Of a DNA stretch of 64,000 bases, positions 1 to 64,000 are shown piece after piece. The stretch lies in the NCBI GenBank assembly GCA_030549335.1, contig JAUKPH010000022.1:620001-684000 (forward strand), given 5' to 3'. Origin of the DNA: Pontederia crassipes. Taxonomy: Eukaryota; Streptophyta; Magnoliopsida; Commelinales; Pontederiaceae. The notes beneath the pieces are model-generated. The model worked only from the letters and a program-made list of their open reading frames with translations, was not told where the DNA came from and ran no database searches. Both the position numbers and the translations under genes were made by a program. Within the stretch, counting starts at the first letter, position 1. Every line of letters begins with the position of its first letter.

Positions 1-2930
1 CTAATACTCTAATCCCCAATTGCGTTATCTTTGATTGTAACGGTTCAACTTCGGTTTGAAATAGAGTTAAAGTTCTAAAGATCTGTCACCTCTTAGGGCG
101 CCCAAAGGTTGTAATAAGTATCTATAAATTATAGCTTTGAACCTTACTCTAAGACTCTAATCCCCAAGAGCGTTATCTTTGATTGTAACGGTTCAACTTC
201 GGTTTGAAATAGAGTTAAAGTTCTAAAGATCTATCACCTCTTAGGGCACCCAAACGTTGTAATAAGTATCCATAACTTATAGCTTTGAACCTTACTCTAA
301 GACTCTAATCCCCAAGAGCATTATCTTTGATTGTAACGGTTCAACTTCGGTTTGAAATAGAGTTAAAGTTCAAAAGATCTATCACCTCTTAGGGCACCCA
401 AAGGTTGTAATAAGTATCTATAACTAATAGCTTTCAACCTTACTCTAATACTCTAATCCCCAAGAGCGTTATCATTGATTGTAACGGTTCAACTTCGGTT
501 TGAAATAGAGTTAAAGTTCTAAAGATCTATCACCTCTTAGGACACCCAAAGGTTGTAATAAGTATCTATAACTTATAGCTTTGAACCTTACTCTAAGACT
601 CTAATCCCCAAGAGCGTTATCTTTGATTGTAACGGTTCAACTTCGGTTCGAAATAGAGTTAAAGTTCTAAAGATCAATCACCTCTTAGGACACCCAAAGG
701 TTGTAATAAGTATCTATAACTTATAGCTTTGAACCTAACTCTAAGACTCTTATCCCCAAGAGCTTTATCATTGATTGTAACGGTTCAACTTCGGTTTGAA
801 ATAGAGTTAAAGTTCTAAAGATCTATCACCCCTTAGGACACCCAAACGATGTAATAAGTATCTATAAATTATAGCTTTGAACCTTACTCTAAGACTCTAA
901 TCCCCAAGAGCGTTATCTTTGATTGTAACGGTTCAACTTCGGTTTGAAATAGAGTTAAAGTTCTAAAGATCTATCACCTCTTAGGGCACCCAATGGTTTT
1001 AATAAGTATCTATAACTTATAGCTTTGAACCTTACTCTAATACTCTAATCCCCAAGAGCGTTATCTTTGATTGTAACGGTTCAACTTCGGTTTGAAATAG
1101 AGTTAAAGTTCTAAAGATCTATCACTTCCTAGGACACCCAAAGGTTGTAATAAGTGTCTATAACTTATAGCTTTGAACCTAACTCTAAGACTCTAATCCC
1201 CAAGTGCGTTATCTTTGATTGTAACGGTTCAACTTAGGTTTGAAATAGAGTTAAAGTTCTAAAGATCTATCACCTCTTAGGGCACCCAAAGGTTGTAATA
1301 AGTATCTATAACTTATAGCTTTGAACCTTACTCTAATACTCTAATCCCCAAGAGCGTTATCTTTGATTGTAACAGTTCAACTTCGGTTTGAAATAGAGTT
1401 AAAGTTCTAAAGATCTATCACCTCTTAGGGCACCCAAAGGTTGTAATAAGTATCTATAACTTATAGCTTGGAACCTTACTCTAATACTCTAATCCCCAAG
1501 AGCGTTATCTTTGATTGTAACGGTTCAACTTCGGTTTGAAATAGAGTTAAAGTTCTAAAGATCTATCATCTCTTAGGGCACCCAAAGGTTGTAATAAGTA
1601 TCTATAACTTATAGCTTGGAACCTTACTCTAATACTCTAATCCCCAAGTGCGTTATCTTTGATTGTAACGGTTCAACTTCGGTATGAAATAGAGTTAAAG
1701 TTCTAAAGATCTGTCACCTCTTAGGGCGCCCAAAGGTTGTAATAAGTATCCATAACTTATAGCTTTGAACCTTACTCTAAGACTCTAATTCCCAAGAGCA
1801 TTATCTTTGATTGTAACGGTTCAACTTCGGTTTGAAATAGAGTTAAAGTTCAAAAGATCTATCACCTCTTAGGGCACCCAAAGGTTGTAATAAGTATCTA
1901 TAACTAATAGCTTTCAACCTTACTCTAATACTCTAATCCCCAAGAGCGTTATCATTGATTGTAACGGTTCAACTTCGGTTTGAAATAGAGTTAAAGTTCT
2001 AAAGATCTATCACCTCTTAGGACACCCAAAGGTTGTAATAAGTATCTATAACTTATAGCTTTGAACCTTACTCTAAGACTCTAATCCCCAAGAGCGTTAT
2101 CTTTGATTGTAACGGTTCAACTTCGGTTCGAAATAGAGTTAAAGTTCTAAAGATCAATCACCTCTTAGGACACCCAAAGGTTGTAATAAGTATCTATAAC
2201 TTATAGCTTTGAACCTAACTCTAAGACTCTTATCCCCAAGAGCTTTATCATTGATTGTAACGGTTCAACTTCGGTTTGAAATAGAGTTAAAGTTCTAAAG
2301 ATCTATCACCTCTTAGGACACCCAAACGATGTAATAAGTATCTATAAATTATAGCTTTGAGCCTTACTCTAAGACTCTAATCCCCAAGAGCGTTATCTTT
2401 GATTGTAACGGTTCAACTTCGGTTTGAAATAGAGTTAAAGTTCTAAAGATCTATCACCTCTTAGGGCACCCAATGGTTGTAATAAGTATCTATAACTTAT
2501 AGCTTTGAACCTTACTCTAATACTCTAATCCCCAAGAGCGTTATCTTTGATTGTAACGGTTCAACTTCGGTTTGAAATAGAGTTAAAGTTCTAAAGATCT
2601 ATCACCTCTTAGGGCACCCAAAGGTTGTAATAAGTATCTATAACTTATAGCTTTGAACCTTACTCTAATACTCTAATCCCCAAGAGCGTTATCTTTGATT
2701 GTAACGGTTCAACTTCGGTTTGAAATAGAGTTAAAGTTCTAAAGATCTATCACCTCCTAGGACACCCAAAGGATGGAATAAGTATCTATAAATTATAGCT
2801 TTGAACCTTACTCTAAGACTCTAATTCCCAAGAGCGTTATCTTTGATTGTAACGGTTCAACTTCTGTTTGAAATAGAGTTAAAGTTCTAAAGATCTATCA
2901 CCTCTTAGGGCACCCAAAGGTTGTAATAAG
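1..2930 (+). repeat. Long-range duplicated block, copy A (about 20 monomers)
   Basis: The monomers from 11 onward match those from 6,227 onward at an offset of 6,216 bp (42 monomers) up to about 1,730, then at 6,364 bp (43 monomers) to about 2,930. Markers include the AATTGCG start variant (near 18 and 6,234), GAGCATT (307 and 6,523), AACAGTTC (near 1,373 and 7,588) and GGTATGAAAT (near 1,682 and 7,898). Inside it an 11-monomer (1,628 bp) sub-repeat begins again at 1,639. In this copy the second sub-repeat is one monomer short, so the GAGCATT marker returns after 10 monomers (307 to 1,787) instead of 11. The upstream limit is outside the window. Confidence 0.85.
1639..1786 (+). repeat. Chimeric monomer at a one-monomer deletion
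   Basis: The first part of this unit (AAGTGCG, GGTATGAAAT, CTGTCACC, GGGCGCCC) equals the copy-B monomer starting at 7,855. Its last part (GTATCCATAAC, followed by the GAGCATT monomer) equals the end of a different copy-B monomer starting near 8,003. In copy B these features sit in two consecutive monomers. Copy A fuses them into one 148-bp unit, with the switch somewhere between about 1,735 and 1,750. This is the expected product of unequal exchange in register between neighbouring monomers: one unit is lost and the 148-bp phase is kept. Confidence 0.8.
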
Positions 2931-2970
2931 TATCTATAACTTATAGCTTTGAACCTTACTCAAAGTCTCT

Positions 2971-4110
2971 AATGCCCAAGAGCGTTATCTTTGATTGTAA
3001 CGGTTCAACTTCGGTTTGAAATAGAGTTAAAGAACTAAAGATCTATCACCTCTTAGGACACCGAAAGGTTGTAATAAATATCTATAAATTATAGCTTTGA
3101 ACCTTACTCTAAGACTCTGATCCCCAAGAGCGTTATCTTTGATTGTAACGGTTCAACTTCGGTTTGAAATAGAGTTAAAGTTCTAAAGATCTATCACCTC
3201 TTAGGGCACCCAAAGGTTGTAATAAGTATCTATAACTTATAGCTTTGAACCTTACTCTAAGACTCTAATCCCCAAGAGCGTTATCTTTGATTGTAACGGT
3301 TCAACTTCGGTTTGAAATAGAGTTAAAGTTCTAAAGATCTATCACCTCTTAGGGCAACCAAAGGTTGTAATAAGTATCTATAACTTATAGCTTTCAACCT
3401 TACTCTAATACTCTAATCCCCAAGAGCGTTATCATTGATTGTAACGGTTCAACTTCGGTTTGAAATAGAGTTAAAGTTCTAAAGATCTATTACCTCTTAG
3501 GGCACCCAAAGGTTGTAATAAGTATCTATAACTTATAGCTTTGAACCTTACTCAAAGACTCTAATCCCCAAGAGCGTTATCTTTGATTGTAACGGTTCAA
3601 CTTCGGTTTGAAAAAGAGTTAAAGTTCTAAAGATCTATCACATCTTAGGGCACCCAAAGGTTGTAATAAGTATCTATAACTTATAGATTTGTACCTTACT
3701 CTAATACTCTAATCCCCAAGAGCGTTATCTTTGATTGTAACGGTTCAACTTCGGTTTGAAATAGAGTTAAAGTTCTAAAGATCTATCACCTCCGAGGACA
3801 CCCAAAGGTTGTAATAAGTGTCTATAACTTATAGCTTTGAACCTAACTCTAAGACTCTAATCCCCAAGAGCGTTATCTTTGATTGTAACGGTTCAACTTA
3901 GGTTTGAAATAGAGTTAAAGTTCTAAAGATCTATCACCTCTTAGGGCACCCAAAGGTTGTAATAAGTATCTATAACTTATAGCTTTGAACCTTACTCTAA
4001 GACTCTAATCCCCAAGAGCGTTATCTTTGATTGTAACGGTTCAACTTCGGTTTGAAATAGAGTTAAAGTTCTAAAGATCTATCTTCTCTTAGGGCACCCA
4101 ATGGTTGTAA
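2971..4110 (+). repeat. Eight-monomer segment, repeated near 10,075
   Basis: This segment matches 10,075-11,214 at an offset of 7,104 bp (48 monomers). Shared private markers in the same order are AATGCCC (2,971 and 10,075), CTGATCCCC (near 3,117 and 10,221), CTATTACC (near 3,488 and 10,592), GAAAAAGAG (near 3,611 and 10,715), CCTCCGAGG (near 3,791 and 10,895) and CTATCTTCTC (near 4,080 and 11,184). Parts of the same series recur at 26.9-27.8 kb and 28.1-29.1 kb. After about 4,110 the two copies run into different monomers. Confidence 0.85.
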
Positions 4111-5330
4111 TAAGTATCTATAACTTATAGCTTTGAACCTTACTCTAAGACTCTAATCCCCAAGAGCGTTATCTTTGATTGTAACGGTTCAACTTCGGTT
4201 CGAAATAGAGTTAAAGTTCTAAAGATCAATCACCTCTTAGGACACCCAAAGGTTGTAATAAGTATCTATAACTTATAGCTTTGAACCTAACTCTAAGACT
4301 CTTATCCCCAAGAGCTTTATCATTGATTGTAACGGTTCAACTTCGGTTTGAAATAGAGTTAAAGTTCTAAAGATCTATCACCTCTTAGGACACCCAAACG
4401 ATGTAATAAGTATCTATAAATTATAGCTTTGAGCCTTACTCTAAGACTCTAATCCCCAAGAGCGTTATCTTTGATTGTAACGGTTCAACTTCGGTTTGAA
4501 ATAGAGTTAAAGTTCTAAAGATCTATCACCTCTTAGGGCACCCAATGGTTGTAATAAGTATCTATAACTTATAGCTTTGAACCTTACTCTAATACTCTAA
4601 TCCCCAAGAGCGTTATCTTTGATTGTAACGGTTCAACTTCGGTTTGAAATAGAGTTAAAGTTCTAAAGATCTATCACCTCTTAGGGCACCCAAAGGTTGT
4701 AATAAGTATCTATAACTTATAGCTTTGAACCTTACTCTAATACTCTAATCCCCAAGAGCGTTATCTTTGATTGTAACGGTTCAACTTCGGTTTGAAATAG
4801 AGTTAAAGTTCTAAAGATCTATCACCTCCTAGGACACCCAAAGGATGGAATAAGTATCTATAAATTATAGCTTTGAACCTTACTCTAAGACTCTAATTCC
4901 CAAGAGCGTTATCTTTGATTGTAACGGTTCAACTTCGGTTTGAAATAGAGTTAAAGTTCTAAAGATCTATCACCTCTTAGGGCACCCAAAGGTTGTAATA
5001 AGTATCTATAACTTATAGCTTTGAACCTTACTCTAATACTCTAATCCCCAAAAGCGTTATCTTTGATTGTAACGGTTCAACTTCGGTTTGAAATAGAGTT
5101 AAAGTTCTAAAGATCTATCACCTCCTAGGACACCCAAAGGATGGAATAAGTATCTATAACTTATAGCTTTGAACCTTACTCTAAGACTCTAATCCCCAAG
5201 AGCGTTATCTTTGATTGTAATGGTTCAACTACGGTTTGAAATAGAGTTAAAGTTCTAAAGATCTATCACCTCTTAGGGTACCCAGACGTTGTAATAAGTA
5301 TCTATAACTTATAGCTTTGAACCTTACTCT
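4110..5330 (+). repeat. Block repeated at offsets of 2,072 and 4,292 bp
   Basis: The start of this block matches about 2,040-2,930 at an offset of 2,072 bp (14 monomers). Markers are TTCGAAAT at 2,127 and 4,199, and AATTCCC at 2,823 and 4,895. The whole block matches 8,400-9,620 at 4,292 bp (29 monomers). It ends with the AATGGTTCAACTACGG monomer at 5,191 and its GGGTACCCAGACG tail. The next monomer, starting at 5,339, carries a six-T run (GTTATTTTTTATTG) in place of the usual GTTATCTTTGATTG. Confidence 0.8.
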
Positions 5331-5338
5331 AAGACTCT

Positions 5339-6226
5339 AATCCCCAAGAGCGTTATTTTTTATTGTAACGGTTCAACTTCGGTTTGAAATAGAGTTAAAG
5401 TTCTAAAGATCTGTCACCTCTTAGGGCACCCAAAGGTTGTAATAAGTATCTATAAATTATAGCTTTGAACCTTACTCTAAGACTCTAAGTCCCAAGAGCG
5501 TTATCTTTGATTGTAACGGTTCAACTTCGGTTTGAAATAGAGTTAAAGTTCAAAAGATCTATCACCTCTTAGGGCACCCAAAGGTTGTAATAAGTATCTA
5601 TAACTTATAGCTTTCAATCTTACTCTAATACTCTAATCCCCAAGAGCGTTATCATTGATTGTAACGGTTCAACTTCGGTTTGAAATAGAGTTAAAGTTCT
5701 AAAGATCTATCACCTCTTAGGACACCCAAACGATGTAATAAGTATCTATAAATTATAGCTTTGAGCCTTACTCTAAGACTCTAATCCCCAAGAGCGTTAT
5801 CTTTGATTGTAACGGTTCAACTTCGGTTTGAAATAGAGTTAAAGTTCTAAAGATCTATCACCTCTTAGGGCACCCAATGGTTGTAATAAGTATCTATAAC
5901 TTATAGCTTTGAACCTTACTCTAATACTCTAATCCCCAAGAGCGTTATCTTTGATTGTAACGGTTCAACTTCGGTTTGAAATAGAGTTAAAGTTCTAAAG
6001 ATCTATCACCTCTTAGGGCACCCAAAGGTTGTAATAAGTATCTATAACTTATAGCTTGGAACCTTACTGTAATACTCTAATCCCCAAGAGCGTTATCTTT
6101 GATTGTAACGGTTCAACTTCGGTTTGAAATAGAGTTAAAGTTCTAAAGATCTATCATCACTTAGGGCACCCAAAGGTTGTAATAAGTATCTATAACTTAT
6201 AGCTTGGAACCTTACTCTAATACTCT
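5339..6226 (+). repeat. Six-monomer linker segment between duplicated blocks
   Basis: Six monomers lie between the block ending near 5,330 and copy B. They carry the six-T variant, an AAGTCCC start variant near 5,488, TTCAAAAGATC with CTTTCAATC, the CATTGATTG variant, AAACGATG with GAGCC, and CCCAATGG. Each of these variants also occurs in other blocks, but this order as a whole was not found elsewhere in the window. The segment looks assembled from pieces of neighbouring blocks. Register stays at 148 bp. Confidence 0.6.
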
Positions 6227-9200
6227 AATCCCCAATTGCGTTATCTTTGATTGTAACGGTTCAACTTCGGTTTGAAATAGAGTTAAAGTTCTAAAGATCT
6301 GTCACCTCTTAGGGCGCCCAAAGGTTGTAATAAGTATCTATAAATTATAGCTTTGAACCTTACTCTAAGACTCTAATCCCCAAGAGCGTTATCTTTGATT
6401 GTAACGGTTCAACTTCGGTTTGAAATAGAGTTAAAGTTCTAAAGATCTATCACCTCTTAGGGCACCCAAACGTTGTAATAACTATCCATAACTTATAGCT
6501 TTGAACCTTACTCTAAGACTCTAATCCCCAAGAGCATTATCTTTGATTGTAACGGTTCAACTTCGGTTTGAAATAGAGTTAAAGTTCAAAAGATCTATCA
6601 CCTCTTAGGGCACCCAAAGGTTGTAATAAGTATCTATAACTAATAGCTTTCAACCTTACTCTAATACTCTAATCCCCAAGAGCGTTATCATTGATTGTAA
6701 CGGTTCAACTTCGGTTTGAAATAGAGTTAAAGTTCTAAAGATCTATCACCTCTTAGGACACCCAAAGGTTGTAATAAGTATCTATAACTTATAGCTTTGA
6801 ACCTTACTCTAAGACTCTAATCCCCAAGAGCGTTATCTTTGATTGTAACGGTTCAACTTCGGTTCGAAATAGAGTTAAAGTTCTAAAGATCAATCACCTC
6901 TTAGGACACCCAAAGGTTGTAATAAGTATCTATAACTTATAGCTTTGAACCTAACTCTAAGACTCTTATCCCCAAGAGCTTTATCATTGATTGTAACGGT
7001 TCAACTTCGGTTTGAAATAGAGTTAAAGTTCTAAAGATCTATCACCTCTTAGGACACCCAAACGATGTAATAAGTATCTATAAATTATAGCTTTGAATCT
7101 TACTCTAAGACTCTAATCCCCAAGAGCGTTATCTTTGATTGTAACGGTTCAACTTCGGTTTGAAATAGAGTTAAAGTTCTAAAGATCTATCACCTCTTAG
7201 GGCACCCAATGGTTTTAATAAGTATCTATAACTTATAGCTTTGAACCTTACTCTAATACTCTAATCCCCAAGAGCGTTATCTTTGATTGTAACGGTTCAA
7301 CTTCGGTTTGAAATAGAGTTAAAGTTCTAAAGATCTATCACTTCCTAGGACACCCAAAGGTTGTAATAAGTGTCTATAACTTATAGCTTTGAACCTAACT
7401 CTAAGACTCTAATCCCCAAGTGCGTTATCTTTGATTGTAACGGTTCAACTTAGGTTTGAAATAGAGTTAAAGTTCTAAAGATCTATCACCTCTTAGGGCA
7501 CCCAAAGGTTGTAATAAGTATCTATAACTTATAGCTTTGAACCTTACTCTAATACTCTAATCCCCAAGAGCGTTATCTTTGATTGTAACAGTTCAACTTC
7601 GGTTTGAAATAGAGTTAAAGTTCTAAAGATCTATCACCTCTTAGGGCACCCAAAGGTTGTAATAAGTATCTATAACTTATAGCTTGGAACCTTACTCTAA
7701 TACTCTAATCCCCAAGAGCGTTATCTTTGATTGTAACGGTTCAACTTCGGTTTGAAATAGAGTTAAAGTTCTAAAGATCTATCATCTCTTAGGGCACCCA
7801 AAGGTTGTAATAAGTATCTATAACTTATAGCTTGGAACCTTACTCTAATACTCTAATCCCCAAGTGCGTTATCTTTGATTGTAACGGTTCAACTTCGGTA
7901 TGAAATAGAGTTAAAGTTCTAAAGATCTGTCACCTCTTAGGGCGCCCAAAGGTTGTAATAAGTATCTATAAATTATAGCTTTGAACCTTACTCTAAGACT
8001 CTAATCCCCAAGAGCGTTATCTTTGATTGTAACGGTTCAACTTCGGTTTGAAATAGAGTTAAAGTTCTAAAGATCTATCACCTCTTAGGGCACCCAAACG
8101 TTGTAATAAGTATCCATAACTTATAGCTTTGAACCTTACTCTAAGACTCTAATCCCCAAGAGCATTATCTTTGATTGTAACGGTTCAACTTCGGTTTGAA
8201 ATAGAGTTAAAGTTCAAAAGATCTATCACCTCTTAGGGCACCCAAAGGTTGTAATAAGTATCTATAACTAATAGCTTTCAACCTTACTCTAATACTCTAA
8301 TCCCCAAGAGCGTTTTCATTGATTGTAACGGTTCAACTTCGGTTTGAAATAGAGTTAAAGTTCTAAAGATCTATCACCTCTTAGGACACCCAAAGGTTGT
8401 AATAAGTATCTATAACTTATAGCTTTGAACCTTACTCTAAGACTCTAATCCCCAAGAGCGTTATCTTTGATTGTAACGGTTCAACTTCGGTTCGAAATAG
8501 AGTTAAAGTTCTAAAGATCAATCACCTCTTAGGACACCCAAAGGTTGTAATAAGTATCTATAACTTATAGCTTTGAACCTAACTCTAAGACTCTTATCCC
8601 CAAGAGCTTTATCATTGATTGTAACGGTTCAACTTCGGTTTGAAATAGAGTTAAAGTTCTAAAGATCTATCACCTCTTAGGACACCCAAACGATGTAATA
8701 AGTATCTATAAATTATAGCTTTGAGCCTTACTCTAAGACTCTAATCCCCAAGAGCGTTATCTTTGATTGTAACGGTTCAACTTCGGTTTGAAATAGAGTT
8801 AAAGTTCTAAAGATCTATCACCTCTTAGGGCACCCAATGGTTGTAATAAGTATCTATAACTTATAGCTTTGAACCTTACTCTAATACTCTAATCCCCAAG
8901 AGCGTTATCTTTGATTGTAACGGTTCAACTTCGGTTTGAAATAGAGTTAAAGTTCTAAAGATCTATCACCTCTTAGGGCACCCAAAGGTTGTAATAAGTA
9001 TCTATAACTTATAGCTTTGAACCTTACTCTAATACTCTAATCCCCAAGAGCGTTATCTTTGATTGTAACGGTTCAACTTCGGTTTGAAATAGAGTTAAAG
9101 TTCTAAAGATCTATCACCTCCTAGGACACCCAAAGGATGGAATAAGTATCTATAAATTATAGCTTTGAACCTTACTCTAAGACTCTAATTCCCAAGAGCG

Positions 9201-9294
9201 TTATCTTTGATTGTAACGGTTCAACTTCGGTTTGAAATAGAGTTAAAGTTCTAAAGATCTATCACCTCTTAGGGCACCCAAAGGTTGTAATAAG
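6217..9294 (+). repeat. Long-range duplicated block, copy B (about 21 monomers)
   Basis: Partner of the block at 1-2,930. It keeps the complete 11-monomer sub-repeat: the GAGCATT monomers lie at 6,523 and 8,151, exactly 1,628 bp apart. Its later part, about 8,400-9,620, also matches 4,110-5,330 at an offset of 4,292 bp (29 monomers). Markers for that match are TTCGAAAT at 4,199 and 8,491, AATTCCC at 4,895 and 9,187, and AATGGTTCAACTACGG near 5,219 and 9,511. One stretch therefore has two different partners upstream, which shows the region is a mosaic and not a clean tandem higher-order repeat. Confidence 0.85.
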
Positions 9295-9326
9295 TATCTA
9301 TAACTTATAGCTTTGAACCTTACTCT

Positions 9327-12300
9327 AATACTCTAATCCCCAAGAGCGTTATCTTTGATTGTAACGGTTCAACTTCGGTTTGAAATAGAGTTAAAGTTCT
9401 AAAGATCTATCACCTCCTAGGACACCCAAAGGATGGAATAAGTATCTATAACTTATAGCTTTGAACCTTACTCTAAGACTCTAATCCCCAAGAGCGTTAT
9501 CTTTGATTGTAATGGTTCAACTACGGTTTGAAATAGAGTTAAAGTTCTAAAGATCTATCACCTCTTAGGGTACCCAGACGTTGTAATAAGTATCTATAAC
9601 TTATAGCTTTGAACCTTACTCTAAGACTCTAATCCCCAAGAGCGTTATCATTGATTGTAACGGTTCAACTTCGGTCTGAAATAGAGTTAAAGTTCTAAAG
9701 ATCTATCACCTCTTAGGACACCCAAAGGTTGTAATAAGTATCTATAACTTATAGCTTTGAACCTTACTCTAAGACTCTAATCCCCAAGATCGTTATCTTT
9801 GATTGTAACGGTTCAACTTCGGTTTGAAATAGAGTTAAAGTTCTAAAGATCTGTCACCTCTTAGGGCACCCAAAGGTTGTAATAAGTATCTATAAATTAT
9901 AGCTTTGAACCTTACTCTAAGACTCTAATCCCCAAGAGCGTTATCTTTGATTGTAACGGTTCAACTTCGGTTTGAAATAGAGTTAAAGTTCTAAAGATCT
10001 ATCACCTCTTAGGGCACCCAAAGGTTGTAATAAGTATCTATAACTTATAGCTTTGAACCTTACTCAAAGTCTCTAATGCCCAAGAGCGTTATCTTTGATT
10101 GTAACGGTTCAACTTCGGTTTGAAATAGAGTTAAAGAACTAAAGATCTATCACCTCTTAGGACACCGAAAGGTTGTAATAAATATCTATAAATTATAGCT
10201 TTGAACCTTACTCTAAGACTCTGATCCCCAAGAGCGTTATCTTTGATTGTAACGGTTCAACTTCGGTTTGAAATAGAGTTAAAGTTCTAAAGATCTATCA
10301 CCTCTTAGGGCACCCAAAGGTTGTAATAAGTATCTATAACTTATAGCTTTGAACCTTACTCTAAGACTCTAATCCCCAAGAGCGTTATCTTTGATTGTAA
10401 CGGTTCAACTTCGGTTTGAAATAGAGTTAAAGTTCTAAAGATCTATCACCTCTTAGGGCACCCAAAGGTTGTAATAAGTATCTATAACTTATAGCTTTCA
10501 ACCTTACTCTAATACTCTAATCCCCAAGAGCGTTATCATTGATTGTAACGGTTCAACTTCGGTTTGAAATAGAGTTAAAGTTCTAAAGATCTATTACCTC
10601 TTAGGGCACCCAAAGGTTGTAATAAGTATCTATAACTTATAGCTTTGAACCTTACTCAAAGACTCTAATCCCCAAGAGCGTTATCTTTGATTGTAACGGT
10701 TCAACTTCGGTTTGAAAAAGAGTTAAAGTTCTAAAGATCTATCACATCTTAGGGCACCCAAAGGTTGTAATAAGTATCTATAACTTATAGATTTGTACCT
10801 TACTCTAATACTCTAATCCCCAAGAGCGTTATCTTTGATTGTAACGGTTCAACTTCGGTTTGAAATAGAGTTAAAGTTCTAAAGATCTATCACCTCCGAG
10901 GACACCCAAAGGTTGTAATAAGTGTCTATAACTTATAGCTTTGAACCTAACTCTAAGACTCTAATCCCCAAGAGCGTTATCTTTGATTGTAACGGTTCAA
11001 CTTAGGTTTGAAATAGAGTTAAAGTTCTAAAGATCTATCACCTCTTAGGGCACCCAAAGGTTGTAATAAGTATCTATAACTTATAGCTTTGAACCTTACT
11101 CTAAGACTCTAATCCCCAAGAGCGTTATCTTTGATTGTAACGGTTCAACTTCGGTTTGAAATAGAGTTAAAGTACTAAAGATCTATCTTCTCTTAGGGCA
11201 CCCAATGGTTGTAATAAGTATCTATAACTTATAGCTTTGAACCTTACTCTAATACTCTAATCCCCAAGAGCGTTATCTTTGATTGTAACGGTTCAACTTC
11301 GGTTTGAAATAGAGTTAAAGTTCTAAAGATCTATCACCTCTTAGGGCACCCAAAGGTTGTAATAAGTATCTAAAACTTATAGCTTTGAACCTTACTCAAA
11401 GTCTCTAATCCCCATGAGCGTTATCGTTGATTGTAACGGTTCAACTTCGGTTTGAAATAGAGTTAAAGTTCTAAAGATCTATAACCTCTTAGGGCACCCA
11501 AAGGTTGTAATAAGTATCTATAAATTATAGCTTTGAACCTTACTCTAATACTCTAATCCCCAAGAGCGTTATCTTTGATTGTAACGGTTCAACTTCGGTT
11601 TGAAATAGAGTTAAAGTTCTAAAGATCTATCACCTCCTACGACACCCAAAGGATGGAATAAGTATCTATAACTTATAGCTTTGAACCTTACTCTAAGACT
11701 CTAATCCCCAAGAGCGTTATCTTTGATTGTAATGGTTCAACTACGGTTTGAAATAGAGTTAAAGTTCTAAAGATCTATCACCTCTTAGGGTACCCAGACG
11801 TTGTAATAAGTATCTATAACTTATAGCTTTGAACCTTACTCTAAGACTCTAATCCCCAAGAGCGTTATCATTGATTGTAACGGTTCAACTTCGGTCTGAA
11901 ATAGAGTTAAAGTTCTAAAGATCTATCACCTCTTAGGACACCCAAAGGTTGTAATAAGTATCTATAACTTATAGCTTTGAACCTTACTCTAAGACTCTAA
12001 TCCCCAAGATCGTTATCTTTGATTGTAACGGTTCAACTTCGGTTTGAAAGAGTTAAAGTTCTAAAGATCTGTCACCTCTTAGGGCACCCAAAGGTTGTAA
12101 TAAGTATCTATAAATTATAGCTTTGAACCTTACTCTAAGACTCTAATCCCCAAGAGCGTTATCTTTGATTGTAACGGTTCAACTTCGGTTTGAAATAGAG
12201 TTAAAGTTCTAAAGATCTATCACCTCTTAGGGCACCCAAAGGTTGTAATAAGTATCTATAACTTATAGCTTTGAACCTTACTCAAAGTCTCTAATGCCCA

Positions 12301-12408
12301 AGAGCGTTATCTTTGATTGTAACGGTTCAACTTCGGTTTGAAATAGAGTTAAAGTACTAAAGATCTATCACCTCTTAGGACACTGAAAGGTTGTAATAAA
12401 TATCTATA
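9327..12408 (+). repeat. 15-monomer (2,220-bp) repeat, left arm
   Basis: Bases 9,327-10,190 recur at 11,547-12,408. Markers are the AATGGTTCAACTACGG monomer (9,483 and 11,703), CAAGATCG (9,783-9,790 and 12,003-12,010) and AATGCCC (10,075 and 12,293, two bases short because of the 2-bp deletion at 12,049). The end is marked by CACCGAAAGG against CACTGAAAGG. Between the two copies lies the eight-monomer segment shared with 2,971-4,110, plus a monomer with CCCATGAG and ATCGTTG. Confidence 0.8.
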
Positions 12409-14060
12409 ACTTATAGCTTTGAACCTTACTCTAAGACTCTAATCCCCAAGAGGGTTATCTTTGATTGTAACGGTTCAACTTCGGTTTGAAATAGAGTTAA
12501 AGTTCTAAAGATCTATCACCTCTTAGGGCACCCAAAGGTTGTAATAAGTATCTATAACTTATAGCTTTGAACCTTACTCTAAGACTCTAATCCCCAAGAG
12601 CGTTATCTTTGATTGTAACGGTTCAACTTCGGTTTGAAATAGAGTTAAAGTTCTAAAGATCTATCACCTCTTAGGGCACCCAAAGGTTGTAATAAGTATC
12701 TATAACTTATAGCTTTCAACCTTACTCTAATACTCTAATCCCCAAGAGCGTTATCATTGATTGTAACGGTTCAACTTCGGTTTGAAATAGAGTTAAAGTT
12801 CTAAAGATCTATCACCTCTTAGGACACCCAAAGGTTGTAATAAGTATCTATAACTTATAGCTTTGAACCTTACTCTAAGACTCTAATCCCCAAGAGCGTT
12901 ATCTTTGATTGTAACGGTTCAACTTCGGTTCGAAATAGAGTTAAAGTTCTAAAGATCAATCACCTCTTAGGACACCCAAAGGTTGTAATAAGTATCTATA
13001 ACTTATAGCTTTGAACCTAACTCTAAGACTCTTATCCCCAAGAGCTTTATCATTGTTTGTAACGGTTCAACTTCGGTTTGAAATAGAGTTAAAGTTCTAA
13101 AGATCTATCACCTCTTAGGACACCCAAAGGTTGTAATAAGTATCTATAACTTATAGCTTTGAACCTTACTCTAAGACTCTAATCCCCAAGAGCGTTATCT
13201 TTGATTGTAACGGTTCAACTTCGGTTTGAAATAGAGTTAAAGTTCTAAAGATCTATCACCTCTTAGGGCGCCCAAAGGTTGTAATAAGTATCTATAAATT
13301 ATAGCTTTGAACCTTACTCTAAGACTCTAATCCCCAAGAGCGTTATCTTTGATTGTAACGGTTCAACTTCGGTTTGAAATGGAGTTAAAGTTCTAAAGAT
13401 CTATCACCTCTTAGGGCACCCAAACGTTGTAATAAGTATCTATAACTTATAGCTTTGAACCTTACTCTAAGACTCTAATCCCCAAGAGCATTATCTTTGA
13501 TTGTAACGGTTCAACTTCGGTTTGAAATAGAGTTAAAGTTCAAAAGATCTATCACCTCTTAGGGCACCCAAAGGTTGTAATAAGTATCTATAACTTATAG
13601 CTTTCAACCTTACTCTAATACTTTAATCCCCAAGAGCGTTATCATTGATTGTAACGGTTCAACTTCGGTTTGAAATAGAGTTAAAGTTCTAAAGATCTAT
13701 CACCTCTTAGGACACCCAAAGGTTGTAATAAGTATCTATAACTTATAGCTTTGAACCTTACTCTAAGACTCTAATCCCCAAGAGCGTTATCTTTGATTGT
13801 AACGGTTCAACTTCGGTTCGAAATAGAGTTAAAGTTCTAAAGATCAATCACCTCTTAGGACACCCAAAGGTTGTAATAGGTATCTATAACTTATAGCTTT
13901 GAACCTAACTCTAAGACTCTTATCCCCAAGAGCTTTATCATTGATTGTAACGGTTCAACTTCGGTTTGAAATAGAGTTAAAGTTCTAAAGATCTATCACC
14001 TCTTAGGACACCCAAAGGTTGTAATAAGTATCTATAACTTATAGCTTTGAACCTTACTCT
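10400..14060 (+). repeat. 3.6-kb block duplicated 17.9 kb downstream (first copy)
   Basis: About 24 monomers match 28,350-31,960 in the same order. The offset is 17,902 bp before the 2-bp deletion at 12,049, 17,904 after it, and 17,903 after the 1-bp deletion at 30,435. Markers are CTATTACC (10,594 and 28,496), CTCCGAGG (10,896 and 28,798), CCCATGAG with ATCGTTG (11,407 and 29,309), AATGCCC (12,293 and 30,197) and GAAATGGAG (13,380 and 31,283). The upstream edge is set by one monomer missing from the second copy, between the CTGATCCCC and CTATTACC markers. Confidence 0.8.
12041..12060 (+). other. 2-bp deletion inside a monomer
   Basis: The usual GAAATAGAGTT reads GAAAGAGTT here, two bases shorter. 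It is the only 2-bp length change found in the window and was not seen in any other monomer. The related monomers at about 9,787, 17,779, 22,512, 26,355 and 29,907 keep the full length, so the change is private to this copy. Confidence 0.85.
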
Positions 14061-14639
14061 AAGACTCTAATCCCCAAGAGCGTTATCTTTGATTGTAACG
14101 GTTCAACTTCGGTTCGAAATAGAGTTAAAGTTCTAAAGATCTATCACCTCTTAGGGCACCCAAAGGTTGTAATAAGTATCTATAACTTATAGCTTTGAAC
14201 CTAACTCTAAGACTCTTATCCCCAAGAGCTTTATCATTGATTGTAACGGTTCAACTTCGGTTTGAAATAGAGTTAAAGTTCTAAAGATCTATCACCTCTT
14301 AGGACACCCAAACGATGTAATAAGTATCTATAAATTATAGCTTTGAGCCTTACTCTAAGACTCAAATCCCCAAGAGCGTTATCTTTGATTGTAACGGTTC
14401 AACTTCGGTTTGAAATAGAGTTAAAGTTCTAAAGATCTATCACCTCTTAGGGCACCCAATGGTTGTAATAAGTATCTATAACTTATAGCTTTGAACCTTA
14501 CTCTAATACTCTAATCCCCAAGAGCGTTATCTTTGATTGTAACGGTTCAACTTCGGTTCGAAATAGAGTTAAAGTTCTAAAGATCAATCACCTCTTAGGA
14601 CACCCAAAGGTTGTAATAAGTATCTATAACTTATAGCTT

Positions 14640-14660
14640 TCAACCTAATCTAAGACTCTA
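14640..14660 (+). other. 1-bp deletion allele (AATCTAAG), first of seven copies
   Basis: The usual CTTACTCTAAG or CTAACTCTAAG reads CTAATCTAAG, one base short. The same allele recurs at about 19,383, 23,525, 24,561, 33,291, 37,286 and 41,281, always just before a monomer with AATGGTTCAACTACGATTT. One deletion event copied by segmental amplification explains all seven. It makes the allele a natural marker for tracing block amplification, and it accounts for the odd periods of 4,735, 1,035 and 3,995 bp. Confidence 0.85.
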
Positions 14661-14769
14661 ATCCCCAAGAGCGTTATCTTTGATTGTAATGGTTCAACTA
14701 CGATTTGAAATAGAGTTAAAGTTCTAAAGATCTATCACTTCTTAGGGTACCCAAACGTTGTAATAAGTA

Positions 14770-17240
14770 TCTATAACTTATAGCTTTGAACCTTACTCTA
14801 AGACTCTAATCCCCAAGAGCGTTATCTTTGATTGTAACGGTTCAACTTCGGTTTGAAATAGAGTTAAAGTACTAAAGATCTATCACCTCTTAGGACACCC
14901 AAAGGTTGTAATAAATATCTATAACTTATAGCTTTGAACCTTACTCTAAGACTCTAATCCCCAAGAGCGTTATCTTTGATTGTAACGGTTCAACTTCGGT
15001 TTGAAATAGAGTTAAAGTTCTAAAGATCTATCACCTCTTAGGGCACCCAAAGGTTGTAATAAGTATCTATAACTTATAGCTTTGAACCTTACTCAAAGTC
15101 TCTAATCCCCATGAGCGTTATCTTTGATTGTAACGGTTCAACTTCGATTTGAAATAGAGTTAAAGTTCTAAAGATCTATCACCTCTTAGGGCACCCAAAG
15201 GTTGTAATAAGTATCTATAACTTATAGCTTTGAACCTAACTCTAAGACTCTTATCCCCAAGAGCTTTATCATTGATTGTGACGGTTCAACTTCGGTTTGA
15301 AATAGAGTTAAAGTTCTAAAGATCTATCACCTCTTAGGACACCCAAACGATGTAATAAGTATCTATAAATTATAGCTTTGAGCCTTACTCTAAGACTCTA
15401 ATCCCCAAGAGCGTTATCTTTGATTGTAACGGTTCAACTTCGGTTTGAAATAGAGTTAAAGTTCTAAAGATCTATCACCTCTTAGGGCACCCAATGGTTG
15501 TAATAAGTATCTATAACTTATAGCTTTGAACCTTACTCTAATACTCTAATCCCCAAGAGCGTTATCTTTGATTGTAACGGTTCAACTTCGGTTTGAAATA
15601 GAGTTAAAGTTCTAAAGATCTATCACCTCTTAGGGCACCCAAAGGTTGTAATAAGTATCTATAACTTATAGCTTTGAACCTTACTCTAATACTCTAATCC
15701 CCAAGAGCGTTATCTTTGATTGTAACGGTTCAACTTCGGTTTGAAATAGAGTTAAAGTTCTAAAGATCTATCACCTCCTAGGACACCCAAAGGATGGAAT
15801 AAGTATCTATAAATTATAGCTTTGAACCTTACTCTAAGACTCTAATTCCCAAGAGCGTTATCTTTGATTGTAACGGTTCAACTTCGGTTTGAAATAGAGT
15901 TAAAGTTCTAAAGATCTATCACCTCCTAGGACACCCAAACGATGTAATAAGTATCTATAAATTATAGCTTTGAGCCTTACTCTAAGACTCTAATCCCCAA
16001 GAGCGTTATCTTTGATTGTAACGGTTCAACTTCGGTTTGAAATAGAGTTAAAGTTCTAAAGATCTATCACCTCTTAGGGCACCCAATGGTTGTAATAAGT
16101 ATCTATAACTTATAGCTTTGAACCTTACTCTAAGACTCTAATCCCCAAGAGCGTTATCTTTGATTGTAACGGTTCAACTTCGGTTTGAAATAGAGTTAAA
16201 GTACTAAAGATCTATCACCTCTTAGGACACCCAAAGGTTGTAATAAATATCTATAACTTATAGCTTTGAACCTTACTCTAAGACTCTAATCCCCAAGAGC
16301 GTTATCTTTGATTGTAACGGTTCAACTTCGGTTTGAAATAGAGTTAAAGTTCTAAAGATCTATCACCTCTTAGGGCACCCAAAGGTTGTAATAAGTATCT
16401 ATAACTTATAGCTTTGAACCTTACTCAAAGTCTCTAATCCCCATGAGCGTTATCTTTGATTGTAACGGTTCAACTTCGATTTGAAATAGAGTTAAAGTTC
16501 TAAAGATCTATCACCTCTTAGGGCACCCAAAGGTTGTAATAAGTATCTATAACTTATAGCTTTGAACCTAACTCTAAGACTCTTATCCCCAAGAGCTTTA
16601 TCATTGATTGTGACGGTTCAACTTCGGTTTGAAATAGAGTTAAAGTTCTAAAGATCTATCACCTCTTAGGACACCCAAACGATGTAATAAGTATCTATAA
16701 ATTATAGCTTTGAGCCTTACTCTAAGACTCTAATCCCCAAGAGCGTTATCTTTGATTGTAACGGTTCAACTTCGGTTTGAAATAGAGTTAAAGTTCTAAA
16801 GATCTATCACCTCTTAGGGCACCCAATGGTTGTAATAAGTATCTATAACTTATAGCTTTGAACCTTACTCTAATACTCTAATCCCCAAGAGCGTTATCTT
16901 TGATTGTAACGGTTCAACTTCGGTTTGAAATAGAGTTAAAGTTCTAAAGATCTATCACCTCTTAGGGCACCCAAAGGTTGTAATAAGTATCTATAACTTA
17001 TAGCTTTGAACCTTACTCTAATACTCTAATCCCCAAGAGCGTTATCTTTGATTGTAACGGTTCAACTTCGGTTTGAAATAGAGTTAAAGTTCTAAAGATC
17101 TATCACCTCCTAGGACACCCAAAGGATGGAATAAGTATCTATAAATTATAGCTTTGAACCTTACTCTAAGACTCTAATTCCCAAGAGCGTTATCTTTGAT
17201 TGTAACGGTTCAACTTCGGTTTGAAATAGAGTTAAAGTTC
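14770..17240 (+). repeat. Nested 9-monomer repeat (1,332 bp), first occurrence
   Basis: Inside the first 32-monomer unit, markers repeat every 1,332 bp: GTACTAAAG (14,871 and 16,203), AATAAATATC, CCCATGAG (15,104 and 16,436), ATTGTGACGG, AAACGATG with GAGCC, CCCAATGG, CCTAGGACACC with GGATGG, and AATTCCC (15,844 and 17,176). About 1.85 copies are present. The second copy differs just after its AATTCCC monomer, where the first has CCTAGGACACCCAAACGATG. Confidence 0.85.
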
Positions 17241-19504
17241 TAAAGATCTATCACCTCTTAGGGCACCCAAAGGTTGTAATAAGTATCTATAACTTATAGC
17301 TTTGAACCTTACTCTAATACTCTAATCCCCAAGAGCGTTATCTTTGATTGTAACGGTTCAACTTCGGTTTGAAATAGAGTTAAAGTTCTAAAGATCTATC
17401 ACCTCCTAGGACACCCAAATGATGGAATAAGTATCTATAACTTATAGCTTTGAACCTTACTCTAAGATTCTAATCCCCAAGAGCGTTATCTTTGATTGTA
17501 ATGGTTCAACTACGGTTTGAAATAGAGTTAAAGTTCTAAAGATCTATCACCTCTTAGGGTACCCAGACGTTGTAATAAGTATCTATAACTTATAGCTTTG
17601 AACCTTACTCTTAGACTCTAATCCCCAAGAGCGTTATCATTGATTGTAACGGTTCAACTTCGGTCTGAAATAGAGTTAAAGTTCTAAAGATCTATCACCT
17701 CTTAGGACACCCAAAGGTTGTAATAAGTATCTATAACTTATAGCTTTGAACCTTACTCTAAGACTCTAATCCCCAAGATCGTTATCTTTGATTGTAACGG
17801 TTCAACTTCGGTTTGAAATAGAGTTAAAGTTCTAAAGATCTGTCACCTCTTAGGGCACCCAAAGGTTGTAATAAGTATCTATAAATTATAGCTTTGAACC
17901 TTACTCTAAGACTCTAATCCCCAAGAGCGTTATCTTTGATTGTAACGGTTCAACTTCGGTTTGAAATAGAGTTAAAGTTCTAAAGATCTATCACCTCTTA
18001 GGGCACCCAAAGGTTGTAATAAGTATCTATAACTTATAGCTTTGAACCTTACTCAAAGTCTCTAATGCCCAAGAGCGTTATCTTTGATTGTAACGGTTCA
18101 ACTTCGGTTTGAAATAGAGTTAAAGTACTAAAGATCTATCACCTCTTAGGACACCGAAAGGTTGTAATAAATATCTATAAATTATAGCTTTGAACCTTAC
18201 TCTAAGACTCTGATCCCCAAGAGCGTTATCTTTGATTGTAACGGTTCAACTTCGGTTTGAAATAGAGTTAAAGTTCTAAAGATCTATCACCTCTTAGGGC
18301 ACCCAAAGGTTGTAATAAGTATCTATAACTTATAGCTTTGAACCTTACTCTAAGACTCTAATCCCCAAGAGCGTTATCTTTGATTGTAACGGTTCAACTT
18401 CGGTTTGAAATAGAGTTAAAGTTCTAAAGATCTATCACCTCTTAGGGCACCCAAAGGTTGTAATAAGTATCTATAACTTATAGCTTTGAACCTTACTCTA
18501 AGACTCTAATCCCCAAGAGCGTTATCTTTGATTGTAACGGTTCAACTTCGGTTCGAAATAGAGTTAAAGTTCTAAAGATCAATCACCTCTTAGGACACCC
18601 AAAGGTTGTAATAGGTATCTATAACTTATAGCTTTGAACCTAACTCTAAGACTCTTATCCCCAAGAGCTTTATCATTGATTGTAACGGTTCAACTTCGGT
18701 TTGAAATAGAGTTAAAGTTCTAAAGATCTATCACCTCTTAGGACACCCAAAAGTTGTAATAAGTATCTATAACTTATAGCTTTGAACCTTACTCTAAGAC
18801 TCTAATCCCCAAGAGCGTTATCTTTGATTGTAACGGTTCAACTTCGGTTCGAAATAGAGTTAAAGTTCTAAAGATCTATCACCTCTTAGGGCACCCAAAG
18901 GTTGTAATAAGTATCTATAACTTATAGCTTTGAACCTAACTCTAAGACTCTTATCCCCAAGAGCTTTATCATTGATTGTAACGGTTCAACTTCGGTTTGA
19001 AATAGAGTTAAAGTTCTAAAGATCTATCACCTCTTAGGACACCCAAACGATGTAATAAGTATCTATAAATTATAGCTTTGAGCCTTACTCTAAGACTCAA
19101 ATCCCCAAGAGCGTTATCTTTGATTGTAACGGTTCAACTTCGGTTTGAAATAGAGTTAAAGTTCTAAAGATCTATCACCTCTTAGGGCACCCAATGGTTG
19201 TAATAAGTATCTATAACTTATAGCTTTGAACCTTACTCTAATACTCTAATCCCCAAGAGCGTTATCTTTGATTGTAACGGTTCAACTTCGGTTCGAAATA
19301 GAGTTAAAGTTCTAAAGATCAATCACCTCTTAGGACACCCAAAGGTTGTAATAAGTATCTATAACTTATAGCTTTCAACCTAATCTAAGACTCTAATCCC
19401 CAAGAGCGTTATCTTTGATTGTAATGGTTCAACTACGATTTGAAATAGAGTTAAAGTTCTAAAGATCTATCACTTCTTAGGGTACCCAAACGTTGTAATA
19501 AGTA

Positions 19505-22290
19505 TCTATAACTTATAGCTTTGAACCTTACTCTAAGACTCTAATCCCCAAGAGCGTTATCTTTGATTGTAACGGTTCAACTTCGGTTTGAAATAGAGTT
19601 AAAGTACTAAAGATCTATCACCTCTTAGGACACCCAAAGGTTGTAATAAATATCTATAACTTATAGCTTTGAACCTTACTCTAAGACTCTAATCCCCAAG
19701 AGCGTTATCTTTGATTGTAACGGTTCAACTTCGGTTTGAAATAGAGTTAAAGTTCTAAAGATCTATCACCTCTTAGGGCACCCAAAGGTTGTAATAAGTA
19801 TCTATAACTTATAGCTTTGAACCTTACTCAAAGTCTCTAATCCCCATGAGCGTTATCTTTGATTGTAACGGTTCAACTTCGATTTGAAATAGAGTTAAAG
19901 TTCTAAAGATCTATCACCTCTTAGGGCACCCAAAGGTTGTAATAAGTATCTATAACTTATAGCTTTGAACCTAACTCTAAGACTCTTATCCCCAAGAGCT
20001 TTATCATTGATTGTGACGGTTCAACTTCGGTTTGAAATAGAGTTAAAGTTCTAAAGATCTATCACCTCTTAGGACACCCAAACGATGTAATAAGTATCTA
20101 TAAATTATAGCTTTGAGCCTTACTCTAAGACTCTAATCCCCAAGAGCGTTATCTTTGATTGTAACGGTTCAACTTCGGTTTGAAATAGAGTTAAAGTTCT
20201 AAAGATCTATCACCTCTTAGGGCACCCAATGGTTGTAATAAGTATCTATAACTTATAGCTTTGAACCTTACTCTAATACTCTAATCCCCAAGAGCGTTAT
20301 CTTTGATTGTAACGGTTCAACTTCGGTTTGAAATAGAGTTAAAGTTCTAAAGATCTATCACCTCTTAGGGCACCCAAAGGTTGTAATAAGTATCTATAAC
20401 TTATAGCTTTGAACCTTACTCTAATACTCTAATCCCCAAGAGCGTTATCTTTGATTGTAACGGTTCAACTTCGGTTTGAAATAGAGTTAAAGTTCTAAAG
20501 ATCTATCACCTCCTAGGACACCCAAAGGATGGAATAAGTATCTATAAATTATAGCTTTGAACCTTACTCTAAGACTCTAATTCCCAAGAGCGTTATCTTT
20601 GATTGTAACGGTTCAACTTCGGTTTGAAATAGAGTTAAAGTTCTAAAGATCTATCACCTCCTAGGACACCCAAACGATGTAATAAGTATCTATAAATTAT
20701 AGCTTTGAGCCTTACTCTAAGACTCTAATCCCCAAGAGCGTTATCTTTGATTGTAACGGTTCAACTTCGGTTTGAAATAGAGTTAAAGTTCTAAAGATCT
20801 ATCACCTCTTAGGGCACCCAATGGTTGTAATAAGTATCTATAACTTATAGCTTTGAACCTTACTCTAAGACTCTAATCCCCAAGAGCGTTATCTTTGATT
20901 GTAACGGTTCAACTTCGGTTTGAAATAGAGTTAAAGTACTAAAGATCTATCACCTCTTAGGACACCCAAAGGTTGTAATAAATATCTATAACTTATAGCT
21001 TTGAACCTTACTCTAAGACTCTAATCCCCAAGAGCGTTATCTTTGATTGTAACGGTTCAACTTCGGTTTGAAATAGAGTTAAAGTTCTAAAGATCTATCA
21101 CCTCTTAGGGCACCCAAAGGTTGTAATAAGTATCTATAACTTATAGCTTTGAACCTTACTCAAAGTCTCTAATCCCCATGAGCGTTATCTTTGATTGTAA
21201 CGGTTCAACTTCGATTTGAAATAGAGTTAAAGTTCTAAAGATCTATCACCTCTTAGGGCACCCAAAGGTTGTAATAAGTATCTATAACTTATAGCTTTGA
21301 ACCTAACTCTAAGACTCTTATCCCCAAGAGCTTTATCATTGATTGTGACGGTTCAACTTCGGTTTGAAATAGAGTTAAAGTTCTAAAGATCTATCACCTC
21401 TTAGGACACCCAAACGATGTAATAAGTATCTATAAATTATAGCTTTGAGCCTTACTCTAAGACTCTAATCCCCAAGAGCGTTATCTTTGATTGTAACGGT
21501 TCAACTTCGGTTTGAAATAGAGTTAAAGTTCTAAAGATCTATCACCTCTTAGGGCACCCAATGGTTGTAATAAGTATCTATAACTTATAGCTTTGAACCT
21601 TACTCTAATACTCTAATCCCCAAGAGCGTTATCTTTGATTGTAACGGTTCAACTTCGGTTTGAAATAGAGTTAAAGTTCTAAAGATCTATCACCTCTTAG
21701 GGCACCCAAAGGTTGTAATAAGTATCTATAACTTATAGCTTTGAACCTTACTCTAATACTCTAATCCCCAAGAGCGTTATCTTTGATTGTAACGGTTCAA
21801 CTTCGGTTTGAAATAGAGTTAAAGTTCTAAAGATCTATCACCTCCTAGGACACCCAAAGGATGGAATAAGTATCTATAAATTATAGCTTTGAACCTTACT
21901 CTAAGACTCTAATTCCCAAGAGCGTTATCTTTGATTGTAACGGTTCAACTTCGGTTTGAAATAGAGTTAAAGTTCTAAAGATCTATCACCTCCTAGGACA
22001 CCCAAACGATGTAATAAGTATCTATAAATTATAGCTTTGAGCCTTACTCTAAGACTCTAATCCCCAAGAGCGTTATCTTTGATTGTAACGGTTCAACTTC
22101 GGTTTGAAATAGAGTTAAAGTTCTAAAGATCTATCACCTCTTAGGGCACCCAATGGTTGTAATAAGTATCTATAACTTATAGCTTTGAACCTTACTCTAA
22201 GACTCTAATCCCCAAGAGCGTTATCTTTGATTGTAACGGTTCAACTTCGGTTTGAAATAGAGTTAAAGTACTAAAGATCTATCACCTCTT
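19505..22290 (+). repeat. Nested 9-monomer repeat (1,332 bp), second occurrence
   Basis: This is the same 1,332-bp repeat as at 14,770-17,240, 4,735 bp further on. GTACTAAAG occurs near 19,606, at 20,938 and at 22,270, so slightly over two periods are visible. The third copy breaks within about 25 bp of its GTACTAAAG marker, where it joins GGGTACCCAGACG. The joint at about 22,280-22,300 falls inside a monomer and keeps the 148-bp phase, so it is a second in-register exchange point. Confidence 0.85.
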
Positions 22291-23390
22291 AGGGTACCCA
22301 GACGTTGTAATAAGTATCTATAACTTATAGCTTTGAACCTTACTCTTAGACTCTAATCCCCAAGAGCGTTATCATTGATTGTAACGGTTCAACTTCGGTC
22401 TGAAATAGAGTTAAAGTTCTAAAGATCTATCACCTCTTAGGACACCCAAAGGTTGTAATAAGTATCTATAACTTATAGCTTTGAACCTTACTCTAAGACT
22501 CTAATCCCCAAGATCGTTATCTTTGATTGTAACGGTTCAACTTCGGTTTGAAATAGAGTTAAAGTTCTAAAGATCTGTCACCTCTTAGGGCACCCAAAGG
22601 TTGTAATAAGTATCTATAAATTATAGCTTTGAACCTTACTCTAAGACTCTAATCCCCAAGAGCGTTATCTTTGATTGTAACGGTTCAACTTCGGTTTGAA
22701 ATAGAGTTAAAGTTCTAAAGATCTATCACCTCTTAGGGCACCCAAAGGTTGTAATAAGTATCTATAACTTATAGCTTTGAACCTTACTCAAAGTCTCTAA
22801 TGCCCAAGAGCGTTATCTTTGATTGTAACGGTTCAACTTCGGTTTGAAATAGAGTTAAAGTACTAAAGATCTATCACCTCTTAGGACACCGAAAGGTTGT
22901 AATAAATATCTATAAATTATAGCTTTGAACCTTACTCTAAGACTCTGATCCCCAAGAGCGTTATCTTTGATTGTAACGGTTCAACTTCGGTTTGAAATAG
23001 AGTTAAAGTTCTAAAGATCTATCACCTCTTAGGGCACCCAAAGGTTGTAATAAGTATCTATAACTTATAGCTTTGAACCTTACTCTAAGACTCTAATCCC
23101 CAAGAGCGTTATCTTTGATTGTAACGGTTCAACTTCGGTTTGAAATAGAGTTAAAGTTCTAAAGATCTATCACCTCTTAGGGCACCCAAAGGTTGTAATA
23201 AGTATCTATAACTTATAGCTTTGAACCTTACTCTAAGACTCTAATCCCCAAGAGCGTTATCTTTGATTGTAACGGTTCAACTTCGGTTTGAAAAAGAGTT
23301 AAAGTTCTAAAGATCCATCACCTCCTAGGACACCCAAAGTATGTAATAAGTATCTATAACTTATAGCTTTGAACCTTACTCTAAGACTCT

Positions 23391-25500
23391 AATCCCCAAG
23401 AGCGTTATCTTTGATTGTAACGGTTCAACTTCGGTTCGAAATAGAGTTAAAGTTCTAAAGATCAATCACCTCTTAGGACACTCAAAGGTTGTAATAAGTA
23501 TCTATAACTTATAGCTTTCAACCTAATCTAAGACTCTAATCCCCAAGAGCGTTATCTTTGATTGTAATGGTTCAACTACGATTTGAAATAGAGTTAAAGT
23601 TCTAAAGATCTATCACTTCTTAGGGTACCCAAACGTTGTAATAAGTATCTATAACTTATAGCTTTGAACCTTACTCTAAGACTCTAATCCCCAAGAGCGT
23701 TATCTTTGATTGTAACGGTTCAACTTCGGTTTGAAATAGAGTTAAAGTACTAAAGATCTATCACCTCTTAGGACACCCAAAGGTTGTAATAAATATCTAT
23801 AACTTATAGCTTTGAACCTTACTCTAAGACTCTAATCCCCAAGAGCGTTATCTTTGATTGTAACGGTTCAACTTCGGTTTGAAATAGAGTTAAAGCTCTA
23901 AAGATCTATCACCTCTTAGGGCACCCAAAGGTTGTAATAAGTATCTATAACTTATAGCTTTGAACCTTACTCAAAGTCTCTAATCCCCATGAGCGTTATC
24001 TTTGATTGTAACGGTTCAACTTCGATTTGAAATAGAGTTAAAGTTCTAAAGATCTATCACCTCTTAGGGCACCCAAAGGTTGTAATAAGTATCTATAACT
24101 TATAGCTTTGAACCTAACTCTAAGACTCTTATCCCCAAGAGCTTTATCATTGATTGTAACGGTTCAACTTCGGTTTGAAATAGAGTTAAAGTTCTAAAGA
24201 TCTATCACCTCTTAGGACACCCAAACGATGTAATAAGTATCTATAAATTATAGCTTTGAGCCTTACTCTAAGACTCTAATCCCCAAGAGCGTTATCTTTG
24301 ATTGTAACGGTTCAACTTCGGTTTGAAATAGAGTTAAAGTTCTAAAGATCTATCACCTCTTAGGGCACCCAATGGTTGTAATAAGTATCTATAACTTATA
24401 GCTTTGAACCTTACTCTAATACTCTAATCCCCAAGAGCGTTATCTTTGATTGTAACGGTTCAACTTCGGTTCGAAATAGAGTTAAAGTTCTAAAGATCAA
24501 TCACCTCTTAGGACACCCAAAGGTTGTAATAAGTATCTATAACTTATAGCTTTCAACCTAATCTAAGACTCTAATCCCCAAGAGCGTTATCTTTGATTGT
24601 AATGGTTCAACTACGATTTGAAATAGAGTTAAAGTTCTAAAGATCTATCACTTCTTAGGGTACCCAAACGTTGTAATAAGTATCTATAACTTATAGCTTT
24701 GAACCTTACTCTAAGACTCTAATCCTCAAGAGCGTTATCTTTGATTGTAACGGTTCAACTTCGGTTTGAAATAGAGTTAAAGTACTAAAGATCTATCACC
24801 TCTTAGGACACCCAAAGGTTGTAATAAATATCTATAACTTATAGCTTTGAACCTTACTCTAAGACTCTAATCCCCAAGAGCGTTATCTTTGATTGTAACG
24901 GTTCAACTTCGGTTTGAAATAGAGTTAAAGTTCTAAAGATCTATCACCTCTTAGGGCACCCAAAGGTTGTAATAATTATCTATAACTTATAGCTTTGAAC
25001 CTTACTCAAAGTCTCTAATCCCCATGAGCGTTATCTTTGATTGTAACGGTTCAACTTCGATTTGAAATAGAGTTAAAGTTCTAAAGATCTATCACCTCTT
25101 AGGGCACCCAAAGGTTGTAATAAGTATCTATAACTTATAGCTTTGAACCTAACTCTAAGACTCTTATCCCCAAGAGCTTTATCATTGATTGTGACGGTTC
25201 AACTTCGGTTTGAAATAGAGTTAAAGTTCTAAAGATCTATCACCTCTTAGGACACCCAAACGATGTAATAAGTATCTATAAATTATAGCTTTGAGCCTTA
25301 CTCTAAGACTCTAATCCCCAAGAGCGTTATCTTTGATTGTAACGGTTCAACTTCGGTTTGAAATAGAGTTAAAGTTCTAAAGATCTATCACCTCTTAGGG
25401 CACCCAATGGTTGTAATAAGTATCTATAACTTATAGCTTTGAACCTTACTCTAATACTCTAATCCCCAAGAGCGTTATCTTTGATTGTAACGGTTCAACT
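23391..25500 (+). repeat. 7-monomer repeat (1,035 bp), two copies
   Basis: Period 1,035 bp = 7 x 148 - 1. Markers are TTCGAAAT with GATCAATC (23,435 and 24,470), the AATCTAAG deletion (near 23,525 and 24,561), the AATGG/CGATTT monomer (23,538 and 24,573), CCCATGAG (23,982 and 25,017), CTTATCCCC with GCTTTATC, AAACGATG, and CCCAATGG (near 24,371 and 25,406). The copies differ at a few single bases, for example ATTGTAACGG near 24,155 against ATTGTGACGG near 25,190. The region equals the core of the 32-monomer unit with intervening monomers removed. Confidence 0.85.
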
Positions 25501-25949
25501 TCGGTTTGAAATAGAGTTAAAGTTCTAAAGATCTATCACCTCTTAGGGCACCCAAAGGTTGTAATAAGTATCTATAACTTATAGCTTTGAACCTTACTCT
25601 AATACTCTAATCCCCAAGAGCGTTATCTTTGATTGTAACGGTTCAACTTCGGTTTGAAATAGAGTTAAAGTTCTAAAGATCTATCACCTCCTAGGACACC
25701 CAAAGGATGGAATAAGTATCTATAAATTATAGCTTTGAACCTTACTCTAAGACTCTAATTCCCAAGAGCGTTATCTTTGATTGTAACGGTTCAACTTCGG
25801 TTTGAAATAGAGTTAAAGTTCTAAAGATCTATCACCTCTTAGGGCACCCAAAGGTTGTAATAAGTATCTATAACTTATAGCTTTGAACCTTACTCTAATA
25901 CTCTAATCCTCAAGAGCGTTATCTTTGATTGTAACGGTTCAACTTCGGT

Positions 25950-28900
25950 TTGAAATAGAGTTAAAGTTCTAAAGATCTATCACCTCCTAGGACACCCAAA
26001 GGATGGAATAAGTATCTATAACTTATAGCTTTGAACCTTACTCTAAGATTCTAATCCCCAAGAGCGTTATCTTTGATTGTAATGGTTCAACTACGGTTTG
26101 AAATAGAGTTAAAGTTCTAAAGATCTATCACCTCTTAGGGTACCCAGACGTTGTAATAAGTATCTATAACTTATAGCTTTGAACCTTACTCTAAGACTCT
26201 AATCCCCAAGAGCGTTATCATTGATTGTAACGGTTCAACTTCGGTCTGAAATAGAGTTAAAGTTCTAAAGATCTATCACCTCTTAGGACACCCAAAGGTT
26301 GTAATAAGTATCTATAACTTATAGCTTTGAACCTTACTCTAAGACTCTAATCCCCAAGATCGTTATCTTTGATTGTAACGGTTCAACTTCGGTTTGAAAT
26401 AGAGTTAAAGTTCTAAAGATCTGTCACCTCTTAGGGCACCCAAAGGTTGTAATAAGTATCTATAAATTATAGCTTTGAACCTTACTCTAAGACTCTAATC
26501 CCCAAGAGCGTTATCTTTGATTGTAACGGTTCAACTTCGGTTTGAAATAGAGTTAAAGTTCTAAAGATCTATCACCTCTTAGGGCACCCAAAGGTTGTAA
26601 TAAGTATCTATAACTTATAGCTTTGAACCTTACTCAAAGTCTCTAATGCCCAAGAGCGTTATCTTTGATTGTAACGGTTCAACTTCGGTTTGAAATAGAG
26701 TTAAAGTACTAAAGATCTATCACCTCTTAGGACACCGAAAGGTTGTAATAAATATCTATAAATTATAGCTTTGAACCTTACTCTAAGACTCTGATCCCCA
26801 AGAGCGTTATTTTTGATTGTAACGGTTCAACTTCGGTTTGAAATAGAGTTAAAGTTCTAAAGATCTATCACCTCTTAGGGCACCCAAAGGTTGTAATAAG
26901 TATCTATAACTTATAGCTTTGAACCTTACTCAAAGTCTCTAATGCCCAAGAGCGTTATCTTTGATTGTAACGGTTCAACTTCGGTTTGAAATAGAGTTAA
27001 AGTTCTAAAGATCTATCACCTCTTAGGGCACCCAAAGGTTGTAATAAGTATCTATAACTTATAGCTTTCAACCTTACTCTAATACTCTAATCCCCAAGAG
27101 CGTTATCATTGATTGTAACGGTTCAACTTCGGTTTGAAATAGAGTTAAAGTTCTAAAGATCTATTACCTCTTAGGGCACCCAAAGGTTGTAATAAGTATC
27201 TATAACTTATAGCTTTGAACCTTACTCAAAGACTCTAATCCCCAAGAGCGTTATCTTTGATTGTAACGGTTCAACTTCGGTTTGAAATAGAGTTAAAGTT
27301 CTAAAGATCTATCACATCTTAGGGCACCCAAAGGTTGTAATAAGTATCTATAACTTATAGATTTGTACCTTACTCTAATACTCTAATCCCCAAGAGCGTT
27401 ATCTTTGATTGTAACGGTTCAACTTCGGTTTGAAATAGAGTTAAAGTTCTAAAGATCTATCACCTCCGAGGACACCCAAAGGTTGTAATAAGTGCCTATA
27501 ACTTATAGCTTTGAACCTAACTCTAAGACTCTAATCCCCAAGAGCGTTATCTTTGATTGTAACGGTTCAACTTAGGTTTGAAATAGAGTTAAAGTTCTAA
27601 AGATCTATCACCTCTTAGGGCACCCAAAGGTTGTAATAAGTATCTATAACTTATAGCTTTGAACCTTACTCTAAGACTCTAATCCCCAAGAGCGTTATCT
27701 TTGATTGTAACGGTTCAACTTCGGTTTGAAATAGAGTTAAAGTTCTAAAGATCTATCTTCTCTTAGGGCACCCAAAGGTTGTAATAAGTATTTATAAATT
27801 ATAGCTTTGAACCTTACTCTAATACTCTAATCCCCAAGAGCGTTATCTTTGATTGTAACGGTTCAACTTCGGTTTGAAATAGAGTTAAAGTTCTAAAGAT
27901 CTGTCACCTCTTAGGGCACCCAAAGGTTGTAATAAGTATCTATAAATTATAGCTTTGAACCATACTCTAAGACTCTAATCCCCAAGAGCGTTATCTTTGA
28001 TTGTAACGGTTCAACTTCGGTTTGAAATAGAGTTAAAGTTCTAAAGATCTATCACCTCTTAGGGCACCCAAAGGTTGTAATAAGTATCTATAACTTATAG
28101 CTTTGAACCTTACTCAAAGTCTCTAATGCCCAAGAGCGTTATCTTTGATTGTAACGGTTCAACTTCGGTTTGAAATAGAGTTAAAGTACTAAAGATCTAT
28201 CACCTCTTAGGACACCGAAAGGTTGTAATAAATATCTATAAATTATAGCTTTGAACCTTACTCTAAGACTCTGATCCCCAAGAGCGTTATCTTTGATTGT
28301 AACGGTTCAACTTCGGTTTGAAATAGAGTTAAAGTTCTAAAGATCTATCACCTCTTAGGGCACCCAAAGGTTGTAATAAGTATCTATAACTTATAGCTTT
28401 CAACCTTACTCTAATACTCTAATCCCCAAGAGCGTTATCATTGATTGTAACGGTTCAACTTCGGTTTGAAATAGAGTTAAAGTTCTAAAGATCTATTACC
28501 TCTTAGGGCACCCAAAGGTTGTAATAAGTATCTATAACTTATAGCTTTGAACCTTACTCAAATACTCTAATCCCCAAGAGCGTTATCTTTGATTGTAACG
28601 GTTCAACTTCGGTTTGAAATAGAGTTAAAGTTCTAAAGATCTATCACATCTTAGGGCACCCAAAGGTTGTAATAAGTATCTATAACTTATAGATTTGTAC
28701 CTTACTCTAATACTCTAATCCCCAAGAGCGTTATCTTTGATTGTAACGGTTCAACTTCGGTTTGAAATAGAGTTAAAGTTCTAAAGATCTATCACCTCCG
28801 AGGACACCCAAAGGTTGTAATAAGTGCCTATAACTTATAGCTTTGAACCTAACTCTAAGACTCTAATCCCCAAGAGCGTTATCTTTGATTGTAACGGTTC

Positions 28901-30310
28901 AACTTAGGTTTGAAATAGAGTTAAAGTTCTAAAGATCTATCACCTCTTAGGGCACCCAAAGGTTGTAATAAGTATCTATAACTTATAGCTTTGAACCTTA
29001 CTCTAAGACTCTAATCCCCAAGAGCGTTATCTTTGATTGTAACGGTTCAACTTCGGTTTGAAATAGAGTTAAAGTTCTAAAGATCTATCTTCTCTTAGGG
29101 CACCCAATGGTTGTAATAAGTATCTATAACTTATAGCTTTGAACCTTACTCTAATACTCTAATCCCCAAGAGCGTTATCTTTGATTGTAACGGTTCAACT
29201 TCGGTTTGAAATAGAGTTAAAGTTCTAAAGATCTATCACCTCTTAGGGGACCCAAAGGTTGTAATAAGTATCTAAAACTTATAGCTTTGAACCTTACTCA
29301 AAGTCTCTAATCCCCATGAGCGTTATCGTTGATTGTAACGGTTCAACTTCGGTTTGAAATAGAGTTAAAGTTCTAAAGATCTATCACCTCTTAGGGCACC
29401 CAAAGGTTGTAATAAGTATCTATAAATTATAGCTTTGAACCTTACTCTAAGACTCTAATCCCCAAGAGCGTTATCTTTGATTGTAACGGTTCAACTTCGG
29501 TTTGAAATAGAGTTAAAGTTCTAAAGATCTATCACCTCCTACGACACCCAAAGGATGGAATAAGTATCTATAACTTATAGCTTTGAACCTTACTCTAAGA
29601 CTCTAATCCCCAAGAGCGTTATCTTTGATTGTAATGGTTCAACTACGGTTTGAAATAGAGTTAAAGTTCTAAAGATCTATCACCTCTTAGGGTACCCAGA
29701 CGTTGTAATAAGTATCTATAACTTATAGCTTTGAACCTTACTCTAAGACTCTAATCCCCAAGAGCGTTATCATTGATTGTAACGGTTCAACTTCGGTCTG
29801 AAATAGAGTTAAAGTTCTAAAGATCTATCACCTCTTAGGACACCCAAAGGTTGTAATAAGTATCTATAACTTATAGCTTTGAACCTTACTCTAAGACTCT
29901 AATCCCCAAGATCGTTATCTTTGATTGTAACGGTTCAACTTCGGTTTGAAATAGAGTTAAAGTTCTAAAGATCTGTCACCTCTTAGGGCACCCAAAGGTT
30001 GTAATACGTATCTATAAATTATAGCTTTGAACCTTACTCTAAGACTCTAATCCCCAAGAGCGTTATCTTTGATTGTAACGGTTCAACTTCGGTTTGAAAT
30101 AGAGTTAAAGTTCTAAAGATCTATCACCTCTTAGGGCACCCAAAGGTTGTAATAAGTATCTATAACTTATAGCTTTGAACCTTACTCAAAGTCTCTAATG
30201 CCCAAGAGCGTTATCTTTGATTGTAACGGTTCAACTTCGGTTTGAAATAGAGTTAAAGTACTAAAGATCTATCACCTCTTAGGACACCGAAAGGTTGTAA
30301 TAAATATCTA
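25950..30310 (+). repeat. Block pair at 24-monomer spacing (3,552 bp)
   Basis: Bases about 25,950-26,760 recur at 29,500-30,310. Markers are GGATGGAATAAG, the AATGG/TACGG monomer (26,053 and 29,605), CAGACG, CGGTCTG, CAAGATCG, CTGTCACC, and AATGCCC (26,645 and 30,197). The first copy has CCTAGGACACC and the second CCTACGACACC. The pair also matches 9,420-10,190, 11,640-12,408 and 17,400-18,200, so this series of about six monomers is one of the most widely spread in the left arm. Confidence 0.8.
26640..29090 (+). repeat. 9- or 10-monomer tandem repeat
   Basis: Markers repeat at 1,480 bp early on (AATGCCC at 26,645 and 28,125) and at 1,332 bp later (CTCCGAGG at 27,466 and 28,798; GTGCCTATAAC near 27,493 and 28,825; CTATCTTCTC near 27,757 and 29,087). 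The first copy has one extra monomer, at 26,941, which also starts with AATGCCC. GTGCCTATAAC occurs only in these two copies; the older relatives near 3,816 and 10,920 read GTGTCTATAAC. The pair is therefore younger than its split from the 3-4 kb and 10-11 kb relatives. Confidence 0.8.
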
Positions 30311-31960
30311 TAACTTATAGCTTTGAACCTTACTCTAAGACTCTAATCCCCAAGAGCGTTATATTTGATTGTAACGGTTCAACTTCGGTTTGAAATAGAG
30401 TTAAAGTTCTAAAGATCTATCACCTCTTAGGGCACCAAAGGTTGTAATAAGTATCTATAACTTATAGCTTTGAACCTTACTCTAAGACTCTAATCCCCAA
30501 GAGCGTTATCTTTGATTGTAACGGTTCAACTTCGGTTTGAAATAGAGTTAAAGTTCTAAAGATCTATCACCTCTTAGGGCACCCAAAGGTTGTAATAAGT
30601 ATCTATAACTTATAGCTTTCAACCTTACTCTAATACTCTAATCCCCAAGAGCGTTATCATTGATTGTAACGGTTCAACTTCGGTTTGAAATAGAGTTAAA
30701 GTTCTAAAGATCTATCACCTCTTAGGACACCCAAAGGTTGTAATAAGTATCTATAACTTATAGCTTTGAACCTTACTCTAAGACTCTAATCCCCAAGAGC
30801 GTTATCTTTGATTGTAACGGTTCAACTTCGGTTCGAAATAGAGTTAAAGTTCTAAAGATCAATCACCTCTTAGGACACCCAAAGGTTGTAATAAGTATCT
30901 ATAACTTATAGCTTTGAATCTAACTCTAAGACTCTTATCCCCAAGAGCTTTATCATTGATTGTAACGGTTCAACTTCGGTTTGAAATAGAGTTAAAGTTC
31001 TAAAGATCTATCACCTCTTAGGACACCCAAAGGTTGTAATAAGTATCTATAACTTATAGCTTTGAACCTTACTCTAAGACTCTAATCCCCAAGAGCGTTA
31101 TCTTTGATTGTAACGGTTCAACTTCGGCTTGAAATAGAGTTAAAGTTCTAAAGATCTATCACCTCTTAGGGCGCCCAAAGGTTGTAATAAGTATCTATAA
31201 ATTATAGCTTTGAACCTTACTCTAAGACTCTAATCCCCAAGAGCGTTATCTTTGATTGTAACGGTTCAACTTCGGTTTGAAATGGAGTTAAAGTTCTAAA
31301 GATCTATCACCTCTTAGGGCACCCAAACGTTGTAATAAGTATCTATAACTTATAGCTTTGAACCTTACTCTAAGACTCTAATCCCCAAGAGCATTATCTT
31401 TGGTTGTAACGGTTCAACTTCGGTTTGAAATAGAGTTAAAGTTCAAAAGATCTATCACCTCTTAGGGCACCCAAAGGTTGTAATAAGTATCTATAACTTA
31501 TAGCTTTCAACCTTACTCTAATACTTTAATCCCCAAGAGCGTTATCATTGATTGTAACGGTTCAACTTCGGTTTGAAATAGAGTTAAAGTTCTAAAGATC
31601 TATCACCTCTTAGGACACCCAAAGGTTGTAATAAGTATCTATAACTTATAGCTTTGAACCTTACTCTAAGACTCTAATCCCCAAGAGCGTTATCTTTGAT
31701 TGTAACGGTTCAACTTCGGTTCGAAATAGAGTTAAAGTTCTAAAGATCAATCACCTCTTAGGACACCCAAAGGTTGTAATAGGTATCTATAACTTATAGC
31801 TTTGAACCTAACTCTAAGACTCTTATCCCCAAGAGCTTTATCATTGATTGTAACGGTTCAACTTCGGTTTGAAATAGAGTTAAAGTTCTAAAGATCTATC
31901 ACCTCTTAGGACACCCAAAGGTTGTAATAAGTATCTATAACTTATAGCTTTGAACCTTAC
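28350..31960 (+). repeat. 3.6-kb block, second copy
   Basis: Partner of 10,400-14,060 at an offset of about 17.9 kb. The order of about 24 monomers is the same throughout. It ends in the run TTCGAAAT, AATAGGTATC, CTTATCCCC. Private changes in this copy include a 1-bp deletion near 30,435, GGCTTGAAAT near 31,124 and TTGGTTGTAAC near 31,400. Its last part, from about 31,020, is itself repeated at 44,340. Confidence 0.8.
30426..30445 (+). other. 1-bp deletion inside a monomer
   Basis: GGGCACCCAAAGG reads GGGCACCAAAGG here, one C short. It was seen only once in the window, and the matching monomer near 12,530 keeps the full length. Together with the 2-bp deletion near 12,049 and the AATCTAAG allele, it completes the set of length changes I could find in about 430 monomers. 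Confidence 0.85.
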
Positions 31961-32654
31961 TCTAAGACTCTAATCCCCAAGAGCGTTATCTTTGATTGTA
32001 ACGGTTCAACTTCGGTTCGAAATAGAGTTAAAGTTCTAAAGATCAATCACCTCTTAGGACACCCAAAGGTTGTAATAAGTATCTATAACTTATAGCTTTG
32101 AACCTAACTCTAAGACTCTAATCCCCAAGAGCGTTATCTTTGATTGTAATGGTTGAACTACGGTTTGAAATAGAGTTAAAGTTCTAAAGATTTATCACCT
32201 CTTAGGGCACCCAGACGTTGTAATAAGTATCTATAACTTATAGCTTTTAACCTTACTCTAAGACTCTAATCCCCAAGAGCGTTATCTTTGATTGTAACGG
32301 TTCAACTTCGGCTTGAAATAGAGTTAAAGTACTAAAGATCTATCACCTCTTAGGACACCCAAAGGTTGTAATAAATATCTATAACTTATAGCTTTGAACC
32401 TTACTCTAAGACTCTAATCCCCAAGAGCGTTATCTTTGATTGTAACGGTTCAACTTCGGTTTGAAATAGAGTTAAAGTTCTAAAGATCTATCACCTCTTA
32501 GGGCACCCAAAGGTTGTAATAAGTATCTATAACTTATAGCTTTGAACCTTACTCTAAGACTCTAATCCCTAAGATCGTTATCTTTGATTGTAACGGTTCA
32601 ACTTCGGTTTGAAATAGAGTTAAAGTTCTAAAGATCTATCACCTCTTAGAGCAC

Positions 32655-35600
32655 CCAAAGGTTGTAATAAGTATCTATAAATTATAGCTTTGAACCTTAC
32701 TCTAAGACTCTAATCCCCAAGAGCGTTATTTTTTATTGTAACGGTTCAACTTCGGTTTGAAATAGAGTTAAAGTTCTAAAGATCTATCACCTCTTAGGGC
32801 ACCCAAAGGTTGTAATAAGTATCTATAACTTATAGCTTTGAACCTTACTCAAAGTCTCTAATGCCCAAGAGCGTTATCTTTGATTGTAACGGTTCAACTT
32901 CGGTTTGAAATAGAGTTAAAGTACTAAAGATCTATCACCTCTTAGGACACCGAAAGGTTGTAATAAATATCTATAACTTATAGCTTTGAACCTTACTCTA
33001 AGACTCTAATCCCCAAGAGCGTTATCTTTGATTGTAACGGTTCAACTTCGGTTTGAAAAAGAGTTAAAGTTCTAAAGATCCATCACCTCCTAGGACACCC
33101 AAAGTATGTAATAAGTATCTATAACTTATAGCTTTGAACCTTACTCTAAGACTCTAATCCCCAAGAGCGTTATCTTTGATTGTAACGGTTCAACTTCGGT
33201 TCGAAATAGAGTTAAAGTTCTAAAGATCAATCACCTCTTAGGACACCCAAAGGTTGTAATAAGTATCTATAACTTATAGCTTTCAACCTAATCTAAGACT
33301 CTAATCCCCAAGAGCGTTATCTTTGATTGTAATGGTTCAACTACGATTTGAAATAGAGTTAAAGTTCTAAAGATCTATCACTTCTTAGGGTACCCAAACG
33401 TTGTAATAAGTATCTATAACTTATAGCTTTGAACCTTACTCTAAGACTCTAATCCCCAAGAGCGTTATCTTTGATTGTAACGGTTCAACTTCGGTTTGAA
33501 ATAGAGTTAAAGTACTAAAGATCTATCACCTCTTAGGACACCCAAAGGTTGTAATAAATATCTATAACTTATAGCTTTGAACCTTACTCTAAGACTCTAA
33601 TCCCCAAGAGCGTTATCTTTGATTGTAACGGTTCAACTTCGGTTTGAAATAGAGTTAAAGTTCTAAAGATCTATCACCTCTTAGGGCACCCAAAGGTTGT
33701 AATAAGTATCTATAACTTATAGCTTTGAACCTTACTCAAAGTCTCTAATCCCCAAGAGCGTTATCTTTGATTGTAACGGTTCAACTTCGGTTTGAAATAG
33801 AGTTAAAGTTCTAAAGATCTATCACCTCTTAGGACAACCAAAGGTTGTAATAAGTATCTATAACTTATAGCTTTGAACCTTACTCTAAGACTCTAAACCC
33901 CAAGAGCGTTATCTTTGATTGTAACGGTTCAACTTCGGTTTGAAATAGAGTTAAAGTTCTAAAGATCTATCACATCTTAGGGCACCCAAAGGTTGTAATT
34001 AGTATCTATAACTTATAGATTTGAACCTTACTCTAATACTCTAATCCCCAAAAGCGTTATCTTTGATTGTAACGGTTCAACTTCGGTTTGAAATAGAGTT
34101 AAAGTTCTAAAGATCTATCACTTCCTAGGACACCCAAAGGTTGTAATAAGTGTCTATAACTTATAGCTTTGAACCTAACTCTAAGACTCTAATCCCCAAG
34201 AGCGTTATCTTTGATTGTAACGGTTCAACTTAGGTTTGAAATAGAGTTAAAGTTCTAAAGATCTATCACCTCTTAGGGCACCCAAAGGTTGTAATAAGTA
34301 TCTATAACTTATAGCTTTGAACCTTACTCTAAGACTCTAATCCCCAAGAGCGTTATCTTTGATTGTAACGGTTCAACCTCGGTTTGAAATAGAGTTAAAG
34401 TTCTAAAGATCTATCTTCTCTTAGGGCACCCAATGGTTGTAATAAGTATCTATAACTTATAGCTTTGAACCTTACTCTAATACTCTAATCCCCAAGAGCG
34501 TTATCTTTGATTGTAACGGTTCAACTTCGGTTTGAAATAGAGTTAAAGTTCTAAAGATCTGTCACCTCTTAGGGCGCCCAAAGGTTGTAATAAGTATCTA
34601 TAAATTATAGCTTTGAACCTTACTCTAAGACTCTAATCCCCAAGAGCGTTATCTTTGATTGTAACGGTTCAACTTCGGTTTGAAATAGAGTTAAAGTTCT
34701 AAAAATCTATCACCTCTTAGGGCACCCAAACGTTGTAATAAGTATCCATAACTTATAGCTTTGAACCTTACTCTAAGACTCTAATCCCCAAGAGCATTAT
34801 CTTTGATTGTAACGGTTCAACTTCGGTTTGAAATAGAGTTAAAGTTCAAAAGATCTATCACCTCTTAGGGCACCCAAAGGTTGTAATAAGTATCTATAAC
34901 TTATAGCTTTCAACCTTACTCTAATACTCTAATCCCCAAGAGCGTTATCATTGATTGTAACGGTTCAACTTCGGTTTGAAATAGAGTTAAAGTTCTAAAG
35001 ATCTATCACCTCTTAGGACACCCAAAGGTTGTAATAAGTATCTATAACTTATAGCTTTGAACCTTACTCTAAGACTCTAATCCCCAAGAGCGTTATCTTT
35101 GATTGTAACGGTTCAACTTCGGTTCGAAATAGAGTTAAAGTTCTAAAGATCAATCACCTCTTAGGACACCCAAAGGTTGTAATAAGTATCTATAACTTAT
35201 AGCTTTGAACCTAACTCTAAGACTCTTATCCCCAAGAGCTTTATCATTGATTGTAACGGTTCAACTTCGGTTTGAAATAGAGTTAAAGTTCTAAAGATCT
35301 ATCACCTCTTAGGACACCCAAACGATGTAATAAGTATCTATAAATTATAGCTTTGAACCTTACTCTAAGACTCTAATCCCCAAGAGCGTTATCTTTGATT
35401 GTAACGGTTCAACTTCGGTTTGAAATAGAGTTAAAGTTCTAAAGATCTATCACCTCTTAGGGCACCCAAAGGTTGTAATAAGTATCTATAACTTATAGCT
35501 TTGAACCTTACTCTAAGACTCTAATCCCCAAGATCGTTATCTTTGATTGTAACGGTTCAATTTCGGTTTGAAATAGAGTTAAAGTTCTAAAGATCTATCA

Positions 35601-38600
35601 CCTCTTAGGGCACCCAAAGGTTGTAATAAGTATCTATAACTTATAGCTTTGAACCTTACTCTAAGAGTCTAATCCCCAAGAACGTTATCTTTGAATGTAA
35701 CGGTTCAACTTCGGTTTGAAATAGAGTTAAAGTTCTAAAGATCTATCACATCTTAGGGCACCCAAAGGTTGTAATTAGTATCTATAACTTATAGATTTGA
35801 ACCTTACTCTAATACTCTAATCCCCAAGAGCGTTATCTTTGATTGTAACGGTTCAACTTCGGTTTGAAATAGAGTTAAAGTTCTAAAGATCTATCACTTC
35901 CTAGGACACCCAAAGGTTGTAATAAGTGTCTATAACTTATAGCTTTGAACCTAACTCTAAGACTCTAATCCCCAAGAGCGTTATCTTTGATTGTAACGGT
36001 TCAACTTAGGTTTGAAATAGAGTTAAAGTTCTAAAGATCTATCTTCTCTTAGGGCACCCAATGGTTGTAATAAGTATCTATAACTTATAGCTTTGAACCT
36101 TACTCTAATACTCTAATCCCCAAGAGCGTTATCTTTGATTGTAACGGTTCAACTTCGGTTTGAAATAGAGTTAAAGTTCTAAAGATCTGTCACCTCTTAG
36201 GGCGCCCAAAGGTTGTAATAAGTATCTATAAATTATAGCTTTGAACCTTACTCTAAGACTCTAATCCCCAAGAGCGTTATCTTTGATTGTAACGGTTCAA
36301 CTTCGGTATGAAATAGAGTTAAAGTTCTAAAAATCTATCACCTCTTAGGGCACCCAAACGTTGTAATAAGTATCCATAACTTATAGCTTTGAACCTTACT
36401 CTAAGACTCTAATCCCCAAGAGCATTATCTTTGATTGTAACGGTTCAACTTCGGTTTGAAATAGAGTTAAAGTTCAAAAGATCTATCACCTCTTAGGGCA
36501 CCCAAAGGTTGTAATAAGTATCTATAACTTATAGCTTTCAACCTTACTCTAATACTCTAATCCCCAAGAGCGTTATCATTGATTGTAACGGTTCAACTTC
36601 GGTTTGAAATAGAGTTAAAGTTCTAAAGATCTATCACCTCTTAGGACACCCAAAGGTTGTAATAAGTATCTATAAATTATAGCTTTGAACCTTACTCTAA
36701 GACTCTAATCCCCAAGAGCGTTATTTTTTATTGTAACGGTTCAACTTCGGTTTGAAATAGAGTTAAAGTTCTAAAGATCTATCACCTCTTAGGGCACCCA
36801 AAGGTTGTAATAAGTATCTATAACTTATAGCTTTGAACCTTACTCAAAGTCTCTAATGCCCAAGAGCGTTATCTTTGATTGTAACGGTTCAACTTCGGTT
36901 TGAAATAGAGTTAAAGTACTAAAGATCTATCACCTCTTAGGACACCGAAAGGTTGTAATAAATATCTATAACTTATAGCTTAGAACCTTACTCTAAGACT
37001 CTAATCCCCAAGAGCGTTATCTTTGATTGTAACGGTTCAACTTCGGTTTGAAAAAGAGTTAAAGTTCTAAAGATCCATCACCTCCTAGGACACCCAAAGT
37101 ATGTAATAAGTATCTATAACTTATAGCTTTGAACCTTACTCTAAGACTCTAATCCCCAAGAGCGTTATCTTTGATTGTAACGGTTCAACTTCGGTTCGAA
37201 ATAGAGTTAAAGTTCTAAAGATCAATCACCTCTTAGGACACCCAAAGGTTGTAATAAGTATCTATAACTTATAGCTTTCAACCTAATCTAAGACTCTAAT
37301 CCCCAAGAGCGTTATCTTTGATTGTAATGGTTCAACTACGATTTGAAATAGAGTTAAAGTTCTAAAGATCTATCACTTCTTAGGGTACCCAAACGTTGTA
37401 ATAAGTATCTATAACTTATAGCTTTGAACCTTACTCTAAGACTCTAATCCCCAAGAGCGTTATCTTTGATTGTAACGGTTCAACTTCGGTTTGAAATAGA
37501 GTTAAAGTACTAAAGATCTATCACCTCTTAGGACACCCAAAGGTTGTAATAAATATCTATAACTTATAGCTTTGAACCTTACTCTAAGACTCTAATCCCC
37601 AAGAGCGTTATCTTTGATTGTAACGGTTCAACTTCGGTTTGAAATAGAGTTAAAGTTCTAAAGATCTATCACCTCTTAGGGCACCCAAAGGTTGTAATAA
37701 GTATCTATAACTTATAGCTTTGAACCTTACTCAAAGTCTCTAATCCCCAAGAGCGTTATCTTTGATTGTAACGGTTCAACTTCGGTTTGAAATAGAGTTA
37801 AAGTTCTAAAGATCTATCACCTCTTAGGACAACCAAAGGTTGTAATAAGTATCTATAACTTATAGCTTTGAACCTTACTCTAAGACTCTAAACCCCAAGA
37901 GCGTTATCTTTGATTGTAACGGTTCAACTTCGGTTTGAAATAGAGTTAAAGTTCTAAAGATCTATCACATCTTAGGGCACCCAAAGGTTGTAATTAGTAT
38001 CTATAACTTATAGATTTGAACCTTACTCTAATACTCTAATCCCCAAAAGCGTTATCTTTGATTGTAACGGTTCAACTTCGGTTTGAAATAGAGTTAAAGT
38101 TCTAAAGATCTATCACTTCCTAGGACACCCAAAGGTTGTAATAAGTGTCTATAACTTATAGCTTTGAACCTAACTCTAAGACTCTAATCCCCAAGAGCGT
38201 TATCTTTGATTGTAACGGTTCAACTTAGGTTTGAAATAGAGTTAAAGTTCTAAAGATCTATCACCTCTTAGGGCACCCAAAGGTTGTAATAAGTATCTAT
38301 AACTTATAGCTTTGAACCTTACTCTAAGACTCTAATCCCCAAGAGCGTTATCTTTGATTGTAACGGTTCAACCTCGGTTTGAAATAGAGTTAAAGTTCTA
38401 AAGATCTATCTTCTCTTAGGGCACCCAATGGTTGTAATAAGTATCTATAACTTATAGCTTTGAACCTTACTCTAATACTCTAATCCCCAAGAGCGTTATC
38501 TTTGATTGTAACGGTTCAACTTCGGTTTGAAATAGAGTTAAAGTTCTAAAGATCTGTCACCTCTTAGGGCGCCCAAAGGTTGTAATAAGTATCTATAAAT

Positions 38601-41600
38601 TATAGCTTTGAACCTTACTCTAAGACTCTAATCCCCAAGAGCGTTATCTTTGATTGTAACGGTTCAACTTCGGTTTGAAATAGAGTTAAAGTTCTAAAAA
38701 TCTATCACCTCTTAGGGCACCCAAACGTTGTAATAAGTATCCATAACTTATAGCTTTGAACCTTACTCTAAGACTCTAATCCCCAAGAGCATTATCTTTG
38801 ATTGTAACGGTTCAACTTCGGTTTGAAATAGAGTTAAAGTTCAAAAGATCTATCACCTCTTAGGGCACCCAAAGGTTGTAATAAGTATCTATAACTTATA
38901 GCTTTCAACCTTACTCTAATACTCTAATCCCCAAGAGCGTTATCATTGATTGTAACGGTTCAACTTCGGTTTGAAATAGAGTTAAAGTTCTAAAGATCTA
39001 TCACCTCTTAGGACACCCAAAGGTTGTAATAAGTATCTATAACTTATAGCTTTGAACCTTACTCTAAGACTCTAATCCCCAAGAGCGTTATCTTTGATTG
39101 TAACGGTTCAACTTCGGTTCGAAATAGAGTTAAAGTTCTAAAGATCAATCACCTCTTAGGACACCCAAAGGTTGTAATAAGTATCTATAACTTATAGCTT
39201 TGAACCTAACTCTAAGACTCTTATCCCCAAGAGCTTTATCATTGATTGTAACGGTTCAACTTCGGTTTGAAATAGAGTTAAAGTTCTAAAGATCTATCAC
39301 CTCTTAGGACACCCAAACGATGTAATAAGTATCTATAAATTATAGCTTTGAACCTTACTCTAAGACTCTAATCCCCAAGAGCGTTATCTTTGATTGTAAC
39401 GGTTCAACTTCGGTTTGAAATAGAGTTAAAGTTCTAAAGATCTATCACCTCTTAGGGCACCCAAAGGTTGTAATAAGTATCTATAACTTATAGCTTTGAA
39501 CCTTACTCTAAGACTCTAATCCCCAAGATCGTTATCTTTGATTGTAACGGTTCAATTTCGGTTTGAAATAGAGTTAAAGTTCTAAAGATCTATCACCTCT
39601 TAGGGCACCCAAAGGTTGTAATAAGTATCTATAACTTATAGCTTTGAACCTTACTCTAAGAGTCTAATCCCCAAGAACGTTATCTTTGAATGTAACGGTT
39701 CAACTTCGGTTTGAAATAGAGTTAAAGTTCTAAAGATCTATCACATCTTAGGGCACCCAAAGGTTGTAATTAGTATCTATAACTTATAGATTTGAACCTT
39801 ACTCTAATACTCTAATCCCCAAGAGCGTTATCTTTGATTGTAACGGTTCAACTTCGGTTTGAAATAGAGTTAAAGTTCTAAAGATCTATCACTTCCTAGG
39901 ACACCCAAAGGTTGTAATAAGTGTCTATAACTTATAGCTTTGAACCTAACTCTAAGACTCTAATCCCCAAGAGCGTTATCTTTGATTGTAACGGTTCAAC
40001 TTAGGTTTGAAATAGAGTTAAAGTTCTAAAGATCTATCTTCTCTTAGGGCACCCAATGGTTGTAATAAGTATCTATAACTTATAGCTTTGAACCTTACTC
40101 TAATACTCTAATCCCCAAGAGCGTTATCTTTGATTGTAACGGTTCAACTTCGGTTTGAAATAGAGTTAAAGTTCTAAAGATCTGTCACCTCTTAGGGCGC
40201 CCAAAGGTTGTAATAAGTATCTATAAATTATAGCTTTGAACCTTACTCTAAGACTCTAATCCCCAAGAGCGTTATCTTTGATTGTAACGGTTCAACTTCG
40301 GTTTGAAATAGAGTTAAAGTTCTAAAAATCTATCACCTCTTAGGGCACCCAAACGTTGTAATAAGTATCCATAACTTATAGCTTTGAACCTTACTCTAAG
40401 ACTCTAATCCCCAAGAGCATTATCTTTGATTGTAACGGTTCAACTTCGGTTTGAAATAGAGTTAAAGTTCAAAAGATCTATCACCTCTTAGGGCACCCAA
40501 AGGTTGTAATAAGTATCTATAACTTATAGCTTTCAACCTTACTCTAATACTCTAATCCCCAAGAGCGTTATCATTGATTGTAACGGTTCAACTTCGGTTT
40601 GAAATAGAGTTAAAGTTCTAAAGATCTATCACCTCTTAGGACACCCAAAGGTTGTAATAAGTATCTATAAATTATAGCTTTGAACCTTACTCTAAGACTC
40701 TAATCCCCAAGAGCGTTATTTTTTATTGTAACGGTTCAACTTCGGTTTGAAATAGAGTTAAAGTTCTAAAGATCTATCACCTCTTAGGGCACCCAAAGGT
40801 TGTAATAAGTATCTATAACTTATAGCTTTGAACCTTACTCAAAGTCTCTAATGCCCAAGAGCGTTATCTTTGATTGTAACGGTTCAACTTCGGTTTGAAA
40901 TAGAGTTAAAGTACTAAAGATCTATCACCTCTTAGGACACCGAAAGGTTGTAATAAATATCTATAACTTATAGCTTAGAACCTTACTCTAAGACTCTAAT
41001 CCCCAAGAGCGTTATCTTTGATTGTAACGGTTCAACTTCGGTTTGAAAAAGAGTTAAAGTTCTAAAGATCCATCACCTCCTAGGACACCCAAAGTATGTA
41101 ATAAGTATCTATAACTTATAGCTTTGAACCTTACTCTAAGACTCTAATCCCCAAGAGCGTTATCTTTGATTGTAACGGTTCAACTTCGGTTCGAAATAGA
41201 GTTAAAGTTCTAAAGATCAATCACCTCTTAGGACACCCAAAGGTTGTAATAAGTATCTATAACTTATAGCTTTCAACCTAATCTAAGACTCTAATCCCCA
41301 AGAGCGTTATCTTTGATTGTAATGGTTCAACTACGATTTGAAATAGAGTTAAAGTTCTAAAGATCTATCACTTCTTAGGGTACCCAAACGTTGTAATAAG
41401 TATCTATAACTTATAGCTTTGAACCTTACTCTAAGACTCTAATCCCCAAGAGCGTTATCTTTGATTGTAACGGTTCAACTTCGGTTTGAAATAGAGTTAA
41501 AGTACTAAAGATCTATCACCTCTTAGGACACCCAAAGGTTGTAATAAATATCTATAACTTATAGCTTTGAACCTTACTCTAAGACTCTAATCCCCAAGAG

Positions 41601-44030
41601 CGTTATCTTTGATTGTAACGGTTCAACTTCGGTTTGAAATAGAGTTAAAGTTCTAAAGATCTATCACCTCTTAGGGCACCCAAAGGTTGTAATAAGTATC
41701 TATAACTTATAGCTTTGAACCTTACTCAAAGTCTCTAATCCCCAAGAGCGTTATCTTTGATTGTAACGGTTCAACTTCGGTTTGAAATAGAGTTAAAGTT
41801 CTAAAGATCTATCACCTCTTAGGACAACCAAAGGTTGTAATAAGTATCTATAACTTATAGCTTTGAACCTTACTCTAAGACTCTAAACCCCAAGAGCGTT
41901 ATCTTTGATTGTAACGGTTCAACTTCGGTTTGAAATAGAGTTAAAGTTCTAAAGATCTATCACATCTTAGGGCACCCAAAGGTTGTAATTAGTATCTATA
42001 ACTTATAGATTTGAACCTTACTCTAATACTCTAATCCCCAAAAGCGTTATCTTTGATTGTAACGGTTCAACTTCGGTTTGAAATAGAGTTAAAGTTCTAA
42101 AGATCTATCACTTCCTAGGACACCCAAAGGTTGTAATAAGTGTCTATAACTTATAGCTTTGAACCTAACTCTAAGACTCTAATCCCCAAGAGCGTTATCT
42201 TTGATAGTAACGGTTCAACTTAGGTTTGAAATAGAGTTAAAGTTCTAAAGATCTATCACCTCTTAGGGCACCCAAAGGTTGTAATAAGTATCTATAACTT
42301 ATAGCTTTGAACCTTACTCTAAGACTCTAATCCCCAAGAGCGTTATCTTTGATTGTAACGGTTCAACCTCGGTTTGAAATAGAGTTAAAGTTCTAAAGAT
42401 CTATCTTCTCTTAGGGCACCCAATGGTTGTAATAAGTATCTATAACTTATAGCTTTGAACCTTACTCTAATACTCTAATCCCCAAGAGCGTTATCTTTGA
42501 TTGTAACGGTTCAACTTCGGTTTGAAATAGAGTTAAAGTTCTAAAGATCTGTCACCTCTTAGGGCGCCCAAAGGTTGTAATAAGTATCTATAAATTATAG
42601 CTTTGAACCTTACTCTAAGACTCTAATCCCCAAGAGCGTTATCTTTGATTGTAACGGTTCAACTTCGGTTTGAAATAGAGTTAAAGTTCTAAAAATCTAT
42701 CACCTCTTAGGGCACCCAAACGTTGTAATAAGTATCCATAACTTATAGCTTTGAACCTTACTCTAAGACTCTAATCCCCAAGAGCATTATCTTTGATTGT
42801 AACGGTTCAACTTCGGTTTGAAATAGAGTTAAAGTTCAAAAGATCTATCACCTCTTAGGGCACCCAAAGGTTGTAATAAGTATCTATAACTTATAGCTTT
42901 CAACCTTACTCTAATACTCTAATCCCCAAGAGCGTTATCATTGATTGTAACGGTTCAACTTCGGTTTGAAATAGAGTTAAAGTTCTAAAGATCTATCACC
43001 TCTTAGGACACCCAAAGGTTGTAATAAGTATCTATAACTTATAGCTTTGAACCTTACTCTAAGACTCTAATCCCCAAGAGCGCTATCTTTGATTGTAACG
43101 GTTCAACTTCGGTTCGAAATAGAGTTAAAGTTCTAAAGATCAATCACCTCTTAGGACACCCAAAGGTTGTAATAAGTATCTATAACTTATAGCTTTGAAC
43201 CTAACTCTAAGACTCTTATCCCCAAGAGCTTTATCATTGATTGTAACGGTTCAACTTCGGTTTGAAATAGAGTTAAAGTTCTAAAGATCTATCACCTCTT
43301 AGGACACCCAAACGATGTAATAAGTATCTATAAATTATAGCTTTGAACCTTACTCTAAGACTCTAATCCCCAAGAGCGTTATCTTTGATTGTAACGGTTC
43401 AACTTCGGTTTGAAATAGAGTTAAAGTTCTAAAGATCTATCACCTCTTAGGGCACCCAAAGGTTGTAATAAGTATCTATAACTTATAGCTTTGAACCTTA
43501 CTCTAAGACTCTAATCCCCAAGATCGTTATCTTTGATTGTAACGGTTCAATTTCGGTTTGAAATAGAGTTAAAGTTCTAAAGATCTATCACCTCTTAGGG
43601 CACCCAAAGGTTGTAATAAGTATCTATAACTTATAGCTTTGAACCTTACTCTAAGAGTCTAATCCCCAAGAACGTTATCTTTGAATGTAACGGTTCAACT
43701 TCGGTTTGAAATAGAGTTAAAGTTCTAAAGATCTATCACATCTTAGGGCACCCAAAGGTTGTAATTAGTATCTATAACTTATAGATTTGAACCTTACTCT
43801 AATACTCTAATCCCCAAGAGCGTTATCTTTGATTGTAACGGTTCAACTTCGGTTTGAAATAGAGTTAAAGTTCTAAAGATCTATCACTTCCTAGGACACC
43901 CAAAGGTTGTAATAAGTGTCTATAACTTATAGCTTTGAACCTAACTCTAAGACTCTAATCCCCAAGAGCGTTATCTTTGATTGTAACGGTTCAACTTAGG
44001 TTTGAAATAGAGTTAAAGTTCTAAAGATCT
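32655..44030 (+). repeat. 27-monomer higher-order repeat (3,995 bp), about 2.85 copies
   Basis: Period 3,995 bp = 27 x 148 - 1. Register is exact at every marker tested: the six-T variant (monomers at 32,712, 36,707 and 40,702), the AATGG/CGATTT monomer (33,303, 37,298 and 41,293), CTTCCTAGG (34,121, 38,116 and 42,111; and again 35,897, 39,892 and 43,887). Copies are almost identical; by eye I noted only isolated changes near 36,308, 42,206 and 43,083. Each unit contains an internal duplication: the series CTTCCTAGG, GTGTCTATAAC, AGGTTTG, CCCAATGG, GGGCGCCC, GAGCATT appears twice, 11 to 12 monomers apart. The third copy leaves the pattern near 44,030, where it has a CACCTCTTAGGG monomer that copies one and two lack at this point. 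Confidence 0.9.
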
Positions 44031-44339
44031 ATCACCTCTTAGGGCACCCAAAGGTTGTAATAAGTATCTATAACTTATAGCTTTGAACCTTACTCTAAGA
44101 CTCTAATCCCCAAGAGCGTTATCTTTGATTGTAACGGTTCAACTTCGGTTTGAAATAGAGTTAAAGTTCTAAAGATCTATCTTCTCTTAGGGCACCCAAT
44201 GGTTGTAATAAGTATCTATAACTTATAGCTTTGAGCCTTACTCTAATACTCTAATCCCCAAGAGCGTTATCTTTGATTGTAACGGTTCAACTTCGGTTTG
44301 AAATAGAGTTAAAGTTCTAAAGATCTATCACTTCCTAGG

Positions 44340-46144
44340 ACACCCAAAGGTTGTAATAAGTATCTATAACTTATAGCTTTGAACCTTACTCTAAGACTCT
44401 AATCCCCAAGAGCGTTATGTTTGATTGTAACGGTTCAACTTCGGTTTGAAATAGAGTTAAAGTTCTAAAGATCTATCACCTCTTAGGGCGCCCAAAGGTT
44501 GTAATAAGTATCTATAAATTATAGCTTTGAACCTTACTCTAAGACTCTAATCCCCAAGAGCGTTATCTTTGATTGTAACGGTTCAACTTCGGTTTGAAAT
44601 GGAGTTAAAGTTCTAAAGATCTATCACCTCTTAGGGCACCCAAACGTTGTAATAAGTATCTATAACTTATAGCTTTGAACCTTACTCTAAGACTCTAATC
44701 CCCAAGAGCATTATCTTTGATTGTAACGGTTCAACTTCGGTTTGAAATAGAGTTAAAGTTCAAAAGATCTATCACCTCTTAGGGCACCCAAAGGTTGTAA
44801 TAAGTATCTATAACTTATAGCTTTCAACCTTACTCTAATACTTTAATCCCCAAGAGCGTTATCATTGATTGTAACGGTTCAACTTCGGTTTGAAATAGAG
44901 TTAAAGTTCTAAAGATCTATCACCTCTTAGGACACCCAAAGGTTGTAATAAGTATCTATAACTTATAGCTTTGAACCTTACTCTAAGACTCTAATCCCCA
45001 AGAGCGTTATCTTTGATTGTAACGGTTCAACTTCGGTTCGAAATAGAGTTAAAGTTCTAAAGATCAATCACCTCTTAGGACACCCAAAGGTTGTAATAGG
45101 TATCTATAACTTATAGCTTTGAACCTAACTCTAAGACTCTTATCCCCAAGAGCTTTATCATTGATTGTAACGGTTCAACTTCGGTTTGAAATAGAGTTAA
45201 AGTTCTAAAGATCTATCACCTCTTAGGACACCCAAAGGTTGTAATAAGTATCTATAACTTATAGCTTTGAACCTTACTCTAAGACTCTAATCCCCAAGAG
45301 CGTTATCTTTGATTGTAACGGTTCAACTTCGGTTCGAAATAGAGTTAAAGTTCTAAAGATCAATCACCTCTTAGGACACCCAAAGGTTGTAATAAGTATC
45401 TATAACTTATAGCTTTGAACCTTACTCTAAGACTCTAATCCCCAAGAGCGTTATCTTTGATTGTAACGGTTCAACTTCGGTTCGAAATAGAGTTAAAGTT
45501 CTAAAGATCAATCACCTCTTAGGACACCCAAAGGTTGTAATAAGTATCTATAACTTATAGCTTTGAACCTAACTCTAAGACTCTAATCCCCAAGAGCGTT
45601 ATCTTTGATTGTAATGGTTGAACTACGGTTTGAAATAGAGTTAAAGTTCTAAAGATTTATCACCTCTTAGGGCACCCAGACGTTGTAATAAGTATCTATA
45701 ACTTATAGCTTTTAACCTTACTCTAAGACTCTAATCCCCAAGAGCGTTATCTTTGATTGTAACGGTTCAACTTCGGCTTGAAATAGAGTTAAAGTACTAA
45801 AGATCTATCACCTCTTAGGACACCCAAAGGTTGTAATAAATATCTATAACTTATAGCTTTGAACCTTACTCTAAGACTCTAATCCCCAAGAGCGTTATCT
45901 TTGATTGTAACGGTTCAACTTCGGTTTGAAATAGAGTTAAAGTTCTAAAGATCTATCACCTCTTAGGGCACCCAAAGGTTGTAATAAGTATTTATAACTT
46001 ATAGCTTTGAACCTTACTCTAAGACTCTAATCCCCAAGATCGTTATCTTTGATTGTAACGGTTCAACTTCGGTTTGAAATAGAGTTAAAGTTCTAAAGTT
46101 CTATCAGCTCTTAGGGCACCCAAAGGTTGTAATAAGTATCTATA
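44340..46144 (+). repeat. Copy of the block upstream of the 27-monomer repeat, ending at the inversion
   Basis: The block matches about 31,020-32,680. The offset is 13,317 bp early on (GAAATGGAG at 31,283 and 44,600) and 13,465 bp later (the GGTTGAACTACGG monomer at 32,120 and 45,585; CAAGATCG at 32,564 and 46,029), because this copy has one extra TTCGAAAT monomer at about 45,290-45,440. The same block therefore sits on both sides of the 27-monomer array. Its last monomer has the private changes AAAGTTCTATCAGCTC and is cut at position 116 by the inversion. Confidence 0.85.
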
Positions 46145-46178
46145 AGTTATAGATACTTATTACAACCTTTGGGTGCCC
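46114..46178. repeat. Head-to-head inversion junction: 65-bp perfect palindrome
   Basis: The array changes strand here. Bases 46,114-46,144 and 46,148-46,178 are perfect reverse complements (31 bp each) around a 3-base centre, AGT, at 46,145-46,147. Outside the perfect part the arms still pair, with mismatches at 46,113/46,179, 46,107/46,185, 46,105/46,187 and 46,099/46,193. In monomer coordinates the forward copy runs to position 116 and the inverted copy resumes at 119. The monomer's own dyad (CTATA at 112-116, TATAG at 120-124) gives 5 bp of homology (46,140-46,144) within which the switch cannot be placed more finely. This fits fold-back or template switching at a short inverted repeat. 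No foreign sequence lies at the joint. Confidence 0.95.
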
Positions 46179-47220
46179 AAAGAGGTAATAGATCTTTAGA
46201 ACTTTAACTCTATTTCAAACCGAAGTTGAACCGTTACAATCAAAGATAACGCTCTTGGGGATTAGAGTCTTAGAGTAAGGTTCAAAGCTATAAGTTATAG
46301 ATACTTATTACAACCATTCGGTGCCCTAAGAGGTGATAGATCATTAGAACTTTAACTCTATTTCAAACCGAAGTTGAAACGTTACAATCAATGATAACGC
46401 TCTTGGGGATTAGAGACTTTGAGTAAGGTTCAAAGCTATAAGTTATAGATACTTATTAGAACCTTTGGGTGCCCTAAGAGGTGATAGATCTTTAGAACTT
46501 TAACTCTATTTCAAACCGAAATTGAACCGTTACAATCAAAGATAACGCTCTTGGGGATTAGAGTCTTAGAGTAAGGTTCAAAGCTATAATTTATAGATAC
46601 TTATTACAACCTTTGGGTGCCCTAAGAGGCGATAGATCTTTAGAACTTTAACTCTATTTCAAACCGAAGTTGAACCGTTACAATCAATGATAACGCTCTT
46701 GGGGATTAGAGTCTTAGAGTAAGGTTCAAAGTTATAAGTTATAGATACTTATTACATCCTTTGGGTGTCCTAGGAGGTGATAGATCTTTAGAACTTTAAC
46801 TCTATTTCAAACCGAAGTTGAACCGTTACAATCAAAGATAACGCTCTTGGGGATTAGAGTATTAGAGTTAGGTTAAAAGCTATAAGTTATAGATACTTAT
46901 TACAACCTTTCGGTGTCCTAAGAGGTGATAGATCATTAGAACTTTAACTCTATTTCAAACCGAAGTTGAACCGTTACAATCAATGATAAAGCTCTTGGGG
47001 ATTAGAGACTTTGAGTAAGGTTCAAAGTTATAAGTTATAGATACTTATTACAACCTTTGGGTGCCCTAAGAGGTGATAGATCTTTAGAACTTTAACTCTA
47101 TTTCAAACCGAAGTTGAACCGTTACAATCAAAGATAACGCTCTTGGGGATTAGAGTCTTAGTGTAAGGTTCAAAGCTATAATTTATAGATACTTATTACA
47201 ACCTTTGGGTGCCCTATGAG
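46145..47220 (-). repeat. Junction-proximal monomers of the inverted arm
   Basis: About seven monomers lie between the inversion and the 15-monomer repeat. They are less regular than the rest of this arm and include private changes such as CCATTCGGTGCC near 46,315, GTTGAAACG near 46,372, AAATTGAACC near 46,519 and GAGGCGATAG near 46,627. Bases 46,735-47,220 match 48,511-48,996 at an offset of 1,776 bp (12 monomers), for example GGTTAAAAGC near 46,872 and 48,648. The first monomer has GGTGCCCAAAGAG in place of GGTGCCCTAAGAG. Confidence 0.75.
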
Positions 47221-50200
47221 GTGATAGATCATTAGAACTTTAACTCTATTTGAAACCGAAGTTGAACCGTTACAATCAATGATAACGCTCTTGGGAATTA
47301 GAGACTTTGAGTAAGGTTCAAAGTTATAAGTTATAGATACTTATTACAACCTTTGGGTGCCCTAAGAGGTGATAGATCTTTAGAACTTTAACTCTATTTC
47401 AAACCGAAGTTGAACCGTTACAATCAATGATAACGCTCTTGGGGATTAGAGTCTTAGAGTTAGGTTCAAAGCTATAAGTTATAGATACTTATTACAACCT
47501 TTGGGTGTCCTAAGAGGTGATTGATCTTTAGAACTTTAACTCTATTTCGAACCGAAGTTGAACCGTTACAATCAAAGATAACGCTCTTGGGAATTAGAGA
47601 CTTTGAGTAAGGTTCAAAGTTATAAGTTATAGATACTTATTACAACCTTTGGGTGCCCTAAGAGGTGATAGATCTTTAGAACTTTAACTCTATTTCAAAC
47701 CGAAGTTGAACCGTTACAATCAAAGATAACGCTCTTGGGGATTAGAGTCTTAGTGTAAGGTTCAAAGCTATAATTTATAGATACTTATTACAACCTTTGG
47801 GTGCCCTATGAGGTGATAGATCATTAGAACTTTAACTCTATTTGAAACCGAAGTTGAACCGTTACAATCAATGATAACGCTCTTGGGAATTAGAGACTTT
47901 GAGTAAGGTTCAAAGTTATAAGTTATAGATACTTATTACAACCTTTGGGTGCCCTAAGAGGTGATAGATCTTTAGAACTTTAACTCTATTTCAAACCGAA
48001 GTTGAACCGTTACAATCAAAGATAACGCTCTTGGGGATTAGAGTCTTAGTGTAAGGTTCAAAGCTATAATTTATAGATACTTATTACAACCTTTGGGTGC
48101 CCTATGAGGTGATAGATCATTAGAACTTTAACTCTATTTGAAACCGAAGTTGAACCGTTACAATCAATGATAACGCTCTTGGGAATTAGAGACTTTGAGT
48201 AAGGTTCAAAGTTATAAGTTATAGATACTTATTACAACCTTTGGGTGCCCTAAGAGGTGATAGATCTTTAGAACTTTAACTCTATTTCAAACCGAAGTTG
48301 AACCGTTACAATCAATGATAACGCTCTTGGGGATTAGAGTCTTAGAGTTAGGTTCAAAGCTATAAGTTATAGACACTTATTACAACCATTGGGTGTCCTA
48401 GGAGGTGATAGATCTTTAGAACTTTAACTCTATTTCAAACCGAAGTTGAACCGTTACAATCAATGATAACGCTCTTGGGGATTAGAGTCTTAGAGTAAGG
48501 TTCAAAGCTATAAGTTATAGATACTTATTAAATCCTTTGGGTGTCCTAGGAGGTGATAGATCTTTAGAACTTTAACTCTATTTCAAACCGAAGTTGAACC
48601 GTTACAATCAAAGATAACGCTCTTGGGGATTAGAGTATTAGAGTTAGGTTAAAAGCTATAAGTTATAGATACTTATTACAACCTTTCGGTGTCCTAAGAG
48701 GTGATAGATCATTAGAACTTTAACTCTATTTCAAACCGAAGTTGAACCGTTACAATCAATGATAAAGCTCTTGGGGATTAGAGACTTTGAGTAAGGTTCA
48801 AAGCTATAAGTTATAGATACTTATTACAACCTTTGGGTGCCCTAAGAGGTGATAGATCTTTAGAACTTTAACTCTATTTCAAACCGAAGTTGAACCGTTA
48901 CAATCAAAGATAACGCTCTTGGGGATTAGAGTCTTAGTGTAAGGTTCAAAGCTATAATTTATAGATACTTATTACAACCTTTGGGTGCCCTATGAGGTGA
49001 TAGATCTTTAGAACTTTAACTCTATTTCAAACCGAAGTTGAACCGTTACAATCAATGATAACGCTCTTGGGGATTAGAGTCTTAGAGTAAGGTTCAAAGC
49101 TATAATTTATAGATACTTATTACAACCTTTGGGTGCCCTACGAGGTGATAGATCTTTAGAAGTTTAACTCTATTTCAAACCGAAGTTGAACCGTTACAAC
49201 CAATGATAACGCTCTTGGGGATTAGAGTCTTAGAGTAAGGTTTAAAGCTATAAGTTATAGATACTTATTACATCCTTTGGGTGTCCAAGGAGGTGATAGA
49301 TCTTTAGAACTTTAACTCTATTTCAAACCGAAGTTGAACCGTTACGATCAAAGATAACGCTCTTGGGGATTAGAGTCTTAGAGTAAGGTTCAAAGCTATA
49401 AGTTATAGATACTTATTACAACCTTTGGGTGCCCTAAGAAGTGATAGATCATTAGAACTTTAACTCTATTTGAAACCGAAGTTGAACCGTTACAATCAAT
49501 GATAACGCTCTTGGGAATTAGAGACTTTGAGTAAGGTTCAAAGTTATAAGTTATAGATACTTATTACAACCTTTGGGTGCCCTAAGAGGTGATAGATCTT
49601 TAGAACTTTAACTCTATTTCAAACCGAAGTTGAACCGTTACAATCAATGATAACGCTCTTGGGGATTAGAGTCTTAGAGTTAGGTTCAAAGCTATAAGTT
49701 ATAGATACTTATTACAACCTTTGGGTGTCCTAAGAGGTGATTGATCTTTAGAACTTTAACTCTATTTCGAACCGAAGTTGAACCGTTACAATCAAAGATA
49801 ACGCTCTTGGGAATTAGAGACTTTGAGTAAGGTTCAAAGTTATAAGTTATAGATACTTATTACAACCTTTGGGTGCCCTAAGAGGTGATAGATCTTTAGA
49901 ACTTTAACTCTATTTCAAACCGAAGTTGAACCGTTACAATCAAAGATAACGCTCTTGGGGATTAGAGTCTTAGTGTAAGGTTCAAAGCTATAATTTATAG
50001 ATACTTATTACAACCTTTGGGTGCCCTATGAGGTGATAGATCATTAGAACTTTAACTCTATTTGAAACCGAAGTTGAACCGTTACAATCAATGATAACGC
50101 TCTTGGGAATTAGAGACTTTGAGTAAGGTTCAAAGTTATAAGTTATAGATACTTATTACAACCTTTGGGTGCCCTAAGAGGTGATAGATCTTTAGAACTT

Positions 50201-51865
50201 TAACTCTATTTCAAACCGAAGTTGAACCGTTACAATCAAAGATAACGCTCTTGGGGATTAGAGTCTTAGTGTAAGGTTCAAAGCTATAATTTATAGATAC
50301 TTATTACAACCTTTGGGTGCCCTATGAGGTGATAGATCATTAGAACTTTAACTCTATTTGAAACCGAAGTTGAACCGTTACAATCAATGATAACGCTCTT
50401 GGGAATTAGAGACTTTGAGTAAGGTTCAAAGTTATAAGTTATAGATACTTATTACAACCTTTGGGTGCCCTAAGAGGTGATAGATCTTTAGAACTTTAAC
50501 TCTATTTCAAACCGAAGTTGAACCGTTACAATCAATGATAACGCTCTTGGGGATTAGAGTCTTAGAGTTAGGTTCAAAGCTATAAGTTATAGACACTTAT
50601 TACAACCATTGGGTGTCCTAGGAGGTGATAGATCTTTAGAACTTTAACTCTATTTCAAACCGAAGTTGAACCGTTACAATCAATGATAACGCTCTTGGGG
50701 ATTAGAGTCTTAGAGTAAGGTTCAAAGCTATAAGTTATAGATACTTATTAAATCCTTTGGGTGTCCTAGGAGGTGATAGATCTTTAGAACTTTAACTCTA
50801 TTTCAAACCGAAGTTGAACCGTTACAATCAAAGATAACGCTCTTGGGGATTAGAGTATTAGAGTTAGGTTAAAAGCTATAAGTTATAGATACTTATTACA
50901 ACCTTTCGGTGTCCTAAGAGGTGATAGATCATTAGAACTTTAACTCTATTTCAAACCGAAGTTGAACCGTTACAATCAATGATAAAGCTCTTGGGGATTA
51001 GAGACTTTGAGTAAGGTTCAAAGCTATAAGTTATAGATACTTATTACAACCTTTGGGTGCCCTAAGAGGTGATAGATCTTTAGAACTTTAACTCTATTTC
51101 AAACCGAAGTTGAACCGTTACAATCAAAGATAACGCTCTTGGGGATTAGAGTCTTAGTGTAAGGTTCAAAGCTATAATTTATAGATACTTATTACAACCT
51201 TTGGGTGCCCTATGAGGTGATAGATCTTTAGAACTTTAACTCTATTTCAAACCGAAGTTGAACCGTTACAATCAATGATAACGCTCTTGGGGATTAGAGT
51301 CTTAGAGTAAGGTTCAAAGCTATAATTTATAGATACTTATTACAACCTTTGGGTGCCCTACGAGGTGATAGATCTTTAGAAGTTTAACTCTATTTCAAAC
51401 CGAAGTTGAACCGTTACAACCAATGATAACGCTCTTGGGGATTAGAGTCTTAGAGTAAGGTTTAAAGCTATAAGTTATAGATACTTATTACATCCTTTGG
51501 GTGTCCAAGGAGGTGATAGATCTTTAGAACTTTAACTCTATTTCAAACCGAAGTTGAACCGTTACGATCAAAGATAACGCTCTTGGGGATTAGAGTCTTA
51601 GAGTAAGGTTCAAAGCTATAAGTTATAGATACTTATTACAACCTTTGGGTGCCCTAAGAAGTGATAGATCATTAGAACTTTAACTCTATTTGAAACCGAA
51701 GTTGAACCGTTACAATCAATGATAACGCTCTTGGGAATTAGAGACTTTGAGTAAGGTTCAAAGTTATAAGTTGTAGATACTTATTACAACCTTTGGGTGC
51801 CCTAAGAGGTGATAGATCTTTAGAACTTTAACTCTATTTCAAACCGAAGTTGAACCGTTACAATC
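47221..51865 (-). repeat. 15-monomer higher-order repeat (2,220 bp), about 2.1 copies
   Basis: Bases 47,281-49,440 and 49,501-51,660 look identical base for base in a by-eye comparison. Markers include TTGATCTTTAG with TTTCGAACC (47,521 and 49,741), CTTATTAAATCC (48,531 and 50,751), GGTTAAAAGC, TGTCCAAGGAGG and GTTACGATC. The first clear difference is TTATAG near 49,553 against TTGTAG near 51,773, and the copies part at about 51,866. Because 2,220 is a whole multiple of both 148 and 60, the repeat is easy to verify. It is the youngest-looking large duplication in the window. Confidence 0.92.
47589..48330 (-). repeat. Nested dimer (296 bp) in the 15-monomer repeat
   Basis: Two monomer types alternate here. 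One has GGGAATTAGAGACTTTG and TTATAAGTTATAG; the other has CTTAGTGTAAGG, ATAATTTATAG, CCCTATGAGG and GATCATTAG with TTTGAAACC. GGGAATT starts at 47,589, 47,885 and 48,181, each 296 bp apart, with an earlier one at 47,293 whose second half differs. The same dimer run recurs in the next 15-monomer copy at 49,809-50,550. This is the shortest higher-order period seen in the window. Confidence 0.85.
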
Positions 51866-54800
51866 AAAGATAACGCTCTTGGGGATTGGAATCTTAGAGT
51901 AAGGTTCAAAGCTATAATTTATAGATACTTATGACAACCTTTGGGTGCCCTAAGAGGTGATAGATCTTTAGAACTTTAACTCTATTTCAAACCGAAGTTG
52001 AACCGTTACAATCAATGATAACGCTCTTGGGGATTAGAGTCTTAGAGTTAGGTTCAAAGCTATAAGTTATAGACACTTATTACAACCTTTGGGTGTCCTA
52101 GGAGGTGATAGATCTTTAGAACTTTAACTCTATTTCAAACCGAAGTTGAACCGTTACAATCAATGATAACGCTCTTGGGAATTAGAGACTTTGAGTAAGG
52201 TTCAAAGTTATAAGTCATAGATACTTATTACAACCTTTGGGTGCCCTAAGAGGTGATAGATCTTTAGAACTTTAACTCTATTTCAAACCGAAGTTGAACC
52301 GTTACAATCAAAGATAACGCTCTTGGGGATTAGAATCTTAGAGTAAGGTTCAAAGCTATAATTTATAGATACTTATTACAACCTTTGGGTGCCCTAAGAG
52401 GTGATAGATCTTTAGAACTTTAACTCTATTTCAAACCGAAGTTGAACCGTTACAATCAATGATAACGCTCTTGGGGATTAGAGTCTTAGAGTAAGGTTCA
52501 AAGCTATAATTTATAGATACTTATTACAACCTTTGGGTGCCCTAAGAGGTGATAGATCTTTAGAAGTTTAACTCTATTTCAAACCGAAGTTGAACCGTTG
52601 CAACCAAAGATAACGCTCTTGGGAATTAGAGACTTTGAGTAAGGTTCAAAGTTATAAGTCATAGATACTTATTACAACCTTTGGGTGCCCTAAGAGGTGA
52701 TAGATCTTTAGAACTTTAACTCTATTTCAAACCGAAGTTGAACCATTACAATCAAAGATAACGCTCTTGGGGATTAGAGTCTTAGTGTAAGGTTCAAAGC
52801 TATAATTTATAGATACTTATTACAACCTTTGGGTGCCCTAAGAGGTGATAGATCTTTAGAAGTTTAACTCTATTTCAAACCGAAGTTGAACCGTTACAAC
52901 CAATGATAACGCTCTTGGGAATTAGAGACTTTGAGTAAGGTTCAAAGTTATAAGTCATAGATACTTATTACAACCTTTGGGTGCCCTAAGAGGTGATAGA
53001 TCTTTAGAACTTTAACTCTCTTTCAAACCGAAGTTGAACCGTTACAATCAAAGATAACGCTCTTGGGGATTAGAGTCTTAGTGTAAGGTTCAAAGCTATA
53101 ATTTATAGATACTTATTACAACCTTTGGGTGCCCTATGAGGTGATAGATCTTTAGAACTTTAACTCTATTTCAAACCGAAGTTGAACCGTTACAATCAAT
53201 GATAACGCTCTTGGGGATTAGAGTCTTAGAGTAAGGTTCAAAGCTATAATTTATAGATACTTATTACAACCTTTGGGTGCCCTAAGAGGTGATAGATCTT
53301 TAGAAGTTTAACTCTATTTCAAACCGAAGTTGAACCGTTACAACCAATGATAACGCTCTTGGGGATTAGAGTCTTAGAGTAAGGTTCAAAGCCATAAGTT
53401 ATAGATACTTATTACATCCTTTGGGTGTCCAAGGAGGTGATAGATCTTTAGAACTTTAACTCTATTTCAAACCGAAGTTGAACCGTTACGATCAAAGATA
53501 ACGCTCTTGGGGATTAGAGTCTTAGAGTAAGGTTCAAAGCTATAAGTTATAGATACTTATTACAACCTTTGGGTGCCCTAAGAGGTGATAGATCATTAGA
53601 ACTTTAACTCTATTTGAAACCGAAGTTGAACCGTTACAATCAATGATAACGCTCTTGGGAATTAGAGACTTTGAGTAAGGTTCAAAGTTATAAGTCATAG
53701 ATACTTATTACAACCTTTGGGTGCCCTAAGAGGTGATAGATCTTTAGAACTTTAACTCTATTTCAAACCGAAGTTGAACCGTTACAATCAAAGATAACGC
53801 TCTTGGGGATTAGAGTCTTTGAGTAAGGTTCAAAGCTATAAGTTATAGACACTTATTACAACCTTTGGGTGCCCTAAGAGGTGATAGATCTTTAGAACTT
53901 TAACTCTATTTCATACCGAAGTTGAACCGTTACAATCAAAGATAACGCTTTTGGGGATTAGAGACTTAGAGTAAGGTTCAAAGCTATAAGTTATAGATAC
54001 TTATTACAACCTTTGGGTGCCCTAAGAGGTGATAGATCTTTAAAACTTTAACTCTATTTCAAACCGAAGTTGAACCGTTACAATCAAAGATAACGCTCTT
54101 GGGGATTAGAGTATTAGAGTTAGGTTCAAAGCTATAAGTTATAGATACTTATTACAACCTTTGGGTGCCCTAAGATGTGATAGATCTTTAGAACTTTAAC
54201 TCTATTTCAAACCGAAGTTGAACCGTTACAATCAAAGATAACGCTCTTGGGGATTAGAGTCTTAGAGTAAGGTTCAAAGCTATAAGTTATAGATACTTAT
54301 TACAACCTTTGGGTGCCCTAAGAGGTAATAGATCTTTAGAACTTTAACTCTATTTCAAACCGAAGTTGAACCGTTACAATCAAAGATAACGCTCTTGGGG
54401 ATTAGAGTCTTAGAGTAAGGTTCAAAGCTATAAGTTTTAGATACTTATTACAACCATTCGGTGCCCTAAGAGGTGATAGATCATTAGAACTTTAACTCTA
54501 TTTCATACCGAAGTTGAACCGTTACAATCAATGATAACGCTCTTGGGGATTAGAGACTTTGTGTAAGGTTCAAAGTTATAAGTTATAGATACTTATTACA
54601 ACCTTTGGGTGCCCTAAGAGGTGATAGATCTTTAGAACTTTAACTCTATTTCAAACCGAAGTTGAACCGTTACAATCAAAGATAACGCTCTTGGGGATTA
54701 GAGTCTTAGAGTAAGGTTCAAAGCTATAAGTTATAGATACTTATTACAACCTTTGGGTGCCCTAAGAGGTAATAGATCTTTAGAACTTTAACTCTATTTC

Positions 54801-57800
54801 AAACCGAAGTTGAACCGTTACAATCAAAGATAACGCTCTTGGGGATTAGAGTCTTAGAGTAAGGTTCAAAGCTATAAGTTTTAGATACTTATTACAACCA
54901 TTCGGTGCCCTAAGAGGTGATAGATCATTAGAACTTTAACTCTATTTCATACCGAAGTTGAACCGTTACAATCAATGATAACGCTCTTGGGGATTAGAGA
55001 CTTTGTGTAAGGTTCAAAGCTATAAGTTATAGATACTTATTACAACCTTTGGGTGCCCTAAGAGGTGATAGATCTTTAGAACTTTAACTCTATTTCAAAC
55101 CGAAGTTGAACCGTTACAATCAAAGATAACGCTCTTGGGGATTAGAGTCTTAGAGTAAGGTTCAAAGCTATAATTTATAGATACTTATTACAACCTTTGG
55201 GTGCCCTAAGATGTGATAGATCTTTAGAACTTTAACTCTATTTCAAACCGAAGTTGAACCGTTACAATCAAAGATAACGCTCTTGGGGATTAGAGTCTTA
55301 GAGTAAGGTTCAAAGCTATAATTTATAGATACTTATTACAACCTTTGGGTGCCCTAAGAGGTGATAGATCTTTAGAAGTTTAACTCTATTTCAAACCGAA
55401 GTTGAACCGTTACAACCAATGATAACGCTCTTGGGGATTAGAGTCTTAGAGTAAGGTTCAAAGCCATAAGTTATAGATACTTATTACATCCTTTGGGTGT
55501 CCAAGGAGGTGATAGATCTTTAGAACTTTAACTCTATTTCAAACCGAAGTTGAACCGTTACGATCAAAGATAACGCTCTTGGGGATTAGAGTCTTAGAGT
55601 AAGGTTCAAAGCTATAAGTTATAGATACTTATTACAACCTTTGGGTGCCCTAAGAGGTGATAGATCATTAGAACTTTAACTCTATTTGAAACCGAAGTTG
55701 AACCGTTACAATCAATGATAACGCTCTTGGGAATTAGAGACTTTGAGTAAGGTTCAAAGTTATAAGTCATAGATACTTATTACAACCTTTGGGTGCCCTA
55801 AGAGGTGATAGATCTTTAGAACTTTAACTCTATTTCAAACCGAAGTTGAACCGTTACAATCAAAGATAACGCTCTTGGGGATTAGAGTCTTTGAGTAAGG
55901 TTCAAAGCTATAAGTTATAGACACTTATTACAACCTTTGGGTGCCCTAAGAGGTGATAGATCTTTAGAACTTTAACTCTATTTCATACCGAAGTTGAACC
56001 GTTACAATCAAAGATAACGCTTTTGGGGATTATAGACTTAGAGTAAGGTTCAAAGCTATAAGTTATAGATACTTATTACAACCTTTGGGTGCCCTAAGAG
56101 GTGATAGATCTTTAAAACTTTAACTCTATTTCAAACCGAAGTTGAACCGTTACAATCAAAGATAACGCTCTTGGGGATTAGAATCTTAGAGTAAGGTTCA
56201 AAGCTATAATTTATAGATACTTATTACAACCTTTGGGTGCCCTAAGAGGTGATAGATCTTTAGAACTTTAACTCTATTTCAAACCGAAGTTGAACCGTTA
56301 CAATCAATGATAACGCTCTTGGGGATTAGAGTCTTAGAGTAAGGTTCAAAGCTATAATTTATGGATACTTATTACAACCTTTGGGTGCCCTAAGAGGTGA
56401 TAGATCTTTAGAAGTTTAACTCTATTTCAAACCGAAGTTGAACCGTTACAACCAATGATAACGCTCTTGGGAATTAGAGACTTTGAGTAAGGTTCAAAGT
56501 TATAAGTCATAGATACTTATTACAACCTTTGGGTGCCCTAAGAGGTGATAGATCTTTAGAACTTTAACTCTATTTCAAACCGAAGTTGAACCGTTACAAT
56601 CAAAGATAATGCTCTTGGGGATTAGAGTCTTAGTGTAAGGTTCAAAGCTATAATTTATAGATACTTATTACAACCTTTGGGTGCCCTAAGAGGTGATAGA
56701 TCTTTAGAAGTTTAACTCTATTTCAAACCGAAGTTGAGCCGTTACAACCAATGATAACGCTCTTGGGAATTAGAGACTTTGAGTAAGGTTCAAAGTTATA
56801 AGTCATAGATACTTATTACAACCTTTGGGTGCCCTAAGAAGTGATAGATCATTAGAACTTTAACTCTATTTGAAACCGAAGTTGAACCGTTACAATCAAT
56901 GATAACGCTCTTGGGAATTAGAGACTTTGAGTAAGGTTCAAAGTTATAAGTTGTAGATACTTATTACAACCTTTGGGTGCCCTAAGAGGTGATAGATCTT
57001 TAGAACTTTAACTCTATTTCAAACCGAAGTTGAACCGTTACAATCAAAGATAACGCTCTTGGGGATTAGAATCTTAGAGTAAGGTTCAAAGCTATAATTT
57101 ATAGATACTTATTACAACCTTTGGGTGCCCTAAGAGGTGATAGATCTTTAGAACTTTAACTCTATTTCAAACCGAAGTTGAACCGTTACAATCAATGATA
57201 ACGCTCTTGGGGATTAGAGTCTTAGAGTTAGGTTCAAAGCTATAAGTTATAGACACTTATTACAACCTTTGGGTGTCCTAGGAGGTGATAGATCTTTAGA
57301 ACTTTAACTCTATTTCAAACCGAAGTTGAACCGTTACAATCAATGATAACGCTCTTGGGAATTAGAGACTTTGAGTAAGGTTCAAAGTTATAAGTCATAG
57401 ATACTTATTACAACCTTTGGGTGCCCTAAGAGGTGATAGATCTTTAGAACTTTAACTCTATTTCAAACCGAAGTTGAACCGTTACAATCAAAGATAACGC
57501 TCTTGGGGATTAGAATCTTAGAGTAAGGTTCAAAGCTATAATTTATAGATACTTATTACAACCTTTGGGTGCCCTAAGAGGTGATAGATCTTTAGAACTT
57601 TAACTCTATTTCAAACCGAAGTTGAACCGTTACAATCAATGATAACGCTCTTGGGGATTAGAGTCTTAGAGTAAGGTTCAAAGCTATAATTTATAGATAC
57701 TTATTACAACCTTTGGGTGCCCTAAGAGGTGATAGATCTTTAGAAGTTTAACTCTATTTCAAACCGAAGTTGAACCGTTGCAACCAAAGATAACGCTCTT

Positions 57801-60800
57801 GGGAATTAGAGACTTTGAGTAAGGTTCAAAGTTATAAGTCATAGATACTTATTACAACCTTTGGGTGCCCTAAGAGGTGATAGATCTTTAGAACTTTAAC
57901 TCTATTTCAAACCGAAGTTGAACCGTTACAATCAAAGATAACGCTCTTGGGGATTAGAGTCTTAGTGTAAAGTTCAAAGCTATAATTTATAGATACTTAT
58001 TACAACCTTTGGGTGCCCTAAGAGGTGATAGATCTTTAGAAGTTTAACTCTATTTCAAACCGAAGTTGAACCGTTACAACCAATGATAACGCTCTTGGGA
58101 ATTAGAGACTTTGAGTAAGGTTCAAAGTTATAAGTCATAGATACTTATTACAACCTTTGGGTGCCCTAAGAGGTGATAGATCTTTAGAACTTTAACTCTA
58201 TTTCAAACCGAAGTTGAACCGTTACAATCAAAGATAACGCTCTTGGGGATTAGAGTCTTAGTGTAAGGTTCAAAGCTATAATTTATAGATACTTATTACA
58301 ACCTTTGGGTGCCCTATGAGGTGATAGATCTTTAGAACTTTAACTCTATTTCAAACCGAAGTTGAACCGTTACAATCAATGATAACGCTCTTGGGGATTA
58401 GAGTCTTAGAGTAAGGTTCAAAGCTATAATTTATAGATACTTATTACAACCTTTGGGTGCCCTAAGAGGTGATAGATCTTTAGAAGTTTAACTCTATTTC
58501 AAACCGAAGTTGAACCGTTACAACCAATGATAACGCTCTTGGGGATTAGAGTCTTAGAGTAAGGTTCAAAGCCATAAGTTATAGATACTTATTACATCCT
58601 TTGGGTGTCCAAGGAGGTGATAGATCTTTAGAACTTTAACTCTATTTCAAACCGAAGTTGAACCGTTACGATCAAAGATAACGCTCTTGGGGATTAGAGA
58701 CTTAGAGTAAGGTTCAAAGCTATAAGTTATAGATACTTATTACAACCTTTGGGTGCCCTAAGAGGTGATAGATCATTAGAACTTTAACTCTATTTGAAAC
58801 CGAAGTTGAACCGTTACAATCAATGATAACGCTCTTGGGAATTAGAGACTTTGAGTAAGGTTCAAAGTTATAAGTCATAGATACTTATTACAACCTTTGG
58901 GTGCCCTAAGAGGTGATAGATCTTTAGAACTTTAACTCTATTTCAAACCGAAGTTGAACCGTTACAATCAAAGATAACGCTCTTGGGGATTAGAGTCTTT
59001 GAGTAAGGTTCAAAGCTATAAGTTATAGACACTTATTACAACCTTTGGGTGCCCTAAGAGGTGATAGATCTTTAGAACTTTAACTCTATTTCATACCGAA
59101 GTTGAACCGTTACAATCAAAGATAACGCTTTTGGGGATTAGAGACTTAGAGTAAGGTTCAAAGCTATAAGTTATAGATACTTATTACAACCTTTGGGTGC
59201 CCTAAGAGGTGATAGATCTTTAAAACTTTAACTCTATTTCAAACCGAAGTTGAACCGTTACAATCAAAGATAACGCTCTTGGGGATTAGAGTATTAGAGT
59301 TAGGTTCAAAGCTATAAGTTATAGATACTTATTACAACCTTTGGGTGCCCTAAGATGTGATAGATCTTTAGAACTTTAACTCTATTTCAAACCGAAGTTG
59401 AACCGTTACAATCAAAGATAACGCTCTTGGGGATTAGAGTCTTAGAGTAAGGTTCAAAGCTATAAGTTATAGATACTTATTACAACCTTTGGGTGCCCTA
59501 AGAGGTAATAGATCTTTAGAACTTTAACTCTATTTCAAACCGAAGTTGAATCGTTACAATCAAAGATAACGCTCTTGGGGATTAGAGTCTTAGAGTAAGG
59601 TTCAAAGCTATAAGTTTTAGATACTTATTACAACCATTCGGTGCCCTAAGAAGTGATAGATCATTAGAACTTTAACTCTATTTCATACCGAAGTTGAACC
59701 GTTACAATCAATGATAACGCTCTTGGGGATTAGAGACTTTGTGTAAGGTTCAAAGCTATAAGTTATAGATACTTATTACAACCTTTGGGTGCCCTAAGAG
59801 GTGATAGATCTTTAGAACTTTAACTCTATTTCAAACCGAAGTTGAACTGTTACAATCAAATATAACGCTCTTGGGGATTAGAGTCTTAGAGTAAGGTTCA
59901 AAGCTATAAGTTATAGATACTTATTACAACCTTTGGGTGCCCTAAGAGGTAATAGATCTTTAGAACTTTAACTCTATTTCAAACCGAAGTTGAACCGTTA
60001 CAATCAAAGATAACGCTCTTGGGGATTAGAGTCTTAGAGTAAGGTTCAAAGCTATAAGTTTTAGATACTTATTACAACCATTCGGTGCCCTAAGAGGTGA
60101 TAGATCATTAGAACTTTAACTCTATTTCATACCGAAGTTGAACCGTTACAATCAATGATAACGCTCTTGGGGATTAGAGACTTTGTGTAAGGTTCAAAGC
60201 TATAAGTTATAGATACTTATTACAACCTTTGGGTGCCCTAAGAGGTGATAGATCTTTAGAACTTTAACTCTATTTCAAACCGAAGTTGAACCGTTACAAT
60301 CAAAGATAACGCTCTTGGGGATTAGAGTCTTAGAGTAAGGTTCAAAGCTATAATTTATAGATACTTATTACAACCTTTGGGTGCCCTAAGATGTGATAGA
60401 TCTTTAGAACTTTAACTCTATTTCAAACCGAAGTTGAACCGTTACAGTCAAAGATAACGCTCTTGGGGATTAGAGTCTTAGAGTAAGGTTCAAAGCTATA
60501 ATTTATAGATACTTATTACAACCTTTGGGTGCCCTAAGAGGTGATAGATCTTTAGAAGTTTAACTCTATTTCAAACCGAAGTTGAACCGTTACAACCAAT
60601 GATAACGCTCTTGGGGATTAGAGTCTTAGAGTAAGGTTCAAAGCCATAAGTTATAGATACTTATTACATCCTTTGGGTGTCCAAGGAGGTGATAGATCTT
60701 TAGAACTTTAACTCTATTTCAAACCGAAGTTGAACCGTTACGATCAAAGATAACGCTCTTGGGGATTAGAGTCTTAGAGTAAGGTTCAAAGCTATAAGTT

Positions 60801-61590
60801 ATAGATACTTATTACAACCTTTGGGTGCCCTAAGAGGTGATAGATCATTAGAACTTTAACTCTATTTGAAACCGAAGTTGAACCGTTACAATCAATGATA
60901 ACGCTCTTGGGAATTAGAGACTTTGAGTAAGGTTCAAAGTTATAAGTCATAGATACTTATTACAACCTTTGGGTGCCCTAAGAGGTGATAGATCTTTAGA
61001 ACTTTAACTCTATTTCAAACCGAAGTTGAACCGTTACAATCAAAGATAACGCTCTTGGGGATTAGAGTCTTTGAGTAAGGTTCAAAGCTATAAGTTATAG
61101 ACACTTATTACAACCTTTGGGTGCCCTAAGAGGTGATAGATCTTTAGAACTTTAACTCTATTTCATACCGAAGTTGAACCGTTACAATCAAAGATAACGC
61201 TTTTGGGGATTATAGACTTAGAGTAAGGTTCAAAGCTATAAGTTATAGATACTTATTACAACCTTTGGGTGCCCTAAGAGGTGATAGATCTTTAAAACTT
61301 TAACTCTATTTCAAACCGAAGTTGAACCGTTACAATCAAAGATAACGCTCTTGGGGATTAGAATCTTAGAGTAAGGTTCAAAGCTATAATTTATAGATAC
61401 TTATTACAACCTTTGGGTGCCCTAAGAGGTGATAGATCTTTAGAACTTTAACTCTATTTCAAACCGAAGTTGAACCGTTACAATCAATGATAACGCTCTT
61501 GGGGATTAGAGTCTTAGAGTAAGGTTCAAAGCTATAATTTATGGATACTTATTACAACCTTTGGGTGCCCTAAGAGGTGATAGATCTTTA
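51640..61590 (-). repeat. 35-monomer higher-order repeat (5,180 bp), about 1.9 copies
   Basis: Period 5,180 bp = 35 x 148. Markers are GCCCTAAGAA (51,651 and 56,831), TTGTAGATAC (near 51,771 and 56,951), TAAGTCATAG, TTTCATACCG (53,911 and 59,091), TAAGTTTTAG (54,431 and 59,611), AGCCATAAG (near 55,462 and 60,642), TATAGACTTAG (near 56,031 and 61,211) and TTTATGGATAC (near 56,349 and 61,529). Roughly ten scattered single-base differences were seen between copies, for example near 51,889, 52,770, 53,020, 53,521, 54,371 and 55,267. The copies separate at about 56,412 and 61,592. Confidence 0.9.
54290..55170 (-). repeat. Nested trimer (444 bp) in the 35-monomer repeat
   Basis: Three-monomer period: GAGGTAATAG at 54,324 and 54,768, TAAGTTTTAG at 54,431 and 54,875, CCATTCGGTGCC, TTTCATACCG and GACTTTGTGTAAGG all repeat after 444 bp. 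About two copies are present. The same arrangement occurs 5,180 bp on, at about 59,470-60,350, so it predates the 35-monomer duplication. Confidence 0.85.
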
Positions 61591-64000
61591 GAACTTTAAC
61601 TCTATTTCATACCGAAGTTGAACCGTTACAATCAAAGATAACGCTTTTGGGGATTAGAGACTTAGAGTAAGGTTCAAAGCTATAAGTTATAGATACTTAT
61701 TACAACCTTTGGGTGCCCTAAGAGGTGATAGATCATTAGAACTTTAACTCTATTTGAAACCGAAGTTGAACCGTTACAATCAATGATAACGCTCTTGGGA
61801 ATTAGAGACTTTGAGTAAGGTTCAAAGTTATAAGTCATAGATACTTATTACAACCTTTGGGTGCCCTAAGAGGTGATAGATCTTTAGAACTTTAACTCTA
61901 TTTCAAACCGAAGTTGAACCGTTACAATCAAAGATAACGCTCTTGGGGATTAGAGTCTTTGAGTAAGGTTCAAAGCTATAAGTTATAGACACTTATTACA
62001 ACCTTTGGGTGCCCTAAGAGGTGATAGATCTTTAGAACTTTAACTCTATTTCATACCGAAGTTGAACCGTTACAATCAAAGATAACGCTTTTGGGGATTA
62101 GAGACTTAGAGTAAGGTTCAAAGCTATAAGTTATAGATACTTATTACAACCTTTGGGTGCCCTAAGAGGTGATAGATCTTTAAAACTTTAACTCTATTTC
62201 AAACCGAAGTTGAACCGTTACAATCAAAGATAACGCTCTTGGGGATTAGAGTATTAGAGTTAGGTTCAAAGCTATAAGTTATAGATACTTATTACAACCT
62301 TTGGGTGCCCTAAGATGTGATAGATCTTTAGAACTTTAACTCTATTTCAAACCGAAGTTGAACCGTTACAATCAAAGATAACGCTCTTGGGGATTAGAGT
62401 CTTAGAGTAAGGTTCAAAGCTATAAGTTATAGATACTTATTACAACCTTTGGGTGCCCTAAGAGGTAATAGATCTTTAGAACTTTAACTCTATTTCAAAC
62501 CGAAGTTGAATCGTTACAATCAAAGATAACGCTCTTGGGGATTAGAGTCTTAGAGTAAGGTTCAAAGCTATAAGTCTTAGATACTTATTACAACCATTCG
62601 GTGCCCTAAGAGGTGATAGATCATTAGAACTTTAACTCTATTTCATACCGAAGTTGAACCGTTACAATCAATGATAACGCTCTTGGGGATTAGAGACTTT
62701 GTGTAAGGTTCAAAGCTATAAGTTATAGATACTTATTACAACCTTTGGGTGCCCTAAGAGGTGATAGATCTTTAGAACTTTAACTCTATTTCAAACCGAA
62801 GTTGAACCGTTACAATCAAAGATAACGCTCTTGGGGATTAGAATCTTAGAGTAAGGTTCAAAGCTATAATTTATAGATACTTATTACAACCTTTGGGTGC
62901 CCTAAGAGGTGATAGATCTTTAGAACTTTAACTCTATTTCAAACCGAAGTTGAACCGTTACAATCAATGATAACGCTCTTGGGGATTAGAGTCTTAGAGT
63001 AAGGTTCAAAGCTATAATTTGTAGATACTTATTACAACCTTTGGGTGCCCTAAGAGGTGATAGATCTTTAGAAGTTTAACTCTATTTCAAACCGAAGTTG
63101 AACCGTTGCAACCAAAGATAACGCTCTTGGGAATTAGAGACTTTGAGTAAGGTTCAAAGTTATAAGTCATAGATACTTATTACAACCTTTGGGTGCCCTA
63201 AGAGGTGATAGATCTTTAGAACTTTAACTCTATTTCAAACCGAAGTTGAACCGTTACAATCAAAGATAACGCTCTTGGGGATTAGAGTCTTAGTGTAAAG
63301 TTCAAAGCTATAATTTATAGATACTTATTACAACCTTTGGGTGCCCTAAGAGGTGATAGATCTTTAGAAGTTTAACTCTATTTCAAACCGAAGTTGAACC
63401 GTTACAACCAATGATAACGCTCTTGGGAATTAGAGACTTTGAGTAAGGTTCAAAGTTATAAGTCATAGATACTTATTACAACCTTTGGGTGCCCTAAGAG
63501 GTGATAGATCTTTAGAACTTTAACTCTATTTCAAACCGAAGTTGAACCGTTACAATCAAAGATAACGCTCTTGGGGATTAGAGTCTTAGTGTAAGGTTCA
63601 AAGCTATAATTTATAGATACTTATTACAACCTTTGGGTGCCCTATGAGGTGATAGATCTTTAGAACTTTAACTCTATTTCAAACCGAAGTTGAACCGTTA
63701 CAATCAATGATAACGCTCTTGGGGATTAGAGTCTTAGAGTAAGGTTCAAAGCTATAATTTATAGATACTTATTACAACCTTTGGGTGCCCTAAGAGGTGA
63801 TAGATCTTTAGAAGTTTAACTCTATTTCAAACCGAAGTTGAACCGTTACAACCAATGATAACGCTCTTGGGGATTAGAGTCTTAGAGTAAGGTTCAAAGC
63901 CATAAGTTATAGATACTTATTACATCCTTTGGGTGTCCAAGGAGGTGATAGATCTTTAGAACTTTAACTCTATTTCAAATCGAAGTTGAACCGTTACGAT
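61590..64000 (-). repeat. Rearranged partial third unit at the window end
   Basis: After 61,590 the sequence no longer follows the 5,180-bp period. Bases about 61,590-62,790 match 58,640-59,830 at 2,960 bp (20 monomers): TTTCATACCG at 59,091 and 62,051, and GTTGAATCGTTAC at 59,543 and 62,503. From about 62,800 to the end the match is to 57,470-58,670 at 5,328 bp (36 monomers): GTGTAAAGTTC at 57,965 and 63,293, and AGCCATAAG near 58,571 and 63,899. The order of pieces is therefore changed compared with the two preceding units. Confidence 0.8.

Follow-up and report, generated by a model that had tools for sequence, protein, structure and literature searches.

Strand switches in satellite arrays and at short inverted repeats

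An orientation switch inside a satellite array is of a kind already known. In Tribolium madens, the TmSat1 and TmSat2 satellites form opposite-orientation subarrays that can reach tens of kb, and their conserved inversion sites number in the thousands; the authors stated, in the sections of their paper drawn on here, that satellite macro-dyads had until then been documented only in Tribolium (PMC13081366). In yeast, ODIRA generates inverted amplification junctions in which new palindromes are formed on pre-existing short inverted repeats (2–14 bp), the longer ones being preferred (PMC10766183, PMC10766186). According to the part of the report considered, a spacing of 40–80 bp between the repeats is preferred, with leading-strand annealing being suggested for repeats lying nearer to each other (PMC10766183).

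The DNA analyzed here (hereafter, the window) is a 64-kb stretch of Pontederia crassipes that consists over its whole length of a single satellite with a 148-bp monomer, present in both orientations. Each side of the joint between them carries about 17.9 kb or more of oriented array, that is, the several kb expected of inverted subarrays of the Tribolium type. The locus resembles TmSat1/TmSat2 in its opposite-orientation subarrays, and the TmSat monomer subunits also carry inverted repeats, of less than 10 bp (PMC13081366). However, the inversion sites of T. madens are described, in the sections considered, as thousands of conserved copies with diverged subunits, whereas the present locus has one joint, undiverged monomers, and another monomer length (PMC13081366). 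With regard to a recurrence of the Tribolium type, the window offers this one joint, whose two monomers show 4 and 2 differences from the consensus, values that are not above average. The Chio satellite of Chionographis japonica likewise occurs in arrays of mixed orientation, forward and reverse, and its monomers also carry short dyads, but the monomers are 23 and 28 bp long, and the Chio joints are not mapped to a dyad in the portion of the paper considered (PMC10264360). Orientation switches within arrays also occur in primate alpha-satellite, where the long-read support belongs to the primate data; unlike the present case, the one inversion named in the passages considered spans 3.2 Mb, and no placement on a dyad is given there (PMC11062924).

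As in the ODIRA junctions described, the palindrome at the present joint is centered on a pre-existing short inverted repeat (PMC10766183, PMC10766186), namely a dyad found in 372 of the 429 full monomers. The spacing within this dyad is 1 nt, versus the 40–80 bp preferred in the ODIRA report as far as considered (PMC10766183), and the joint thus resembles ODIRA in its use of a repeat, but not in the preferred spacing. With monomer coordinates counted from the start of the dyad (position 1), a 7-bp inverted repeat is located at monomer positions 16–22 and 69–75, which are 46 bp apart by arithmetic, and was not used by the joint.

A satellite of the same unit length, Palv148, has been described in white poplar, where the 148-bp unit forms long non-centromeric arrays, plotted on both strands, with HORs (PMC12046899). 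The two satellites were compared by description, and the likeness is one of unit length, with no claim of identity (PMC12046899). Among five short pieces of the present satellite searched for in the accessible text of that paper, four were absent and one was found only inside an unrelated primer (PMC12046899). Three short pieces had no match in two Populus papers, and six 16-base pieces searched for in literature text were all absent. Literature on 148-bp satellite arrays with an inversion and a centromere gave no match, and the sole match for a 148-bp satellite and a centromere was irrelevant. A tomato satellite offered no parallel in the part of that report considered, where the inverted element is a retrotransposon and not a satellite joint. 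Within the partial coverage of the literature on satellite strand switches and joints, none was mapped to the monomer's own dyad.

The joint between the forward and inverted arrays

TRF delineated two arrays of period 148, one at 1–46152 (311.9 copies) and the other at 46140–63997 (120.7 copies), and a BLAST search with the consensus showed that plus-strand matches end at 46152 and that minus-strand matches begin at 46140. The forward array on the plus strand (1–46145) contains 311 full monomers, and the inverted array on the minus strand (46140–64000), made of the same 148-bp monomer, contains 120 and runs on to the end of the window. Only one strand switch was found in the 64-kb window, with no foreign DNA between the arrays, confirming an earlier reading made from the sequence only, according to which forward monomers meet inverted monomers directly. 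The GC skew changes sign at the joint, and the consensus of the left array is the same as that of the right array. When intervals were anchored on the dyad, the spacing was 148 bp in 301 of the 310 intervals of the left array (eight of the others being of 147 bp and one of 146 bp) and in all 119 intervals of the right array. Rfam gave no match in 44000–48000, the part searched; a 30-base pattern of the satellite had no exact match in viral, bacterial, or archaeal contigs, nor did a 443-base piece of the left array match any plasmid or phage.

At the base level, the joint carries the dyad CTATAA-G-TTATAG (46140–46152), with its symmetry center at G46146. The forward monomer stops after CTATAA (monomer positions 1–6), and the inverted monomer begins at position 7. 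The dyad-center base at position 7 was C in 251 and A in 59 of the 310 monomers of the left array, and C in 83 and A in 36 of the 119 monomers of the right array once these were turned to the same orientation. Since position 7 is C or A in both arrays, the G of the window strand is most simply the C of the inverted array, and the crossover therefore falls within CTATAA (46140–46145), the 6 bp common to both strands. The sequence-only reading had placed the ambiguity in a 5-bp CTATA at 46,140–46,144, one base short of this common stretch. It had also attributed CTATA-NNN-TATAG to every monomer, but the dyad proved to be CTATAA-N-TTATAG and is intact in the 372 monomers mentioned above. Around the joint, a perfect palindrome (46114–46178) has arms of 32 bp and a 1-nt center; the 31-bp arm and 3-base center reported earlier correspond to the predicted hairpin, a 31-bp stem with a 3-nt loop, and not to the perfect arms.

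The arms around the joint are 96% complementary over 245 nt, and the folding energy of the joint's 65-mer, as single-stranded DNA, is −33.8 kcal/mol. This stability is a consequence and not a cause of the joint. The 32-bp perfect arm was rejected as evidence in itself, since at least 26 matching bases upstream of the dyad, as at the joint, are found in 26% of the 37,320 left/right monomer pairs. The region looks like a real joint at which two arrays of the same 148-bp satellite meet head to head.

The monomer dyad and the joining event

When the two joint monomers are included, the dyad is intact in 294 of the 311 monomers on the left and 79 of the 120 on the right. If the same pattern is placed at each of the 148 positions around the monomer, this intactness ranks 20th. 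The most frequent broken form (15/429) is changed at positions 5 and 13; as these two are not pairing partners, it shows no compensatory change. A special conservation of the dyad was thus rejected. Nor is its presence in the monomer unusual, since a dyad with arms of at least 6 and a spacer of at most 3 was present in 20.7% of 2,000 dinucleotide shuffles of the monomer. At the dyad center, position 7, conservation is the third lowest in the whole monomer (78% C, the remainder A).

With one mismatch allowed, the dyad is the longest inverted self-match of the consensus (13 bp), the next distinct one being of 9 bp. The consensus contains 17 maximal inverted matches of 6–7 bp (15 of 6 bp and 2 of 7 bp). 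Two of the 17 belong to the dyad, and another is AGATCT, a perfect 6-bp palindrome at monomer position 106; two non-dyad matches, of 7 bp, exceed the exact 6 bp of the dyad. If all 17 matches were equally likely, the chance of a microhomology joint on the dyad would be about 1 in 8. A microhomology of at least 6 bp is found in 0.55% of the 21,904 (148 × 148) possible inverted joints of the consensus, and the class of the observed joint represents 7 of these 21,904, by arithmetic from the 6-bp match. The placement on the dyad is thus unlikely under blunt random joining, although this is a single post hoc case; one joint cannot show a hotspot, and the case for a dyad mechanism is that of a single joint.

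From what is directly observed, i.e., the joint, its 6-bp homology, the dyad, and the absence of block sharing described below, we infer that two inverted satellite strands were probably joined via the monomer's longest self-complementary match, by template switch or microhomology-mediated end joining, and that the two sides were homogenized separately. The strands would have been joined through the 13-bp CTATAA-N-TTATAG, with 6 bp of exact microhomology, either by a template switch during replication or in a larger inversion sealed by microhomology-mediated end joining. The dyad would have been used as the best inverted homology, not necessarily through hairpin folding: as it is the longest inverted match, a homology-driven inverted joint could choose it without a hairpin, and both microhomology-mediated end joining and strand-to-strand template switching would also pick it. 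If replication had switched at CTATAA from the forward strand to its complement, or if ends had been joined through this stretch, exactly the observed product would result. Each side would then have been homogenized through block duplication, after or before the joining, with no duplication passing the joint.

Alternatively, a nascent or resected 3′ end may have snapped back on the dyad and copied itself, giving an inverted duplication that later diverged. The symmetry center lies exactly on the dyad center, whereas only about 1% of small-offset fold-backs would be centered within half a base of it, and the ODIRA authors propose, in the part of their report considered, a leading-strand self-annealing of closely spaced repeats (PMC10766183). 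However, the hairpin formed by the dyad is predicted to be barely stable, with a minimum free energy of 0 kcal/mol for the 13-mer and −0.7 kcal/mol (z −1.04) for a 21-mer including 4-nt flanks, both as single-stranded DNA. The identity of the center base also constrains such an event: had the forward strand snapped back, the center would still read C or A, whereas a snap-back of the inverted-array strand would give the observed G, so that it works only with the right array as the parent. Moreover, no residual mirror similarity was observed. There are 6 differences between the two joint monomers, and 6 or fewer are found in 40% of left/right pairs; pairing monomers across the joint gives no greater likeness than is seen in left/right pairs generally, and there is thus no trace of a copying of one arm from the other. 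When left and right monomers were compared within the window, no shift between the arrays stood out, and neither arm qualified as a copy of the other, although such a copy would be expected in a fold-back inverted duplication. An old fold-back event with its trace erased by time is conceivable, but overall we regard a fold-back, with the right array as its parent, as unlikely. From the sequence-only proposal of a dyad-seeded fold-back or template switch, the switch on the monomer's dyad with a short homology was retained, and in view of the weak hairpin and the missing trace of a copied arm, the fold-back becomes one option among several.

Variants and blocks on the two sides of the joint

For all comparisons across the joint, monomers were put in forward orientation, and a close block was defined as 6 monomers with at most 5 differences out of 888. 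Close left-left blocks were found in 118 of 12,254 pairs separated by 6–49 monomers, 55 of 11,575 at 50–99, 25 of 9,075 at 100–149, 1 of 6,575 at 150–199, and 5 of 5,671 at 200–305 (i.e., 6 of 12,246 at 150 or more), and close right-right blocks in 56 of 5,995 pairs. None was found among 35,190 left-right pairs, for which the minimum was 23 differences. The minimum was 30 among left-right pairs within 100 monomers (n = 4,656), and distance thus does not explain the missing left-right blocks.

In comparisons between segments, windows with at most 5 differences numbered 17 of 95 between left segments 1 and 2, 4 of 95 between 1 and 3, and 0 of 95 (minimum 6) between 2 and 3, and 0 of 95 between each left segment and the joint-side right segment, with minima of 23, 23, and 29. 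For each left segment compared, seven of the alleles present at 10% or more in the joint-side right segment are missing; six of these alleles (5G, 13A, 27A, 85C, 99C, and 106T) are missing from all three left segments. Conversely, two or three left alleles per segment are missing on the right, and none is missing between left segments. Only 2 monomer haplotypes are common to both arrays, out of 111 left and 53 right, and an identical left monomer exists for 3 of the 120 right monomers. The mean pairwise differences were 6.8 for left-left, 7.1 for right-right, and 7.6 for left-right comparisons. What sets the arrays apart is their variants and blocks and not their base sequence.

This variant divide at the joint is a new result, and it speaks against a recent copy made by fold-back and against an artefact from a mirrored read. 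Satellites are easily misassembled, and a sequencing or assembly artefact, such as a missed-adapter palindromic read, an amplification chimera, or a misjoin, had to be considered. However, the arms already differ in their first monomer, and no block of the right array copies a block of the left array within the window, so that a mirrored read was rejected; furthermore, the 6 bp common at the joint would be too little for an overlap misjoin. A chimera with sequence from outside the window would be compatible with these observations, but overall an artefact is, in our view, unlikely.

A further possibility is that a large inversion or translocation joined, by end joining, two arrays that were already separate and separately homogenized, the dyad merely providing 6 bp of microhomology. 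This would explain at once the near-absence of common haplotypes and blocks, but no reciprocal joint is found within the window, and the exact centering on the dyad would then be a coincidence (2 of 17 matches). We consider it possible, if less than probable, and it overlaps one branch of the favored explanation, the joining of inverted strands via the longest self-complementary match.

Under a definition of block duplication as at least 4 consecutive monomers with at most 1 difference each, such duplications cover 280 of the 311 left and 106 of the 120 right monomers, with examples of 49 monomers at lag 27 on the left and 15 monomers at lag 15 on the right, and 82.6% of the 431 monomers recur in identical form within the window. 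By contrast, the last left and first four right monomers (45992–46744, the end coordinate being obtained by arithmetic from 148-bp units) have no close copy elsewhere in the window, their nearest-neighbor distances being 4, 2, 3, 2, and 3. A nearest neighbor at 2 or more differences was found for 5 of 7 joint-side monomers versus 18 of 431 overall; a hypergeometric test of this clustering ignores the correlation between neighbors, and the 7-monomer window was picked post hoc. The mean nearest-neighbor distance reaches its maximum (2.29) in this stretch, which begins with the last left monomer. A second, lower peak (1.57) is located at left monomers 35–41, counted from 0 (about 5.3–6.3 kb), away from any switch. 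The variants of the last left monomer are 1T, 49T, 108T, and 116G, and those of the first right monomer are 114T and 122T. The five joint monomers differ from the consensus at 4, 2, 7, 3, and 3 positions, which is not above average; as they are no more diverged than others, a great age of the joint does not follow, and they look like typical monomers that were not copied by block duplication.

Joints described at the base level inside homogeneous satellites inform on array rearrangement, and the present one links breakpoint choice to inverted microhomology in a way that can be tested. The sharp variant divide suggests that block duplication works between copies of the same orientation and not across an inverted joint; inversions could therefore set the borders of homogenized domains. 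A broader reading, in which the dyad is a built-in, recurrent strand-switch site and each inverted joint a homogenization wall splitting the array into independently evolving domains, appears doubtful to us.

Finally, two minor features of the arrays were observed. In the right array near the joint (46152–49000), the divergence of monomers from the consensus alternates between low (2) and high (7–8) values, in a dimer-like higher-order pattern. In the left array, nine short monomers are located at 11962, 14624, 19359, 23502, 24537, 30308, 33267, 37262, and 41257, and seven of them carry the same 1-bp deletion at monomer position 23, which probably spread through block duplication.
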